Source of the DNA: a virus
Length of the DNA stretch: 52,429 nt
IMG/VR virus record: IMGVR_UViG_3300032516_002092
Span: 1-52,429 of that record
Direction: 5' to 3' (one strand)
The notes beneath the pieces are model-generated. The model was not told the DNA's origin. It did no database searches and was given only the letters and a program-made list of their open reading frames with translations. Within the stretch, counting starts at the first letter, position 1. Each line of letters starts with the position of its first letter. Positions 1 through 52,429 of this stretch are shown here, piece after piece. A program made the position numbers and the translations under genes.

Positions 1-2
1 CC

Positions 3-671
3 ATCGACGAAGCCATGGGGGTCGAGTGGACCCCCCGCCCCAAGGTGTTCTTTGGCCAGGTGGAGGTGGACTCGTACTACTGCGCACTCGTCAAGGGCAT
101 GGGGAAGGTGCCCTTCGATGCTGGCATCCACAAGCCGGAGCAAAGGTGCACGGCGATCACCATCGCGCTCAACCCGCTGCCGGATAGCCCGATCACCAGC
201 CCGGTGCAGCGGGACCTCATCGCCGAGAGCAAGGAGTGGGGCCAGATCGTCAAGCCCTCACTCCGGGCGCTGAGTGTCGACCTGAGGAGCATCAACGGCA
301 AGTGGGCACAGGCCGAGATGGTGCCAACTGGCCGCAACTACACCAACAAGTCGGGCGAGGAAAAGGCCCTCACCACGTTCAAGTTTCTCGCCATCTACTC
401 GACCGAGGCCGAGTGCGTCGCCGCCGCTGATCGCTTCTTCGTGAGGGTGAGCGGCCCCCAGGACGCCCCCGACGGGACCCCGGCGCCGCAGGCCGCCACC
501 ACCAACAGCAGTGCCGAACGCGCCACAGCCGCCAAGTTTCTCCCGGCGCTGTGGGCGCAGAGCGGCAAGGACGTGGTGAAGTTTGGCGAGTTGATTGCCA
601 AGCTGCCGCTCGTCGCCAAGCACTTCGACCTCATGAGCCCCGAGGTGCTGACCATCATCGCACCGTTCTAG
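3..671 (+). CDS. Phage protein of unknown function, 5' partial
   Basis: The reading frame is open to the left edge, so the true start may lie outside the window; the first ATG is at 15 and gives 218 residues. No known domain is recognised. The N-terminal two thirds look like a compact beta-rich fold, followed by a short Ala/Thr/Ser-rich linker near residues 150-170 and a helical tail. Small phage proteins placed just before nuclease and RecT-like genes are sometimes single-strand DNA-binding proteins, and an SSB-like role is possible here, but this is inference from position only. It is followed by a 75-bp gap holding a perfect 18-bp tandem repeat. Confidence 0.6.
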   Translation: MDEAMGVEWTPRPKVFFGQVEVDSYYCALVKGMGKVPFDAGIHKPEQRCTAITIALNPLPDSPITSPVQRDLIAESKEWGQIVKPSLRALSVDLRSINGKWAQAEMVPTGRNYTNKSGEEKALTTFKFLAIYSTEAECVAAADRFFVRVSGPQDAPDGTPAPQAATTNSSAERATAAKFLPALWAQSGKDVVKFGELIAKLPLVAKHFDLMSPEVLTIIAPF

Positions 672-682
672 TAGCTAAAGGA

Positions 683-718
683 GGGGGCCCTACACAGGTG
701 GGGGGCCCTACACAGGTG
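683..718. repeat. Perfect 18-bp tandem direct repeat
   Basis: Two head-to-tail copies (683-700 and 701-718) of GGGGGCCCTACACAGGTG lie in the gap between two genes, followed by a partly related GGGGTCCCC. Each copy contains the palindrome GGGCCC. The position 28-64 bp before a GTG start would suit a protein-binding or leader element; no promoter was recognised here. Confidence 0.8.
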
Positions 719-746
719 GGGTCCCCTCCTGGCGTAGGAGGATGTC

Positions 747-1490
747 GTGGGAATCGCATCCGTGATGATTGACAGCAGAGAGCCTGCATGGTGCCAGCGG
801 TTGACGTTCGGCGACGCACCGGTAGCGGTCACGCTCCTGGACGCCGGCGACTTCCTGGTGGCGTGCGAGGACGGAGCGGTGCTCGGCATCGAGCGCAAGA
901 CCGCTGGCGACTTCCTAAACACCCTCCGTGACGACCGGCTCTTCCCGCAACTCGTGCGGCTGCGGGAAGTGACGCCCTGGGCATACCTGGCGCTGTGCGG
1001 CACCTTGTCGCCGGGAGCGGGGGGCAAGTGCCACCAGGCGGGGATAGAGACGGGATGGACCTGGGCGTCAGTCTCAGGCGCCTTCTTGTCAGTGCAGGAG
1101 ATGGGCGTCCACATCCTGCACATCGCCAGTGACCACGACCTGGAGGCCGCCATCATCCGGCTTGCAAGCCGGGACCGGGCGCAGGCAAGGGTGCACCCGG
1201 CACGGATGGCGGCCTTCGTGAGTGAGGCCGAGGCCATCTTGACGGCGCTGCCCGGCATCGGCCCCGAGAAGGCGCAAGCACTCCTGGCCTACTGCGGCAG
1301 CGCCGGGATGGCGCTTCAGTACCTGACCGATGACGACTTCGAGGGGCCGACGGCGCCGGGAGTGGGAGCGGGAACCAAGCGCCGCATTCGCAAAGCACTG
1401 GAGCTGCCGGATTGGGGCATCCTGGGGCTCGTGACCAAGGACGGCGGCCAACTGGCCAAACACAAAGAAGAGGGGGAGACAGTAGCATGA
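747..1490 (+). CDS. ERCC4-type nuclease with helix-hairpin-helix domain
   Basis: This 247-residue protein has the XPF/ERCC4 nuclease signature: an early acidic motif (D9-S-R-E12) followed by the core IERKTAGDF at residues 48-56 (E49, R50, K51, D55). Family members cut branched or splayed DNA. A helix-hairpin-helix DNA-binding region follows at about 163-215, with LPGIGPEKA typical of the hairpin. The GTG start at 747 is chosen because AGGAGG at 736-741 sits 5 nt upstream. The gene overlaps the RecT-like gene by ATGA, which suggests coupled translation and a joint role in recombination or replication-fork repair. Confidence 0.88.
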   Translation: MGIASVMIDSREPAWCQRLTFGDAPVAVTLLDAGDFLVACEDGAVLGIERKTAGDFLNTLRDDRLFPQLVRLREVTPWAYLALCGTLSPGAGGKCHQAGIETGWTWASVSGAFLSVQEMGVHILHIASDHDLEAAIIRLASRDRAQARVHPARMAAFVSEAEAILTALPGIGPEKAQALLAYCGSAGMALQYLTDDDFEGPTAPGVGAGTKRRIRKALELPDWGILGLVTKDGGQLAKHKEEGETVA

Positions 1491-2194
1491 GTACAGAACT
1501 AGCAGTCAGGCAATTGACGCCAACCGTGTGGCAGACTATCCAGGCGGTTGCACCATCCATGCACCAGTCCCGGCTGTTCGGGGTGACGAACCCGGAACAG
1601 GCCTGTGTCATCATGTTGAAGGGCTTCGAGCTCGGCCTGGGGCTCGCCGCCAGCTTCGAGTTTGTGCAAGTGGTGATGGGGAAGCCAGCCCTCTCGCCGA
1701 AAGGGGCGCTGGCACTCATCCACCGCTCCGGCGAGCTGGCCGGAATGAAGATCGAGGACAAGCCGGATTCCTGCACGGTCACCATGAAGCGCAAGGGCGG
1801 GTTCGAGTACACCCTCACCTACACACTGGAGGACGCCAAGCGGGCGGGGTTGGTCAAGCCGGGCAGCGCGTGGGAGGCATACGGTCCGAACATGCTGCGC
1901 TGGCGCTGTATCGGATTCGTCGCAGATGTTGTGTTCCCGGACATCCTGGGCGGGCTGAAGCGCGCCGACGAGTTCGGCGCCGCCATCGATGTGGCTGGCA
2001 ACGTGGTGGAGGGCGAGTGGACGGTACCGGAGCCGCCGGAGCCACCCAAGTACACCGGTCCCACCCTCGACCAGCTCGTCGAGAGGTATGGCGCTGACCA
2101 AGTGCTGGCCGCTGCTGGCGGGAAGATTCCCGGCACGTCTGAAGAGGTGGCTGCGGTGGCGGCCACACTGGTGGCCCGCAATGCCACCAACTGA
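1487..2194 (+). CDS. RecT-like single-strand annealing protein (probable)
   Basis: The 235-residue product has features shared by phage RecT-like annealing proteins: a helical start, a GLELGL-type helix near residues 45-55, a glycine-poor beta core with NMLRWRCIGF near residue 130, and an acidic Pro-rich linker before a small C-terminal helical domain. Such proteins anneal complementary single strands and work with an exonuclease. The ATG at 1487 overlaps the stop of the ERCC4 gene (ATGA), which supports this start over an upstream one at 1412. The neighbouring nucleases at 747 and 2452 fit a recombination module. The family assignment is by pattern and context, not by alignment. Confidence 0.6.
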   Translation: MSTELAVRQLTPTVWQTIQAVAPSMHQSRLFGVTNPEQACVIMLKGFELGLGLAASFEFVQVVMGKPALSPKGALALIHRSGELAGMKIEDKPDSCTVTMKRKGGFEYTLTYTLEDAKRAGLVKPGSAWEAYGPNMLRWRCIGFVADVVFPDILGGLKRADEFGAAIDVAGNVVEGEWTVPEPPEPPKYTGPTLDQLVERYGADQVLAAAGGKIPGTSEEVAAVAATLVARNATN

Positions 2195-2465
2195 GCTTGA
2201 GGTGACCATTGTCTGCAAGGCGAGTGCTATAGCCGGTCGGCCGCCTCGTGGCGCAATCATCGAGATCACTGGTGACCTACCGGACGGGACCCGGTGGCCA
2301 CTAGAACGCTGGGACGCCTTGCTAGACGAGCAGGCGCAAAGTATCGAGCGGATATTGCGGCGGAACCTGCCTGGCGGCACTTATGACCGGCTCCTGTGTC
2401 GGATGCTCGCCGCCAAGGCGTCCCGCTTCGCAGTAGCACACGAGAGCGACGATGCCGGCACTTGA
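2181..2465 (+). CDS. Small hypothetical protein
   Basis: A 94-residue protein with no recognised domain. It starts at an ATG that overlaps the end of the RecT-like gene and ends inside the next gene, so it sits in a translationally coupled block. The first half looks like beta strands around a Gly/Pro loop, and the second half is a basic amphipathic helix region (residues 45-80). It may be an accessory subunit of the recombination module, but nothing in the sequence shows a specific activity. Confidence 0.65.
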   Translation: MPPTELEVTIVCKASAIAGRPPRGAIIEITGDLPDGTRWPLERWDALLDEQAQSIERILRRNLPGGTYDRLLCRMLAAKASRFAVAHESDDAGT

Positions 2466-3225
2466 GCATCTGTCGCACTCCAGCATCCAGACATATCTCC
2501 AGTGTCCCCGGGCGTGGTCGTTTCGTTATCGGGAGGGGGTCCGGGCCCCCTCCTCTCCGGCACTTGTGCTGGGGAGCGCCTTGCATGGAGCGGTAGAGGA
2601 CATACTCCGGCGGCGGCGTACAGGCCAGCCGGTGCCGCTGGCCGAGGTGTGGCAGGAGCAGTGGGCCAAGGCCACCGCACAGCCAGTCGAGTGGGGCGCC
2701 GATATGCCAGAGCAGTTCGCCAACGACGGCTACCGGCTGCTGGCGCATCCGGACACGGCCACTACGCTGGACGGCCTGGTGCCCCTGGTGGAGGATGGAG
2801 TGCTCGCTATTGAGAGGCGGGTGGAGTTGCGAGTGCCGGGAGTGCCAATCCCCGTCCTGGGGTTCATCGACCTGATCACCGCTGATCACGTCCCGACCGA
2901 CTTCAAGACCAGCTCGAAGCCCTGGACGCCCGAAAAGGCGGCGGCAGAGACCCAGCCGCTGATTTATCTCGCCGCGCTGAACCAGGCCGGGCACCACTTG
3001 AACACATCCTTTCGCTTCCGGCACGTCGTCTGGGTGAAGGGCCGGGTGCCACAGGTACAGGTAATCGAGACGAGCCACACGATTGGTGCTGTGCTGTGGG
3101 TGCTCCGGATGATCCGGGATGTCTGGCTGGCTATCGACAGCGGGTCCTTCCCGCCTAATCCCGGCACCTGGAGTTGCGCGCCGAGGTGGTGCTCATACTG
3201 GACCTTGTGTAGAGGCAAGGAGTAA
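2452..3225 (+). CDS. PD-(D/E)XK nuclease, RecB/Cas4-like
   Basis: This 257-residue protein shows the RecB/Cas4 nuclease layout. Motifs in order: an early Cys (C18) within YLQCPR, GSALH at 41-45, D140 in GFIDLI, the D150-F-K152 core, and the QxxxY helix motif at 168-172. A C-terminal cluster of cysteines (SCAPRWC followed by another Cys) together with C18 is the usual set for a 4Fe-4S cluster in Cas4 and AddB relatives. The enzyme probably resects DNA ends for the RecT-like partner encoded upstream. It overlaps the preceding small gene by 14 bp. All catalytic residues appear intact. Confidence 0.9.
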   Translation: MPALEHLSHSSIQTYLQCPRAWSFRYREGVRAPSSPALVLGSALHGAVEDILRRRRTGQPVPLAEVWQEQWAKATAQPVEWGADMPEQFANDGYRLLAHPDTATTLDGLVPLVEDGVLAIERRVELRVPGVPIPVLGFIDLITADHVPTDFKTSSKPWTPEKAAAETQPLIYLAALNQAGHHLNTSFRFRHVVWVKGRVPQVQVIETSHTIGAVLWVLRMIRDVWLAIDSGSFPPNPGTWSCAPRWCSYWTLCRGKE

Positions 3226-3231
3226 AACGAC

Positions 3232-4083
3232 ATGAGAACGTACAACCGATATGCAACGCTGACAACGACATCTGGCGGCCTGGAGTGGGCGTCCTCGTAC
3301 GACCCCGGCCTTGTGGTGGCCATCAAGCAGGCGGTGCCACCCGAGCACCGGCGCTGGGACCCTACCAAGAAGGTCTGGCTCATCGCTCCGCAGTACGGGC
3401 CCCAGGTGGCCCGGCTCACGGAAGCCTACCTGGGGATCGTCCTGGCAGTGCCACAGGCGGCACAAGCGGCCACCACCGAAACCCGGCTGCTGAAGGTCGA
3501 GTACCTGGGCGCCTGCAAGGACCGAGGCAACGGCGAGTCTACCGCAAGCGGTTGGGCCGATGGTGGCTGGAGCGTGGTGATTCCCGAGCGCATCCTCCGG
3601 GAGTGGTTCGAGGCGGGGCCAGCCAGGCCGGACGAAGCGCCCAACCTGTACGCGACGTTGGCGGTGAAGGCTGCCGCCACCAGTGACGAGGTGCGAAGCG
3701 CCTACCGGCGGCTGGCACGACAAACGCACCCTGACGTGAACCAGGAACCAGACGCAGCGCAGCAGTTCAAAGCGGTGCAGCACGCATACGAGGTGCTCGG
3801 TAACGAAGCCATGCGGCGCAAGTACGACGCCGGCAGGCTCCTGGAGGCGTCGCTCAAGCGGCCATCGGGCGGGCACGTGGCACCGTCGCAACAGGGCTGG
3901 CGCTCACCGCTCCGGTGCGGCTACATCTTGGCGGTGGGCCAGGAGGCGGTAGGACGATTCGTCGTTTCGCAGGTGGTTGCTTGGGAGGACGTGACCGATG
4001 ACTGGGGCCGGGTGTTGGTGACATCCTGGCCACTGGGCGCAACCACGTTTGTCTCAGCCTGGGTGCAGGGGGGGAGAGGATGA
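3232..4083 (+). CDS. HARP-like / J-domain fusion protein
   Basis: The 283-residue protein joins two recognisable parts. Residues 20-70 resemble the small domain found at the N-terminus of HARP/SNF2-type proteins, with the WDPTKKVWLI pattern at 42-51. Residues 138-200 are a J-domain with helix II, the diagnostic HPD at 166-168 and helix III ending in RRKYDA. J-domains stimulate the ATPase of Hsp70, so the protein could recruit host DnaK to a DNA-bound complex. About 80 further residues at the C-terminus are unassigned. It overlaps the VWA gene by ATGA. This domain pairing is unusual for a phage. Confidence 0.8.
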   Translation: MRTYNRYATLTTTSGGLEWASSYDPGLVVAIKQAVPPEHRRWDPTKKVWLIAPQYGPQVARLTEAYLGIVLAVPQAAQAATTETRLLKVEYLGACKDRGNGESTASGWADGGWSVVIPERILREWFEAGPARPDEAPNLYATLAVKAAATSDEVRSAYRRLARQTHPDVNQEPDAAQQFKAVQHAYEVLGNEAMRRKYDAGRLLEASLKRPSGGHVAPSQQGWRSPLRCGYILAVGQEAVGRFVVSQVVAWEDVTDDWGRVLVTSWPLGATTFVSAWVQGGRG

Positions 4084-4640
4084 CAACCGCAATCGTTCCG
4101 GGTTCACTTGGCGCCATGGCGCAAGGCGCCGGCACTTCGCTGGCAGAAGCGTTCTTGGGCGCCGACGTTCTGGTACTGGTTGACGTTAGCGGATCTATGG
4201 CGACTCCCGACAGCCGGGGCGGGCAGCGCCGGTACGACGTCGCCTGTTCCGAGTTGCGCAAGTTGCAAGCCGAGATGCCCGGCAAGGTGGGGGTGATCGC
4301 GTTCTCGGGCAATGTGGAGTTCTGCCCCGGCGGGGTGCCACCACTCATGGCCGGCAACACCGACTTGGCAGCAGCACTCCGATTCGCCCAGCCCGCTGAC
4401 GGGACTGTCCGGTTCATCATCGTTTCCGATGGGGAACCCGATGCACCAGGCGAGGCGCTCCGGGTTGCCGGCACCTTCAAGTCCCGGCTGGACACTGTCT
4501 ATGTCGGCCCGGAGTCAGAACGTGGCGGCGCCGACTTCCTGCGGCGTTTGGCAGCCGCCAGCGGGGGCCGCCATGTGGTGGCCGACCGGGCTATGGACCT
4601 GGCTGCTGCAACCCAGGGGCTACTGGCGGCGGCACGTTGA
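4080..4640 (+). CDS. von Willebrand factor A domain protein
   Basis: The product (186 residues) is almost entirely a VWA domain. The metal-ion-dependent adhesion site is complete: DVSGS at 35-39, T94 in GNTDL, and D117 in VSDGE. VWA proteins of this cytoplasmic type act as adaptors in multi-protein complexes such as AAA ATPase chaperones. There is no signal peptide or membrane segment. Its start overlaps the stop of the J-domain gene, which suggests that the two proteins act together, perhaps in protein-complex assembly. A strong promoter begins at 4637, over its stop codon. Confidence 0.85.
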   Translation: MTTAIVPGSLGAMAQGAGTSLAEAFLGADVLVLVDVSGSMATPDSRGGQRRYDVACSELRKLQAEMPGKVGVIAFSGNVEFCPGGVPPLMAGNTDLAAALRFAQPADGTVRFIIVSDGEPDAPGEALRVAGTFKSRLDTVYVGPESERGGADFLRRLAAASGGRHVVADRAMDLAAATQGLLAAAR

Positions 4641-4665
4641 CAGGGTGGGCATAACGTGGTATACT
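4637..4665 (+). promoter_or_regulatory. Sigma-70 promoter
   Basis: TTGACA at 4637-4642 and TATACT at 4660-4665 are separated by exactly 17 bp. It lies in the 53-bp gap before the HTH gene at 4694 and should drive the block that includes the first ParB-methyltransferase. Confidence 0.85.
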
Positions 4666-4693
4666 ACTGGCAACCCACAGGAGGGGGTAGACG

Positions 4694-4879
4694 ATGACCA
4701 TAGCGACGGAGTGGCCGGGGCCAGCCCAGGTAGCCAAGCGGCTGGGCCTAACCACTCAGATGATCCACAAGCTCATCCGGCAGGGGCGGCTGCATGCAGT
4801 GATGACCGCCAATGGGAGGCTCATCGACCCGATGTCCGTGGAACGCGAGATCGAGCGGCGGCAGGGGGCGAAGGGGTGA
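4694..4879 (+). CDS. Small helix-turn-helix (excisionase/MerR-like) protein
   Basis: A 61-residue protein made up of a single winged-helix/MerR-type HTH: VAKRLGLTTQMIHKLIRQGR at about 13-32 is the helix-turn-helix, followed by a short wing and a basic tail. Proteins of this size act as excisionases, small repressors or activators. It is preceded by a consensus promoter and a good Shine-Dalgarno (AGGAGG at 4679-4684). Without an integrase in view, a regulatory role is more likely than excision, but both remain possible. Confidence 0.8.
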   Translation: MTIATEWPGPAQVAKRLGLTTQMIHKLIRQGRLHAVMTANGRLIDPMSVEREIERRQGAKG

Positions 4880-5106
4880 CGGACGATACTGACACGCTGA
4901 CAGTGTACCTGACCCGCAATCAGATCGCGACCATCAAGGAGTGTATCGGATTCTCTGAGGACAAGATCCGCAACTTCGACTACACCTATGGGCAGTATAC
5001 CGAGGAACGATGGCGGGAGGGAGAGCAGACGCGCAAGGCCAGTCTGGCCAGCTTGCAGGATGCTAAGGCCGCCCTGCCCGACTTGCGCCGGAGGGCGAAG
5101 GGATGA
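4876..5106 (+). CDS. Small hypothetical protein
   Basis: A 76-residue protein starting at GTG 4876, which overlaps the stop of the HTH gene (GTGA). The sequence is rich in charged residues and predicted to be helical from about residue 18 to the end, with many Glu/Lys/Arg. No domain is recognised. Its end overlaps the methyltransferase start by ATGA, so it is translationally coupled on both sides. Function unknown. Confidence 0.65.
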   Translation: MTDDTDTLTVYLTRNQIATIKECIGFSEDKIRNFDYTYGQYTEERWREGEQTRKASLASLQDAKAALPDLRRRAKG

Positions 5107-6515
5107 CAGAGACGCCCGTGGCACCCAGGCCCTGGCCCGAAGCCCAACAGATATTGCCGCCACTTTCGCAGAGCGAGCGCCAATCGCTGGCGGCTAGTAT
5201 CGCGCGGTCAGGTGTGCAACATCCAATCCTCACGCTGACAGATGGGCGTATCATCGATGGCCATCACCGTTGGGAGTTGTCCAATGGCAAGGCGCCGATC
5301 GAGATTCGGGACTTGCCCGAAGAAGAAGCCCTAGCACTGGCGCTGGCACTGAACATCGCCCGCCGGCAGTTGTCGCCCGCGCAGTTGGGGGAAGTACAAG
5401 AGCGCTTGCGGAAGAGTGCCGAGCTTCGGAAGCAGACAGCGCTGAAACTGCGCGACCAGGGCATGACTCAAGAGCAGACGGCGGCAACGGTTGGGGTTAC
5501 ACAATCAACCGTACACGAGTGGGAAGAGCAAGCGAGGATACAGGGCGGAAGCAATATCAAAATCGATAATGCTTCCCATTCCGAACCTCCCGCTTCGAAA
5601 ACTTCTCTGCCCCCCGATCTACGCACCACGGTTCCCGCACATGAGAAGGAGCGCATCTATGAGCGGGTGCTGGCGGGTGAGAGTCACGAAGCGGTCGCAG
5701 CCGACTATCACATAACGCGACGGCGGGTGGGGCAGATCGTCAAGGATCTGGCGAAAGAAGAGCGTCGGCGGGAGCGGGAAGAGGAGCGAGTGAAGCCGCC
5801 GGCAATCGTCAAGCCTTCCCCTACTCTCCACCAAGCCAGAGCAGAGGCGCTACCAATCGCTGATGAGTCTGTGGACGTGATCATCACTTCGCCGCCCTAC
5901 AACCTGGGGGACGGCGATTGGCCGATGGGCGGTGAGGGGCGCACCCCACGCGAGCAGGGTATCGGGTATGAGGACGCCAAGCCCGAAGCAGAGTACCAGA
6001 CCTGGCAGGTGCAGGTGTTCCGTGAGCTGTACCGGGTGGCCAAGCCAGGCGCCAGCTTCTTCTACAACCACAAGTGCCGGCAGCGGGACGGTCGAGTTAT
6101 TCACCCGATGGACTGGATTCGTCACCCTGACAACCCGTGGATTCTGCGTCAGGAGATCGTCTGGGACCGGGGCAGCACGCATAACCATTCGCCGGCGCTG
6201 TTCTGGCCCGAGGATGAGCGCATCTATTGGATGACCAAAGGTAGGCCCGTTATCCCAGAAGGGGGAATAGCGCAACCTTCCGTGTGGCGCCTTTTCGGGC
6301 CGGTTCCGAACACTTGGCACCCGGCGCCCTTCTCCGACGAGCTGCCCAAACGCTGCCTGCAAGCTATAGGCCGACCGGGAATTGTAGTGCTAGACCCCTT
6401 CGGTGGCAGCATGACAACCTGCAAGGTTGCCCTGGCTATGGGCTACGAGGCAATCGGTGTAGATGTGTGCGCCGAGTATGTGAACCGAGCCAAGGGGGAA
6501 AACGGGTGGAATTAG
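5103..6515 (+). CDS. ParB-like N-terminal domain fused to DNA methyltransferase
   Basis: In this 470-residue protein residues 20-100 form a ParB/Srx-like domain, with DGHHR at 52-56. Two HTH segments follow (about 118-142 and 192-212). The C-terminal half is a DNA amino-methyltransferase: TSPPY at 262-266 is the catalytic (D/N/S)PPY motif and VVLDPFGG near residue 430 is the AdoMet-binding motif. The motif order places it in the beta class of N4-cytosine or N6-adenine enzymes. Such fusions are common in phages and probably modify phage DNA against host restriction. A second, different ParB-methyltransferase lies at 18386. Confidence 0.88.
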   Translation: MTETPVAPRPWPEAQQILPPLSQSERQSLAASIARSGVQHPILTLTDGRIIDGHHRWELSNGKAPIEIRDLPEEEALALALALNIARRQLSPAQLGEVQERLRKSAELRKQTALKLRDQGMTQEQTAATVGVTQSTVHEWEEQARIQGGSNIKIDNASHSEPPASKTSLPPDLRTTVPAHEKERIYERVLAGESHEAVAADYHITRRRVGQIVKDLAKEERRREREEERVKPPAIVKPSPTLHQARAEALPIADESVDVIITSPPYNLGDGDWPMGGEGRTPREQGIGYEDAKPEAEYQTWQVQVFRELYRVAKPGASFFYNHKCRQRDGRVIHPMDWIRHPDNPWILRQEIVWDRGSTHNHSPALFWPEDERIYWMTKGRPVIPEGGIAQPSVWRLFGPVPNTWHPAPFSDELPKRCLQAIGRPGIVVLDPFGGSMTTCKVALAMGYEAIGVDVCAEYVNRAKGENGWN

Positions 6516-6922
6516 GCAAACAGGGTCTCAAGGGTTCCCCTAGTAGAGATGAGTTCAAGCGCCGGCACAAAGATCTATCGGCCACCTTCTACGCGGGGGA
6601 CCTCGACTTTGTGCTGGTGACTAAATACCCGAAGGCGGGGATTGTAGCCTTCCTGGATTACAAACGCTGCGGGGACCAAGTAACATTTGCGGAAGCCATC
6701 GCATACAACAGCCTCTTGTCTATTGCTCCTGTCTACATCGTGCAAGGGGACAACCCGAACACAGGGCCATTCACCGTGCTGGAATACAAGGGCGGCGATT
6801 GGCGCCCCGAGCCGCCCGTCGTTAGCCTGATTTATTGTGAGACGGTGCAGGACTGGCGAGGGTTCGGGAATTGGGAACGCCGCTTGCGAGCAAAACACCT
6901 TCGTGCCCATATGGCGTCGTAG
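6506..6922 (+). CDS. Putative PD-(D/E)XK-fold protein
   Basis: The GTG at 6506 is preferred because AAGGGGGAA lies just upstream and the gene overlaps the methyltransferase end by 10 bp; it gives 138 residues. Residues 27-50 show a strand-turn-strand with DLDFVLV and then FLDYKR, which matches the D...(D/E)XK arrangement of a restriction-endonuclease-like fold. A conserved-looking stretch VTFAEAIAYN follows. The protein may be a nuclease or a degenerate DNA-binding member of that fold. Its place before the helicase gene suggests a DNA-processing role. Assignment by motif only. Confidence 0.6.
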   Translation: MELGKQGLKGSPSRDEFKRRHKDLSATFYAGDLDFVLVTKYPKAGIVAFLDYKRCGDQVTFAEAIAYNSLLSIAPVYIVQGDNPNTGPFTVLEYKGGDWRPEPPVVSLIYCETVQDWRGFGNWERRLRAKHLRAHMAS

Positions 6923-6939
6923 AGGAGGCCGCCCTGTCA

Positions 6940-8187
6940 ATGCCCATCGACGTGGTGCTCCTCCAGGCCGTCGCCGACCGCCTAGCAGGCGTCTCTACAA
7001 ACGGGTTCACACCCGCTAAGTTCGCCGAGCCACTCCGCACGCTCTGGGCCACACTCGACGCCCAGCCCACGGTGGATTGCGTGCAGCTCTTCATGGCCTG
7101 GGCCGGCACTGACCAGGCTCGCCTGGACATCGCCGCCGACGTCCTCAAGCTCAAGCCCGGCGGCAATCCGCCGCCAGACCCCTGGGTGCTCTACACGCTG
7201 CGAGACGCCTACAAGCCTCGGCCACCACTCTTGTACCTGGTGGAGGGGCTGGTTACGGTGCCGTCTGTCTGCATGACGTATGGTGCGCCAGGTTCGCTCA
7301 AGAGCCTGCTGATCGCCGACATGATGGTATGCGTCTCTGCCGGTGTTCCCTGGCTTCCTGAACTGGACCCGCGGGACAAGACCCGCCGCCAAACAACGCA
7401 GGCACCAGTGCTGTGGTGTGACTTCGACAACGGGAAGCGCCGCACCGATGAGCGCTTCGAAGCCCTGGGCCGGGCCCGGAACCTCCCCGACACTACTCCG
7501 CTCACCTATGCCACCATGCCGAACCCTTGGCTCGACGCCAGCAGCCAGCAAGCCACCGACGACCTCTGCAACCGCATCGCCCGGATCGGGGCCCGCATGT
7601 GCGTGATTGACAACCTCGGCACCGTGACCGGCGGGGTGGAGGAGAACAGCAGCGGCATGATCGGGGTGATGAGCCACCTCCGCTATATCTCAGAGCAGAC
7701 CGGTACAGCTTTACAGGTGCTACACCACCAGCGTAAATCTGGCGCCAACCTCAGTCGGGCGGGAGAAACCATCCGGGGCCATAGCAGTATCGAGGCGGCG
7801 CTCGACCTGGCACTCCTCATCGAACGAGAGGAACATTCCGACGACATCACGGTTCGCAGCACTAAGACACGAGACATCGACGTGTTCCCGTTCGGGGCAC
7901 GGCTTCAGTACCAGCACAAGCCCGGCACCAAGGAGTTTGCGACGGCGGCCTTCTGGGGGCTAGGGATTGACGACACGAGTAGCAACCGAGCCATCGACAA
8001 CGCCATTCTCGACGCACTAACCGCTCGGCAGGGACAGAATCAAGCCAAGCTGGTAACCGCCATTCAAGGGGCGCTACCAGACGTCGGTATCAACCGCATT
8101 CGATCCCGAATCAAGCACTTAGTCAAACTGGGGACGGTTCTGGCGAAGCCGGGGCCGCTGAAGTCGATCGTCTATGAGACACCATGA
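6940..8187 (+). CDS. RepA-like replicative helicase / RecA-fold ATPase
   Basis: This 415-residue protein has a RecA-type ATPase core: Walker A GAPGSLKS at 115-122, a CDFDNG strand near 160, Walker B MCVIDNLG with D224, and LHHQRKSG at 261-268. The order and spacing match hexameric RepA/DnaB-like helicases of plasmids and phages. A wing-helix-like C-terminal segment (about 350-415) may bind DNA. It probably unwinds the phage origin ahead of the primase encoded at 8958. The ATG at 6940 is chosen; GAGGAGG lies 11 nt upstream. Iteron-like repeats start 3 bp after its stop. Confidence 0.82.
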   Translation: MPIDVVLLQAVADRLAGVSTNGFTPAKFAEPLRTLWATLDAQPTVDCVQLFMAWAGTDQARLDIAADVLKLKPGGNPPPDPWVLYTLRDAYKPRPPLLYLVEGLVTVPSVCMTYGAPGSLKSLLIADMMVCVSAGVPWLPELDPRDKTRRQTTQAPVLWCDFDNGKRRTDERFEALGRARNLPDTTPLTYATMPNPWLDASSQQATDDLCNRIARIGARMCVIDNLGTVTGGVEENSSGMIGVMSHLRYISEQTGTALQVLHHQRKSGANLSRAGETIRGHSSIEAALDLALLIEREEHSDDITVRSTKTRDIDVFPFGARLQYQHKPGTKEFATAAFWGLGIDDTSSNRAIDNAILDALTARQGQNQAKLVTAIQGALPDVGINRIRSRIKHLVKLGTVLAKPGPLKSIVYETP

Positions 8188-8189
8188 GA

Positions 8190-8251
8190 GAGTCTTACGA
8201 GTCTTACAGAGTGCTACGCGTGAGACGTAAGACTGCGGGAGAGAGTGTTAC
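8190..8251. repeat. Iteron-like repeat cluster, candidate origin
   Basis: Copies of a 9-mer lie between the helicase gene and a promoter: GAGTCTTAC at 8190-8198 and 8199-8207 (perfect tandem), GAGTGCTAC at 8209-8217, an inverted copy GTAAGACT at 8227-8234, and GAGTGTTAC at 8243-8251. Related copies occur at 8361 (CATCTTACA) and inside the primase gene at 9496-9515. Position next to helicase and primase genes suggests replication initiator binding; this is inference. Confidence 0.5.
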
Positions 8252-8252
8252 G

Positions 8253-8281
8253 GGGTTATGCCCCTTTAAAGGGCATAACCC
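8253..8281. other. Strong hairpin in the helicase-Hjc gap
   Basis: GGGTTATGCCC (8253-8263) pairs perfectly with GGGCATAACCC (8271-8281) across a 7-nt A/T-rich loop containing TTTAAA. No T-run follows, so it is not a typical intrinsic terminator. Together with the nearby 9-mer repeats it could be part of an origin, or a transcription pause or processing site. Confidence 0.7.
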
Positions 8282-8319
8282 GTAGGACTCTCCGTGGCGC
8301 CTAGATCCAGAAAACACGA

Positions 8320-8348
8320 TTGACACAGAAGGGTTGGTGGTGTATAAT
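8320..8348 (+). promoter_or_regulatory. Consensus sigma-70 promoter
   Basis: A perfect TTGACA (8320-8325) and perfect TATAAT (8343-8348) with a 17-bp spacer. It should drive the Hjc-like gene and primase, and perhaps everything through the pentanucleotide array. Confidence 0.92.
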
Positions 8349-8382
8349 GTGGGTAGATTACATCTTACAGAGGGGGCAGTCG

Positions 8383-8952
8383 ATGAATGAGCCACAAAGC
8401 ACCGTCGCCCGAGGAATGGCCTTTGAGGTAGCTATTGCTGAACGTTTGGCACTACTCGGCTGGACGTGTTGGCGGACCGTGGGGAGCAGGGGGACAGGAG
8501 CGGTTGATATCGTGTGTGCAATGCCTGGCAGGTGGGCATTACTGAGTGTCAGAATACAGAATCCTCTGGGCGGGTTCGACCGCGAGCGACTGGTAGAGAT
8601 GGCCAAGTATCTGTCGGCAGAGGCGGTTGAAGTATTTCAGACGCGGGGACACATAGCCTTCATTCAGCGGTGGCCCAAGGATGGATCTCGGTGGGAGAGT
8701 CTTCCCCGTCCTGATGATTGGTTAGGGGAAGAGCACCCGCACAATGGACAGCCGCACAGCATAAGCACAAGAGTGTTGGAACTTCTTCGAAGGCATCCCT
8801 GGATTACGGCCACGGAAGTAGCCGATGCGCTGGGAATCAAACGCAATAGCTCGGGGGCAACACTTCTACGGCACTTCGGGCATGATCAAGTTATCCGCAC
8901 TGACACATACCCTGCCAAGTGGGCCGTGAAGCCCTCCGACGTGGAAGTGTAA
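8383..8952 (+). CDS. Hjc-like (resolvase-fold) protein with winged HTH, catalytic motif degenerate
   Basis: The 189-residue protein starts at ATG 8383 after an AGAGGGGG Shine-Dalgarno. Residues 10-60 follow the archaeal Hjc/VRR resolvase pattern: RGMAFE, WRTVGSRGTGAVDIV and a following strand. The first Glu and the Asp are present, but the usual E-x-K on the next strand reads S-V-R, so the classical active site is incomplete. Residues 125-170 form a winged helix (VLELLRRHPWITATEVADAL). It may bind junctions or origin DNA without cutting. It is the first gene after a consensus promoter and is followed by the primase. Confidence 0.65.
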   Translation: MNEPQSTVARGMAFEVAIAERLALLGWTCWRTVGSRGTGAVDIVCAMPGRWALLSVRIQNPLGGFDRERLVEMAKYLSAEAVEVFQTRGHIAFIQRWPKDGSRWESLPRPDDWLGEEHPHNGQPHSISTRVLELLRRHPWITATEVADALGIKRNSSGATLLRHFGHDQVIRTDTYPAKWAVKPSDVEV

Positions 8953-8957
8953 GAGCC

Positions 8958-9959
8958 ATGCCAATCGACATCGCAGACCTGAAAAGCCGGGTGGACTTGC
9001 TGGCAGTAGTGGAGGCCGACTTGGGACCGGCACGGCGTCACAACGGACGCTGGCTGTCCTACGTCTGTCCCTTCCACAACGACGGCGACCACGATGGCGG
9101 CAGCCTCCGGGTGACACCTGACACCGGCACCTGGTTCTGTTTTGGCTGCCAACGATCGGGCGACGCCATAGCCTGGCTTCGCTTGCGCCAGGGCCTATCC
9201 TTCGTGGAGGCCTGCCAGCAGCTCGGGGCAGACTCCGGCGACGATCACACAACCGGCTTCCCGGCACGGACAGTGCCGGCAAAGCACTCGCAGCCGCTGC
9301 CAAGCTGGAGCCAGTGTGCCGAGGATGTCGTCAAGCGGGCACAGGACTACCTCTGGAGTGATGGTGGTGAACATGCCCGCGACTACCTGTTCCGCCGGGG
9401 CCTGCGAGGAGACACACTGCGGCGCTGGGAAGTCGGCTACAACCCGGGCCGGTACGCTGTGCTGGGAATCCTGACGGCAAAAGGTGAACACGCTACAGTC
9501 TTACGGGGTGTTACGCTACCGGCGAGAGTCGGCGGCCAGTTGTGGGGGGTGAAGATCCGCCAGCCGGAAGGCTGGGAGCCGAAGTATGTCGGCCTCGATG
9601 GTGGCAAGGTGGCGCTCTATGGCGTTGACACGCTGGACAAGCCGGTCACCCTGCTGGCCGAGGGCGAGTTTGACGCCATGCTGGCCTGGCAGGAAGCCGG
9701 TGATATCGTGGGGGCGGCCACCACTACCGGCGGCGCTCGGGTATGGCAGCGGGAGTGGGGCCTGCACTTATTGCGTTCTCGGGCGGTGCTGGTGGCATAC
9801 GATCTGGACAAGGCGGGAGAGGACGGCGCCGCTCAGGTGATGGCGTTGTCGGCCAGGATGCAGCGGGTTCGAGTGCCGAAGGGGAAGGACATCACCGCTT
9901 ACTGGCAGTCTAGCGGTGACGTTCGTGGCTGGATTCAGGGACTAGTCAAGGTGGGGTAG
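8958..9959 (+). CDS. DnaG-type primase (CHC2 zinc finger plus Toprim)
   Basis: This 333-residue protein contains the two hallmark parts of a bacterial-type primase. A CHC2 zinc finger lies at 37-64 with ligands C37, H40, C61 and C64. A Toprim catalytic domain lies at about 228-300 with E235 in EGEFDA and the D282-x-D284 pair in YDLDKAG. It is shorter than host DnaG (about 600 residues) and lacks the helicase-interaction domain, as many phage primases do. It should make RNA primers with the RepA-like helicase encoded at 6940. Two iteron-like motifs occur within its coding sequence at 9496-9515. Confidence 0.9.
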   Translation: MPIDIADLKSRVDLLAVVEADLGPARRHNGRWLSYVCPFHNDGDHDGGSLRVTPDTGTWFCFGCQRSGDAIAWLRLRQGLSFVEACQQLGADSGDDHTTGFPARTVPAKHSQPLPSWSQCAEDVVKRAQDYLWSDGGEHARDYLFRRGLRGDTLRRWEVGYNPGRYAVLGILTAKGEHATVLRGVTLPARVGGQLWGVKIRQPEGWEPKYVGLDGGKVALYGVDTLDKPVTLLAEGEFDAMLAWQEAGDIVGAATTTGGARVWQREWGLHLLRSRAVLVAYDLDKAGEDGAAQVMALSARMQRVRVPKGKDITAYWQSSGDVRGWIQGLVKVG

Positions 9960-10010
9960 CAGTTCAACGCCCTGGGGAGGGCGAGAGAATAAACGGAGGA
10001 GAGAGACAAA

Positions 10011-10622
10011 GTGCCAACACGGAAAGCAGCGGCGGGACCAATCGCAATCAAGCCTTTGGACGTGCGGGTGACAGAGATCGAGGTCGTGGGGAAGTCAGAG
10101 CTTATCGTCCACCAGTGGAGTGAGAAGGCAAAGCGCCAGATGCTTGACAAGCAGATGGGCAAGGCGCAGCCCAAGAAGGAGAAGAAGGACCCGGAAGCCG
10201 ACTACGAGGCCAGCAAGTACAGGCTGCCGGATGGCGGTTGCGGGTTCCCGGCGTCGGGGTTCAAGGCGGCCATCGTGGGCGCCTGTCGGCTCTTCGACGG
10301 GCTCACCATGACGCAGGTGAAAGTTTGCGTTCGGGTGCTCGGTGAGGATGACGGCGAGCTGGTGCGTATCGTCGGAGAGCCTCGGATGCGTGAGGACATG
10401 GTGCGGCTGGAGTCGGGAGTGGCGGACATTCGGCACCGGGCCGGCTTCCCGGAGTGGCGGGCGAAGTTGCGGATTCGACACATCGCCAACGTGGTCACGG
10501 ACGAGATCCTGCTCAACCTGGTGAGTGCAGCAGGTGAGGGCGGTGTAGGCGAGTGGCGACCAAGTGCGCCCAACAGTGTGACTGGCTCGTTTGGGTGCTT
10601 CGAAGTGGCGACTGGCGACTAA
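10011..10622 (+). CDS. Conserved phage protein, possibly RAMP/Cas7-like
   Basis: The 203-residue product begins at GTG 10011 after a strong Shine-Dalgarno (CGGAGGAG). The first half has ELIVHQWSEKA at 30-40; then CGFPASGFKAAIVGACR at 77-93 resembles the ssLKGalR element of RAMP/Cas7 folds, and GVGEWRP at 178-184 with GSFGCFEV resembles the C-terminal glycine-rich loop. A basic segment (50-60) could contact nucleic acid. I recognise the overall pattern from other phage genomes but know no assigned function. It lies directly before the 5-nt-periodic array, which makes an RNA- or DNA-binding filament role worth testing. The fold call is tentative. Confidence 0.6.
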   Translation: MPTRKAAAGPIAIKPLDVRVTEIEVVGKSELIVHQWSEKAKRQMLDKQMGKAQPKKEKKDPEADYEASKYRLPDGGCGFPASGFKAAIVGACRLFDGLTMTQVKVCVRVLGEDDGELVRIVGEPRMREDMVRLESGVADIRHRAGFPEWRAKLRIRHIANVVTDEILLNLVSAAGEGGVGEWRPSAPNSVTGSFGCFEVATGD

Positions 10623-11402
10623 GGCATAGCGGACGTGGTGCGGGGAGGTGTGGGTTGGTGGGGCAGACCACGGTGGTACAAGGCGGGGTGCGGCGTGGAT
10701 TGGCAGTCAAGGTGTGTCAGGAGGAGGCTAGGCATGTCCGGGTGCGGCCTGGTTCGGTGAGGCAGTCGAGGCGCGACATGGCCAGGCCCGGCCTGTCATG
10801 GTCTGGTAGGTTTTGCTCGGCTTGGGCTTGGCGAGGCAGTCAAGGTGTGGGCGTCAAGGTGGGCTACGGCGTATCGAGGGCTGGACGGGCACGGAGGGGC
10901 AAGGCAGTCGTGGTGAGGTTTGGGCTGGAGTGTACGGACGTGGTGAGGCAGACACGGGGAGGCGGTGCGGGCCAAGGCGCGGCGAGTCTGGGCTTGCTGC
11001 GGAGCGGCAAGGCAGTCAAGGTCAGGTCTGGCACGTCGGGGCCGGTCGAGTTACGGCATGGCCGGGCAGACATGGTCTGGTATGTCGAGTCAACGCATGG
11101 TATGGCGGTGTGCGGCAGTCGAGGCGTGGTTTGGACTGGTGAGGTGGTGCGGGGTGAGGCCCGGTGGGACTTGGCAGTCACGGTGAGGCGCGGCGATGTC
11201 CGGTCGGGCTAGTTCGGGTGTGCTGTGGCGCGGCAGTCGGGGTAAGGCGGGTCACGGCTCGGCGTGGCCAGGCCCGGTGGGTCAAGGCAGTCGAGGTTGG
11301 TTGTGTCGGTGCGCGGGTTGGCTTGACGTGGTGGGGCAGACTTGGTGTGGCGGGATGAGTCTTGGCGAGCAGAGACGAGGCCAGGCAGGCGCGGTAATCG
11401 GG
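10623..11402 (+). repeat. Non-coding array of GGYNN pentamers with interspersed 9-mers
   Basis: This 0.8 kb gap has no plausible gene. From 10702 to 11343 it parses without indels into 5-nt units, mostly GGYNN, interrupted by 9-nt elements with consensus GGCAG(T/A)C(A/G)N. The 9-mers start at 10702, 10761, 10835, 10903, 10947, 11011, 11065, 11114, 11173, 11232, 11286 and 11335 (a 10-nt variant at 10662; an extra GGGCGTCAA at 10849). Intervals are 59, 74, 68, 44, 64, 54, 49, 59, 59, 54 and 49. Each equals 9 plus a multiple of 5, except 68, which is two 9-mers plus ten pentamers. The unit length is incompatible with codons. The GG-rich strand is the transcribed-gene strand. Confidence 0.92.
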
Positions 11403-11418
11403 TGAAAGGAGCGACAAC

Positions 11419-11643
11419 GTGGAGTGCAAGCTAGCGGGCAACCTGAAGAGCATCACCATCAAGCAGGGCAAGGCCGACGCCGAGACGGGCGGGCGGGATG
11501 CGCCGGTGGCAGTGGTGCAACTGGAGGTGGACGCGACCGACACGCTGGGGCGTTTGGCTCTGTTCGTGGGCCAGTCGGTGAGGGTGACGATCAAGTCCGA
11601 CCTACTGGCGTTCGAGGGCGCCGTGCGGGAGGTGACATCGTGA
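11419..11643 (+). CDS. Small beta-rich hypothetical protein
   Basis: A 74-residue protein starting at GTG 11419, with AAAGGAG at 11405-11411 upstream. The sequence alternates hydrophobic and polar residues in four or five predicted strands and ends without a helical tail, suggesting a small beta-barrel or sandwich. No known domain is recognised. It is the first gene after the pentanucleotide array and may be co-transcribed with it. Its stop overlaps the next GTG start (GTGA). Confidence 0.7.
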   Translation: MECKLAGNLKSITIKQGKADAETGGRDAPVAVVQLEVDATDTLGRLALFVGQSVRVTIKSDLLAFEGAVREVTS

Positions 11644-11837
11644 CGTTCCTAGCGGGGCTACTGGTGGGTGGTGTAGTCGGCGCCTGCCTCGGCGTCCTGG
11701 TGGCGGCGCTCTGCGGCATCGGGCACCGGGCTGAGCTGGACCGGACGTACCGGGACGAACGCCGGGCGTCGTGGGACAGCGGGTACGGGGCGGGGTACAG
11801 TGATGGGACCAGAAAAGCGGTGAGGAGGGTGGGGTAA
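11640..11837 (+). CDS. Small single-pass membrane protein
   Basis: A 65-residue protein starting at GTG 11640, which overlaps the previous stop. Residues 2-26 form one glycine-rich hydrophobic segment (LAGLLVGGVVGACLGVLVAA), followed by a charged cytoplasmic tail ending in basic residues. This is the profile of an N-terminally anchored small membrane protein. A holin or spanin function is not supported because no lysis gene lies nearby. Function unknown. Confidence 0.65.
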   Translation: MTFLAGLLVGGVVGACLGVLVAALCGIGHRAELDRTYRDERRASWDSGYGAGYSDGTRKAVRRVG

Positions 11838-11860
11838 GCGAGCCTAGCGGGCGAGTAGTG

Positions 11861-11876
11861 GTGCTAACGTCAGCAC
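11861..11876. promoter_or_regulatory. Imperfect 16-bp palindrome abutting a -35 box
   Basis: GTGCTAACGTCAGCAC is palindromic apart from one mismatched pair and ends one base before the TTGACA at 11877. The position suits an operator, perhaps for the HTH protein encoded directly downstream. Confidence 0.5.
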
Positions 11877-11906
11877 TTGACATCGAGTGAAGATGTGCGG
11901 TATAAT
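11877..11906 (+). promoter_or_regulatory. Sigma-70 promoter for HTH-tnpB block
   Basis: TTGACA at 11877-11882 and TATAAT at 11901-11906, 18-bp spacer. It precedes the HTH gene at 11942, and tnpB starts 6 nt after that gene's stop, so one transcript probably covers both. Confidence 0.88.
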
Positions 11907-11941
11907 AGTGACTAGTAGAAGATACATAAGGGAGGGTGGGC

Positions 11942-12154
11942 ATGAACCCGATTGTGACTCTTCGGAAGAGTCTGGGGATGACGAGAGTGGAGGCCGCACA
12001 GAAGATGGGCGTCTCCTACCAGGACCTAACGCTTTTGGAGAACGGATACCCACTGTATCTGCCGGGCCGAGTCATGGACGCGTTACCGAAGCTGGGCGCC
12101 AACTCCGAGCTAATCGCGGCCGAGTACAAGGCGTGGCGAGAGGCGAGGGGGTAG
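11942..12154 (+). CDS. XRE-like helix-turn-helix protein
   Basis: This 70-residue protein starts at ATG 11942, with AGGGAGG upstream. Residues 5-50 have the pattern of a Cro/C1-type HTH: LRKSLGMTRVEAAQKMGVSY, then DLTLLENGY as the recognition and following helices. It lacks any dimerisation or peptidase tail. It has its own consensus promoter with an adjoining palindrome, consistent with autoregulation. The TnpB gene begins 6 nt downstream, so the HTH protein may control the transposon nuclease, or the nuclease may have landed behind a phage regulator. Confidence 0.78.
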   Translation: MNPIVTLRKSLGMTRVEAAQKMGVSYQDLTLLENGYPLYLPGRVMDALPKLGANSELIAAEYKAWREARG

Positions 12155-12159
12155 AGGCC

Positions 12160-13377
12160 GTGCTCAGGGCGTATCGCACGGAACTGGATCCCAACAATGC
12201 GCAGCAGACAGTGTTCGTTCGCCATGCTGGGGCCGCGAGATTCTGTTTCAACTGGGCACTGGCCGACAGGATCGAGCGGTTCAAGGCGGGCCAACCGACC
12301 AACCACTACGAACAGAAGAAGCGGTTCAACGCCCTGAAGAAGGAGCAATTCCCCTGGCTCTCCGAGGTGGCGTACAAGGTCCAGGAGCAAGGCCTCGCCA
12401 ATCTGGACATAGCCTACAAGAACTTCTTCCGCCGGGTCAAGAGGGGCGAGGTCAAGAAGGGGTTCCCCCGATTCAAGTCGCGCAAACGAGGGCTAGGCGG
12501 GTTCACTCTACGGGGCAACCTCACCGTCGAGCGGCAGCGTATCAATCTGCCGGTAATCGGTTGGGTGAAGATCAAGGAGGCAGGCTACCTTCCGCAGGCA
12601 GACGTGAGGGTTCTATCAGCCAATGTCTCTGAGCGGGTGGGGCGTTGGTTTATCAGCCTCCAGGTAGAGCAGGAGACCGCACAGCCAAAGCCCGCCACCG
12701 GTCCATCCATCGGCGTGGATGTGGGGCTGAAAGTGCTGGCGGTGTGTTCGGATGGGACCGTGTTCGAGAATCCGAAGACGCTGAAGCGCAATGAGGCCCG
12801 GCTAGCGCAACTTCAGCGGGAGATGTGCCGACGCCAGAAGGGAAGTAAGAACCGAGCCAAGACGCGACGCAAGGTGGCCAAGCTGCACTTCAAGGTCGCC
12901 AACATTCGCAAGCATACCATCCACCAAGTAAGCCACTACCTGACGGCGAAAGCCAAGCCGCAGACGGTGGTAATCGAGGATCTGAACGTCAAGGGCATGA
13001 TGCAGAATCGGAAACTGAGCAAGGCGATTGCGGACGCCTCCTGGGGCGAGCTTCGGCGGCAGTTGGAGTACAAGGCGGCCTGGTATGGCGTGGATCTGGT
13101 GGTGGCTGGACGATTCTACCCGAGCAGCAAGACGTGCTCGGCCTGTGGGAACGTCAAGCCTTTACTGCGACTCTCTGAGCGAACCTTTGTCTGCGAGGCG
13201 TGCGGGATGGTTCTGGACCGCGACGCTAACGCATCGATCAACCTCCAGAACCTCGCCGCTAAACGGGCGGTGGCTGCCTGTGGAGGGAGTATAGGTCCAG
13301 GTGCAAGCCTGGCGGTTCCCGGTGAATCAGGAACTCGGCAGGCACTCGGTCACAAGTCCGAGAAGTTGGGAGGGTAG
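12160..13377 (+). CDS. tnpB: TnpB (IS200/IS605-type RNA-guided nuclease)
   Basis: Starting at GTG 12160 the protein has 405 residues, normal for TnpB. The N-terminal region has the family pattern (RAYRTELDPN, FNWALADR, FPRFKSRKR). The RuvC residues are all present: D187 in GVDVGLK, E273 in VIEDLNVKGM and D355 in LDRDANASIN. A CxxC...CxxC zinc ribbon lies at about 326-349. TnpB uses an omega-RNA from the 3' end of its own element to cut target DNA. No TnpA transposase is in the window, so the element is either non-autonomous or domesticated by the phage. Confidence 0.93.
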   Translation: MLRAYRTELDPNNAQQTVFVRHAGAARFCFNWALADRIERFKAGQPTNHYEQKKRFNALKKEQFPWLSEVAYKVQEQGLANLDIAYKNFFRRVKRGEVKKGFPRFKSRKRGLGGFTLRGNLTVERQRINLPVIGWVKIKEAGYLPQADVRVLSANVSERVGRWFISLQVEQETAQPKPATGPSIGVDVGLKVLAVCSDGTVFENPKTLKRNEARLAQLQREMCRRQKGSKNRAKTRRKVAKLHFKVANIRKHTIHQVSHYLTAKAKPQTVVIEDLNVKGMMQNRKLSKAIADASWGELRRQLEYKAAWYGVDLVVAGRFYPSSKTCSACGNVKPLLRLSERTFVCEACGMVLDRDANASINLQNLAAKRAVAACGGSIGPGASLAVPGESGTRQALGHKSEKLGG

Positions 13378-13378
13378 G
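13290..13378 (+). ncRNA. Candidate omega-RNA overlapping the tnpB 3' end
   Basis: The last 90 bp of tnpB can form stem-loops unusual for its codons: CCAGG (13297-13301) with CCTGG (13308-13312), and CTCGG (13345-13349) with CCGAG (13358-13362). The encoded tail after the last zinc ribbon is low-complexity. In IS605-type elements the guide scaffold overlaps this position. No right-end boundary could be fixed. Confidence 0.35.
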
Positions 13379-13381
13379 GTA

Positions 13382-13528
13382 ATGGACTGGCCAGTAGTAT
13401 TGGCGTTCGTGGCAGGCGTCGTGTGTGGCGTGGTTGGCGTCTTCGTCGCCGCCATGTGGGTGGCGGCCGATGCGGGGTACGCCGCTTCGCCGGAGGGGCT
13501 GGCGGAGTGCGTGAAGGGGAAGGAGTGA
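13382..13528 (+). CDS. Small membrane protein
   Basis: A 48-residue protein from ATG 13382, four bases after the tnpB stop. Residues 4-28 are a continuous hydrophobic segment (VVLAFVAGVVCGVVGVFVAA), followed by a short acidic and then basic tail. Its stop overlaps the next start (TGATG). No function can be assigned; it resembles the small membrane protein at 11640 in size and arrangement. Confidence 0.6.
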   Translation: MDWPVVLAFVAGVVCGVVGVFVAAMWVAADAGYAASPEGLAECVKGKE

Positions 13529-13650
13529 TGGCACGGAGACCAGACTTGGCGGACTGGCTGATGGTGGTGCTACTGGCCATAGGCTGCGTCGTGCTGATAT
13601 GGGACGTGTGGCTGGCGGGCGAGTGGCTGCTGCGGGGGATGGGGAGGTGA
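13528..13650 (+). CDS. Very small membrane protein
   Basis: A 40-residue protein whose ATG overlaps the preceding stop. A basic start (MARR) is followed by a hydrophobic helix (WLMVVLLAIGCVVLIWDVWL) and a short basic end. The basic start predicts that the N-terminus stays in the cytoplasm. Tight coupling with its neighbours supports it as a real gene despite its size. Function unknown. Confidence 0.55.
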   Translation: MARRPDLADWLMVVLLAIGCVVLIWDVWLAGEWLLRGMGR

Positions 13651-13844
13651 CCGTGGAGACAGCGAGGGATAAGGCCATTGAGGAGATCGGCCTGGTGGCA
13701 GTGGAGAGGCTGGAGAAGGCCGGGCTCAAGGTCGAGCGCTACGCCACCCAGTGCGCGGGGTGTGCTTGGCGCCGCACTTGCCAGTCTCTGGGGCTGCCGG
13801 TATGGGCATGCGAACAGTACCGGCCAGAGAGGGAGGGGGCATGA
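13647..13844 (+). CDS. Small four-cysteine protein
   Basis: A 65-residue protein from GTG 13647 that overlaps the previous stop (GTGA). The first 30 residues are an amphipathic helix. The second half carries CAGCAWRRTC and a later WACEQY, giving four cysteines that could bind zinc or an iron-sulfur cluster. It is one of several small Cys-rich proteins in this region (also 14508, 15167 and 15327). Function unknown. Confidence 0.6.
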   Translation: MTVETARDKAIEEIGLVAVERLEKAGLKVERYATQCAGCAWRRTCQSLGLPVWACEQYRPEREGA

Positions 13845-14020
13845 CAGAGCAACCGGTTCTGGACGTGCGAACGCTGACGATTCTGCTGGCGACCGAGGCC
13901 TACAGGATGAGCGAGTATTGGGCGTGCAGGCTGCTGCACTGCACGCCAGCGCAGTACCGGCGGATGCGGTCAGAGGCGGTCGCGATGGGGATGGCGGAGG
14001 TGAAGAAGGAGGATGAGTAA
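13841..14020 (+). CDS. Small hypothetical protein
   Basis: A 59-residue protein starting at ATG 13841 with GGGAGGGGG upstream and an ATGA overlap with the previous gene. It appears all-helical, with a TLTILLATEAYRMSEYWACR segment and then a basic helix that could be an HTH-like unit (PAQYRRMRSEAVAMG). A DNA-binding role is possible but unsupported by any clear family motif. Confidence 0.55.
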   Translation: MTEQPVLDVRTLTILLATEAYRMSEYWACRLLHCTPAQYRRMRSEAVAMGMAEVKKEDE

Positions 14021-14225
14021 GCCGATAACTGACGAAGCACTAAAAGCGGCGCTGCGGTGGGCGTCGGGCCACGGGGCCGAAAACGGTGGATGGCATGTGG
14101 AGGCGCTGCTGCGAGAAGTAGGGCGGCTGCGTCTGGAGAATGAGCGACTACAGAAGGAGTTGGCGCTGCACCAAGGCGATGCAAGGGACGACGCTCTCTG
14201 GCAGGACGAGGGGGGCTGGAAGTAG
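14013..14225 (+). CDS. Small coiled-coil protein
   Basis: A 70-residue protein starting at ATG 14013 after AAGGAGG. Residues 32-55 (LLREVGRLRLENERLQKELA) are a leucine-zipper-like coiled coil. The first half resembles the following gene product in layout: a start with KPITDEAL versus SEQLTDAEL, then a helical body with REV-x-RLRL. The two may be distant paralogs. Function unknown. Confidence 0.6.
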   Translation: MSKPITDEALKAALRWASGHGAENGGWHVEALLREVGRLRLENERLQKELALHQGDARDDALWQDEGGWK

Positions 14226-14227
14226 CC

Positions 14228-14515
14228 ATGAGCGAGCAACTGACGGATGCGGAACTGGAGCAAGCACTAGCGGACGCGTGCACATGCAATGCGACTGCTA
14301 CCGAGCGGCGGCTGGCGAGCTTTGCTTGGCGAGTGGTGCCGGAGGTGCGGCGGCTGCGGCTGCTGGAGCGGGAAGTCTGGATAGTCCAGCAAGCCGATCT
14401 GCTCTGGCAGGAGGCGATCGAGGATTACGAACCAGCCAGTTGGGCGGTGATGCCAATCTGGTGGAGGGACCTGGTATACAGGCTACTGGCCTTTGTGGAG
14501 GGGAAGCATGAGTGA
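14228..14515 (+). CDS. Small hypothetical helical protein
   Basis: A 95-residue protein, ATG 14228, two bases after the previous stop. The N-terminus (MSEQLTDAELEQAL) and the central VVPEVRRLRLLEREV helix resemble the coiled-coil protein encoded just upstream. The C-terminal half contains many Trp residues (WIVQ, LLWQ, SWAV, IWWR), which suggests a hydrophobic surface for binding a partner. No known domain is recognised. Confidence 0.6.
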   Translation: MSEQLTDAELEQALADACTCNATATERRLASFAWRVVPEVRRLRLLEREVWIVQQADLLWQEAIEDYEPASWAVMPIWWRDLVYRLLAFVEGKHE

Positions 14516-15170
14516 GCAGCCAACAGTAACTACGTGCCCAACCTGCGGCAACCCGGGAGACACTGGCAGCGGGTGGGGAAACCCGCTCTGCGAATTCTGC
14601 CCGGATAGGATAGAGGCCAGGCAGAGAGAACAGGACGATGAGCCTGGGGACCTGCCGCTGCCCCAAACGGAGCGCAAACTCATCCGGGCTCGTATCGTTG
14701 GGCGGCGCAAGCGCCCGGACCTGGTGCTGAAGGAAAGCACGGAAGGTGCCGACGTTGACGCTATTGCCCACATTTGGGATGGTTTGGCTGATCCTGAGTT
14801 CCGAGCACTACTCGCAACGCAGTTGGCGCGGACAGAGGCTCGGTTCCGGGCGGAGAAGCTGCGGCAGGAGAATAAGCGGCTGCTGCAGCAGAGCAAGGCG
14901 CTCTTTACGGAGTTGAAGCGGGCGTATGACTTGGTAGCCATTGAACGGGCCAGGGGTTGTCTCTCTGACACCGATGAGCAGGCCGCCGTTGAGGAACTGC
15001 GGCTGCTGCGGGAAGTGGCAGATGCAGACTGGGAAGAGCAAAGACTGCGGGCGCTGACAGCCCAGGGCCAGCGGTTTGACGAGGAGTTCAGCACTACGTG
15101 GGCGACAGCAGTGAACCGGCACGATGCCGCTCTCGCTGCCTGGCGCACAGGGAGGGAGGGACAGCCGTGA
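14508..15170 (+). CDS. Zinc-ribbon plus coiled-coil protein
   Basis: A 220-residue protein from ATG 14508, overlapping the previous gene by 8 bp. Residues 9-31 hold a zinc ribbon (CPTCGNPG...CEFC). A basic stretch follows at about 58-75, and residues 95-205 are a long, highly charged helical region with heptad character (ARTEARFRAEKLRQENKRLL). This suggests an elongated oligomeric protein with a small metal-binding head. No enzymatic motif is visible. Function unknown. Confidence 0.65.
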   Translation: MSEQPTVTTCPTCGNPGDTGSGWGNPLCEFCPDRIEARQREQDDEPGDLPLPQTERKLIRARIVGRRKRPDLVLKESTEGADVDAIAHIWDGLADPEFRALLATQLARTEARFRAEKLRQENKRLLQQSKALFTELKRAYDLVAIERARGCLSDTDEQAAVEELRLLREVADADWEEQRLRALTAQGQRFDEEFSTTWATAVNRHDAALAAWRTGREGQP

Positions 15171-15334
15171 CTGAGCAGGATTGGCGCCCAGGCTGGGCAG
15201 ACGAGTGTGATGACTGCTCGTGCCGAGTGGTTACCCTGTCTGATTTACCTGGATGCACGTGGGATGGCGCCATAGAGGACTGGCGCCCGCCGTGGTGCCC
15301 CTGGTGCAAGGGACAGGAGGGGAAGCATGAGTGA
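15167..15334 (+). CDS. Small Cys/Trp-rich protein
   Basis: A 55-residue protein from GTG 15167 that overlaps the preceding stop (GTGA). It contains C-x2-C-x-C (CDDCSC), a single Cys and a final CPWC, which together could form a zinc site, and several Trp residues. Strong coupling with both neighbours and a GGAGGGAGGG upstream support expression. Function unknown. Confidence 0.6.
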   Translation: MTEQDWRPGWADECDDCSCRVVTLSDLPGCTWDGAIEDWRPPWCPWCKGQEGKHE

Positions 15335-15494
15335 GGCGCCGGTCTGGCCGGAGCCAGGCGATATGGGCAAGTGTTTCGGCTGCGAGTACCAGGAACGTCA
15401 GTTTGGCCGGGACCATTATACCTGCATCGCCTTGGTGGAGCAGATACCGGAGTGGTGCCCGCTGCCCGATGCACCGGAAGAGGGGAAGCCGTGA
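15327..15494 (+). CDS. Small Cys-containing protein
   Basis: A 55-residue protein from ATG 15327, 8 bp inside the previous gene, with ACAGGAGGGG upstream. It has CFGCEY, then a Cys in YTCIAL and another in WCPLPD, giving four cysteines spaced like a small zinc- or Fe-S-binding module. The WCPLP ending is common in short phage proteins of unknown role. Its stop overlaps the next GTG start. Confidence 0.55.
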   Translation: MSEAPVWPEPGDMGKCFGCEYQERQFGRDHYTCIALVEQIPEWCPLPDAPEEGKP

Positions 15495-15901
15495 GTGAGC
15501 ACGTGTCAGTCGAGTTGGGGAAGCGACTGGCGGAAGCGGGCCTGATGCATACTGAGTGGCGGACAGGAGACTGGGCTGTTCATCCAGAAAAGCCTGACTG
15601 GCTCATGCTGATACAAACAACCAAGGGAGGTATACTCTACTGGTATGATGCTCAACATACAGCCTCGTGGTGGACTCAAGGGCGACATATAGGAGTGGGT
15701 GCGGAGTTGGTCTGGCTGCCCACGGCGGGCCAGTGCCTGGAGGCGCTGCACCAGTTGGGGGGCATAGATGCCGGAGCCTTGGCTAACTATTGCCAGTGGG
15801 TGGTTGTACCTGAGCGGATGGCGAGCAGGGAATACTTGAATGGCTCCCTCGCCGAAGCCGCCGGTCTCGCCCTGGCGGCGGTACTGGAGGAGAGGCCATG
15901 A
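15491..15901 (+). CDS. Hypothetical phage protein
   Basis: The gene starts at GTG 15491 (overlap with the previous stop) and encodes 136 residues. The middle contains strands rich in Trp and Tyr (WAVHPEKPDWL, GGILYWYDA), followed by WLPTAGQCLEALHQLG, a pattern seen in short uncharacterised phage proteins that often lie in variable early regions. There is no catalytic motif that I recognise. It overlaps the DUF488 gene by ATGA. Confidence 0.6.
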   Translation: MSEHVSVELGKRLAEAGLMHTEWRTGDWAVHPEKPDWLMLIQTTKGGILYWYDAQHTASWWTQGRHIGVGAELVWLPTAGQCLEALHQLGGIDAGALANYCQWVVVPERMASREYLNGSLAEAAGLALAAVLEERP

Positions 15902-16269
15902 CGGTGCGAATCTGGACCGCACAGCTCGGCAAGCTGACCAAGGCGCTGCCTAAAGCGGTAGTGCTGGACGTGACGGTCAAGTCAGGCGACAAGGCGTTTG
16001 CGCCGACCTGGGCAAGGGTCCGAGGCTACAAGTCCGGCTTGATCAACGAAGGCATATACTCGTTCTTCTATCTCGAACGCATGGCTGAGAGCCGGACGCG
16101 GCGCCCTGAACGTTGGGCCGAAGTGCTGGCCATGCCCGAGGTGGTCTTGTGCTGCTACTGCAAGCCGGGCGCCTTCTGTCACCGGCTGCTGCTGGCTAAC
16201 ATCTTGGACGAGATGGGCGGCACTTACATGGGCGAGGTAGAGTCGCTGGCAGAAGGAGGCGCAACGTGA
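15898..16269 (+). CDS. DUF488-like protein
   Basis: A 123-residue protein with the signature of the DUF488 group: an early beta strand with a loop (DVTVKSG), a middle GYKSGLINEG, and the conserved VVLCCYCKPGAFCHRLLLAN at about 81-100, where CYC...CHR probably forms the active or metal-binding site. The biochemical role of the family is not established; it often occurs in mobile elements. It overlaps both neighbours (ATGA before, GTGA after) and so forms a unit with the VRR-NUC and PAPS-reductase-like genes. Confidence 0.78.
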   Translation: MTVRIWTAQLGKLTKALPKAVVLDVTVKSGDKAFAPTWARVRGYKSGLINEGIYSFFYLERMAESRTRRPERWAEVLAMPEVVLCCYCKPGAFCHRLLLANILDEMGGTYMGEVESLAEGGAT

Positions 16270-16541
16270 CCGTACGCCGGATTGATCGCATCCAGGTTGA
16301 CGTTGTTACCGGACTCCGGAGAGCAGGGGCAGACATCCAGCATTTGCATATGGTCGGGCATGGGTGCCCGGACTTGTTGGTGATCTTTCGGGGCAGTCTG
16401 TTTTTGCTTGAGCTCAAGTCGCCCGGCGGGCGCCTCACGCCGCTTGAACGCTGCTGGCATGACAGGTGGCCGGGACCGGTGCATATCGTCCACTCGCTCG
16501 ATGAGGCGCTGGTGGCCATCGGTGCCGAGGTGGTGCGGTGA
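16266..16541 (+). CDS. VRR-NUC domain nuclease
   Basis: A 91-residue single-domain VRR-NUC protein. The motif GCPDLLVIF is followed by LFLLELKSPGGRLTP, giving the D...(E)xK active site, and then the typical W near the end of the core (CWHDRW). Stand-alone VRR-NUC proteins in phages cut branched DNA such as Holliday junctions and can act in recombination or packaging. It starts at GTG 16266, overlapping the DUF488 stop, and overlaps the next gene by 4 bp. It may supply the resolvase activity apparently missing from the Hjc-like protein at 8383. Confidence 0.9.
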   Translation: MTVRRIDRIQVDVVTGLRRAGADIQHLHMVGHGCPDLLVIFRGSLFLLELKSPGGRLTPLERCWHDRWPGPVHIVHSLDEALVAIGAEVVR

Positions 16542-17272
16542 TCGAGATGCTGTCCTACGGTGCCGGTGTCAACTCGACCGCGCTAGCTATCCTGATGGTC
16601 AACCGAGGATGGCGGGGCGAGATCGTCTTCTCGGACACCGGCGCCGAATGGCCTGAGACCTACTGCCATCTCGACTACTTCGAGCAGCAGTGGCTCAAGC
16701 CTCGCGGCCTATCGGTGACGGTGTTGCGGGGCTTGCCTTGGCAACGCAAAGGCCAGGGGTGGTCGCTCATTGACTACTGTGAAGCCAGGAGCATGATACC
16801 GCTGGCGGCTATGCGGTGGTGTACGGTGGGGTGGAAGTCGGAGCCGCTGGAGCGCTACCGCCTGCACATCGGCGCTGACCGGGTAGCCATCGGGATTGCT
16901 GCCGACGAGGGCCATCGTCAGAAGGGCCATTGGTGCCCGCTGGTAGACGAGGGCATTGACCGCAAGGGCTGCATCCGCATCATCCAGGCCGAGGGGCTGG
17001 ACGTGCCGAGAAAGTCAGGATGCTGGCTATGTCCGTTCCAGCGGCGGTCACAGTGGCGGGAGTTGTGGCAGCAGCACCCGGACCTGTTCGAACGGGCGGC
17101 AAGGCTGGAGGAAGCGGTCGCAGAGAAGCGGGACAAGAACTGCACCTTCGACCCCGATGGCAAGCGAACCCTGCGCGACCTGGAGCGGGGCTTTCGGGCG
17201 CAACTGCCGATGCTGGACGATGAGGTGATGGCTGATTTGGTCGAGTACAAACCGTGTGTGTGTGGGCTGTAG
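16538..17272 (+). CDS. PAPS-reductase-like N-type PP-ATPase
   Basis: The 244-residue protein begins at GTG 16538 with LSYGAGVNSTAL, the PP-loop that binds ATP pyrophosphate in the PAPS reductase/DndC superfamily. FSDTGAEWPETY follows, as in that family. C-terminal cysteines (CWLCPFQ near residue 165 and CVCGL at the end) may bind a metal or Fe-S cluster. Phage relatives are common; known superfamily reactions include adenylation for sulfur transfer, including DNA phosphorothioation. No DndB, D or E partners are present, so the substrate here is unknown. Confidence 0.82.
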   Translation: MIEMLSYGAGVNSTALAILMVNRGWRGEIVFSDTGAEWPETYCHLDYFEQQWLKPRGLSVTVLRGLPWQRKGQGWSLIDYCEARSMIPLAAMRWCTVGWKSEPLERYRLHIGADRVAIGIAADEGHRQKGHWCPLVDEGIDRKGCIRIIQAEGLDVPRKSGCWLCPFQRRSQWRELWQQHPDLFERAARLEEAVAEKRDKNCTFDPDGKRTLRDLERGFRAQLPMLDDEVMADLVEYKPCVCGL

Positions 17273-17273
17273 G

Positions 17274-17696
17274 ATGCCGATGCCTAAAGGCGGGACGCAA
17301 ACACCCGAAGCCCGGGCCCGCATCAGCGCTGGCCTCAAGGGCAAGCGTCTATCCGAGGAGACCAAGGCGAAGATTCGGGCGTCGCTGCTAGGCCGCCAGT
17401 GCCGTTGGTCGGCCAGCACGCCACCGCCGCTGCCTCCGGTCAACGCCGAGGCTATCCAGCAGCAGCGGCGTGACCGGGAGCGCCGAGTGAGGGACATCTA
17501 CCACGAGTCGGGTGTGCGCTGTTGCACCTTGGCGGAGTGGGTCGAGTGGGGGTGCGGCCAGCACCTCTACGCCGATCGCGATATGGGAGTCGGCTTGAAG
17601 TGGTTCTGTGGCGAGGCGCTGCCGGGGTGGTGTGAGGGTCATAGGCAGGAGGGGCGTTGTGTGAAGTCTGACGCGAGACGGGAGGATGGGACATGA
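17274..17696 (+). CDS. NUMOD3-motif protein
   Basis: A 140-residue protein from ATG 17274; in-frame GTG codons at 17256 and 17262 are alternatives. Residues 6-40 contain two NUMOD3-like repeats (TPEARARISAGLKGKRLS and ETKAKIRASLLGR), a DNA-binding element found in GIY-YIG and HNH homing endonucleases. No nuclease domain follows; instead a basic helix and a Cys/Trp-rich tail are seen. It could be a remnant of a homing endonuclease or a free-standing DNA-binding protein. Confidence 0.65.
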   Translation: MPMPKGGTQTPEARARISAGLKGKRLSEETKAKIRASLLGRQCRWSASTPPPLPPVNAEAIQQQRRDRERRVRDIYHESGVRCCTLAEWVEWGCGQHLYADRDMGVGLKWFCGEALPGWCEGHRQEGRCVKSDARREDGT

Positions 17697-17887
17697 CAAC
17701 TTGTTGGCTGCTCTGGGAATGCTTGACCGCCGACGAACAGCGGGCCATCGAGGCGGCGTACCATCTGGCGCCAATCCGGAGGCTTGACTGGGAAGGCTTC
17801 TCTGAGATTGACAAGATCATGCGCCAGACACCGCGGGGCGAGCTGGGCCGGGTGCTGGCGGGGAAGGAGATTGTGAATGCCCGATGA
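17693..17887 (+). CDS. Small hypothetical protein
   Basis: A 64-residue protein, ATG 17693, overlapping the previous stop and ending 11 bp inside the next gene. It appears helical, with a TADEQRAIEAAYHLAPI segment at about 12-28. No domain is recognised. Coupling to the sigma-like gene downstream suggests that it belongs to the end of the early transcription unit. Confidence 0.55.
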   Translation: MTTCWLLWECLTADEQRAIEAAYHLAPIRRLDWEGFSEIDKIMRQTPRGELGRVLAGKEIVNAR

Positions 17888-18278
17888 GATCTGGCGGGAT
17901 CGGCCCGGCCCCATCGGCGGCCTCCCCGAACAGGAATGGCACGAACAGCATGGCCTGCCCCCGACCGATCCGGTCGCAGCCATCAAGGCCGTCTTGGCTG
18001 CCGTCGCCAGCAACGACCCCGTTCGCATCTGCACCGACGAACATGACGCCGCGGGCGGGTTTGTACTGACGGATCAGTTGGTGAGCCGCCTGGAGGTGGT
18101 GAACGCCGTGAGCAGACTCCCGTCGCCGCTCCGGGAGGCCGTCGAGTGCACCTACCTGTGCGGCCTGGACCGGGGCCAGACGGCGTGGCGGTTGAGGGTG
18201 CCGAGGGCGCTGGTGGACAGGTACCTCGACCAGGCGTTTGTGCTCCTGGTGGCGTTCGTGTTCGACTACCAGCCTTGA
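17877..18278 (+). CDS. Sigma-70 region-4-like regulator
   Basis: The 133-residue protein ends in a sigma-region-4-like HTH: VNAVSRLPSPLREAVECTYL then DRGQTAWRLRVPRALVDRYL at about 78-121, followed by a short hydrophobic helix. Phage late regulators of the ArpU/RinA type share this layout and sit just before terminase genes, as here. Its stop codon lies within the -35 box of the promoter at 18275. It may activate that promoter or help polymerase read through the terminator that follows. The specific mechanism is inferred. Confidence 0.65.
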   Translation: MPDEIWRDRPGPIGGLPEQEWHEQHGLPPTDPVAAIKAVLAAVASNDPVRICTDEHDAAGGFVLTDQLVSRLEVVNAVSRLPSPLREAVECTYLCGLDRGQTAWRLRVPRALVDRYLDQAFVLLVAFVFDYQP

Positions 18279-18303
18279 CAGGCCAGCCTAGCTGTGGTAT
18301 GCT
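18275..18303 (+). promoter_or_regulatory. Late-type sigma-70 promoter
   Basis: TTGACA at 18275-18280 and TATGCT at 18298-18303 with a 17-bp spacer. Transcription would start near 18310 and meet an intrinsic terminator about 20 nt later, before any gene. Confidence 0.85.
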
Positions 18304-18306
18304 AGG
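18287..18306. promoter_or_regulatory. Inverted repeat over the -10 box
   Basis: CCTAGC (18287-18292) and GCTAGG (18301-18306) are perfect inverted copies, 8 bp apart, and the right arm covers the -10 hexamer. A bound dimer would block the promoter. Confidence 0.45.
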
Positions 18307-18327
18307 GGCAATCCACTGGTGTGCCCG

Positions 18328-18362
18328 AAAGGCGCCCGCTTACAAGGCGAGGCGCCTTTTCT
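18328..18362 (+). terminator. Intrinsic terminator in the late leader
   Basis: AAAGGCGCC (18328-18336) pairs with GGCGCCTTT (18351-18359) across a 14-nt loop, and the 3' side continues into a T-run (TTTT, then CTGTT). It lies between the promoter at 18275 and the first late gene at 18386, so it must be bypassed for late expression from this promoter. Confidence 0.88.
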
Positions 18363-18385
18363 GTTGCACGGACACGCGAGGATAG

Positions 18386-19558
18386 ATGGCTAAGGCACCG
18401 GCGATCAGGGACCGAATCAAGGATCTGCGGCGGGTACGGGCCGGCGACCTTCTGCCCGAGCCTCGCAACTGGAGACGACACCCCAAGGCGCAAAGTGACG
18501 CCTTACTTGGCGTGCTTCGTGAGATAGGCTACGCCGATGCCCTCCTGGCCCGGGAGACGCCCGAGGGCCTGATGCTCATCGATGGCCACCTCCGGGCCAG
18601 TTTGACGCCGGATACGCTGGTGCCGGTCCTGGTCCTGGACGTGACCGAGGCCGAAGCGGCGACCATCCTCGCAACGCTGGATCCTCTCGCCGCAATGGCC
18701 CAGGCCGATAAGTCGGCACTGGACGCCCTGCTCAGAGACGTGAGCACTGGCGAGGCGGCGGTGCAGAAGATGCTGGCGGACCTTGCCAAGCAGAGTGGGC
18801 TCGATTACGGCGAGGAGCCAAAGCCTGACCCCGGCTCGCAGATTGACCGAGCCGAGGAGTTGCGGGAGAAGTGGCAGACAGAGCGGGGGCAGTTGTGGCT
18901 TGTCGGGAAGCACCGCCTGCTTTGTGGCGATAGCACGAAGGCAGAGGACGTGGCCCGGCTGATGGACGGGGAGCGGGCGGTAATGCTCTGGGCCGACCCT
19001 CCGTACTCGCGCGACTACGAGAGCCGTGGGGCCAAGGGCGATTGCGTGTCAACTGGAAGATGGGCAGCCATTTTGAGCAGCTTGGCGGGTTGGACCGCTC
19101 GGATTGGCAGTTGGTATGTGAAGCTGCCCTGGTACGACGCTGTAATCGCAGTGCCGGTACTAAGGCCGAAGCATCTTATCGTATGGGCAAAGCAAGGCTT
19201 TGGGCTTGGTAGGGGGGATTTTCGCCCCCAACATGAGATGCTTCTCTATGGGCGCGAGGGCGGCGTGTGTAACGCTGGCGCTGACCTGGGTGATGTCTGG
19301 ACATTCGCTGTCCCGTTCCGTGGCAGGATGCACCACGTCGCAGAAACGCCGACGCCGCTCATAGTGCAAGCTGTTGAGGTGAGTAGCCAACCCGGAGACT
19401 TGGTAGTCGACCCGTTCGCCGGAAGTGGTACTGCTCATGTCGCTGCAGAGCAACTCGACCGTGTCTGCTACGGCATGGAGATCGAGCCGAAGTACGTCGC
19501 CGTGTCCCTTCAGCGTATGGCCGACATGGGGCTCACGCCCAAGCTGGCCGATGCTTGA
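18386..19558 (+). CDS. ParB-like domain fused to DNA methyltransferase (second copy)
   Basis: A 390-residue fusion of a ParB-like domain (about 10-130, with LIDGHLR at 64-70) and an N4/N6 DNA amino-methyltransferase. The catalytic DPPY is at 204-207 and the AdoMet motif VDPFAGSGT near residue 350. The two halves are joined through HRLLCGDST (177-184), typical of phage enzymes next to terminase genes. It lacks the HTH insertions of the copy at 5103 and is not a recent duplicate. It probably modifies phage DNA before packaging. It is the first gene of the late operon. Confidence 0.9.
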   Translation: MAKAPAIRDRIKDLRRVRAGDLLPEPRNWRRHPKAQSDALLGVLREIGYADALLARETPEGLMLIDGHLRASLTPDTLVPVLVLDVTEAEAATILATLDPLAAMAQADKSALDALLRDVSTGEAAVQKMLADLAKQSGLDYGEEPKPDPGSQIDRAEELREKWQTERGQLWLVGKHRLLCGDSTKAEDVARLMDGERAVMLWADPPYSRDYESRGAKGDCVSTGRWAAILSSLAGWTARIGSWYVKLPWYDAVIAVPVLRPKHLIVWAKQGFGLGRGDFRPQHEMLLYGREGGVCNAGADLGDVWTFAVPFRGRMHHVAETPTPLIVQAVEVSSQPGDLVVDPFAGSGTAHVAAEQLDRVCYGMEIEPKYVAVSLQRMADMGLTPKLADA

Positions 19559-19576
19559 TACACGGTCTACAGAATT

Positions 19577-19993
19577 ATGGTAAACCTGAAGTACACCAGC
19601 GAGGCGATAATCGAGGCGCTCAAGTCCGTCAACGGCATGGTGTACCTGGCTGCCCGCAAACTGGGTTGCGAGCCCAAGACCATCTACAACCGAGCCAAGC
19701 AGGTGCAGGAAGTCCAGCGGGCCATTGAGGACAGTCGGGGCGAGCTGGTGGACATTGCTGAGCAGAAGCTCCGGGGGGCCGTGCTGGATCGGGAGCCGTG
19801 GGCGGTGGCGCTGGTGCTCAAGACGCTGGGCAAGAGCCGGGGATACGTCGAACGGCAGGAAGTCACCGGCCCCGATGGCACGCCGCAGCAGCATGTAGTG
19901 AGGTTCGACCTGTCGGGCCTGACCGATGAGGAGCTAGACCAGCTTGACACGCTCACTGGCAAGATTGCCGAGTCGGTCCGAGATACAGGCTGA
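19577..19993 (+). CDS. Terminase small subunit
   Basis: A 138-residue protein directly before the large terminase. Residues 6-40 hold an HTH (IIEALKSVNGMVYLAARKLG then KTIYNRAK), followed by a helical oligomerisation region and a C-terminal strand-helix end. This is the usual layout of small terminase subunits that recognise the packaging site. The ATG at 19577 is 18 bp after the methyltransferase stop. The large subunit gene overlaps its last 50 bp. Confidence 0.85.
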   Translation: MVNLKYTSEAIIEALKSVNGMVYLAARKLGCEPKTIYNRAKQVQEVQRAIEDSRGELVDIAEQKLRGAVLDREPWAVALVLKTLGKSRGYVERQEVTGPDGTPQQHVVRFDLSGLTDEELDQLDTLTGKIAESVRDTG

Positions 19994-21371
19994 ACGATGG
20001 CGCCGGACCCAGCGCGACCGTGACGGCCTGTTCGCTGGCATCGAGCGCCTACTCGGCTTCACCATCGCCCGCCACCCGTCGCCGGGCTGCCCCGAACACC
20101 GGGCGCCCCTGGACTTCCTGGCCGACTTGTACTTCGGCCAGGTGCAGCGGGCCATCGGGCTAGCGGCCCGAGGCGGCGGCAAAACTCGTCTCGTGAGCAT
20201 ACTAGAGTGGCTCGTCGCCTGCCGGGATAAGACATGGATGTTTCATGCTGGCGGCGTCGAAGAACAGGCCAAACGAGCCTACAGCTACGTCCAGGAGTAC
20301 GTCGGCCTGCCGGCCTTCGCTGGCATGGTGGCCAGCAGCTTGATGAGCGAGACTCGCTGGGCGAACGGCTCCCGCCTGGAGGTCCACAGCGCCACGATCA
20401 ACCAGGTGAGTGGCGCCCACCCCCGCCTCAAGGTAGCTGACGAGGTGGAGATGTGGGACCCCGCCGTCCTGGAGAAGTTCTGGGGCATGGGCACGGGCGA
20501 GGGAGTCCAGACGGTCCTGATCAGCACCCGAGACCAGGCCGTCGGGCTCATGCAGATGCTCCTTGACGAGGCGCCAAAGCGGCAACTGGCCGTCTACTCA
20601 TGGTGCATCTGGGACGTCAAGCAGCCCTGCCCCGACTGCCTGAAGGGCGGCTGCGAGCTGTGGGATCAGTGCCAGGGCAAGCACCAGCACAGCAGCGGCC
20701 ATCGGCCCCGGCTGGACTTGGTGGACAAGTTCTTGTCGGTGGACCGGGACACCTGGGAAGCCCAGTACCTTTGCAAGCGGCCAGGCCAGGCGGGTTTGTG
20801 CTTTCCCGACTTCGTGAGTGAGCCCGGCAGCCCGGAGCACAGCAACGTCACCGAAGCGGCGGAGTTCGACCCGCAGTACTCGGTCGAGTTGTGGTGTGAC
20901 GACAACGTGGTGCTGCCCCGGGCCATCCTGTTCGTGCAGGAAGACGGCTCCGGCAGGCTGCGAGTGTTCGAGGAGTACTACCGGGCCGGGTACCTGCAAG
21001 CGTCAAGTGTGGCCACGGCGGTCGAGAGGCTGACAGAACTGGGCAAGTTCCCGCCGGAGAAGGCAGTAGTGCCGGCCGATGCGGCGGCGCTTCGACTGGC
21101 CTTCACGCAGGCCGACGTTGACGTCGCGGTGCCTCGTGACTACCGGCGGCGGGAGGGTGCCAGCATTCTGGCGCAGCGCATTCGCACGGCTAGCGGACAG
21201 CGGGCTCTGCTGATTCACCCGCGCTGCACTGCTACCATTCACTCGCTGAGGATTGCCTACCGGCCCCTGATTGCGCCGGGCGTGTACGGGGACGAGCCCG
21301 CCAAACACGCCGAGGATCACGCCCAGGACGCGTGTTGCTATGGCACCTGGGTACATCGGTGGAGCAGTTAG
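19944..21371 (+). CDS. Terminase large subunit
   Basis: The frame starts at TTG 19944, with AGGAG 10 nt upstream inside the small-subunit gene; a second TTG at 19965 is possible. From 19944 the protein has 475 residues. ATPase motifs: LAARGGGKTRL around 73-83 (Walker A) and KVADEVEMWD around 163-172 (Walker B, D166, E167). The C-terminal nuclease half includes CDDNVV and ending DHAQDACCYG. A compact cysteine cluster (C229, C232, C237, C243) lies in the region between ATPase and nuclease and could bind zinc, which is unusual. It drives DNA into the head and cuts it. Confidence 0.92.
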   Translation: MTRSLARLPSRSEIQAERWRRTQRDRDGLFAGIERLLGFTIARHPSPGCPEHRAPLDFLADLYFGQVQRAIGLAARGGGKTRLVSILEWLVACRDKTWMFHAGGVEEQAKRAYSYVQEYVGLPAFAGMVASSLMSETRWANGSRLEVHSATINQVSGAHPRLKVADEVEMWDPAVLEKFWGMGTGEGVQTVLISTRDQAVGLMQMLLDEAPKRQLAVYSWCIWDVKQPCPDCLKGGCELWDQCQGKHQHSSGHRPRLDLVDKFLSVDRDTWEAQYLCKRPGQAGLCFPDFVSEPGSPEHSNVTEAAEFDPQYSVELWCDDNVVLPRAILFVQEDGSGRLRVFEEYYRAGYLQASSVATAVERLTELGKFPPEKAVVPADAAALRLAFTQADVDVAVPRDYRRREGASILAQRIRTASGQRALLIHPRCTATIHSLRIAYRPLIAPGVYGDEPAKHAEDHAQDACCYGTWVHRWSS

Positions 21372-21382
21372 GAGCGGCAGAA

Positions 21383-21679
21383 GTGAAGTTAGTCACGGCA
21401 TGGGATGCACTCACGCCAGGGGAGAAGGTCCGCTCCGCAATGTGGGAAGCAGCAGCCCGCTGGGGGATAATGTGGTGGGAACTTGACAACGGCAGGACAT
21501 TACGGCTCCTGTACCGGACCGAGACGGGAAGACTGCCACTCCCCTTGGCCCACATGCGGACCGGCTCTGCGACTGTAACGTCTGAGGTCTCCAAGGGCGG
21601 TCCCGAGTATCAGCGGCTGGTTGACTTTGTTACCGAAGTCGAGCAGCGGGCAGGCGTCGAGGTGGCGCTGGTAGTGTAG
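21383..21679 (+). CDS. Small hypothetical protein
   Basis: A 98-residue protein from GTG 21383, with GGAGCGG upstream. It has a helical first third (WDALTPGEKVRSAMWEAA), a Trp-rich WGIMWWEL strand, and a C-terminal EYQRLVDFVTEVEQ helix. No domain is recognised. It lies in the late operon between terminase and portal, where small accessory genes (moron-like) are common. Confidence 0.6.
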   Translation: MKLVTAWDALTPGEKVRSAMWEAAARWGIMWWELDNGRTLRLLYRTETGRLPLPLAHMRTGSATVTSEVSKGGPEYQRLVDFVTEVEQRAGVEVALVV

Positions 21680-21688
21680 GAGTAGCAG

Positions 21689-22018
21689 ATGGACTCGGAC
21701 ACCTGGGAGTTGTGGAAGCGCCTGCCGGAGCCCAAGCGGTTGCACTGCGAGAAGGGTATTTGCCACGTGATCGTGAGCGACCCGACTGGCGGCTACAGCG
21801 TTGGTCCGGACACCGATATGGATGATACTATCCACACAGATGCCCTCACAGAAGAGCAGGCCATCTGCATGGCCACGGATGAGGTGCGGAAGCTTCAGTG
21901 CCCTCGCTGCTATGGTAGTGGTTACCGGACGCTGTTCGCTTCCTTCGTCCCACTGGACTGCAAGAAGGAGACTTGCGACGTTTGTGGGGGGACTGGCTGG
22001 AAGCAGTCAGAGGAGTAG
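21689..22018 (+). CDS. Small zinc-binding protein with DnaJ-type Cys repeats
   Basis: A 109-residue protein, ATG 21689 after the GAGTAGCAG leader. Its C-terminal part carries CPRCYGSGY and CDVCGGTGW, two CxxCxGxG-type repeats like those of the DnaJ zinc-binding domain, at about 72-105. The N-terminal half has no recognised motif. Such short proteins may bind RNA or unfolded proteins. Function unknown. Confidence 0.65.
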   Translation: MDSDTWELWKRLPEPKRLHCEKGICHVIVSDPTGGYSVGPDTDMDDTIHTDALTEEQAICMATDEVRKLQCPRCYGSGYRTLFASFVPLDCKKETCDVCGGTGWKQSEE

Positions 22019-22021
22019 CAG

Positions 22022-22300
22022 ATGAGTGGCTGGCCAGCATGGTGGGCTGATGTGCAGAGGGAAGCTGCGCAGGAGAGAACTGAGCCTACCAGAACGGAGC
22101 GGAATTGGCGGAGCCTGAACTGGGGCGGGTGTGCGATTCCGCTCTATGGGGCTCTCCTGCTTTGGCTTGGCATGCTTTCTCAGTGGGGGCACCCTTGGGC
22201 GGGAACCATCGCTTTGGTCGGCGTCCTGGCCCCAGTTGCCTTGTATTGGGTGTGGATTGCGTGGGGGATTCTTACGGACACGAATGAGGGACCGGAGTAA
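22022..22300 (+). CDS. Small two-pass membrane protein
   Basis: A 92-residue protein from ATG 22022. A charged N-terminal stretch with many Arg and Glu is followed by two hydrophobic segments, about 38-53 (IPLYGALLLWLGML) and 61-82 (AGTIALVGVLAPVALYWVWI), and a short acidic tail. The layout predicts a hairpin with both ends in the cytoplasm. Two-pass membrane proteins of this size can be holins, but no endolysin is nearby. Function unknown. Confidence 0.6.
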   Translation: MSGWPAWWADVQREAAQERTEPTRTERNWRSLNWGGCAIPLYGALLLWLGMLSQWGHPWAGTIALVGVLAPVALYWVWIAWGILTDTNEGPE

Positions 22301-22303
22301 GCC

Positions 22304-23713
22304 ATGCCGGATAACGGCAGCATCCAAACCGAAGAGGACCTGGCCCTGGCACTGGCTGAGAAAGCGAAGCCCGACGCCGCGAAATATTCGATCCAAGGTC
22401 GTGCTGAGGCTGCCGAGACTTTGCAGCCGCTCGTCTGGTATATCTCCGCGTCCGCTGACGAGATCCCCGCTTACTGGTCGGCTGCAAGAGACGTCTCGCT
22501 CCGCAAGTTTTGGAAGACAGAGAGCATCCTGGCGGGCGCCATCTACTCGCAGGTGGCGAAGATCAAGACGCTGGGCTGGACACTTGACGGACCACAGCGC
22601 CAGGTCAACCGCTACCAGCGTATGCTGTCCGAGGCCGAGTTCGGCAACGGCTGGGGCGTCCTGATCAGCAAAGTGGTCGAGGATTATCTCTGCCAGGATC
22701 GTGGCGCCTTTGTCGAGGTCATCCGTGCCAGCAAGGACGCTACCGGCCCGGTGATCGGCCTGGCGCACCTGGATGCCAGTCGCTGCATGCCAACCGGCGA
22801 CCTGGAGTACCCGGTCGTCTACGCCAACGCTCGCACGGGCCGTCCTCACAAGTTGGCCGACGCCCAGGTTATCCACCTCCCCTCCCTGCCCTCCCCCGAC
22901 GAGTCCCTCAAGAATATCGGATTCTGTGCCGTTTCCCGTGTGTTGCGTGCTTCGCAGATTCTCCGCGACATCGTCACCTACAAGCGCGAGAAGTTGAGTA
23001 GCCGTCCCCAGCGGGGCATTGTGTTCGTGCAGGGCATGTCGCAGCACCGGCTGAACGCCGCCTTTGCCGAAGCACAAGAGCAGATGGACAATGAGGGGCT
23101 GACCCGCTTTGCCAAGGTTGTCACGATTGCCAGCCAGGACCCCGGCCAGCCGCTGGACATCAAGTCCTTCGACTTCGCCAGCCTGCCCGATGGCTACGAT
23201 GAGCAGACTACCACCACGCTCTACGCCTACATCGTGGCGTTGGCCTGTGGCACAGATGCGAGGGAGTTCTGGCCCGCGACGGCCAGTGGTGCTACCAAGG
23301 CCGATGCGCAGGTGCAGGCTCAGAAGGCGCGGGGCAAGGGGTCGGGGGATATCCTGACCAGCATCGAGCGGGCCATCAACTGGAAGGTGCTACCCGACAG
23401 TCTCACGTTCCGGTTCGACTTCCAGGATGACGAAGAGGACGCGCAGAAGGCGGCGCTGGAGGGGGCCCGCATCGGCAACATCGTCAAGATGTACTTCCCA
23501 GGCGCTGGCGTGGAGGGCCTGGTGAGCAAGGCCGAGGCCCGGCAGTTGCTGGCCGACCAGCAGATCCTGCCGCCGGAGTTCTTGGCCAACGAGCCTGACG
23601 TGACGCCGAACGTCATCGCTGACGACGTAGAGCAAGAGGAGGCGCCGGAGCCGACTGAGCCGGTGGCGGCTGAGGCGCCAGCGACCGATGAGACGCCAGT
23701 TGAGGAGTCCTGA
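22304..23713 (+). CDS. Portal protein
   Basis: The 469-residue protein lies between terminase and the MuF gene, as portals do. It is mixed alpha/beta with wing and stem-like regions (KFWKTESILAGAIYSQV, VVEDYLCQDRGAFVEVI) and a long helix rich in Gln and Ala (ADAQVQAQKARGKG). It ends with a Pro/Glu-rich disordered tail. The dodecameric portal forms the DNA channel and docks the terminase. Its end overlaps the MuF gene start by 26 bp. Confidence 0.85.
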   Translation: MPDNGSIQTEEDLALALAEKAKPDAAKYSIQGRAEAAETLQPLVWYISASADEIPAYWSAARDVSLRKFWKTESILAGAIYSQVAKIKTLGWTLDGPQRQVNRYQRMLSEAEFGNGWGVLISKVVEDYLCQDRGAFVEVIRASKDATGPVIGLAHLDASRCMPTGDLEYPVVYANARTGRPHKLADAQVIHLPSLPSPDESLKNIGFCAVSRVLRASQILRDIVTYKREKLSSRPQRGIVFVQGMSQHRLNAAFAEAQEQMDNEGLTRFAKVVTIASQDPGQPLDIKSFDFASLPDGYDEQTTTTLYAYIVALACGTDAREFWPATASGATKADAQVQAQKARGKGSGDILTSIERAINWKVLPDSLTFRFDFQDDEEDAQKAALEGARIGNIVKMYFPGAGVEGLVSKAEARQLLADQQILPPEFLANEPDVTPNVIADDVEQEEAPEPTEPVAAEAPATDETPVEES

Positions 23714-26700
23714 GTTGGTGCGTGTTCGCTACGACCCCCGGGGCGGCGTCGTGCCGGGTGCTGGCATAGTCAGTGCGGCCGACCTGGAGCGCCTGTTTGG
23801 GCCGACTGTCAGAGTGGCCTACAAGGCGGGTACCGGTACTGATGAGAAGTTCAACCCCTACCACGGTCGCGATGGCCGGTTCAGCTCGGGCGGTAATACT
23901 GTTTCAGGTAGTAGCGTAAGCCAGGCGTTGATCGCAGGCGAGAGTAAGATCCGGGACCTGCCCCATGAGAGTGCGTTCGCGTTAGACGCTTCGGGGAGGA
24001 GGATCTTCGAGAAGATCGGTGAACCTGAGGGGGTCGATATCACGCCTACGGAGGCTGCGACCCTTCGGGGATCAACGTTTTCCCATAACCACCCGCCGGG
24101 GTCGTTGTCAGGTTTCTCTGCCGGTGACATCACGTTTGCAGGCAAGTACGGGTTGGCAGAGATGAGGATGGTCGACCAGAGCGGTCGGTACTCACTCCGG
24201 TCTGGTTCTGCCTCCGGGTGGAACTCCTCAAGATTCTCGCCAGAGTCGGTGCCGAGCACCATCTCACGGGCTCGAACGTCAGTTATTGAAGAGTGGACCG
24301 AGGGAAAGCTACCTGCGTCTGAACGTCACCCGGTTAGTGAACAGCAGTACCTCCGTGAGGAGACGATGAGTCGTGTGGCAAAAGCCATCGGTGCTGAGTT
24401 CACAGTGACCCGTTGGTCCGGCATTGGGAAGAAGGCATCGACTGTTACCCAGAACCTACCACTCCCGGACGACGTCGAGGAGGTGACCGCTGCACTCGAA
24501 CGCCGGTTCGAGAAGGCGGTCCTGGCCGGGTTTGAGGTAGTGCAGCGCCAGATCGTCGCCGTCCTCACCAAGTACGCCAATGAGCAGCCGCCACTGCCCA
24601 GCGAGCCCGTGCTGCTGGGCAAGGCGCTGGCTGCATTTGGGGCCAAGGCTGATGGCGAAGAGGTGCCCACCGAGGCTGATAGCTTCTGGGCGCTGATTGA
24701 GCGGGAGCTAGAGCGCTGGTTCTTCCCCGAGATTGTGAACGCTGCCCAGGCGGGCATCCAGAGTGCGGCCAGTGCGCTGCAACAGATTGGGATGGGCATC
24801 GACTGGGCTCTGGTCAACATCCCGGTGCTGAAGTGGTCGAGGCTGCATGCTGCCGAGACGGTACGCGGGATAACCGCCACCACCAGGTCGGCGGTCCGGG
24901 AGCTGATCGTGGCCTGGCAGGAGCAAGGGCTGGGCAAGCGGGGGCTACCGGATCTGATCAAAGCGCTAGAGCCCATCCTGGGGAAGAGCCGGGCCGAACA
25001 GATCGGTATCACCGAGGTGACGAGGGCATTCGCTCAGGGCAACGAGGAATCCTACCGGGAGGTGCCGGGAGCAGTCGGGCAGCGGTGGCATACGGCCAGG
25101 GACGATAGGGTGTGTTTCCCCGAAAATACCCTAGTTGCCACCGCAACAGGGGCAGCCCCGATACAAGGGATTCGGCCTGGGGATATGGTGTGGACCCGCC
25201 AGGGGCTGAGGCAAGTTCTCTCTGTTAGCAAGCGTTCATACACCGGGCCGATGGTGACGATTGCGGCAGGATGGCACACCGTCACCGCTACACCTAACCA
25301 CCCCTTCTGGACGTTAGAGCAGGGATGGCTGGAGGCACGGTATCTCCAGGTTGGTCACACTCTGCAATCGCTCGGCAATCAGTCGATCCAGTTGGGCTGT
25401 GCGCTCAATCTCCAGGTCGGTGATTCTGACCACCTGCCAGCCGTAGGTCTGGAGATAACGGGTCTTCCTCGCATCCTTGGCGGCGTCCCTGTGCCAGTAG
25501 ACGCCATCGACTTCCAAGACGACACGCAATGCCGGCAGCAAGAAGTCTACGCAGTAGCGCCCAATCTTGGTTTCTTGCGAGAACGGGATGCTCATAGCGG
25601 TAAGTGTCTGGCGCATCTGCTTCTCAGGGATCGTCTCCCCTTGAAAGCGGCGGTAGCAGGCAAAGCTGCAAAACTGGCGTTCCGTGTTGCCAGGGCATAT
25701 GTGATACTCCTTGCCGCAGTTGCGACAGTTGATTGCGTGCGGCGGGCGACGGCATTCCTCCGAACAGTAGTGTCGGTTCAGTCGCTTCTCACCCACAAAG
25801 GGCTTGCCGCAGCGTTCACACGTCTGATACTTGGTGAAGGCAGTTCGGCATGCTCGGCTACAAACGGTATAGCGACTGGCGTAGATTCGATTGACGGAAA
25901 AGGCGCGGCCGCATACTGGACAGACCTTCTCCGTCATCTCTGGCGCCCGATTCGCCTCATAACACTCATGGCCACAGAAGCGGACGCCGCGCTGGTAGTA
26001 GGATGCACTGGGCTGAAAGGTTCGCCCACACCGTTCGCATATGGCCGTGGGCGTCTTTCTGCACGCAGCGTGGTAGCATTCGGAGGAACAGAAGACTCGC
26101 TTACCACGAACCGGTTGATGTTTGATGGCAGGTTTCCCGCAACGGCTACAGGTATACGTGAAGGCCACGGCAATCACCTCGCGACTATTATACCACAAAG
26201 GGGTCTAGGGCGGTACGCCACTGTATACAACCTAGAAGTCGAGGGTGAGCCCGAGTACTATGCCAATGGCCTACTGGTTCATAACTGTTCTGGTTGCGCC
26301 CCCCTCGACGGCAAGTGGATCGAGTTTGGTGGCGACTTTCGCACGCTGATACCCGACAAGGAGGTCCGGGACAGCTACAAGAAGACGTGCCAGGTGCCGC
26401 CACTGCACAACCGGTGCCGGTGCAGGCAGACGTGTGTTATGTCTGGTGCTGGGAAGGCGCTGGACGATGGGGAGAAGTTCAACCCGTACCACGGAGCCAA
26501 TGGCCGGTTCTCTTCTAGTGGTGGCGCTACGTCGGTTCACGTTGTTAGCGATATCTCCCAACTGGCACCAGAGCCGGTAATGCCCTCATTCCCAAATGGC
26601 CAACCGACTACCATGGGTGCTAGTAGCTCTCCTGAGGTGCTCAAAGCTTTCAACTCTGAGTTACAGTCTGCGTTTGACAAGTCTCCGGTGCTTTACCGGG

Positions 26701-27206
26701 GTACGTCTTGGAGCGGTGCGGAGAGTCAACTTCAGACGATGGAGCAGACTGGCAAGCTGACCTCTGGTGGATGGGTCATGGGTGAGCGTCGGGCCGAGGG
26801 AACATCTTCTCGGGTCTCACTTACTGTTAGTCCGCAAGTCGCTTCGACGTTCGGGAGTAACAACTTTCAGTCCGACGCGGTTGTGTTCGAGTTTCACAAG
26901 TCTAAGCTGCAGGGTAGCGTTCGTCCGGTTACCTACCAACCAGGAGCCTCCAATTCAATTATGTGGGAGCGGGAGGTCGTCGGCGAGGGTGTCCGAGCGA
27001 ACAGCAGTTCCATCAAACGTGTGATCGTCCAGAAGGTTTCGACCAACCTATTTGCTACTCCGGCTGACGCACGAGAGGAGTTGGCTACCGCGACTGCGTT
27101 TGCGAACTCGTTACGCACCCGGTTCAAGGTCCCCGTGGCGGTCGTTCATGTGTCGGAGATCGTCAAGGCCGACAAGGTGCCGTTCGACCCCGACAAGGTG
27201 TACTGA
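23688..27206 (+). CDS. MuF-type head protein with JAMM-like domain, intein and ADP-ribosyltransferase-like tail
   Basis: The 1172-residue precursor has several parts. Residues 52-68 carry a KFNPYHGRDGRFSS motif, repeated at 929-943. Residues 85-170 are JAMM/JAB-like with H133-x-H135-P...D147. Residues 270-475 plus 867-920 form a MuF (SPP1 gp7-like) domain ending in Cys/His residues. An intein fills 476-866. The last 170 residues look like an R-S-E ADP-ribosyltransferase: R1004 in LYRG, SLTVS at 1044-1048, and an E-x-E at 1094-1096. After splicing it would be 781 residues. MuF proteins enter the capsid, so the toxin-like tail could be delivered with DNA. Confidence 0.85.
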   Translation: MRRQLRSPELVRVRYDPRGGVVPGAGIVSAADLERLFGPTVRVAYKAGTGTDEKFNPYHGRDGRFSSGGNTVSGSSVSQALIAGESKIRDLPHESAFALDASGRRIFEKIGEPEGVDITPTEAATLRGSTFSHNHPPGSLSGFSAGDITFAGKYGLAEMRMVDQSGRYSLRSGSASGWNSSRFSPESVPSTISRARTSVIEEWTEGKLPASERHPVSEQQYLREETMSRVAKAIGAEFTVTRWSGIGKKASTVTQNLPLPDDVEEVTAALERRFEKAVLAGFEVVQRQIVAVLTKYANEQPPLPSEPVLLGKALAAFGAKADGEEVPTEADSFWALIERELERWFFPEIVNAAQAGIQSAASALQQIGMGIDWALVNIPVLKWSRLHAAETVRGITATTRSAVRELIVAWQEQGLGKRGLPDLIKALEPILGKSRAEQIGITEVTRAFAQGNEESYREVPGAVGQRWHTARDDRVCFPENTLVATATGAAPIQGIRPGDMVWTRQGLRQVLSVSKRSYTGPMVTIAAGWHTVTATPNHPFWTLEQGWLEARYLQVGHTLQSLGNQSIQLGCALNLQVGDSDHLPAVGLEITGLPRILGGVPVPVDAIDFQDDTQCRQQEVYAVAPNLGFLRERDAHSGKCLAHLLLRDRLPLKAAVAGKAAKLAFRVARAYVILLAAVATVDCVRRATAFLRTVVSVQSLLTHKGLAAAFTRLILGEGSSACSATNGIATGVDSIDGKGAAAYWTDLLRHLWRPIRLITLMATEADAALVVGCTGLKGSPTPFAYGRGRLSARSVVAFGGTEDSLTTNRLMFDGRFPATATGIREGHGNHLATIIPQRGLGRYATVYNLEVEGEPEYYANGLLVHNCSGCAPLDGKWIEFGGDFRTLIPDKEVRDSYKKTCQVPPLHNRCRCRQTCVMSGAGKALDDGEKFNPYHGANGRFSSSGGATSVHVVSDISQLAPEPVMPSFPNGQPTTMGASSSPEVLKAFNSELQSAFDKSPVLYRGTSWSGAESQLQTMEQTGKLTSGGWVMGERRAEGTSSRVSLTVSPQVASTFGSNNFQSDAVVFEFHKSKLQGSVRPVTYQPGASNSIMWEREVVGEGVRANSSSIKRVIVQKVSTNLFATPADAREELATATAFANSLRTRFKVPVAVVHVSEIVKADKVPFDPDKVY
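25314..26168 (-). CDS. Homing endonuclease (Vsr/EDxHD-type) antisense inside the intein
   Basis: This is the only minus-strand gene I accept in the window. From GTG 26168 (SD-like GAGGTG at 26180-26175) it encodes 284 residues. Five C4 zinc fingers come first (CSRC...CSSEC, CERC...CGHEC, CPVC...CSRAC, CERC...CSEEC, CRNC...CSFAC). A compact nuclease follows, with YCVDFLLP, VVLEVDGVYWHRD and then KTRYLQTYGWQVVRI, which is the Vsr-like EDxHD/DUF559 core with its D, E and HxD residues. It fills the slot where inteins usually encode their endonuclease, but reversed. Codons are in exact register with the sense frame, so it must avoid TTA, CTA and TCA to keep the host protein open. Confidence 0.9.
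   Translation of the reverse strand: MAFTYTCSRCGKPAIKHQPVRGKRVFCSSECYHAACRKTPTAICERCGRTFQPSASYYQRGVRFCGHECYEANRAPEMTEKVCPVCGRAFSVNRIYASRYTVCSRACRTAFTKYQTCERCGKPFVGEKRLNRHYCSEECRRPPHAINCRNCGKEYHICPGNTERQFCSFACYRRFQGETIPEKQMRQTLTAMSIPFSQETKIGRYCVDFLLPALRVVLEVDGVYWHRDAAKDARKTRYLQTYGWQVVRITDLEIERTAQLDRLIAERLQSVTNLEIPCLQPSLL
26187..26195 (-). promoter_or_regulatory. Extended -10 promoter for the antisense endonuclease
   Basis: On the minus strand TGGTATAAT matches the extended -10 consensus (TGnTATAAT) exactly. No clear -35 is seen. The predicted start of transcription near 26180 is 12 bases before the GTG start. Confidence 0.65.
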
Positions 27207-27236
27207 TGAGCGTTTGCAGCAGTAGGAGGCAGCAGA

Positions 27237-27743
27237 TTGTCAACCAAGTGGGGGCAGGAGCCGGCAGGGCGCCGGTTTGACATCTGGATGGCAGAACACG
27301 CCGATGGATGGCGCTGGGTTACGGGGGCCAATTCGGATGTGGGGGATGGCAAGACTCCTCGGCTATGGCTGTTGCCGCCAGATGTGCAGCCTTCGCAGGT
27401 TCGCCCCGGCACCTGGGACTACTTCGACCATGGCACCGTAAACGGTGAGTGGCGCAAGGGAGTAACGCTGTTCGATGTTCCCCGCTACACCGAGGACATG
27501 GGGGAAGCCTGGAAGTTGGCTCTGCGCTATGGGCTCATGGTCTCGCCCAGCATGACGGCTGGCTGGTGTGCTGGACAGTTCAAGGGGGCTACCGGAGATC
27601 TGGACGGCGGCAGGCGCTATTGTGTGCCGGGCACCTGGGCTGAAGCACCGTTTGCGTCGCTGGCAATCTGTCGGGCGGCCAGTCTCGTGATTCACCAGTT
27701 GCACCCAGGGGTCGGGTGTTGTGAGGTGGAGGCAGCAACCTAG
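27237..27743 (+). CDS. Hypothetical phage protein
   Basis: A 168-residue protein from TTG 27237, with AGTAGGAGG upstream. The sequence is mixed alpha/beta and rich in Trp and Gly (RFDIWMAEHADGWRW, GTWDYFDHGTVNGEW). Two Cys occur near the end. I recognise no domain. It is followed by an intrinsic terminator at 27769, so it may be a late-operon accessory gene with its expression attenuated from the genes downstream. Confidence 0.6.
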   Translation: MSTKWGQEPAGRRFDIWMAEHADGWRWVTGANSDVGDGKTPRLWLLPPDVQPSQVRPGTWDYFDHGTVNGEWRKGVTLFDVPRYTEDMGEAWKLALRYGLMVSPSMTAGWCAGQFKGATGDLDGGRRYCVPGTWAEAPFASLAICRAASLVIHQLHPGVGCCEVEAAT

Positions 27744-27768
27744 CCCCAACCGCACACCGAGCGAGTGC

Positions 27769-27797
27769 AGCCCGCCGGAGATGGTGGGCTTTTGTTT
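27769..27797 (+). terminator. Intrinsic terminator
   Basis: AGCCCGCC (27769-27776) pairs with GGTGGGCT (27783-27790; one G-U pair) around a 6-nt loop, followed by TTTGTTT. It lies between two head-region genes and may partly terminate late transcription. Confidence 0.75.
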
Positions 27798-27820
27798 GAG
27801 CAGTAGGAGGCAGCAGAAGC

Positions 27821-28120
27821 ATGGACGAGATCGTTGAACACCCGATTGGCAGCAAGGAGACCGACCCGGCCTTTGACCAAGAGTCGGAGATCATCCCGAT
27901 TGACCCCGAGGGCAAGTACCTGTTGCTGGCCCGCTTCCCCGAGACGGAAGACCGCAAGACGGCGATGGCAGCACTGGCGAAGCTGACAGCCCAGATCCGC
28001 AGGTGGCTGAAGTCCAGCGAACCTGTCCTCGTGCTGGGCGTGCTGGGCAAGGCCGACATCCGGCTGGCCAAAGTGGACTATCACGTCGGCCCGGTCAGGA
28101 TGAAGACCATGATCGACTGA
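27821..28120 (+). CDS. Small hypothetical head-region protein
   Basis: A 99-residue protein, ATG 27821, preceded by GTAGGAGGCAGCAG. The first third is acidic; the middle has a strand (KYLLLARFPETEDRKTAMAA) and a helix, and the end has two strands around VLGVLGKADIRLAKVD. It sits between the MuF and protease/scaffold genes, where head-decoration or assembly proteins are often encoded. No family is recognised. Confidence 0.6.
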   Translation: MDEIVEHPIGSKETDPAFDQESEIIPIDPEGKYLLLARFPETEDRKTAMAALAKLTAQIRRWLKSSEPVLVLGVLGKADIRLAKVDYHVGPVRMKTMID

Positions 28121-28133
28121 CATAGGAGATACG

Positions 28134-28532
28134 GTGCCGATCCGCTTCCGTGCCCTGGTTCCGAAGAAGCCGCTGATCGTCTCCTCGGCTGTGCATAGCC
28201 GACTGGAGAGGGCGCTGAACGACTTCGTATACCAGATTGAGAGATCTATGGCCACGTATCCGGTGCCAATGCCAACCAAATCCGGCTACGTTCGTACTAT
28301 GACCCTGGCGAGAAGCTGGTCCGTTGTCCGGGCGCACATGGCGGGCGGCAACCTGGTGGCTAGAGCTGGCAGCAACGCCGACGTGGCGCCTTACAACCGC
28401 TTCGTGGAGGGCGACTTGCAGACAGCCGAGATGCGGCGGCGCCAGTGGCCGATAGTCTACGACGTCGCCCAGAAACTCTGGCCCGAACTGCGGCGAGCGG
28501 TGCAGGCGGCGTTCAGGAACGGTGGAGCATAA
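28134..28532 (+). CDS. Possible head-tail connector/neck protein (HK97 gp10-like)
   Basis: A 132-residue protein, GTG 28134. The pattern of an N-terminal basic region, a central MPTKSGYVRTMTLARSW and the helix VAQKLWPELRRAVQAAF is similar in size and shape to HK97 gp10-type tail-completion proteins. The position before the protease/scaffold gene is unusual for that role, so the call is weak. It overlaps the next gene by 11 bp. Confidence 0.45.
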   Translation: MPIRFRALVPKKPLIVSSAVHSRLERALNDFVYQIERSMATYPVPMPTKSGYVRTMTLARSWSVVRAHMAGGNLVARAGSNADVAPYNRFVEGDLQTAEMRRRQWPIVYDVAQKLWPELRRAVQAAFRNGGA

Positions 28533-29799
28533 CGAGGCGCCAACCGGCGATCTGGAGGTACAACCCATGGACGAACCAGTAACCAGTGAAGATGCCAAGC
28601 CCGAGCAGAAAGAGGGCCGCCGCCTGATGGCCCGCATGAAGGCCAAGCTCAAGGAGATCCTGACCGCCGTGGCCGAGATCGCCAAGTGGGCCGACTACGA
28701 CGACGGCGAAGAGCCTGAGTCTGACGACACGGCCACGGGCGAGGAAGCTTGCAAGCCGAAGAAGAAGGACGTCGCTACCATCGAAGGCGAAACCGGCTTC
28801 AAGGTCTACACCGACAAGGCGGGCAAGTCCCGTTGGCTGGCCTGGACGACCAACGCCTTCAAGGACAAGGACGGCGAGATCTTCCGCACGCAGGCACTGG
28901 AGGACGAGGTCTCCCGCACTGACAAGGAGTGGCCCGAGGGAGATCGCAAGCTCCTGTTCTGGCACCTTGGCCCCGCCGACATCGGGACCACTGACTGGCG
29001 GGGCGTAGTTGGGCGCATCCTGGTGGAGTCGGGCGTCTTCGATAGCACGTCCCGTGGCCAGAAGGCGCTGGCGTACTTCGCCAGTCACCCCGGCGACGAC
29101 TACCGGATGAGTCATGGCTACCGGTTCAAAAAGGACGACCGCGACGACGGAGTATACGAGTGGCTCCAAATCGTCGAGCGATCGGTGCTGCCTGGGTCCG
29201 CAGCCGCCAACCCGTTTACCAAATTCACTGCCAAGGAGTCAACCATGCTGGACGAAGCCAAGCGAAAGGCACTCGAGACCGTACTCGGGGCTGACGAGGC
29301 GGCGCTGATCATCAAGGCCGCCGAGGAGAAGACCAAGGAGTTGGAAAAGGACATCGCGTTCAAGGACACGCCGTCGACGCCGGATGCCGCCCCTGAGTCG
29401 GGGCCGCTGGTGCTGGACGAAACCGCCGTCAAGGCCATTGCCGACGCTGTGACCCAAAGCGCCGTCATAACCGAGATGGCGACCGCTGCTAAGGCCCAGG
29501 CCGAGATGCTGACCAACGTTGAGGCCAGTCAGAAGGCCGTATCCGATGCTCTGGCCGCGGCCCAGGCCACCATCGCCGCCCTCGATCTGCGGCTCAAGGC
29601 CGTCGAGAAGGTTGACGCTGAGAAGGTCAAGGCTGCCGTGGCCGGCGTCTCTCGGGCTGTCGTGTTCCGGGCCAGTCAGGACCCCTCGACTGCGGTGGAT
29701 GCTAAGGACGCCGAGGGCCAGAAGCTGGTGGCATCGTCTATCGGCCGCCCGGAGGACAACCCGGATTACCCGCTGAACCGTCCCCTGATCAAGAAATAG
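28522..29799 (+). CDS. Prohead protease-scaffold fusion (probable)
   Basis: The 425-residue protein lies directly before the capsid gene. Residues 85-235 form an alpha/beta domain with W107-type strands, LLFWHLGPADIGTTDWRG, and DYRMSHGYRF, where the S-H-G motif fits a herpes-type assembly protease. Residues 240-390 are a long charged helical region with coiled-coil character, ending in Pro-rich LNRPLIKK. The two halves match the protease and scaffold parts found as fusions in many phages. An internal Met at 29245 (TMLDEAKR) could start a scaffold-only form. Confidence 0.75.
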   Translation: MEHNEAPTGDLEVQPMDEPVTSEDAKPEQKEGRRLMARMKAKLKEILTAVAEIAKWADYDDGEEPESDDTATGEEACKPKKKDVATIEGETGFKVYTDKAGKSRWLAWTTNAFKDKDGEIFRTQALEDEVSRTDKEWPEGDRKLLFWHLGPADIGTTDWRGVVGRILVESGVFDSTSRGQKALAYFASHPGDDYRMSHGYRFKKDDRDDGVYEWLQIVERSVLPGSAAANPFTKFTAKESTMLDEAKRKALETVLGADEAALIIKAAEEKTKELEKDIAFKDTPSTPDAAPESGPLVLDETAVKAIADAVTQSAVITEMATAAKAQAEMLTNVEASQKAVSDALAAAQATIAALDLRLKAVEKVDAEKVKAAVAGVSRAVVFRASQDPSTAVDAKDAEGQKLVASSIGRPEDNPDYPLNRPLIKK

Positions 29800-29808
29800 C
29801 GCCCCTCT

Positions 29809-29828
29809 CCGGCGCGGTTCAGCGCCGG
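29809..29828. other. GC-rich hairpin before the capsid gene
   Basis: CCGGCGC (29809-29815) and GCGCCGG (29822-29828) form a perfect 7-bp stem with a 6-nt loop. There is no T-run. It could stabilise the capsid mRNA or mark a processing site. Confidence 0.45.
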
Positions 29829-29885
29829 TGTCAGCAGCAGTAGGAGGCAGGAGCAGGCTAAATCTACGAAAGGACGGCCTGTGAA

Positions 29886-31355
29886 ATGGCTCCACTGACC
29901 TTCGACCCGAAAATGCTTGGGGATGCGTTCGCCCAAGCGCTCATCATGGCCCAGGGGCAGAAGACCGCCGGCGTGCCCACCGGTAACCTCATGTACGGAG
30001 CGCCTGTCCCCGGCGGCGCCGCCGGGTTCTTTGGAGTGTGTGGGCTCGACAACACGCTCATCAACGCATCGGTCGGTCCCCGCGGCATCGAGTCCATGCT
30101 ACCCTCGTTCGGTACCGACATCACTAACCCGCAATTTCCGATCCTGACTGGGTTCGACCAACTGGCTGGCCAGTCGGAACCGACCGGGGCCTGCGGGGAG
30201 TGCATCGTCGGAGAGTCTGAGGGCTGCATCCTGACCGCCCAGTTTGGCAAGGTTTGCCGCGGAACCAAGGAGTTGGCACTCACCGAGATCAACACCCGGT
30301 CGACCGCGGGCGAGATGCGACTCCGCATGTTCGGCTCGGTCACCGGCGCCGACGGGCAAGCGATCCCGGGCATGGGGCACGGGACCCTCATCACCGACGA
30401 GCGGGAGATCGCCCTGGTCGAGGCCGCGGTGCTTATGCAGCGCCGGCTGGCGCAAATGCTCTGGCAGGGCAACCCTGCGAACAACGTCGGACAGGGTTAC
30501 TGGGAGTTCCCGGGCTTCGATCTGCTGATCAATACCGGGAAGATCGACGCCCTGACCGGCGTGGCCTGCCCGGCGGCGGACAGCGATATCAAAAACTTCG
30601 CCCACCAGAACATCGTCACCAAGACGAACCCGGACATCGTCGAGCTCGTCTCCATGCTGGCGATGTACCTGGAGCACAACGCCGAGCGTATGGGCCTGAC
30701 CCCCGCCGAGTGGGTGGTCGTCATGCGGCCCGAGCTGTGGTACTCCCTGACTGAAGTGTGGGCCTGCCGGTACATGACCTACCGGTGCGCCGTCAACTCC
30801 AGCGTCACGCCAACGGTTGACACTGCAGTCACCATCCAGATGCGCGACCAGATGCGGGCCGGGAAGTACCTGTGGGTCAACGGACGCCAGTACCCGGTTG
30901 TCACCGACGACGGCATCTACGAGCACAACAACGCCAACACCGCCGGCATCCAGCCCGGCCAGTACTCCAGCGACATCTACTTCGTGCCGCTGCGAGTGAT
31001 GGGCACTCCGGTTACGTACATGGAATACCAAGATTTCAGCAAGACCCTGGCCGGTGTGCCGCTGAATCCCCAGAACTTCAACAGCAGCGTCTGGATCACC
31101 GATGGCGGGCGCTTCCTGGTGGACCGGACGTTCACCAACCGGTGCTACCACGACAACATCACCATCAAGACCCGCTTGATCCTGCGGACGCCGCAGCTTG
31201 CTGGCCGTGTTCAGAACGTCCTGTACACGCCGCTGCAGCACTTCCGGTCCGGGTTCGACACGAACTTTGACAGAACCGCCGACCCGTACTTCGCCAAGGG
31301 CGGCACTTCCAGCCGGCACGTGAGCCAGCTCTACAGTGAGTGGCACGCCCGCTAG
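29886..31355 (+). CDS. Major capsid protein
   Basis: A 489-residue protein, ATG 29886 after AAAGGA. It follows the protease/scaffold gene and is flanked by hairpins at 29809 and 31380, as expected for a highly expressed capsid gene. Features of an HK97-type fold are seen loosely: a long N-terminal arm, a helix with REIALVEAAVLMQRRLAQML, an AEWVVVMRPELWYSL strand-helix, and a C-terminal domain with strand pairs. Several Cys residues (CGECIVGESEGC at about 99-110) are unusual and could cross-link or bind metal. The call rests on position, size and layout. Confidence 0.82.
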   Translation: MAPLTFDPKMLGDAFAQALIMAQGQKTAGVPTGNLMYGAPVPGGAAGFFGVCGLDNTLINASVGPRGIESMLPSFGTDITNPQFPILTGFDQLAGQSEPTGACGECIVGESEGCILTAQFGKVCRGTKELALTEINTRSTAGEMRLRMFGSVTGADGQAIPGMGHGTLITDEREIALVEAAVLMQRRLAQMLWQGNPANNVGQGYWEFPGFDLLINTGKIDALTGVACPAADSDIKNFAHQNIVTKTNPDIVELVSMLAMYLEHNAERMGLTPAEWVVVMRPELWYSLTEVWACRYMTYRCAVNSSVTPTVDTAVTIQMRDQMRAGKYLWVNGRQYPVVTDDGIYEHNNANTAGIQPGQYSSDIYFVPLRVMGTPVTYMEYQDFSKTLAGVPLNPQNFNSSVWITDGGRFLVDRTFTNRCYHDNITIKTRLILRTPQLAGRVQNVLYTPLQHFRSGFDTNFDRTADPYFAKGGTSSRHVSQLYSEWHAR

Positions 31356-31379
31356 CCGCAACCAATCGTGAGTAGTGGG

Positions 31380-31401
31380 GGGGAGGGTCAACACCCTCCC
31401 C
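31380..31401 (+). terminator. Hairpin, probable partial terminator after capsid
   Basis: GGGGAGGGT (31380-31388) pairs with ACCCTCCCC (31393-31401) around CAAC. The following sequence is pyrimidine-rich but not a true T-run, so termination may be partial. Confidence 0.55.
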
Positions 31402-31423
31402 TCGCTCTTCCCAAGGAGATGCA

Positions 31424-31648
31424 GTGAAGAAGGTGTTGGTGCAGTACGGGGGCACCTCGTGCCGCAAATGCGGTCAGCAGGGCTCACCCATCGAGGCCGT
31501 CGCCGTAGAGCACGGTATCGAGGATGTCGAGTTTCACCCGGACCGGGTGGTGGTCAACGGCGTGGAGGGTCCCGCCGTGTTCCCGCGGCCGGTAGGGTTT
31601 GTCAGGGTGAAAGCCGACGATGGGCAGCAGCAGCGAGGTGCTAAATGA
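31424..31648 (+). CDS. Small hypothetical protein after capsid
   Basis: A 74-residue protein, start at GTG 31424 or close by, with AAGGAGATG upstream. It contains one CRKC pair (CxxC) near residue 13-16 and otherwise beta-rich sequence (VEFHPDRVVVNG, VFPRPVGFVRV). It overlaps the next gene by ATGA. The position between capsid and the sugar-enzyme gene gives no clear hint. Function unknown. Confidence 0.55.
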   Translation: MKKVLVQYGGTSCRKCGQQGSPIEAVAVEHGIEDVEFHPDRVVVNGVEGPAVFPRPVGFVRVKADDGQQQRGAK

Positions 31649-32673
31649 GCCGAGAGGGCAATCGCAAAGAGCAGCACGGCCGGGGCTGGCAGCTCGAGGG
31701 CAAGGTCCTGGTGACCGGTGGGACGGGGTCACTAGGCCAGGCCATCGTGCGGCGAGCCAAGCGGGACCGCTGGCCAGTCGAGTTCACCATCTTGTCCAGG
31801 GACGAGGTCAAGCAGGGGCAGATGCGGGCCATCTACCCGCAGTGCCGTTACCTCCTGGGTGACGTGCGGGACATGGACGCCCTGGAGATCGCGTGCCGAG
31901 GCCAGGACATTGTCATCCATGCCGCCGCCTATAAGCAGGTGCCGACCGCTGAGGTGAACGCACATGAAACGGTCAAGACGAACGTTTGCGGGTCGTGCAA
32001 CGTAGCTATGGCGGCTGTGCGAGCCAACGTCAAACAGGTGATCGGGATCTCGACCGATAAGGCGTGCTCACCAGTCAACCTGTACGGAAAGAGCAAGGCC
32101 ATCATGGAGGCCGTCTTCCAGCAGGCCAATACCTGGGGCGACACCCGGTTCTCCCTGACTCGCTATGGCAACGTGGTGGGCAGCCGGGGCAGCATCATCC
32201 CGCTGTTTCAGAAACAGGCGGCAGCAGGGCAGTCGCTCACCGTGACCGACCGGCGCATGAACCGCTTTTGGCTCTCGCTCCAGGACGCCGTAGACCTGAT
32301 CGTCCAGGCATGGCGGGAACCGGGGGCCGGGACTATCGTGGTGCCGAAGCTCCCTAGCATGTTGGTCGTGGACCTGGCCCGGGTGGTATGGGAGATGCAC
32401 GGGTCACTCCGTGGGGCAGCCCTGCCGGCGTACATCGTCGACATCGGCATTCGCCCGGGTGAGAAGATCGACGAGCACCTCCTCCATCGGGGCGAGTCGC
32501 TGCACACTGAGGACCGTGGCGAGTTCTATCGTGTGTACCCGGCGTCGTCGGGTTACCACGGGTGCCTGCCGGATGGGTTCGAGTATCGCACAGACACCAC
32601 GGAGCTGCGGCTATCGTACGGCGGCATGCAGAGCATGATCCGGGAGAGTGAGCAGGAGGAGCAGGATGTCTGA
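31645..32673 (+). CDS. NAD-dependent sugar epimerase/dehydratase (CapD/PseB-like)
   Basis: A 342-residue short-chain dehydrogenase of the extended type. The NAD-binding VTGGTGSLGQAI lies at 21-32; IHAAAYKQVPTAE at about 91-103 and ISTDKACSPVNLYGKSK at about 135-151 carry the conserved Asp-Lys and YxxxK catalytic pair, and SLTRYGNVVGSRGS follows. This matches CapD/FlaA1/PseB enzymes that convert UDP-HexNAc sugars. It is the first enzyme of the island and could make the nucleotide sugar used by the glycosyltransferases downstream. Such genes are normally host surface-glycan genes. Confidence 0.88.
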   Translation: MSREGNRKEQHGRGWQLEGKVLVTGGTGSLGQAIVRRAKRDRWPVEFTILSRDEVKQGQMRAIYPQCRYLLGDVRDMDALEIACRGQDIVIHAAAYKQVPTAEVNAHETVKTNVCGSCNVAMAAVRANVKQVIGISTDKACSPVNLYGKSKAIMEAVFQQANTWGDTRFSLTRYGNVVGSRGSIIPLFQKQAAAGQSLTVTDRRMNRFWLSLQDAVDLIVQAWREPGAGTIVVPKLPSMLVVDLARVVWEMHGSLRGAALPAYIVDIGIRPGEKIDEHLLHRGESLHTEDRGEFYRVYPASSGYHGCLPDGFEYRTDTTELRLSYGGMQSMIRESEQEEQDV

Positions 32674-33049
32674 GACCGTGGCCATCGCTGATACGTGCAA
32701 GGCACCCCACTGGACATGCTCTGGAAGCGCCTGCACCAACTGCCTTTGTGGCGTCCGCCTGGAGACCAGCAACCTGGATGCCCTGTTCAAGCAGGCGGAC
32801 GCATCGCTGGACAGCCTGAAGGTGGCTGTTTGCTTACGTGACGAGCTGCAGCCTGGTGCATGGCTCCGAGAGTCTGTTCGGGCGCTGAAGCCGGGCGGCG
32901 AGATGCGCTTTACCCTGCTGGCTGAGAAGCGTGGCGGCAATATGTCGCCAGCTTACCTCATGTCGTGGCTGGACGAACACCGCCAGTGGACCATGCAGCG
33001 CACAGCGGGCGGCGACATCCTGCTGTGGCTGCGCAAGAACTACGCATGA
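32666..33049 (+). CDS. Methyltransferase-like fragment
   Basis: A 127-residue protein, ATG 32666, overlapping the epimerase stop. Residues 8-30 hold a Cys cluster (CKAPHWTC...CTNCLC). The rest matches the second half of a class I methyltransferase: SLKVAVCLRDEL, ESVRALKPGGEMRFTLLAEK and a closing strand. The N-terminal AdoMet-binding motif is absent, so it is probably a truncated or degenerate methyltransferase, or a partner of a neighbouring complete one. Confidence 0.6.
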   Translation: MSETVAIADTCKAPHWTCSGSACTNCLCGVRLETSNLDALFKQADASLDSLKVAVCLRDELQPGAWLRESVRALKPGGEMRFTLLAEKRGGNMSPAYLMSWLDEHRQWTMQRTAGGDILLWLRKNYA

Positions 33050-33759
33050 CGACCATCACTGCTATCGTGACGGTGGGACCGTCCCCACAGCACAAGCACT
33101 GGCTACCGGAGTGCTTGGAAAGTATCTGGGCACAGTCGCGGCGCCCGGATAAGCTGATCGTCTTCGATGATGGGGCGCACCTCGACAAAGGGCAGCGCCC
33201 GGACTGGCTCCAGTGGTCACGTGTCGTATCGGCACCGTGGCACGTCGGCCAGACAGATGCGCTGAACTTCGCCATTGCCAAGGCCGAGACCGATACCGTC
33301 ATCCCGGTGGACAGCGACGACCGGCTTCTACCAGGCTGTCTGGAGGAGTGTGAGGCCGAGTACAACAGAATAGGCGACCCATGGCGCTACTACTACGTCT
33401 GCCTGGCGCTGGGCGATACTGGCCGGACCCAGGCTTGCGCTGGGGGCATTGCCCTGTTCAGCCGCCGCCTGTGGGCCTACCTGGGGGGTTATCCCGACGT
33501 GGGGCCGGGCTCGCCCGACGTGCCGTTTGTCGACCTCATCCTCCGCTATGCACATGGTGTGCACCCAGTCTGCGAGGGAAGGCCACTCTACTGGCACCGG
33601 GAGCACCCGCTGAACGGGGCGAAGGTGAACCTCCAGAAGCCGGACCTGTGGAATGGCTGGCTGCTGTTGAAGAAGTACCAAGCTGAGGACTGGCCCAACC
33701 AGGACCGGGGCTGGGTGCAGGGGTACGGGTTCGCAGAAGAAGCAGTGAGCAAGGGGTAA
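33046..33759 (+). CDS. Family 2-type glycosyltransferase
   Basis: A 237-residue single-domain GT-A protein, ATG 33046, overlapping the previous stop (ATGA). It has ITAIVTVGPS at the start, IVFDDGAH (the first Asp), and PVDSDDRLLPGCLEE, the DxD-type motif that binds Mn and the nucleotide sugar. A typical acceptor region and the H-R-E-H near residue 185-190 follow. It lacks membrane segments. It may transfer sugars to a virion protein or to a glycan. Confidence 0.82.
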   Translation: MTTITAIVTVGPSPQHKHWLPECLESIWAQSRRPDKLIVFDDGAHLDKGQRPDWLQWSRVVSAPWHVGQTDALNFAIAKAETDTVIPVDSDDRLLPGCLEECEAEYNRIGDPWRYYYVCLALGDTGRTQACAGGIALFSRRLWAYLGGYPDVGPGSPDVPFVDLILRYAHGVHPVCEGRPLYWHREHPLNGAKVNLQKPDLWNGWLLLKKYQAEDWPNQDRGWVQGYGFAEEAVSKG

Positions 33760-33763
33760 CAGT

Positions 33764-34519
33764 ATGGCCGATGGCTGGCCGCAAGTAAGCGTTCTGCTCA
33801 TCACGTACAAGCGCATGGACCGGGCGCTGCTGACGCTGGAAGGTGTTCGCAACCACCTGGTCTATCCGGGTCCGCTTCACTACCACGTCGCTGACGATGG
33901 TAGCGGCGGCGACCACATAGCGCAGTTGGTGGCCGAGTGCGCCCGGGACCCTCGTGCAGTCAGCGTGACATCCACTGACGCCGCTCGGGCGGGCGTGGGC
34001 GTGTCGATGAACCTCGGTCAGCACGTGTGCTGGGAGCGCTCCGACTACATCCTATGGCTAGAGGACGACTGGCAACTGACGGCACCTTTCAACCTGATGC
34101 CCTGCGTGGCAGTTCTTCGGGAGTGCCAGGACGTGGGCATGGTGCGGCTCGGCTACATGCAGCGGGGCATGACCGGGACGCTGGAGGCCGGGGGCGGCCA
34201 GTTGTGGTGGAGGTTGTCTTGGGACAGTTCTGACCCCTACGTCTTTACCGGCCACGCCGCCCTCCGGCACAAGCGATTCTGGGACTTCAACGGCGATTAC
34301 CCTGCGGGGCTGACGCCGGGAGATACCGAGGGCGTGTTTAGCGACAAGGTCCGACGTCGTCGGGGACCGGTGATGCTCTGGCCCGGCGAGGTCTGCATCT
34401 GGGGACCGTTCGGCCATATCGGTGGCGTGAGCCTGGCCGGTATGCCGGTCGGGGCGGCCTGGGACGGCGGCGACACACGACAGACACCAACGGCCGGTAT
34501 CGGCCTGCGGCCACAGTAG
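33764..34519 (+). CDS. Family 2-type glycosyltransferase
   Basis: A 251-residue GT-A protein, ATG 33764, five bases after the previous gene. Motifs: VSVLLITYKRMDRAL at 8-22, VADDGSGGDHI around 42-52, and WLEDDWQL, the DxD position near residue 99-106. A second half with GHAALRHKRFWDFNGDYP gives the acceptor loop. It differs in sequence from the glycosyltransferase encoded upstream, so the two probably have different specificities. Confidence 0.8.
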   Translation: MADGWPQVSVLLITYKRMDRALLTLEGVRNHLVYPGPLHYHVADDGSGGDHIAQLVAECARDPRAVSVTSTDAARAGVGVSMNLGQHVCWERSDYILWLEDDWQLTAPFNLMPCVAVLRECQDVGMVRLGYMQRGMTGTLEAGGGQLWWRLSWDSSDPYVFTGHAALRHKRFWDFNGDYPAGLTPGDTEGVFSDKVRRRRGPVMLWPGEVCIWGPFGHIGGVSLAGMPVGAAWDGGDTRQTPTAGIGLRPQ

Positions 34520-34537
34520 AAGCAGAGAGGAGCGTAG

Positions 34538-35131
34538 ATGTACGACGGAATCTCCGCCGAGTGGTGGATCGGCGGGCTCGCAGCCTATGACGCAGTGAAC
34601 GAGCGCCACATGTTGGCGCTACTGGCCCTGACGGGGCTTCCTGATACCTACCTGGATGTCGGGTCCGGCACCGGTGCCATGGTCAACCTGGCCCGCAAAC
34701 TGGGGGTGGACGCCTGGGGGGTCGACCAACTGCCGCGGGTGGACAAGTGGCTCCTGCCTCGGGACCTCCGGGAGCCGCTCAACCTGGGGCGGCGCTTTGA
34801 CCTGGTGACCTGTATCGAAGTAGCCGAGCACCTACCGGAGCCTAGTGCTGGTATCCTGTGCGACTCACTGGCCCGCCACGTGGAGGGGGGAGGTATCCTG
34901 GTGTTCAGCGCTTCCCTGCCGGGGCAGGCTGGAGCAGGGCACATCCATAACGCATCACCCCACTACTGGCGCACCCTGCTCTACGACCGGGGCCTGAGCT
35001 ACTCGTCGGGCCTGACCCTGAAGGCGTCACTGGTCTGGACGTGGATGCACACGCCCCTGGGCCACCTGGCGGCCAACCTGCAGGTGTTCACTATGGGCAC
35101 GCCGAACCTTCCCTCGGGGGTGGTGCCGTGA
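34538..35131 (+). CDS. Class I methyltransferase (copy 1)
   Basis: A 197-residue SAM-dependent methyltransferase, ATG 34538 after GAGAGGAGCG. Motif I is YLDVGSGTGAMVNLARKLGV at about 38-57, the acidic post-I residue is in WGVDQLP, and motif IV-V is LVTCIEVAEHLPEP. It is clearly paralogous to the protein encoded next (shared TGAMV, VDQL/LDQL, EVAEH, and a matching QVFT-G-TP-LPSGV end). The pair arose by tandem duplication. It probably methylates a sugar or small metabolite. Confidence 0.82.
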   Translation: MYDGISAEWWIGGLAAYDAVNERHMLALLALTGLPDTYLDVGSGTGAMVNLARKLGVDAWGVDQLPRVDKWLLPRDLREPLNLGRRFDLVTCIEVAEHLPEPSAGILCDSLARHVEGGGILVFSASLPGQAGAGHIHNASPHYWRTLLYDRGLSYSSGLTLKASLVWTWMHTPLGHLAANLQVFTMGTPNLPSGVVP

Positions 35132-35739
35132 GCGAGAAGTTGTTTGATGGTGAGACCCGGGAGGACTGGCTCTCTTCGCTGGTGCCGGTGGACATGGCGA
35201 TGGCCCGACATGCGATGGCCGTCTTCGCCCTGTTCGGCATTCCTGAGAACTACCTCGACGTTGGCTGTGGTACTGGGGCTATGGTGCGGGTGGCGCACAA
35301 CCTGGGGGTGAACGCCTACGGCCTGGACCAGCTTGGCGGGAACGAATCATGGTTGCCGAAGGTCAACCTGCGGGAAGACTTCGACCTGCGGCAGACGTTC
35401 GAGATCGTCTCCTGCGTGGAGGTGGCGGAGCACATCCCCCCGGAGAATCAGGCGACGTTTATCACGGCCCTGGTTCGGCACGTAGCCCTAGGCGGCGTGC
35501 TGGTCTTCACGTCGCCCTGGCCCAGCATGGCCAACAGCAGCCACAGCCACGTAAACATGCGGTACCCGCACGAGTGGCGCAAGGTGCTGTACGACGCCGG
35601 CCTGTCCTTCTCGTTCGCCCTGACTATCCAACTTGGCATGTTGTGGTCGAGCATCTGGTCGCCGCTGATGTGGCTGGCGCCAACACTGCAAGTGTTTACC
35701 AAGGGCACGCCTGACTTGCCGAGTGGGGTGGGGCAGTAG
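35128..35739 (+). CDS. Class I methyltransferase (copy 2)
   Basis: A 203-residue protein from GTG 35128 (GTGA overlap with copy 1). It carries YLDVGCGTGAMVRVAHNLGV and SCVEVAEHIPPEN, the same two motifs as copy 1, and ends with the same LQVFTKGTPDLPSGVGQ pattern. The middle differs, with SHSHVNMRYPHEWRKVLYD in place of the copy 1 equivalent, which suggests divergence of substrate after duplication. Acts in the cytoplasm. Confidence 0.82.
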   Translation: MSEKLFDGETREDWLSSLVPVDMAMARHAMAVFALFGIPENYLDVGCGTGAMVRVAHNLGVNAYGLDQLGGNESWLPKVNLREDFDLRQTFEIVSCVEVAEHIPPENQATFITALVRHVALGGVLVFTSPWPSMANSSHSHVNMRYPHEWRKVLYDAGLSFSFALTIQLGMLWSSIWSPLMWLAPTLQVFTKGTPDLPSGVGQ

Positions 35740-35751
35740 CAGGAGTAGGAG

Positions 35752-36090
35752 ATGGTGAGGGTTTGGCTTGTAACCATAGATGACGGTATTAGGGGCGTCT
35801 ACTCTTCTCAACGGATGGCTGCCAATGCTTTGCTGGACCTTCTACAAGCAGACATCCGGTATTACGCAGCAGTCGAGTGGCGTGAGGTCCATGTGCTGCC
35901 CAAAGGCTCACAGCAGGGTGAGACGCCGGTTGCCGTCTGGGTATTAATGGAGGATGGGCACATCAGAGGAGTCTACGACACTGAAGAGGCAGCAAGCGGG
36001 AGGCTGCAGTGGGATCTAAGGGCCGGACGATACCGCTGCGTCAACACAGGGAAGCACGTCGTTCAGGGAAGCATTAGCGGAGAGGCATGA
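35752..36090 (+). CDS. Protein with two VW..GVY modules
   Basis: A 112-residue protein, ATG 35752 after GGAGTAGGAG. It consists of two copies of a 45-residue unit: VWLVTIDDGIRGVYSSQRMA and VWVLMEDGHIRGVYDTEEAA. A third copy is the small gene at 36699. The pattern (strand, turn, strand, helix) is common in small phage proteins of unknown function. No catalytic residues are seen. Confidence 0.65.
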   Translation: MVRVWLVTIDDGIRGVYSSQRMAANALLDLLQADIRYYAAVEWREVHVLPKGSQQGETPVAVWVLMEDGHIRGVYDTEEAASGRLQWDLRAGRYRCVNTGKHVVQGSISGEA

Positions 36091-36683
36091 GTAGGAGCAT
36101 GAAGGAGGCGAAGATCGCCGGAGAGTGGCGAGAGAACGCGTGGTACCGGTCTACCGGCGCTATCTGGCCGCTAGGGGTGCCCATCGGGCAGTCCTGGCTT
36201 GAGTTGGGGGCGCTGCTGACGGCTATCTGGCAGTACAAGGTGACGACCTTCGTCGAGCTGGGCTGTGAGCAGGGAGGTCTGTCGGCTGTCATGGCGGCCC
36301 GGACGCAGACGGTGCCGGGATTCCGCTACCTTGGGGTCGAGCTGTTCCCGCAGAAGTTGGATGCTGAGGCCGTCGCCCTGGTGGGGCGGTCGCCTAATGC
36401 CGAGCTGCTGTACGCCGATTGCTTTGTCGATTCGACAGTGCAGCGAGTAAAGGACGTGCTGGCCGCCAGCGATGGGCCGGCGTTCGTGTTCTGCGATAAC
36501 GGCAACAAGCCGAGGGAGTTTGAACTGTACTCGCAAGTCATCCGGTCGGGCGACCTGATCGCCGCCCACGACTACGCCACGGAGATCGGACCCGCGGACC
36601 TGCAGAAGCGGCCAGCGGATATCCACTGGCTTCAAGACCCGTGGCTAGAGGGGACATGCCTGGCGATGTTCAGGCGGCAGTAG
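36087..36683 (+). CDS. CmcI-like methyltransferase
   Basis: A 198-residue protein, ATG 36087 (ATGA overlap). FVELGCEQGGLSAVMAARTQ at about 52-71 is an AdoMet-binding loop of the class I fold, followed by YLGVELFPQ and FVFCDNGNKPREFELY. This layout resembles the CmcI/cephalosporin-hydroxylase-type methyltransferases that act on sugars or small molecules. A HDY motif lies near 153-155. It fits the surrounding glycan-modification genes. Confidence 0.72.
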   Translation: MSRSMKEAKIAGEWRENAWYRSTGAIWPLGVPIGQSWLELGALLTAIWQYKVTTFVELGCEQGGLSAVMAARTQTVPGFRYLGVELFPQKLDAEAVALVGRSPNAELLYADCFVDSTVQRVKDVLAASDGPAFVFCDNGNKPREFELYSQVIRSGDLIAAHDYATEIGPADLQKRPADIHWLQDPWLEGTCLAMFRRQ

Positions 36684-36698
36684 CAGTAGGAGGGGGAG

Positions 36699-36851
36699 AT
36701 GAAGGTCTGGGTGGTTCTGGTTGGGTGGGATGTGGCAGGCATCTACGCTACAGAGGATATGGCAAAGGCTAAGAAGGACGCAGAGGTGGCGGAGGGCGTC
36801 CATTTCTGTATCCGTATTCAAGAACATGTCATCTCGGGGGCACCGGAGTGA
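36699..36851 (+). CDS. Single VW..GIY module protein
   Basis: A 50-residue protein, ATG 36699 after GTAGGAGGGGG. It is a single copy of the module seen twice at 35752 (KVWVVLVGWDVAGIYATEDM). Its stop overlaps the GTG start of the large glycosyltransferase. The strong Shine-Dalgarno and coupling support expression. Function unknown. Confidence 0.65.
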   Translation: MKVWVVLVGWDVAGIYATEDMAKAKKDAEVAEGVHFCIRIQEHVISGAPE

Positions 36852-39463
36852 AGCGCCTATACGTGGCCCCCCAGTTCGACAAGCCGGACGCCGCCGATGG
36901 TGGCATCCGCCGGGTAGTAGAGGCTCAGGCCCGCTACCTGCCCGATCACGGCTGGGTCATCATCCAGGACCCCTACTCGGCTGACTTGGTGGCCTGCCAC
37001 GCCGGCACCTACTGCGACCGCAACATTGACGCCGCCTGGGTGGCCCACTGCCACGGGCTCTACTGGGGCGCTGAGATGGAGTTCGGCCAGTGGGCAACTG
37101 AAGCCAACGCCCACGTCATCATCAACCTCAAGCGGGCCGACGCCATCACCGCTCCCTCCGAGTGGGTGGCACAGTCCATTCGCCGGGGACTCTGCACGGG
37201 TGTGGATGTCATCGGCCACGGGATCGAGCCCGACGAGTGGGATCTCGGCCAGAGCCAGGGCTACGTGCTCTGGAACAAGGCCCGGCAGGATGTCGTTTGT
37301 GACCCCGCCGAGATGAACAAGCTGGCGGCGATGTGCCCGGACGTCAAGTTCCTGAGCACGTTCGGCCAAGAGCGAACAAATGTCAGCATCATGGGCAAGG
37401 TGCCCTACGACTCCATGCGGGAGACCGTCAGGAACGCTGGCGTCTACCTCTGCACCGCACGGGAGACCTTTGGCATCGGCACCCTGGAAGCGATGGCGGC
37501 GGGCGTACCCGTCCTGGCGTGGCGGCACGGTGGGCAGGTTGACATCATCCAGCACCAGGAGCATGGGTGGCTCTCGACGCCGGGCGACTATGACGACCTG
37601 GCCCGGGGCCTTCGCTACTGCCTGGCCAACCGGGCACGGCTGGGGGCGGCGGCTCGGGATCATGTCCTGACTCGCTACCTCTGGCGGGATGTCATTGCCA
37701 GGTATGCCCAACTCTACGACCGGGTGTTGGCCAGGGGGCAACAGGACCATAGCGGCCCCAAGGTCTCGGTCGTCGTCACCTGCTACAACCTGGCCCAGTT
37801 CTTGGGCGAGTGCCTGGAGTCCATTCGCAAGCAGACGATGTTCGACTGGGAGTGCATCATCGTCGACGATTGCAGCCCGGACAATACGCCCGAGGTGGCC
37901 GCCGACTGGACGGCCAAGGACCCGCGCATCAAGTATGTTCGCAACGAGACCAACCAGTACCTGGCCGAAGCTCGCAACGTGGGCATCCGGGCCAGCCATG
38001 GCCAGTACATCCTGTGCCTGGACGCCGACGACATGCTGGAGCCCAGAGCCCTGGAGATCCTGTCTGAAGCACTCGACCGGAACCATTCTATCGACATCGC
38101 CTATGGCCACATGGAGGCCTTCTACCCCGAACGTCGGGATGGCAACCAGCGGGAGCGGGGCGACTGGCCCACGGCGTTCCGGATGGAACAGCAGATGGCA
38201 GGCCGTAACCAGCTCCCGTACGCCAGCATGTACCGGCGCCGGGCTTGGGAGCGGGTGGGTGGCTACCGACAGCACATCCGCACCGCGGAGGACGCCGACT
38301 TCTGGTGCCGGGTGACCGGCTATGGGTTCAAGCCCGCTAAGGTGACCGAGGCGGTCTTCCTGGTCAAGCGGGAACTTACTCGCAGCATGAGTCGGGTAGA
38401 GCCGGTCAGTCGGGACTGGCGAGACTGGGCACCCTGGGCACGCAACCCACGACTGGCGCCGTTTGGTGCCGTCCTCTCCTCCACCCAGCGGGAAGAGCGG
38501 CACGCCTGGCCCGTCCGGTCGCACGCCAAGCCCCGATTCTCAGTCGTCATCCCGGTGGGGCCCGGCCACTCGAAGGCGGTCATCAAGGCCATTGACTCCG
38601 TAGTAGCGCAGACAACGCCCGACTGGGAAGCCATCATCGTCAACGACACCGGCGGCGACCTGTCGCTGCCCGGCTTCCCGTTCGCCAAAGTCATCACCAC
38701 GTCCGGCAAGGCCGGTGCAGGTGCCGCTCGCAACGCTGGGGCGAAGGTGGCGCTGGGCCAGTTCCTGACCTTCCTGGACGCCGACGACTGGCTGCACCCG
38801 GAGTTTCTGCGGACCTGCTCGCAGGTCTGGAAGGACCCGCACGAGTACGTCTACACCAACAGCATGAACGTCCGGGGAGCGACCATCGAAGAGTTCGACC
38901 CTGGTGACATCACCAGTCAGGACCATCTGAAGGAGTCCAAGCACCCGGTGACGACGCTGCTGCCGAGGCAGGCGTGGGTAGATGTCGGCGGGTTTGACGA
39001 GGTGATGCTGGGGTGGGAGGACTGGGATTTCTACATCGCCTTGGCGGTGGCGGGTTACGTTCCGGTGCACCTGCCGACCGTGCTGGTGGCCTACGACCTC
39101 TACTCCGGCGAACGCCGGGAGGCTGCCATAGCGGCCAAGGCGAAGTTGATCCCGTACCTGCATGAGAAGTGGTTTGACTACATCGAGGGGAACAAAGAGA
39201 TGGGCTGTGGCAGTTGTGGACGGAGGGCTAGTGCTCCACCCCCGGTAGCGCCGGTTACTGATAACGTGCAGTCGAGTATCCCGGTGGCCGGTGGCGCTGT
39301 CGACCAGATGGTCATGATCGAGTACGCCGACCCCCGGCAGGGGGATCACTTGGTGTTTGGCCGGGCTACTGCGACCAAGTACGGTATTCGCTCGCAGGGT
39401 GACCACTTTTATGTCGACCCCCGCGATATCGCCATCGAGCCGGCGCGGTTCCGGGTGGCATGA
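36848..39463 (+). CDS. Three-domain glycosyltransferase (GT4-GT2-GT2)
   Basis: An 871-residue protein with three glycosyltransferase units. Residues 1-295 are GT-B/GT4-like, with ETFGIGTLEAMAAGVPVLA carrying the donor-binding Glu. Residues 303-540 are GT2 (VSVVVTCYNLAQFLGECLES, VDDCSPDNTP, LDADDMLEP). Residues 555-790 are a second GT2 (FSVVIPVGPGHSKAV, LDADDWLHP). About 80 C-terminal residues have a short Cys cluster (CGSCGRR). Fusions like this build a defined oligosaccharide in one pass. The last residues overlap the next gene. Confidence 0.88.
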   Translation: MKRLYVAPQFDKPDAADGGIRRVVEAQARYLPDHGWVIIQDPYSADLVACHAGTYCDRNIDAAWVAHCHGLYWGAEMEFGQWATEANAHVIINLKRADAITAPSEWVAQSIRRGLCTGVDVIGHGIEPDEWDLGQSQGYVLWNKARQDVVCDPAEMNKLAAMCPDVKFLSTFGQERTNVSIMGKVPYDSMRETVRNAGVYLCTARETFGIGTLEAMAAGVPVLAWRHGGQVDIIQHQEHGWLSTPGDYDDLARGLRYCLANRARLGAAARDHVLTRYLWRDVIARYAQLYDRVLARGQQDHSGPKVSVVVTCYNLAQFLGECLESIRKQTMFDWECIIVDDCSPDNTPEVAADWTAKDPRIKYVRNETNQYLAEARNVGIRASHGQYILCLDADDMLEPRALEILSEALDRNHSIDIAYGHMEAFYPERRDGNQRERGDWPTAFRMEQQMAGRNQLPYASMYRRRAWERVGGYRQHIRTAEDADFWCRVTGYGFKPAKVTEAVFLVKRELTRSMSRVEPVSRDWRDWAPWARNPRLAPFGAVLSSTQREERHAWPVRSHAKPRFSVVIPVGPGHSKAVIKAIDSVVAQTTPDWEAIIVNDTGGDLSLPGFPFAKVITTSGKAGAGAARNAGAKVALGQFLTFLDADDWLHPEFLRTCSQVWKDPHEYVYTNSMNVRGATIEEFDPGDITSQDHLKESKHPVTTLLPRQAWVDVGGFDEVMLGWEDWDFYIALAVAGYVPVHLPTVLVAYDLYSGERREAAIAAKAKLIPYLHEKWFDYIEGNKEMGCGSCGRRASAPPPVAPVTDNVQSSIPVAGGAVDQMVMIEYADPRQGDHLVFGRATATKYGIRSQGDHFYVDPRDIAIEPARFRVA

Positions 39464-39810
39464 TGCTGGAGTTCATCGTCGGGGCGCTAGCCGTCTACCG
39501 GCTGGCGGTGCTACTGGCCAAAGATGATGGGCCGGGCGACTGGTTCCTGTGGATTCGTACCTGGCTGGGGGCCTACGACTACGAGCGGCCTTATGGCGGG
39601 GAGGCGCGGCCACGAACCAACCTGGGGCGGGCGATCTCCTGTCCCCGCTGCCTGTCGGTGTGGCTGGCCATGCCGGTGGCAACCTGGGTCTGGTGGCTGG
39701 CTCCCATGGGGGCAGGGACCTGGTGGGCAGCCGGGGTGTGGGGCGTGCTGGGGTGGCTGGCACTCTCCGGGGCAGCAGTTTGGTTGGCCGAGACGAGCGA
39801 TAAGGGATAG
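39460..39810 (+). CDS. DUF1360-like membrane protein
   Basis: A 116-residue protein, ATG 39460 (ATGA overlap). It starts with a hydrophobic helix (FIVGALAVYRLAVLLA), then GDWFLWIRTWLGAYDYE, then CPRCLSVWLAMPVATWVWW, the Cys-containing signature of DUF1360, and a final helix. About three membrane segments. Such genes occur in phage tail regions and their role is unknown. The stop comes 9 bp before the fibre gene. Confidence 0.75.
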   Translation: MMLEFIVGALAVYRLAVLLAKDDGPGDWFLWIRTWLGAYDYERPYGGEARPRTNLGRAISCPRCLSVWLAMPVATWVWWLAPMGAGTWWAAGVWGVLGWLALSGAAVWLAETSDKG

Positions 39811-39819
39811 AGGCTCATC

Positions 39820-41310
39820 ATGCCCGAGGAACAGTACGCCAACCGAGCGGAGACTACACTGGCGGCCGGTATTACCGCGCTGGCGCTGGCCATCACGGTG
39901 GTCGACTTCAGCGAGTTTCCCACGGCCAGCCAGTATGTGGTCTCGGTTGACGAGGGGGCCAGCCACGAGCTAATGCTGGTGACCGCGGGTGCGGGCACCG
40001 CTGCCTGGACCGTAACCCGTGCCATCGAGGGCACGGCTGCCGGGGTATTCTCAACTGCCGCCACAGTGGCGCAGGTCGTGAGTGCAGCGGCGTTGCGGCG
40101 TCTGGTGACCGTGCGCCGTGAGGGCGTGGACATCGGCTACCGAACCCGGCTGAACCTGCATCAGGGCATCGGCATGGGCGTGGCGGTGGCCGATGACGCC
40201 GTCAATGGCGAGGTGGACATCACCCTGACGAGCTCGGCTGCGGCCGGGCCGCAGGGAGCGCAGGGCGACCAAGGCGCGCCAGGAGCCCCTGGAGCCGCCG
40301 GGGCACAGGGCGCTGCTGGAGCGCAGGGCACGACCGGCGCACAAGGCAGCACTGGGGCGCAGGGAGCTACCGGTAGCCAAGGGGCTCCTGGTGCCCAGGG
40401 AGCTTCCGGAGCGCAAGGTGCAACAGGTGCCCAGGGGGCCACCGGCTCACAGGGAGCGGCCGGGAGCCAGGGCGTCCCAGGTGCACAGGGGCCGCAGGGT
40501 GACCAAGGAGCCGCCGGAGCCCAAGGGCCAGCGGGCGCCCAGGGTGCCACAGGCAGTCAGGGCGCGACTGGTGCACAAGGAGCCACGGGCGCTCAGGGTT
40601 CCGCTGGAGCCCAGGGAAACCAAGGCGACCAAGGCGCGGCTGGGGCACAGGGTGCGACTGGCGCACAAGGCGCGGCCGGGGCTCAGGGTGCATCCGGGGC
40701 ACAGGGCAACCAGGGCAACCAGGGGGCATCAGGAGCGCAGGGCGCTACCGGGGCACAGGGCAGTACAGGTTCCCAGGGTGCGACCGGGAGCCAGGGCGCC
40801 ACGGGTGCCGCTCCGGCCGGGCAGATATTCCTGTCTGCCGCTGGCATGTGGCCGTCCACCACGAGCGGTTGCGCTGCCAACGCCAAGACCGACTCCGGCG
40901 CTCAGGACGTCAACTACTACAACCTCGCATTCGATGCGGCGGCAGACGAGTACGCTGAGTGCAGTTTGGCCATGCCGAGCGACTGGGACGCGGGCACGGT
41001 CACCGCTACGTTCTACTGGAGTTGCGCAGGGGGCTCGGGGGCGCAGACTGTCAAGTGGTACTGCCAGGGGCGGAGCTTCGGCAATGACGACGCCATCGAC
41101 CAGGCGTGGGGGAACGCCGTTGGGATAGAGGATACTTACCTCGCCAACGGCGACCTGCACATATCTGCGGCCACGGCGGCCATTACGCTGGCAGGAACGC
41201 CAGCCGCGGGCGAGCTTGCGGCCTTCCGTGTCTACCGGGACGTCTCAGAGGACGACCTGGCCGGGGACGCCCTGTTGCTGGGCGTGATGGTTGGGTACAC
41301 CCGGGTCTAG
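39820..41310 (+). CDS. Collagen-like tail fibre or appendage protein
   Basis: A 496-residue protein, ATG 39820. Residues 1-140 form a mixed N-terminal anchor domain (with [20 protein letters not shown]). Residues 143-331 (40246-40812) are 63 uninterrupted Gly-X-Y triplets, mainly GAQ and GAT, which would form a triple helix. The last 165 residues are a beta-rich head domain that could bind the host surface. The collagen stretch has very little Pro (7 of 126 X/Y sites), so stability must come from Gln and Thr. Thr residues here are plausible glycosylation targets of the island enzymes. Confidence 0.85.
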
Positions 41311-41321
41311 GAGGTAGAGGA

Positions 41322-41657
41322 TTGTCCGACTTGATTGACCGCCTATCGGGCGAGGCGACCGCCCGACCGAAGATCAACCTGCACCGGTTCATTGCCGTCG
41401 AGAGGCTGTACGCCTTTGGCGAGTGGACCCGAGCGCAGGTTGCCGCCGAGTTCGACTTGCAGGGCACCGAGGCGACTCAGGCTGGACAACTGGCGGACAA
41501 GATTGACGCCCAGATCGGAGCGTCCAACAAGGCGCTCTACGTCCTGCGGGTGGAGTCCGTCTGCATGTGCATTGAGGACCGCACGGACGGCCTCTACCAC
41601 TCGGCTGGCGTGGTGAACAAGGCCAAGGTCTACGAAGACATCCAGATAACAGGGTAG
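41322..41657 (+). CDS. Small hypothetical tail-region protein
   Basis: A 111-residue protein from TTG 41322, with AGGAGGTAGAGG upstream. It has a helix-rich first part (HRFIAVERLYAFGEWTRAQV), then EFDLQGTEATQAGQLADKID and a C-terminal strand-helix with two Cys (VCMCIED). Its place between the fibre and another appendage protein suggests a structural or assembly role. No family is recognised. Confidence 0.6.
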   Translation: MSDLIDRLSGEATARPKINLHRFIAVERLYAFGEWTRAQVAAEFDLQGTEATQAGQLADKIDAQIGASNKALYVLRVESVCMCIEDRTDGLYHSAGVVNKAKVYEDIQITG

Positions 41658-41661
41658 CGAG

Positions 41662-42906
41662 TTGGCCTACAGCGCCTTCGTCGGAAGCTTCAATATCGAC
41701 GTCTCCAAGACGGCGGGCCAGACGCAGGCCATTACCGGCGTCGGGTTCACGCCCAAGATCGTGCTGTTCTGGTGGAGCGGCACGGTTCGGACTGGCGACG
41801 GGGTGGCGGGCGAGACCATCCGCCCGGGCTTTGGCGCCGTAGCTGGAGCATCCAGTCGTTTCTTTGTCGCTGCGTACTCAGAAGATGCGGCGGCCAGAAC
41901 CAACACAGCACACGGTGCCAGCACGACAGCCTGCATTGGTGTTTACGCTGACGGCACGCCTACCGCCGACGGTCTGGCAGACTGGGGCAGTTTCGACGCC
42001 GACGGCTTTACCCTGACCATAGACGACCAGTTCACGATTGCCGCTCGCATCTCGTACCTGGCGCTGGGTGGCACCGACCTGAGCAACGTCTTCATCGGCA
42101 ACAAAGCCTATCCCACATCGGCCGGCAACTATGCGACAACTGGTGTAGGGTTCCAGCCCGATGCCATGATCTTCGTACCCACCAACCTGGGGTCTGCTGC
42201 AACGAGCGCTGTTAGCCTGCACTTTGGCATTGGCATAGCGGCTGGGGGCGCCCAGGGGGCCACCTACAACAACGATGGCGACGATGGGGCCACATCGAAT
42301 ACCACAGCATACGGCTATAACGGGGAGGTAATCGCCACCCGGATCATGGGCATCCGGGAGTCTTGGGTTTCGTTCGACGCCGACGGTTTCACGCTTAACC
42401 ATCTGGAAGGCGCGACCGCAAACTACTACCACTATGTTGCACTGAAGGGCGGGCAGTATAAGGTTGGCGAGCTAACCACCAGGACCGACGGCAATGACAT
42501 CGTGGAGACGGAGCCGAACTTCACTCCGGTTGGTCTGCTGTTTCTCTCCGCCAACCGTGCCCACTCTACCCAGGACACGCCCACCGACCATGCGCGGCTG
42601 TCGATTGGTGCCGCCACCTCGGCCAGCAACCGGGCAGCGCAGGCCATATCCGATGAGGACAACCTAGCCGACACGGAGACGGCCACCGCTAACTACGACA
42701 CGGCGGTCTACGCCAATGTTCTGGATGACGGCGTTGTCGGACTGATGGACATCAAGTCCATCGACGCTACCGGCTTCACGGCGGTCATGGACGATACCGA
42801 TCCGTCCGCGTGCTGGGTCACGTACCTGGCCATTGGGGGGGCGGCGGTCAGTTCTTACGTCCCCCGTCACGGCTTCATCCACCACAACAACCCGGCAGTC
42901 GCATAG
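41662..42906 (+). CDS. Beta-rich appendage protein with internal repeats
   Basis: A 414-residue protein from TTG 41662. Three related units of about 130 residues repeat the pattern GVGFTPKIVLFW / GVGFQPDAMIFV / EPNFTPVGLLFL, then SFDADGFTLT / SFDADGFTLN / SIDATGFTAV, each ending in a YLALGG, YVALKG or YLAIGG strand. This gives a three-fold beta-sandwich array. It resembles secreted or phage-fibre jelly-roll repeats. It probably forms part of the tail tip or a side fibre that works with the collagen-like protein upstream. Confidence 0.75.
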   Translation: MAYSAFVGSFNIDVSKTAGQTQAITGVGFTPKIVLFWWSGTVRTGDGVAGETIRPGFGAVAGASSRFFVAAYSEDAAARTNTAHGASTTACIGVYADGTPTADGLADWGSFDADGFTLTIDDQFTIAARISYLALGGTDLSNVFIGNKAYPTSAGNYATTGVGFQPDAMIFVPTNLGSAATSAVSLHFGIGIAAGGAQGATYNNDGDDGATSNTTAYGYNGEVIATRIMGIRESWVSFDADGFTLNHLEGATANYYHYVALKGGQYKVGELTTRTDGNDIVETEPNFTPVGLLFLSANRAHSTQDTPTDHARLSIGAATSASNRAAQAISDEDNLADTETATANYDTAVYANVLDDGVVGLMDIKSIDATGFTAVMDDTDPSACWVTYLAIGGAAVSSYVPRHGFIHHNNPAVA

Positions 42907-42919
42907 GAGCAGCAGACAG

Positions 42920-44680
42920 ATGCACGACAACTCACGTACGCTGATGCGCCGCATCCTGGCCCGGTACGCCCCGACGGCGGGCCGACTCCTAGACGTGGGC
43001 GCCTATGACGTGAACGGAACCTACCGTCAGGACGTGGGGGCGCTGGAGTACACCGGCTGCGACGTGCAGGCGGGGCCGAACGTGGACATGGTAATGACAG
43101 GACCGGCGGCCATCCCGGCAGAGTCGGGCGCCTACGATGTGGTGATTTCGGGCCAGACGCTGGAACACGCTGAGGACCCGAGGGCGCTCATGGTGGAGAT
43201 GGCCCGGGTGCTACGGCCCGGCGGTCTCCTGGTAGTGATTGCCCCCAGCACCGGGGCGCTGCACCGGTACCCGGTGGACTGCTGGCGAATACTGCCCGAT
43301 GGTATGAGGGCTCTGGGCAAGGCAGCGGGGTTACGGGAGTTGGAGATTACGTGGAGCCAGGTAGACCCATACCGGGACGTGGCGGGAGCATGGCGCAAGC
43401 CCGGACCGGACGAGCCCAGGTTGTCGGTGGTGACGCCGACGCACAACACCCAGTGGCTGCCGGAGGTGGCCGACTCGCTCAGGGCACAGGACTTCACCGG
43501 ATCCTGGGAGTGGCTGATTGTCCCCAACAACGGCGCGGAGATTGACGCTGGGCAGTTCGATGACCTGCCGGTTCGGGTGGTACCGATGGGGGGCGAAGCG
43601 AAGGGCGTCGGTGCCATCAAGGCGTTCGCTTTCGGACAGGCTCGGGGCGAGATTCACGTAGAGCTGGACCACGACGACCTGCTGACGCCGCACGCCCTGA
43701 CGACCATCGACCGGGCATTTACCGAACACCCGGAGGCGGTGCTGGCCTACTCCAACAGCGGGGAGTTCTGGGACGGCACCGACGAACCGAACACCTACGA
43801 TACCCGGTATGGTTGGCTGCATCGAGACCGGGAGTTCTACGGGCGCAAGTTCGTGGAGCTGCGGGGATTCCCGCCGTCGCCTGCCATGATGCGGCACGTC
43901 AACTTCGCACCCAACCACGTCCGAGCCTGGTGGGCCGACGCCTACCGGGCGGTCGGGGGCCATGACGCAACACTGGCGCTGGCCGACGACCACGACCTGA
44001 TGTGCCGACTGTACGTGCACGGGCCGGCCCACTGGATTGACGACTGTCTGTACCTGTACCGCTGCTACGAGGGGCAGACATGGCGGCAGAGCCAGGGGAA
44101 GCCGGGAAGCGCTGCCAACACCAGCCAGCAAGTCTACCTGAAGCATGGGCGGGCGATGGCGGAGGCGTGGTGCCGCCGGGATGGCTTGCCGATGCTGGAC
44201 CTGGGGGCGGCACACAATCCGCAGGCTGGCTATGTCGGGGTGGACCGCCGGGAGGCACCGGGCGTCAACGTGGTCTGCGACCTGGACCGGGACCGCCTAC
44301 CATACGCCGACAGCAGCGTCGGGTTGATACGAGCCGTCGACTTCCTGGAGCACCTCGTCAACCCGGTCGCCGTGATGAACGAATTGTACCGGGTGCTGGC
44401 GCCGGGCGGGTGGATACTGACGGCCACACCGAGCACGGACGGCAGGGGTGCCTGCATGGACCCGACACACAGGACCGGCTGGAACAGCAATTCCTGGTGG
44501 TACTATACGCAGCGCCGGTTCGCCCAGTATGTGCCGGAGATTACCTGTCGCTTCCAGGTGGCACGGTTGGACAACGGCTACCCCTCTGACTGGCACCGAC
44601 TGCACCAGATACCCTACGTCTACGCCGACCTGATAGCCATCAAGGGCGACATCCGGCTGCCAGGCGAGGTACTCATATGA
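42920..44680 (+). CDS. Methyltransferase-glycosyltransferase-methyltransferase fusion
   Basis: A 586-residue protein, ATG 42920. Residues 1-155 are a class I methyltransferase (LLDVGAYDVNGTYR as motif I, EHAEDPRALMVEMARVLRPG). Residues 163-420 are a GT2 glycosyltransferase (LSVVTPTHNTQWLPEVADSL, LDHDDLLTP). Residues 430-586 are a second methyltransferase (MLDLGAAHNPQAGYVGVDRR, FLEHLVNPVAVMNELYRVLAPGG, split here as three motifs). Such a triple fusion could add and then cap a sugar chain by methylation. It lies among tail genes, apart from the main island. Confidence 0.85.
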   Translation: MHDNSRTLMRRILARYAPTAGRLLDVGAYDVNGTYRQDVGALEYTGCDVQAGPNVDMVMTGPAAIPAESGAYDVVISGQTLEHAEDPRALMVEMARVLRPGGLLVVIAPSTGALHRYPVDCWRILPDGMRALGKAAGLRELEITWSQVDPYRDVAGAWRKPGPDEPRLSVVTPTHNTQWLPEVADSLRAQDFTGSWEWLIVPNNGAEIDAGQFDDLPVRVVPMGGEAKGVGAIKAFAFGQARGEIHVELDHDDLLTPHALTTIDRAFTEHPEAVLAYSNSGEFWDGTDEPNTYDTRYGWLHRDREFYGRKFVELRGFPPSPAMMRHVNFAPNHVRAWWADAYRAVGGHDATLALADDHDLMCRLYVHGPAHWIDDCLYLYRCYEGQTWRQSQGKPGSAANTSQQVYLKHGRAMAEAWCRRDGLPMLDLGAAHNPQAGYVGVDRREAPGVNVVCDLDRDRLPYADSSVGLIRAVDFLEHLVNPVAVMNELYRVLAPGGWILTATPSTDGRGACMDPTHRTGWNSNSWWYYTQRRFAQYVPEITCRFQVARLDNGYPSDWHRLHQIPYVYADLIAIKGDIRLPGEVLI

Positions 44681-44967
44681 GCCTCTGGCAAGGCATGCTG
44701 GGGACGAAGTGCAGCCAGCCGGCCCTCATCATGCTGGGCTATCGGGGAACCTGCACCGAGGGAGCGGCGCTGGATGTGGGCTGTGAGTCCGGGTTCAAGC
44801 GCCATGCTGGCTCCCTATTGGTGGGCTCGGTCTCGTGCAGCACCACGGGGCGGGCCCGGAGCGGCGTGGCCACCGGCAACCTTACTTGCGGGGGCGTCAA
44901 GGCTACAAGCAGCAGCACGCTGGCCGGGAACCTGACCTGCACGAGTGTCAAACGAGCGAGGCACTAA
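44677..44967 (+). CDS. Small Ser/Gly-rich hypothetical protein
   Basis: A 96-residue protein, ATG 44677 (ATGA overlap with the triple fusion). The second half has repeats around GSVSCSTTGRA, GNLTCGGVKAT and GNLTCTSVKRA, each with one Cys in a beta-strand-like setting. This could be a small beta-repeat appendage protein. No domain is recognised. Confidence 0.55.
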   Translation: MSLWQGMLGTKCSQPALIMLGYRGTCTEGAALDVGCESGFKRHAGSLLVGSVSCSTTGRARSGVATGNLTCGGVKATSSSTLAGNLTCTSVKRARH

Positions 44968-44976
44968 GAGGTAACC

Positions 44977-46179
44977 ATGAGTAGAGCGAGTACCCCAACG
45001 CTGCTGAGCCTCGACCGCTGGGCGGCGATAATCGGCCTGAACCCCTGGTACTTCAACCAGGCGACGACCACTACCTACCCCGGCACCGACTGCGAGGGTG
45101 TGACCTTCCAATACGACTGGATCGCCGCCGACCAGATAGGGCGTGAGGACATCGCCCGCGCCATCGCCCAGGCGGAGGAGGACATCGCCCGAGAGTCCGG
45201 CTACTGGCCAGCGCCCCGCTACGTTATGGATGATGAACTGCCCTATCCCCGCCACCACGACCGGGGGCTGTTCAACGTCAACATGCGGCAGGCCAGGGGA
45301 GACCGCAAGTCGGTCACGCTCTCGTGGGCGAAGCTCCAGGCGCTCGGCATCGAAGCCAGGGCGCTGATGGCAGCAGCCAGCGGTGTCACCTACGCAGGCA
45401 ATACCGCCACTGTGTCATTTGCTACCACGCTGACCGACCCTAACGAAGTACACATCTACTTCAGGGTTGGGGACGGCGCTGACGCTGCCGGGAGTGAGCA
45501 GTACCGCATTCGGCCAGTCAAAGTGTCGTTTGCAGGCGGGATGGTCACCATCACGGGGAACAAGTGGCTGTTCCTGAAGCCGTCGTTGTGGGAGGGTAAT
45601 ACCGCCATCGACGGTGACGACATCACCAACTTCGTGCTGACGGTGGACATCTACCGCCACTACTGCGACCCATCTGACATCGGCGTGCTGATCTGGGACC
45701 CGCTATCTGGCTGCACGGGCGACGGTTGCGTTGAAACCGAGCAGACGATCTGTGCTTCGGCCCGGGACTGGGACGCCAGCCGGGTGCTGCCCTGGCCCGC
45801 TACCTGGGACGCCACTGCCTGTGCCTACTCCGGGGAATGCTGCCCGGTGCTCTGCACCGATCCCGACAAGGTGCGGTTCAACTACCTGGCGGGCCACCCG
45901 CTGGGCAAAGACGGCGAGATGGACGACTACTGGGCGCGGGCGGTGGCCTACTACGCGGCGGCGCTTCTGGACCGGCCGCTGTGCTCGTGTGAGGCGGTGG
46001 CGGCCAAGGTCGAGAAGTGGCGGGAGGATCTGGCACTCAACCTGGGCACCTCGGGCGGGTCCCGCAGCTACCAACTGAGCGACACCATTATCAACAGCCC
46101 CTTCGGCACGACTAGGGGGGCGGTGTTCGCCTGGGAGCGGGTGCGGCGCCAGACCCAGGGCCGGGCGCTGGCAGTGTGA
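44977..46179 (+). CDS. Head-tail connector-like structural protein
   Basis: A 400-residue protein, ATG 44977. Residues 40-70 (IGREDIARAIAQAEEDIARE) match the helical start of gp6-type head-tail adaptors, which bind the portal. The middle (130-240) is beta-rich. The C-terminal region contains many cysteines (CVETEQTIC, CAYSGECCPVLC, LCSCEAV), which may bind metal or cross-link. The length is two to three times that of classical adaptors, so other domains are present. Structural role is likely; exact role inferred. Confidence 0.62.
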   Translation: MSRASTPTLLSLDRWAAIIGLNPWYFNQATTTTYPGTDCEGVTFQYDWIAADQIGREDIARAIAQAEEDIARESGYWPAPRYVMDDELPYPRHHDRGLFNVNMRQARGDRKSVTLSWAKLQALGIEARALMAAASGVTYAGNTATVSFATTLTDPNEVHIYFRVGDGADAAGSEQYRIRPVKVSFAGGMVTITGNKWLFLKPSLWEGNTAIDGDDITNFVLTVDIYRHYCDPSDIGVLIWDPLSGCTGDGCVETEQTICASARDWDASRVLPWPATWDATACAYSGECCPVLCTDPDKVRFNYLAGHPLGKDGEMDDYWARAVAYYAAALLDRPLCSCEAVAAKVEKWREDLALNLGTSGGSRSYQLSDTIINSPFGTTRGAVFAWERVRRQTQGRALAV

Positions 46180-46186
46180 GGAGGAG

Positions 46187-46495
46187 ATGGTGAAACAGGT
46201 CGACTGGACCGACGACAACGGGTGCTTGCGGCGTTCTCTGCTGCCGGATTACGCTTTGGACGCCGAAGCGCCCGCTGGCATACCCGTAGGCGCCGACATC
46301 CGCTTCTATCGGTCGGAGCGAGAGATAGCGTGTGCCCTCCAGAATGAGCTGCGGCGTCGGGGCCTTTGGGGCCAAGCCGACGTGAAACGGCTGCGCGGGC
46401 GGGCGTCAACGGAGGTGTTCGCTGCCTTGCAGGCGGTGTTGCGTGTGGACGCGCAGTCGGTGCTTGACCAGTACCGCCTGGCGGAGGGCAACTGA
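46187..46495 (+). CDS. Small hypothetical virion-region protein
   Basis: A 102-residue protein, ATG 46187 after GAGGAG. It is mixed, with an N-terminal strand region and a C-terminal helical half rich in Arg, Ala and Leu (ALQNELRRRGLWGQADVK, EVFAALQAVLRVDAQSV). It sits between the connector-like gene and the tail protein genes, where head- and tail-completion proteins are usual. No family is recognised. Confidence 0.55.
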   Translation: MVKQVDWTDDNGCLRRSLLPDYALDAEAPAGIPVGADIRFYRSEREIACALQNELRRRGLWGQADVKRLRGRASTEVFAALQAVLRVDAQSVLDQYRLAEGN

Positions 46496-46496
46496 C

Positions 46497-48473
46497 GTGA
46501 AGCCACGCATCTTCCAGACCGGCCAGGGCCGGATATGGTTGCAGCGGTTCGGCCCCCGGCCGGAGCACCGCTACGAGTACCTGGGGTGCTCAGGCGCGGG
46601 TGGCGTGGGCGCCGAGGATGGCGAAGTGGCAGTACTCAGTTGCCCCACCGGCAACGATGAGTTCCGGGACACCGACACTGTCGGGCCACGGGGCAACAAC
46701 CCGACTGCTTCTTCGCTGCGGGGCCGCCTGGGCCTGGTCAACCGGCTTATGTCGCTGCGCTGCCCGTTCGACATCCAGGTTCTCTATGGCCAGTGCGGCA
46801 GCCCGGGCGACCGGGTGCGGGGCTGGGAGAAGATCCGGCACCTCTACTCTAACCGCATCACGGGCAGGTCGGGTAGTGACCTGACGGCCATGGTACCCGG
46901 AGACCGGGCAGCGCCGCTGGTAACCGCCGACCTGAGCGCAAAGCGGGCATGGGAGATTGACCCGCTGCGGTTTGCCGAGGTGGCAGCGGGCGACGTGACG
47001 ACGGAGATCGTCGCCATCGTGGTCTGCCCGGAGTGCGACGACTGCGAGGGCTGCCGGCACATCTACGCCATCGCCAAGACCCCGGCTGCCGGTTCACCCG
47101 GTATCCTGCCGGAGGTCATCTGGACGGAGGATGGCGGCGTTACCTGGAGTAACCAGTACATCGACACCCTGGGGGCCAGCGAGAATCCGAGCGGGGCGGC
47201 CTGCATTGGCGGCAAGCTGGTGGTCATCAGCCACGACAGCTGCTCACTGCACTGGGCCAGTCTGGACGATCTCGACACCTGGACGGAAGTTACGACCGGG
47301 TTTGTCGCGGGCGGCTGCCCGAACGCCATCTACTCGGCAGACGCCTCGCACACATGGATCGTCGGCGACGGCGGCTACGTGTACTTCACCAGTGACCCCA
47401 TGATGGGTGTCGAGGTGCAGGACCCTGGGCTCGCCACAACTCAGGACATGACGGCGCTGCACTTTTGCAGCCTGACCGATGGCGTGGCAGTCGGCGATAA
47501 CAACGCCGTCCTGGTGACAAAGAACGGCCAGACCTGGCAATCGTTGACTGGGCCCGCAACGGGCCTAAACCTAGTGACGGCCTGGGCAGTCAACCCAGCC
47601 ACCTGGTGGGTGGGCACCGATGCGACCGTCGGCCTCTACTACACGCTGGACGGCGGCCAGTCCTGGAAGGCTAAGGCGTTTGCCGAGAGTGGCCAGGCGG
47701 GAACGGTGCAGCAGGTGGTGTTCTCTGAAGACCCGGCGGTCGGGTACATGCTGGTGAACCCGGTAATAATGCCGCCACCACTAGACCCATGTGCTTACGT
47801 GGCTGCGGTACTTACCGACGGACCGGTGCTCTACTGGCGTTTAGACGAACTCTCCGGTGTGATTGCGGCAGACCGCAGTGGGAACGGACTCACGGGAACC
47901 TATAGCCTAGCTGATCTAGGGCAAGCCCACCCCTTTACGGGATGCTCTGGCAATGTTGGTATCCATCTGGCTGGCGGGACCTGGACGGTGAATGTCAGGG
48001 GCGCTGTGCCCGTACCTGCTCAAATCCAGTTCGGCACAGGCGCTTTCTCCGTAGAGTTCTGGGCCTATGGGCATACAACTTCTAACACGAACTGGCCCAT
48101 CAACTGCTGGTCGGCCGCCGATGTCGGATGGGGGGTGCAGGTGGTGCATACCATCCCCGTGTTCAGGTTCTATACGTATCATGGAGGCGCCGGGCACGGG
48201 CTGGCAGGTAGCCTCTTCGTAACCGGGCAATGGTATCACTACGTGCTCACCCGTGATGCCAGCGGCAACAAGAACATATACAGGAACGGCCTGCTGGACG
48301 CCGGCCCTAGCAGTGATGGGGGGATAGACGTCACGCAGGCAACGGCCGCGTTATCCTTGAGCGGAATGCAGAACAGTAACATCTTGTCCTATCACGGGCT
48401 CTTTGACGAGGTGGCACTCTATGACTACGAGTTGTCAGCCGTTCAAATAGCAGCGCACTATGCAGCAAGATAG
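46497..48473 (+). CDS. Tail protein with beta-propeller and LamG-like insertion (paralog 1)
   Basis: A 658-residue protein from GTG 46497. Residues 1-190 are a domain shared with the protein encoded at 48801 (RIFQTGQGRIWLQRFGPRP, then CPFDIQVLYGQC). Residues 190-420 contain Asp-box propeller blades (EDGGVTWSN, KNGQTWQSL, DGGQSWKAK). From about 435 it changes to a ConA/LamG-like jelly roll (VLYWRLDELSGVIAADRSGNG; FSVEFWAYGH; FDEVALYDYELS). The last propeller blade expected from the paralog is missing and is found instead in the small gene at 48528. This suggests a LamG domain inserted into the propeller. Confidence 0.8.
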   Translation: MKPRIFQTGQGRIWLQRFGPRPEHRYEYLGCSGAGGVGAEDGEVAVLSCPTGNDEFRDTDTVGPRGNNPTASSLRGRLGLVNRLMSLRCPFDIQVLYGQCGSPGDRVRGWEKIRHLYSNRITGRSGSDLTAMVPGDRAAPLVTADLSAKRAWEIDPLRFAEVAAGDVTTEIVAIVVCPECDDCEGCRHIYAIAKTPAAGSPGILPEVIWTEDGGVTWSNQYIDTLGASENPSGAACIGGKLVVISHDSCSLHWASLDDLDTWTEVTTGFVAGGCPNAIYSADASHTWIVGDGGYVYFTSDPMMGVEVQDPGLATTQDMTALHFCSLTDGVAVGDNNAVLVTKNGQTWQSLTGPATGLNLVTAWAVNPATWWVGTDATVGLYYTLDGGQSWKAKAFAESGQAGTVQQVVFSEDPAVGYMLVNPVIMPPPLDPCAYVAAVLTDGPVLYWRLDELSGVIAADRSGNGLTGTYSLADLGQAHPFTGCSGNVGIHLAGGTWTVNVRGAVPVPAQIQFGTGAFSVEFWAYGHTTSNTNWPINCWSAADVGWGVQVVHTIPVFRFYTYHGGAGHGLAGSLFVTGQWYHYVLTRDASGNKNIYRNGLLDAGPSSDGGIDVTQATAALSLSGMQNSNILSYHGLFDEVALYDYELSAVQIAAHYAAR

Positions 48474-48527
48474 GTAGAAGCCGACAGTTGAGAATCCCGG
48501 GATAGCCACTGGGCGTGAGGACAACAC

Positions 48528-48731
48528 ATGGCAACTGAAGCCCACATCTACCGCACCATCGACGGCGGGGCCACCTGGTACCGACTGCCCGAGGCACGCG
48601 GCGCCACTATCCCGGCAGCAGACAGCCTCAACACGCTGACGACCTGTGGCCCAAACCGAGTCTGGACAGGCGGCGTCAAGGCCAGCGGCGACGGCATCCT
48701 CATACGTGGCAACGGTTACAGCAGGAACTAG
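48528..48731 (+). CDS. Detached last propeller blade of paralog 1
   Basis: A 67-residue protein from ATG 48528, in the same frame as the gene at 46497 but separated by three stop codons (TAG, TGA, TGA). Its sequence (HIYRTIDGGATWYRLP; VWTGGVKASGDGILIRG) matches the C-terminal 62 residues of the protein encoded at 48801 (RIYETIDGGATWYRTP; VWAGGLADNGGDGIILQG). It appears to be the tail end of the upstream protein, now cut off by the LamG insertion. It may be translated separately and complete the propeller in trans, or be a remnant. Confidence 0.75.
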   Translation: MATEAHIYRTIDGGATWYRLPEARGATIPAADSLNTLTTCGPNRVWTGGVKASGDGILIRGNGYSRN

Positions 48732-48800
48732 CAGAGTAGCAGCCAGTAGCAGCAGCCAGCGCCGATAAACGTCGCCCCACGGGGCGGGAAGGAACACACC

Positions 48801-50327
48801 ATGGCCGAGCGCATTTTCCAGACCGGGGAGGGCAGGATTTGGCTCCAGAAGTTCGGTCCACGCCCCGACCGAAAGTACGAGCTCCTGGGCTGTGCCAAGC
48901 TGGGCGGCTTCGCCCAGGCCGAGGGCGACATCACGCCCATCCGCTGCCCGGACCCCTCCACCTACGACGAGTTCATCGACGTCGGCGAAATCCGGGGGGC
49001 ACCGGAGCTGCCCACGACTAGCCTCATGTCCAGGTTCGGGCTGGTCAACTACATCCTCTCGCTGAAGTGTCCGTTCGACGTGCAGGCTCTCTATGGCCAG
49101 TGCAAGGACCCGAGCGACCGGGTCAAGGGCTGGCAGAAGGTGCTACACTTCAATGCTGCCCGGTTCACCAACCGTTCCAGTGAGGACCTGTCGGCGCTGC
49201 AACCCGACGAACGAGCCTCCATCATGCTGACCGGCGACATCACGGCCAAGGGCTTGTACCAGATCGACCCGCTGTCCTGGGCGGTCAAGGCGGGCTACGA
49301 CGTGACCACGCAGATCATGGACATCGCTGTCTGTGACCGGTTGTCCTGCGGAGACTGCGGCGACGAGTCAGACGGCGGCAACAAGATCTACGCACTGGCG
49401 CAGCAACCCGGAGCGGGTTCGCCGGCCATCCTGTCCGAGATCATCTTCACCGTGGATGGCGGGCTCACCTGGTACAACGCCTACATCACGACACTGGCCG
49501 CGGCCGAACAGCCAACAGCCAATGCGTGCGTCGGTGACTACCTGCTGGTAGTCTCGCCGGACTCTGCCTCCCTCCACTACGTTGACAAGGGCGACCTGCT
49601 GACGTGGGCACAGGGCGGGAGCGTCACCGCTTCCCCCTGGGTCGAGGTGGCTACCGGCTTCGTCGCGACTAAGGACCCAAGGGCCATCGCTGTGGTCGAC
49701 GCCTCGCACGTCTGGATCGTGGGCGAAGGCGGCTACGTGTACTTCACCGACGACATCACATCGGGCGTTGTGGTGCAGGATGCTGGGGTGGCGACTACTC
49801 AGGACCTGAACGCTATCCATGCCCTCAACAGCCAGTTCGTGGTAGCAGTCGGCCAGAACAACGCCGTCATCTACACCCAGGACGGCGGGGCGACCTGGCA
49901 GTCAGTGACCGGACCCAACCCCGGCGTCAACCTGCTGAGCGTGTGGGGTGTGAGTGAGTCCATCTGGTTTGTCGGTACTGACAACACCGGGCGGCTCTAC
50001 TACACCCTAAACAAGGGACAGACCTGGACATCGGCCGGCTTTGCCGAGTCGGGCGTTGCCGGGGACATCACGGATATCAAGTTCAGTGAGGACCCGGCCC
50101 GCGGCTGGTTCTCGATGCGGTTGGCCTCCACGCTGGGGCGCATCTACGAGACCATCGATGGTGGGGCGACCTGGTACCGGACGCCGCAATCACAAGGCTT
50201 GAGCCTGCCACTTCAGGACACCATCAACTGCCTGGCGGTGGTGAACGTCAACGAGGTCTGGGCCGGTGGCCTGGCCGACAATGGCGGCGACGGGATCATC
50301 CTACAGGGTGTCGGGTACGAAGGCTAA
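48801..50327 (+). CDS. Tail protein with beta-propeller (paralog 2)
   Basis: A 508-residue protein, ATG 48801 after GGAAGGA. Residues 1-200 (RIFQTGEGRIWLQKFGPRP; CPFDVQALYGQC; GYDVTTQIM) form the domain shared with paralog 1 and possibly act as a tail-tube or assembly module. Residues 210-508 form a propeller with Asp-box motifs VDGGLTWYN, QDGGATWQS, NKGQTWTSA and IDGGATWYR, ending in a closing strand. The full blade set is intact, so this copy is closer to the ancestral form. It lies just before the tail assembly chaperone, where the major tail protein is often encoded. Confidence 0.8.
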   Translation: MAERIFQTGEGRIWLQKFGPRPDRKYELLGCAKLGGFAQAEGDITPIRCPDPSTYDEFIDVGEIRGAPELPTTSLMSRFGLVNYILSLKCPFDVQALYGQCKDPSDRVKGWQKVLHFNAARFTNRSSEDLSALQPDERASIMLTGDITAKGLYQIDPLSWAVKAGYDVTTQIMDIAVCDRLSCGDCGDESDGGNKIYALAQQPGAGSPAILSEIIFTVDGGLTWYNAYITTLAAAEQPTANACVGDYLLVVSPDSASLHYVDKGDLLTWAQGGSVTASPWVEVATGFVATKDPRAIAVVDASHVWIVGEGGYVYFTDDITSGVVVQDAGVATTQDLNAIHALNSQFVVAVGQNNAVIYTQDGGATWQSVTGPNPGVNLLSVWGVSESIWFVGTDNTGRLYYTLNKGQTWTSAGFAESGVAGDITDIKFSEDPARGWFSMRLASTLGRIYETIDGGATWYRTPQSQGLSLPLQDTINCLAVVNVNEVWAGGLADNGGDGIILQGVGYEG

Positions 50328-50363
50328 TCAGGCTAGCAGATAAACGAGTAGGAGGAGAGAAGG

Positions 50364-50876
50364 GTGACTGACGAGCACGTAGTAGCACAGATCGAAGCAG
50401 CGGAGCAGCAGCCGACCAACGTTGTGGTGCTGTCGGGCGGGCAACAGGTCCGGGTGCGGCCTGTCCCGCCCTTCCTAATTCAGAACATCATGAACCGCTA
50501 CCCTATCCCGGAGCCGCCCGAGGTCGCGGTGGATACGGTTGAGGGGCGCCAGATGATGGAGAACCCCAACGATCCTGACTACCTGGCGTCGGTCCAGCGG
50601 ATCAAGGAACACCGGGAGATGGCTGTCCGGTCGGCCTATCTGCTCAAGGGACTCGATATCGAGCTTCCCAAGGACGACAGTTGGCTGGAGGACCTCGACC
50701 TAATCGGTTTCCCGCGGCCGCAGACCGCTGGTTCCCGCAAGCTTGCCTACGTCGAGACGGTACTGGTACAGACCGCCGGGGACATCATCCGGCTGATCGA
50801 GGCCATTACCCAGCAGTCGGGCGTCTCCGAGGGGGGGATTGCCGCCGCGGCTGCGCGCTTTCGCAGTCAGGTATAA
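50364..50876 (+). CDS. Tail assembly chaperone (first frame)
   Basis: A 170-residue protein from GTG 50364 with GGAGGAGAG upstream. It is mainly helical and lies directly before the tape-measure gene, the standard position of lambda gpG-like chaperones. Near its end is a run of seven G (50831-50837) where a minus-2 frameshift would enter the next overlapping frame. The unshifted form would have the standard length of a G-type protein. It should coat the tape measure while the tail tube is built. Confidence 0.8.
   Translation: MTDEHVVAQIEAAEQQPTNVVVLSGGQQVRVRPVPPFLIQNIMNRYPIPEPPEVAVDTVEGRQMMENPNDPDYLASVQRIKEHREMAVRSAYLLKGLDIELPKDDSWLEDLDLIGFPRPQTAGSRKLAYVETVLVQTAGDIIRLIEAITQQSGVSEGGIAAAAARFRSQV
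50831..50837 (+). promoter_or_regulatory. Probable minus-2 frameshift site (G7 run)
   Basis: The reading GAG GGG GGG ATT gives a slippery run of seven G. A shift by -2 (or +1) enters the frame that is open to 51132. Phage Mu uses a G-rich site for a -2 shift in the same pair of genes. Confidence 0.6.
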
Positions 50877-51132
50877 CGGTGCCGACATCTCGACGATCTA
50901 TCTCAAATCGAGCGGAGTTACTCACAGTCTGGAGTATGAGGTTGCCGGCGCCGCAGTATCCTGCGGCGTCGGTCGCACCTCCTTTGAGGCGTGGCCATCT
51001 CGTGATCAGAACGAGGCAATCGCCTACTTACGCACTCACGCCAGGATAGATGCCGTCATAGCTCAACAGGAAACACAAGCGGCAGAGGCTGGGTCCAAGC
51101 GGCAGAGCGCTAAACGGAACAACGCGGGGTAA
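50836..51132 (+). CDS. Tail assembly chaperone frameshift extension
   Basis: Reading resumes at 50836 after the G7 run and adds 98 residues, giving a fusion of about 256 residues. A TTG at 50839 is an alternative independent start but lacks a proper Shine-Dalgarno. The extension contains YNGADISTIYLKSSG, a conserved-looking FEAW and a helical, Gln/Ala-rich end. It ends 4 bp before the tape-measure start. This G/GT-type arrangement is standard in long-tailed phages. Confidence 0.65.
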   Translation, partial: GLPPRLRAFAVRYNGADISTIYLKSSGVTHSLEYEVAGAAVSCGVGRTSFEAWPSRDQNEAIAYLRTHARIDAVIAQQETQAAEAGSKRQSAKRNNAG

Positions 51133-51136
51133 GATC

Positions 51137-52429
51137 ATGACCATGCAGCCCGTTGGCGTCGAGGCCCGTATCGAGGGCATGGCGACGTTTACTATGGCCG
51201 CTGACAAGGTCGTCAGCGGCCTAAACAAAATCAGCACAGCGGCCACGCAGACCGCCCACCAGTCCGAGACCATGGGCTCGAAGCTGTCAGGCGCGCTAGT
51301 CAGAGTCGGGGAGGCCGCGTCCGGATTCCTGGTAGCCAACGTAATCATGCGGGCGAGCCAGGCGTTTACCAATGGCGTGCAGACGGTGATGTCTTTTACC
51401 GCGAGCCTGGAACAGAGCAAGATCGCCTGGACTACGATGCTGAAGAGCGCAGAGGACGCTGAGGCGTTCCTCTACGACCTCCAGCAGTTCGCCGCCGCCA
51501 CCCCGTTTGAGTTCAAGGACGTCGAACAGGGGGCACGGCGACTAATGGCCATGGGGTTCGCCGCCCGTGACGTCAAACCGATCCTAACTGACCTGGGGAA
51601 CGTCGCCGCCGGCATGGGCCTCGGCGGGGTCGGTATTGAACGTATCACGCTCGCCCTCGGTCAGATGAACGCCAAGGGCAAGGTCAGCGGTGAGGAACTG
51701 CGGCAACTCACCGAGGCCGGCATCAGCACCAGCGAGATCTTCCGTATCATGGCCGAACAGACCGGGAAAACGACCGGCGAACTGCAGAAGATGCAACAGC
51801 AGGGTACTCTGACCAGCGCCGTGTTCATTGCCGCGTTCCAAACGTGGTCGCAGCAGCGCTTCGGCGATGCGATGAAGGCGCAGTCGAAGACGTTCACGGG
51901 CGCCATGTCCACCATCAAGGACTCGCTCCTCATCGTAGCGGGTACGGCCTTCAAGCCAATCTTCGACCGCATCAGTGAGCTGGCCCAGCGCTTTGCTGAG
52001 TTTGTCCAGTCAGATACCTTCATGAAGTGGGGGGCGAACATCGCCGCTGGGATCGACGTAATCCTCACCGGGCTCGGTGGATTGGTTGAGGGCTTCAGTG
52101 TCGCGTTCAGTTCCATCCTCCGGATCGTGTCGGACGTCGGCGGTCTGATCTTCCAGGTGCTCCAACTCCTGAACCCGTTTCGCCGTGCATCCCCGTCGCT
52201 AGTCGACAACGTCCAGAACGGCGTAGCTGTGATTGTCGACACGTTCGGGCGGCTAGCTGCGGTTCGTACCCCACTAGAATCGGCTGGGGCCGCAGTGGCC
52301 TGGCTGAGCGAGGTAGCGGCCGCGAGCATGGAGCGGGTGCGGGCTGCATCTGTAGATGCGACCATATCGGCACTAGCGGCCTTTGGGATCGGTATACCAG
52401 AAGCATACATGACGGCAACCGCTGCGCTG
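51137..52429 (+). CDS. Tape measure protein, 3' partial
   Basis: The frame from ATG 51137 stays open to the window end (431 residues seen). Residues 90-200 hold the classical tape-measure domain: SLEQSKIAWTTMLKSAEDA, FAAATPFEFKDVEQGARRLM, GVGIERITLALGQMNAKGKV and SGEELRQLTEAGI. Hydrophobic helices (IAAGIDVILTGLGGLVEG, AFSSILRIVSDVGGLIFQVL) follow from about 290. The full protein, whose length sets the tail length, continues beyond the window. The chaperone pair encoded upstream supports the call. Confidence 0.93.
   Translation, partial: MTMQPVGVEARIEGMATFTMAADKVVSGLNKISTAATQTAHQSETMGSKLSGALVRVGEAASGFLVANVIMRASQAFTNGVQTVMSFTASLEQSKIAWTTMLKSAEDAEAFLYDLQQFAAATPFEFKDVEQGARRLMAMGFAARDVKPILTDLGNVAAGMGLGGVGIERITLALGQMNAKGKVSGEELRQLTEAGISTSEIFRIMAEQTGKTTGELQKMQQQGTLTSAVFIAAFQTWSQQRFGDAMKAQSKTFTGAMSTIKDSLLIVAGTAFKPIFDRISELAQRFAEFVQSDTFMKWGANIAAGIDVILTGLGGLVEGFSVAFSSILRIVSDVGGLIFQVLQLLNPFRRASPSLVDNVQNGVAVIVDTFGRLAAVRTPLESAGAAVAWLSEVAAASMERVRAASVDATISALAAFGIGIPEAYMTATAAL

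Follow-up and report, generated by a model that had tools for sequence, protein, structure and literature searches.

A GGCA-punctuated pentamer array beside a RAMP-fold protein gene in a phage genome is explained by the published VIPR system

VIPR is a newly reported system of RNA-guided DNA recognition and has been proposed as an ancestor of the CRISPR RAMPs. According to the preprint that described it in April 2026 (PMC13142463, doi 10.64898/2026.04.26.720920), it consists of phage-encoded RAMP proteins and of vrRNAs in which GGY and NN alternate, the NN pairs reading DNA with a one-base skip. The preprint further reports an RNA-protein complex, DNA binding, and repression that needs no more than Vipr plus vrRNA; the roles given are repression, phage defence and prophage induction, and the targets are satellites, prophages and other VIPR loci. 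Guides comprise about 9–16 repeats and the systems are mostly phage or prophage encoded. Seven types are distinguished there, some of them with staggered arrays and overlapping vrRNAs, and SUSP1 represents type II, the guides of which carry an invariable 3′ tail (PMC13142463).

The window analysed here, i.e. the whole stretch of 52,429 nucleotides from an IMG/VR virus record (IMGVR_UViG_3300032516_002092, denoted G000), harbors a locus of very similar composition, namely a small RAMP protein, a flanking array of GGY/NN pentamers with 8–14 units per guide, and a phage as host replicon; head and virion structural families are found in the window, while the terminase match is weak. The relatives of the locus furthermore share with VIPR the one-base-skip code and targets that include other VIPR loci. 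The array is a genuine feature and is explained by the already published system. With high probability the locus is a VIPR locus with about twelve guides beside vipr, which would be transcribed and direct the repression of rival phages' genes, and it would thus add a long array to the known VIPR systems. Its features are listed below. The vipr gene was assigned by family, fold and profile matches, the array by autocorrelation, segmentation and homologous arrays, the leading part by segmentation, guide 3 by segmentation and unit reading, the other guides by unit reading, and the last entry by ORF call and family searches.

10011-10622, + strand: vipr gene, 203-aa protein of predicted RAMP fold (Csm3/Cas7-like), phrog_4652
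10628-10701, + strand: less regular stretch leading into the array, perhaps a degenerate or a first guide
10702-11388, + strand: putative array of vrRNA guides, built of G[G/T]YNN pentamers and GGCA delimiters, 12 segments from GGCA to GGCA
10706-10760, + strand: guide 1, 11 units, NN = AA GT AG GA TA AT CG GC CT TC GA
10765-10834, + strand: guide 2, 14 units
10839-10902, + strand: guide 3, which includes one additional 9-mer, the variant GGGCGTCAA at 10849, and 10 units after its 4-nt part
10907-10946, + strand: guide 4, 8 units
10951-11010, + strand: guide 5, 12 units
11015-11064, + strand: guide 6, 10 units
11069-11113, + strand: guide 7, 9 units
11118-11172, + strand: guide 8, 11 units
11177-11231, + strand: guide 9, 11 units
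11236-11285, + strand: guide 10, 10 units
11290-11334, + strand: guide 11, 9 units
11339-11383, + strand: guide 12, 9 units
11419-11643, + strand: 74-aa ORF downstream of the array, without family match

The periodicity of the array is evident from the autocorrelation of GG dinucleotides in 10623-11402, which peaks at lags 5, 10, 15 and 20 (z 6.2, 5.5, 5.0 and 5.0) relative to 1000 dinucleotide-preserving shuffles. At lag 5 the GG count is 63, compared to 32.5 in the shuffles (sd 4.9, maximum 52). A preliminary description of this DNA had expected strong peaks at lags 5 and 9; the former lies far above the shuffles, whereas the signal at lag 9 taken by itself is weak (z 1.5). High values are obtained at lags 39 and 44 (z 5.1 and 6.1), as is expected where guides end in a 4-nt unit. 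Segmentation reproduces the earlier cut into 5-mers, twelve punctuating elements and one variant, together with the spacings of 44, 49, 54, 59, 64, 74 and, with an extra 9-mer, 68. The elements had been described as 9-mers; each is better parsed as a 4-nt GGCA with a regular 5-nt unit (GTCNN or GACNN) behind it. GGCA starts at 10702, 10761, 10835, 10903, 10947, 11011, 11065, 11114, 11173, 11232, 11286 and 11335, a further GGCA is located at 11384, and the variant lies within guide 3.

Read in this way, G[G/T]YNN units and 4-nt GGCA breaks cover 10702-11388 almost wholly, and in the segmentation the phase is held over 680 nt with stray indels absent. In the true register G[G/T]Y fits 88 of 126 units, as opposed to 1–13 in the other four registers; about 30% of the units deviate from the strict motif. 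Between successive GGCA elements 8–14 pentamers are found, with only 8 in one guide. Such a unit structure is unique to this segment within the window, the next-best region reaching less than one fifth of its autocorrelation excess. Searches against Rfam and for tRNAs gave no match in the window, and neither a sigma-70-type promoter nor an intrinsic terminator near the array nor a long well-conserved CRISPR-type repeat was found. The predicted secondary structure of the array RNA is nothing special (z -0.93). Of the earlier proposal of a structured or protein-coated RNA or single-stranded DNA with a 5-nt footprint, the coated RNA fits the Vipr-vrRNA complex outlined in the preprint (PMC13142463), whereas a special structure is not borne out.

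The neighbouring gene at 10011, already described as RAMP-like, encodes a member of phrog_4652 (E 2.5e-29), a family to which PHROGs assigns no function and which the present analysis links to Vipr by sequence homology. Its family profile matches PDB entry 36pp, 'SUSP1 Vipr protein' (E 5.8e-10). An AF2 model calculated from a 13-member alignment is of good quality (pLDDT 83), and its closest structural counterparts are Csm3/Cas7-like RAMPs (E 1.7e-5 in Foldseek; VIA Z 10.9 over 151 residues). As judged from this model, the gene product is a RAMP protein with the Csm3/Cas7 fold. Entry 36pp is absent among the fold-search matches listed and was reached by the sequence profile only.

In IMG/VR, in GTDB genomes and among phages in GenBank, 121 loci were identified once known duplicates had been removed, a number that includes the window. 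A like array, which the preliminary description had proposed to seek downstream of relatives of this gene, is present on the gene's strand in 105 of them and on the opposite strand in none; of the 16 array-less loci 7 are cut-off contigs. The array thus withstands the refuting condition named earlier, unrelated sequence at this place in related phages. Pooled over the relatives, the units show G (0.92) at the first position, G (0.78) or T (0.15) at the second and C (0.62) or T (0.31) at the third, followed by two N. The four-base units are GGCA in 460 cases, and the commonest number of pentamers between them is 9–10. Near vipr, 110 of the 121 loci carry an accessory gene, phrog_15946. In the arrays of L001-L130 C seldom occupies the first N behind GGCA (3.5%, compared to 15.5% in all units), which perhaps reflects a start or processing preference. 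Two very long arrays, at 4487-6781 in L019 and 4581-7146 in L089, extend over about 2.3–2.6 kb by local segmentation, their ends being loose. Furthermore, vipr and arrays occur in three growable phages, in which the gene is annotated as hypothetical only:

L094 3595-3848: array of Mycobacterium phage Quico
L095 4620-4790: array of Gordonia phage ODay
L096 4626-4954: array of Gordonia phage UmaThurman

For an independent check of the one-base-skip code from sequence, in a clade other than that of SUSP1, a set of 468 different guides was run against the relatives' phage DNA with the arrays masked, 5.8 Mb when both strands are counted; 14 controls comprised skips of 0, 2, 3 and 4 as well as reversed and unit-shuffled guides. 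Best hits with E<0.02 were obtained for 17 guides with skip 1 in sense orientation, against 0–8 in the controls. Of these 17, 14 are free of selection bias; three window guides were removed, their loci having been fetched by pattern. At E<1e-4, four guides (three unbiased) remain with skip 1 sense and none in any of the 14 controls. In a preceding run on a smaller scale, skip 1 sense yielded 78 exact matches as opposed to 0–1 elsewhere; most of the 78 stem from a single guide directed at the codons for EDMVRVGM, which it hits in many vipr genes. The matches listed fall mainly within ORFs, where NN occupies codon positions 1 and 2 (2 and 1 in antisense) and the skipped base is the wobble one. 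Three guides target vipr (L049_g0, L053_g0 and, in antisense, L019_g0), two the accessory gene (L093_g0 and L044_g0), and two related ones a similar phage protein (L093_g1 and L103_g1); the relatives' guides are thus directed against codons that are conserved in the vipr and accessory genes of rivals. By these matches the code is reproduced for this clade. Whereas the preliminary description let the units hold phase only, the phase is kept and, as in the relatives, the variable NN pairs would additionally represent guide information, read against target DNA with the one-base skip.

In nearly all matched guides the match fills the whole interval between two successive GGCA-type tetramers, beginning with the pentamer that follows the one and ending with the pentamer that precedes the other. 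The former '9-mer' would thus be a guide delimiter, and for the relatives the sequence matches show the GGCA-type tetramer to be a guide boundary, close to the registers or start points suggested earlier. By analogy, GGCA would bound the guides in the window array as well.

Taken together, the VIPR reading is carried by the array and its co-conservation with vipr, by the RAMP fold of the gene product and its homology to SUSP1 Vipr, and, for the relatives, by the one-base-skip code, the wobble register and the GGCA guide boundary; complex formation, DNA binding and repression at this locus are transferred from PMC13142463. The gene at 10011 would give rise to a small RAMP protein, and the array in this copy would be active and transcribed on the + strand into vrRNAs, each reaching from one GGCA to the next and comprising 8–14 pentamers. 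Vipr subunits, probably one per GGYNN unit, would coat the RNA and leave the two NN bases free for pairing with DNA, so that a target would be read as xNNxNNxNN, the x being passed over. Where the target is coding, x would usually be the wobble base, and many synonymous changes would consequently not permit escape. The bound complex would then repress genes in phages and mobile elements that are in competition with this phage, rival VIPR loci included.

Guides 1, 2, 5, 6, 8 and 9 of the window were scanned in IMG/VR as 8-unit cores; with 6–14 matches each and flanking units near chance level, no target was found for these six. Self-targets at skip 1 inside the window were not significant. When guide 6 was searched in the records of 50 relatives and as many as 3 mismatches were tolerated, three 3-mismatch matches were obtained compared to one for the backward control, which is not convincing. 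A weak candidate target of guide 8 (21/22 in L179, L180, L183 and L184) is not significant. It was not counted, as the four records overlap at 99–100% identity and represent a single species, the reading frame is doubtful, and the other guides have no match there.

Alternatively, the locus could be a once-working VIPR locus in decay, its accessory gene lost and its array drifting. Phrog_15946 was not found in the window by six-frame HMM search, in agreement with tblastn, guide 3 holds an extra partial segment, and with about 30% of the units off consensus the array may indeed be partly decayed. Evidence against decay is that vipr has an intact frame, that twelve delimiters and the phase without stray indels are retained, that a few other array-bearing loci lack the accessory gene too, and that Vipr and vrRNA are sufficient for repression according to the preprint (PMC13142463); this alternative is thus considered unlikely.

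An array acting as a DNA element to which the neighbouring protein binds, such as origin iterons or a site of packaging or recombination, might be suggested by the adjoining primase and helicase-like ATPase genes and by one strongly G-rich strand. It is highly improbable, however, as in the relatives the NN pairs specify targets when read with the one-base skip, the arrays always lie on the gene's strand as for an RNA, and the gene product is a Csm3/Cas7-like RAMP. Similarly, the low-complexity appearance would agree with a functionless degenerate pentanucleotide satellite, but array and gene are conserved together in phages and prophages that are only very distantly related, with NN varying, and the array is punctuated by 4-nt units with 8–13, most often 9–10, pentamers in between. 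In view of the code test and the conservation of the array among the loci, a satellite is extremely unlikely.

Within the VIPR reading, differences from type II are observed. In Escherichia phage Andreotti, the SUSP1-like locus examined, the guides are separate, each is followed by a long non-repeat tail, and the accessory protein is an unrelated one. In the window, by contrast, the guides are arranged head to tail without 3′ tails and with GGCA alone between them, and unlike in most relatives a phrog_15946-type accessory gene is missing. The locus is possibly an uncommon VIPR variant. More specifically, and only tentatively, it could be a minimal tail-less and accessory-free form in which the 4-nt GGCA alone separates the guides of a long array; the one base missing in GGCA would then break the 5-nt register, ending one guide and starting the next. 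An arrangement to which PMC13142463 refers (S18) may correspond to this architecture.

With class 1 CRISPR-Cas systems (type III Csm3/Cas7 backbone) the window protein shares the RAMP backbone fold, and in both systems the guide RNA is coated by repeating subunits, as indicated for Vipr in PMC13142463. Contrary to class 1 systems, however, the VIPR guide is read discontinuously and the window is devoid of CRISPR repeats and spacers; class 1 Cas proteins gave no match among the seven neighbouring proteins tested. Close downstream, at 11887-13377 (+), lies a TnpB/IS605 OrfB-like gene with a Cas12f1-like TNB domain, which places two RNA-guided-type genes close together. Elsewhere in the window two phage DNA methyltransferases are encoded at 5103-6515 and 18386-19558, with weaker ParB-like matches, and nucleotide-sugar epimerase and glycosyltransferase genes at 31645-32673 and 36848-39463 are likely surface-modifying cargo.
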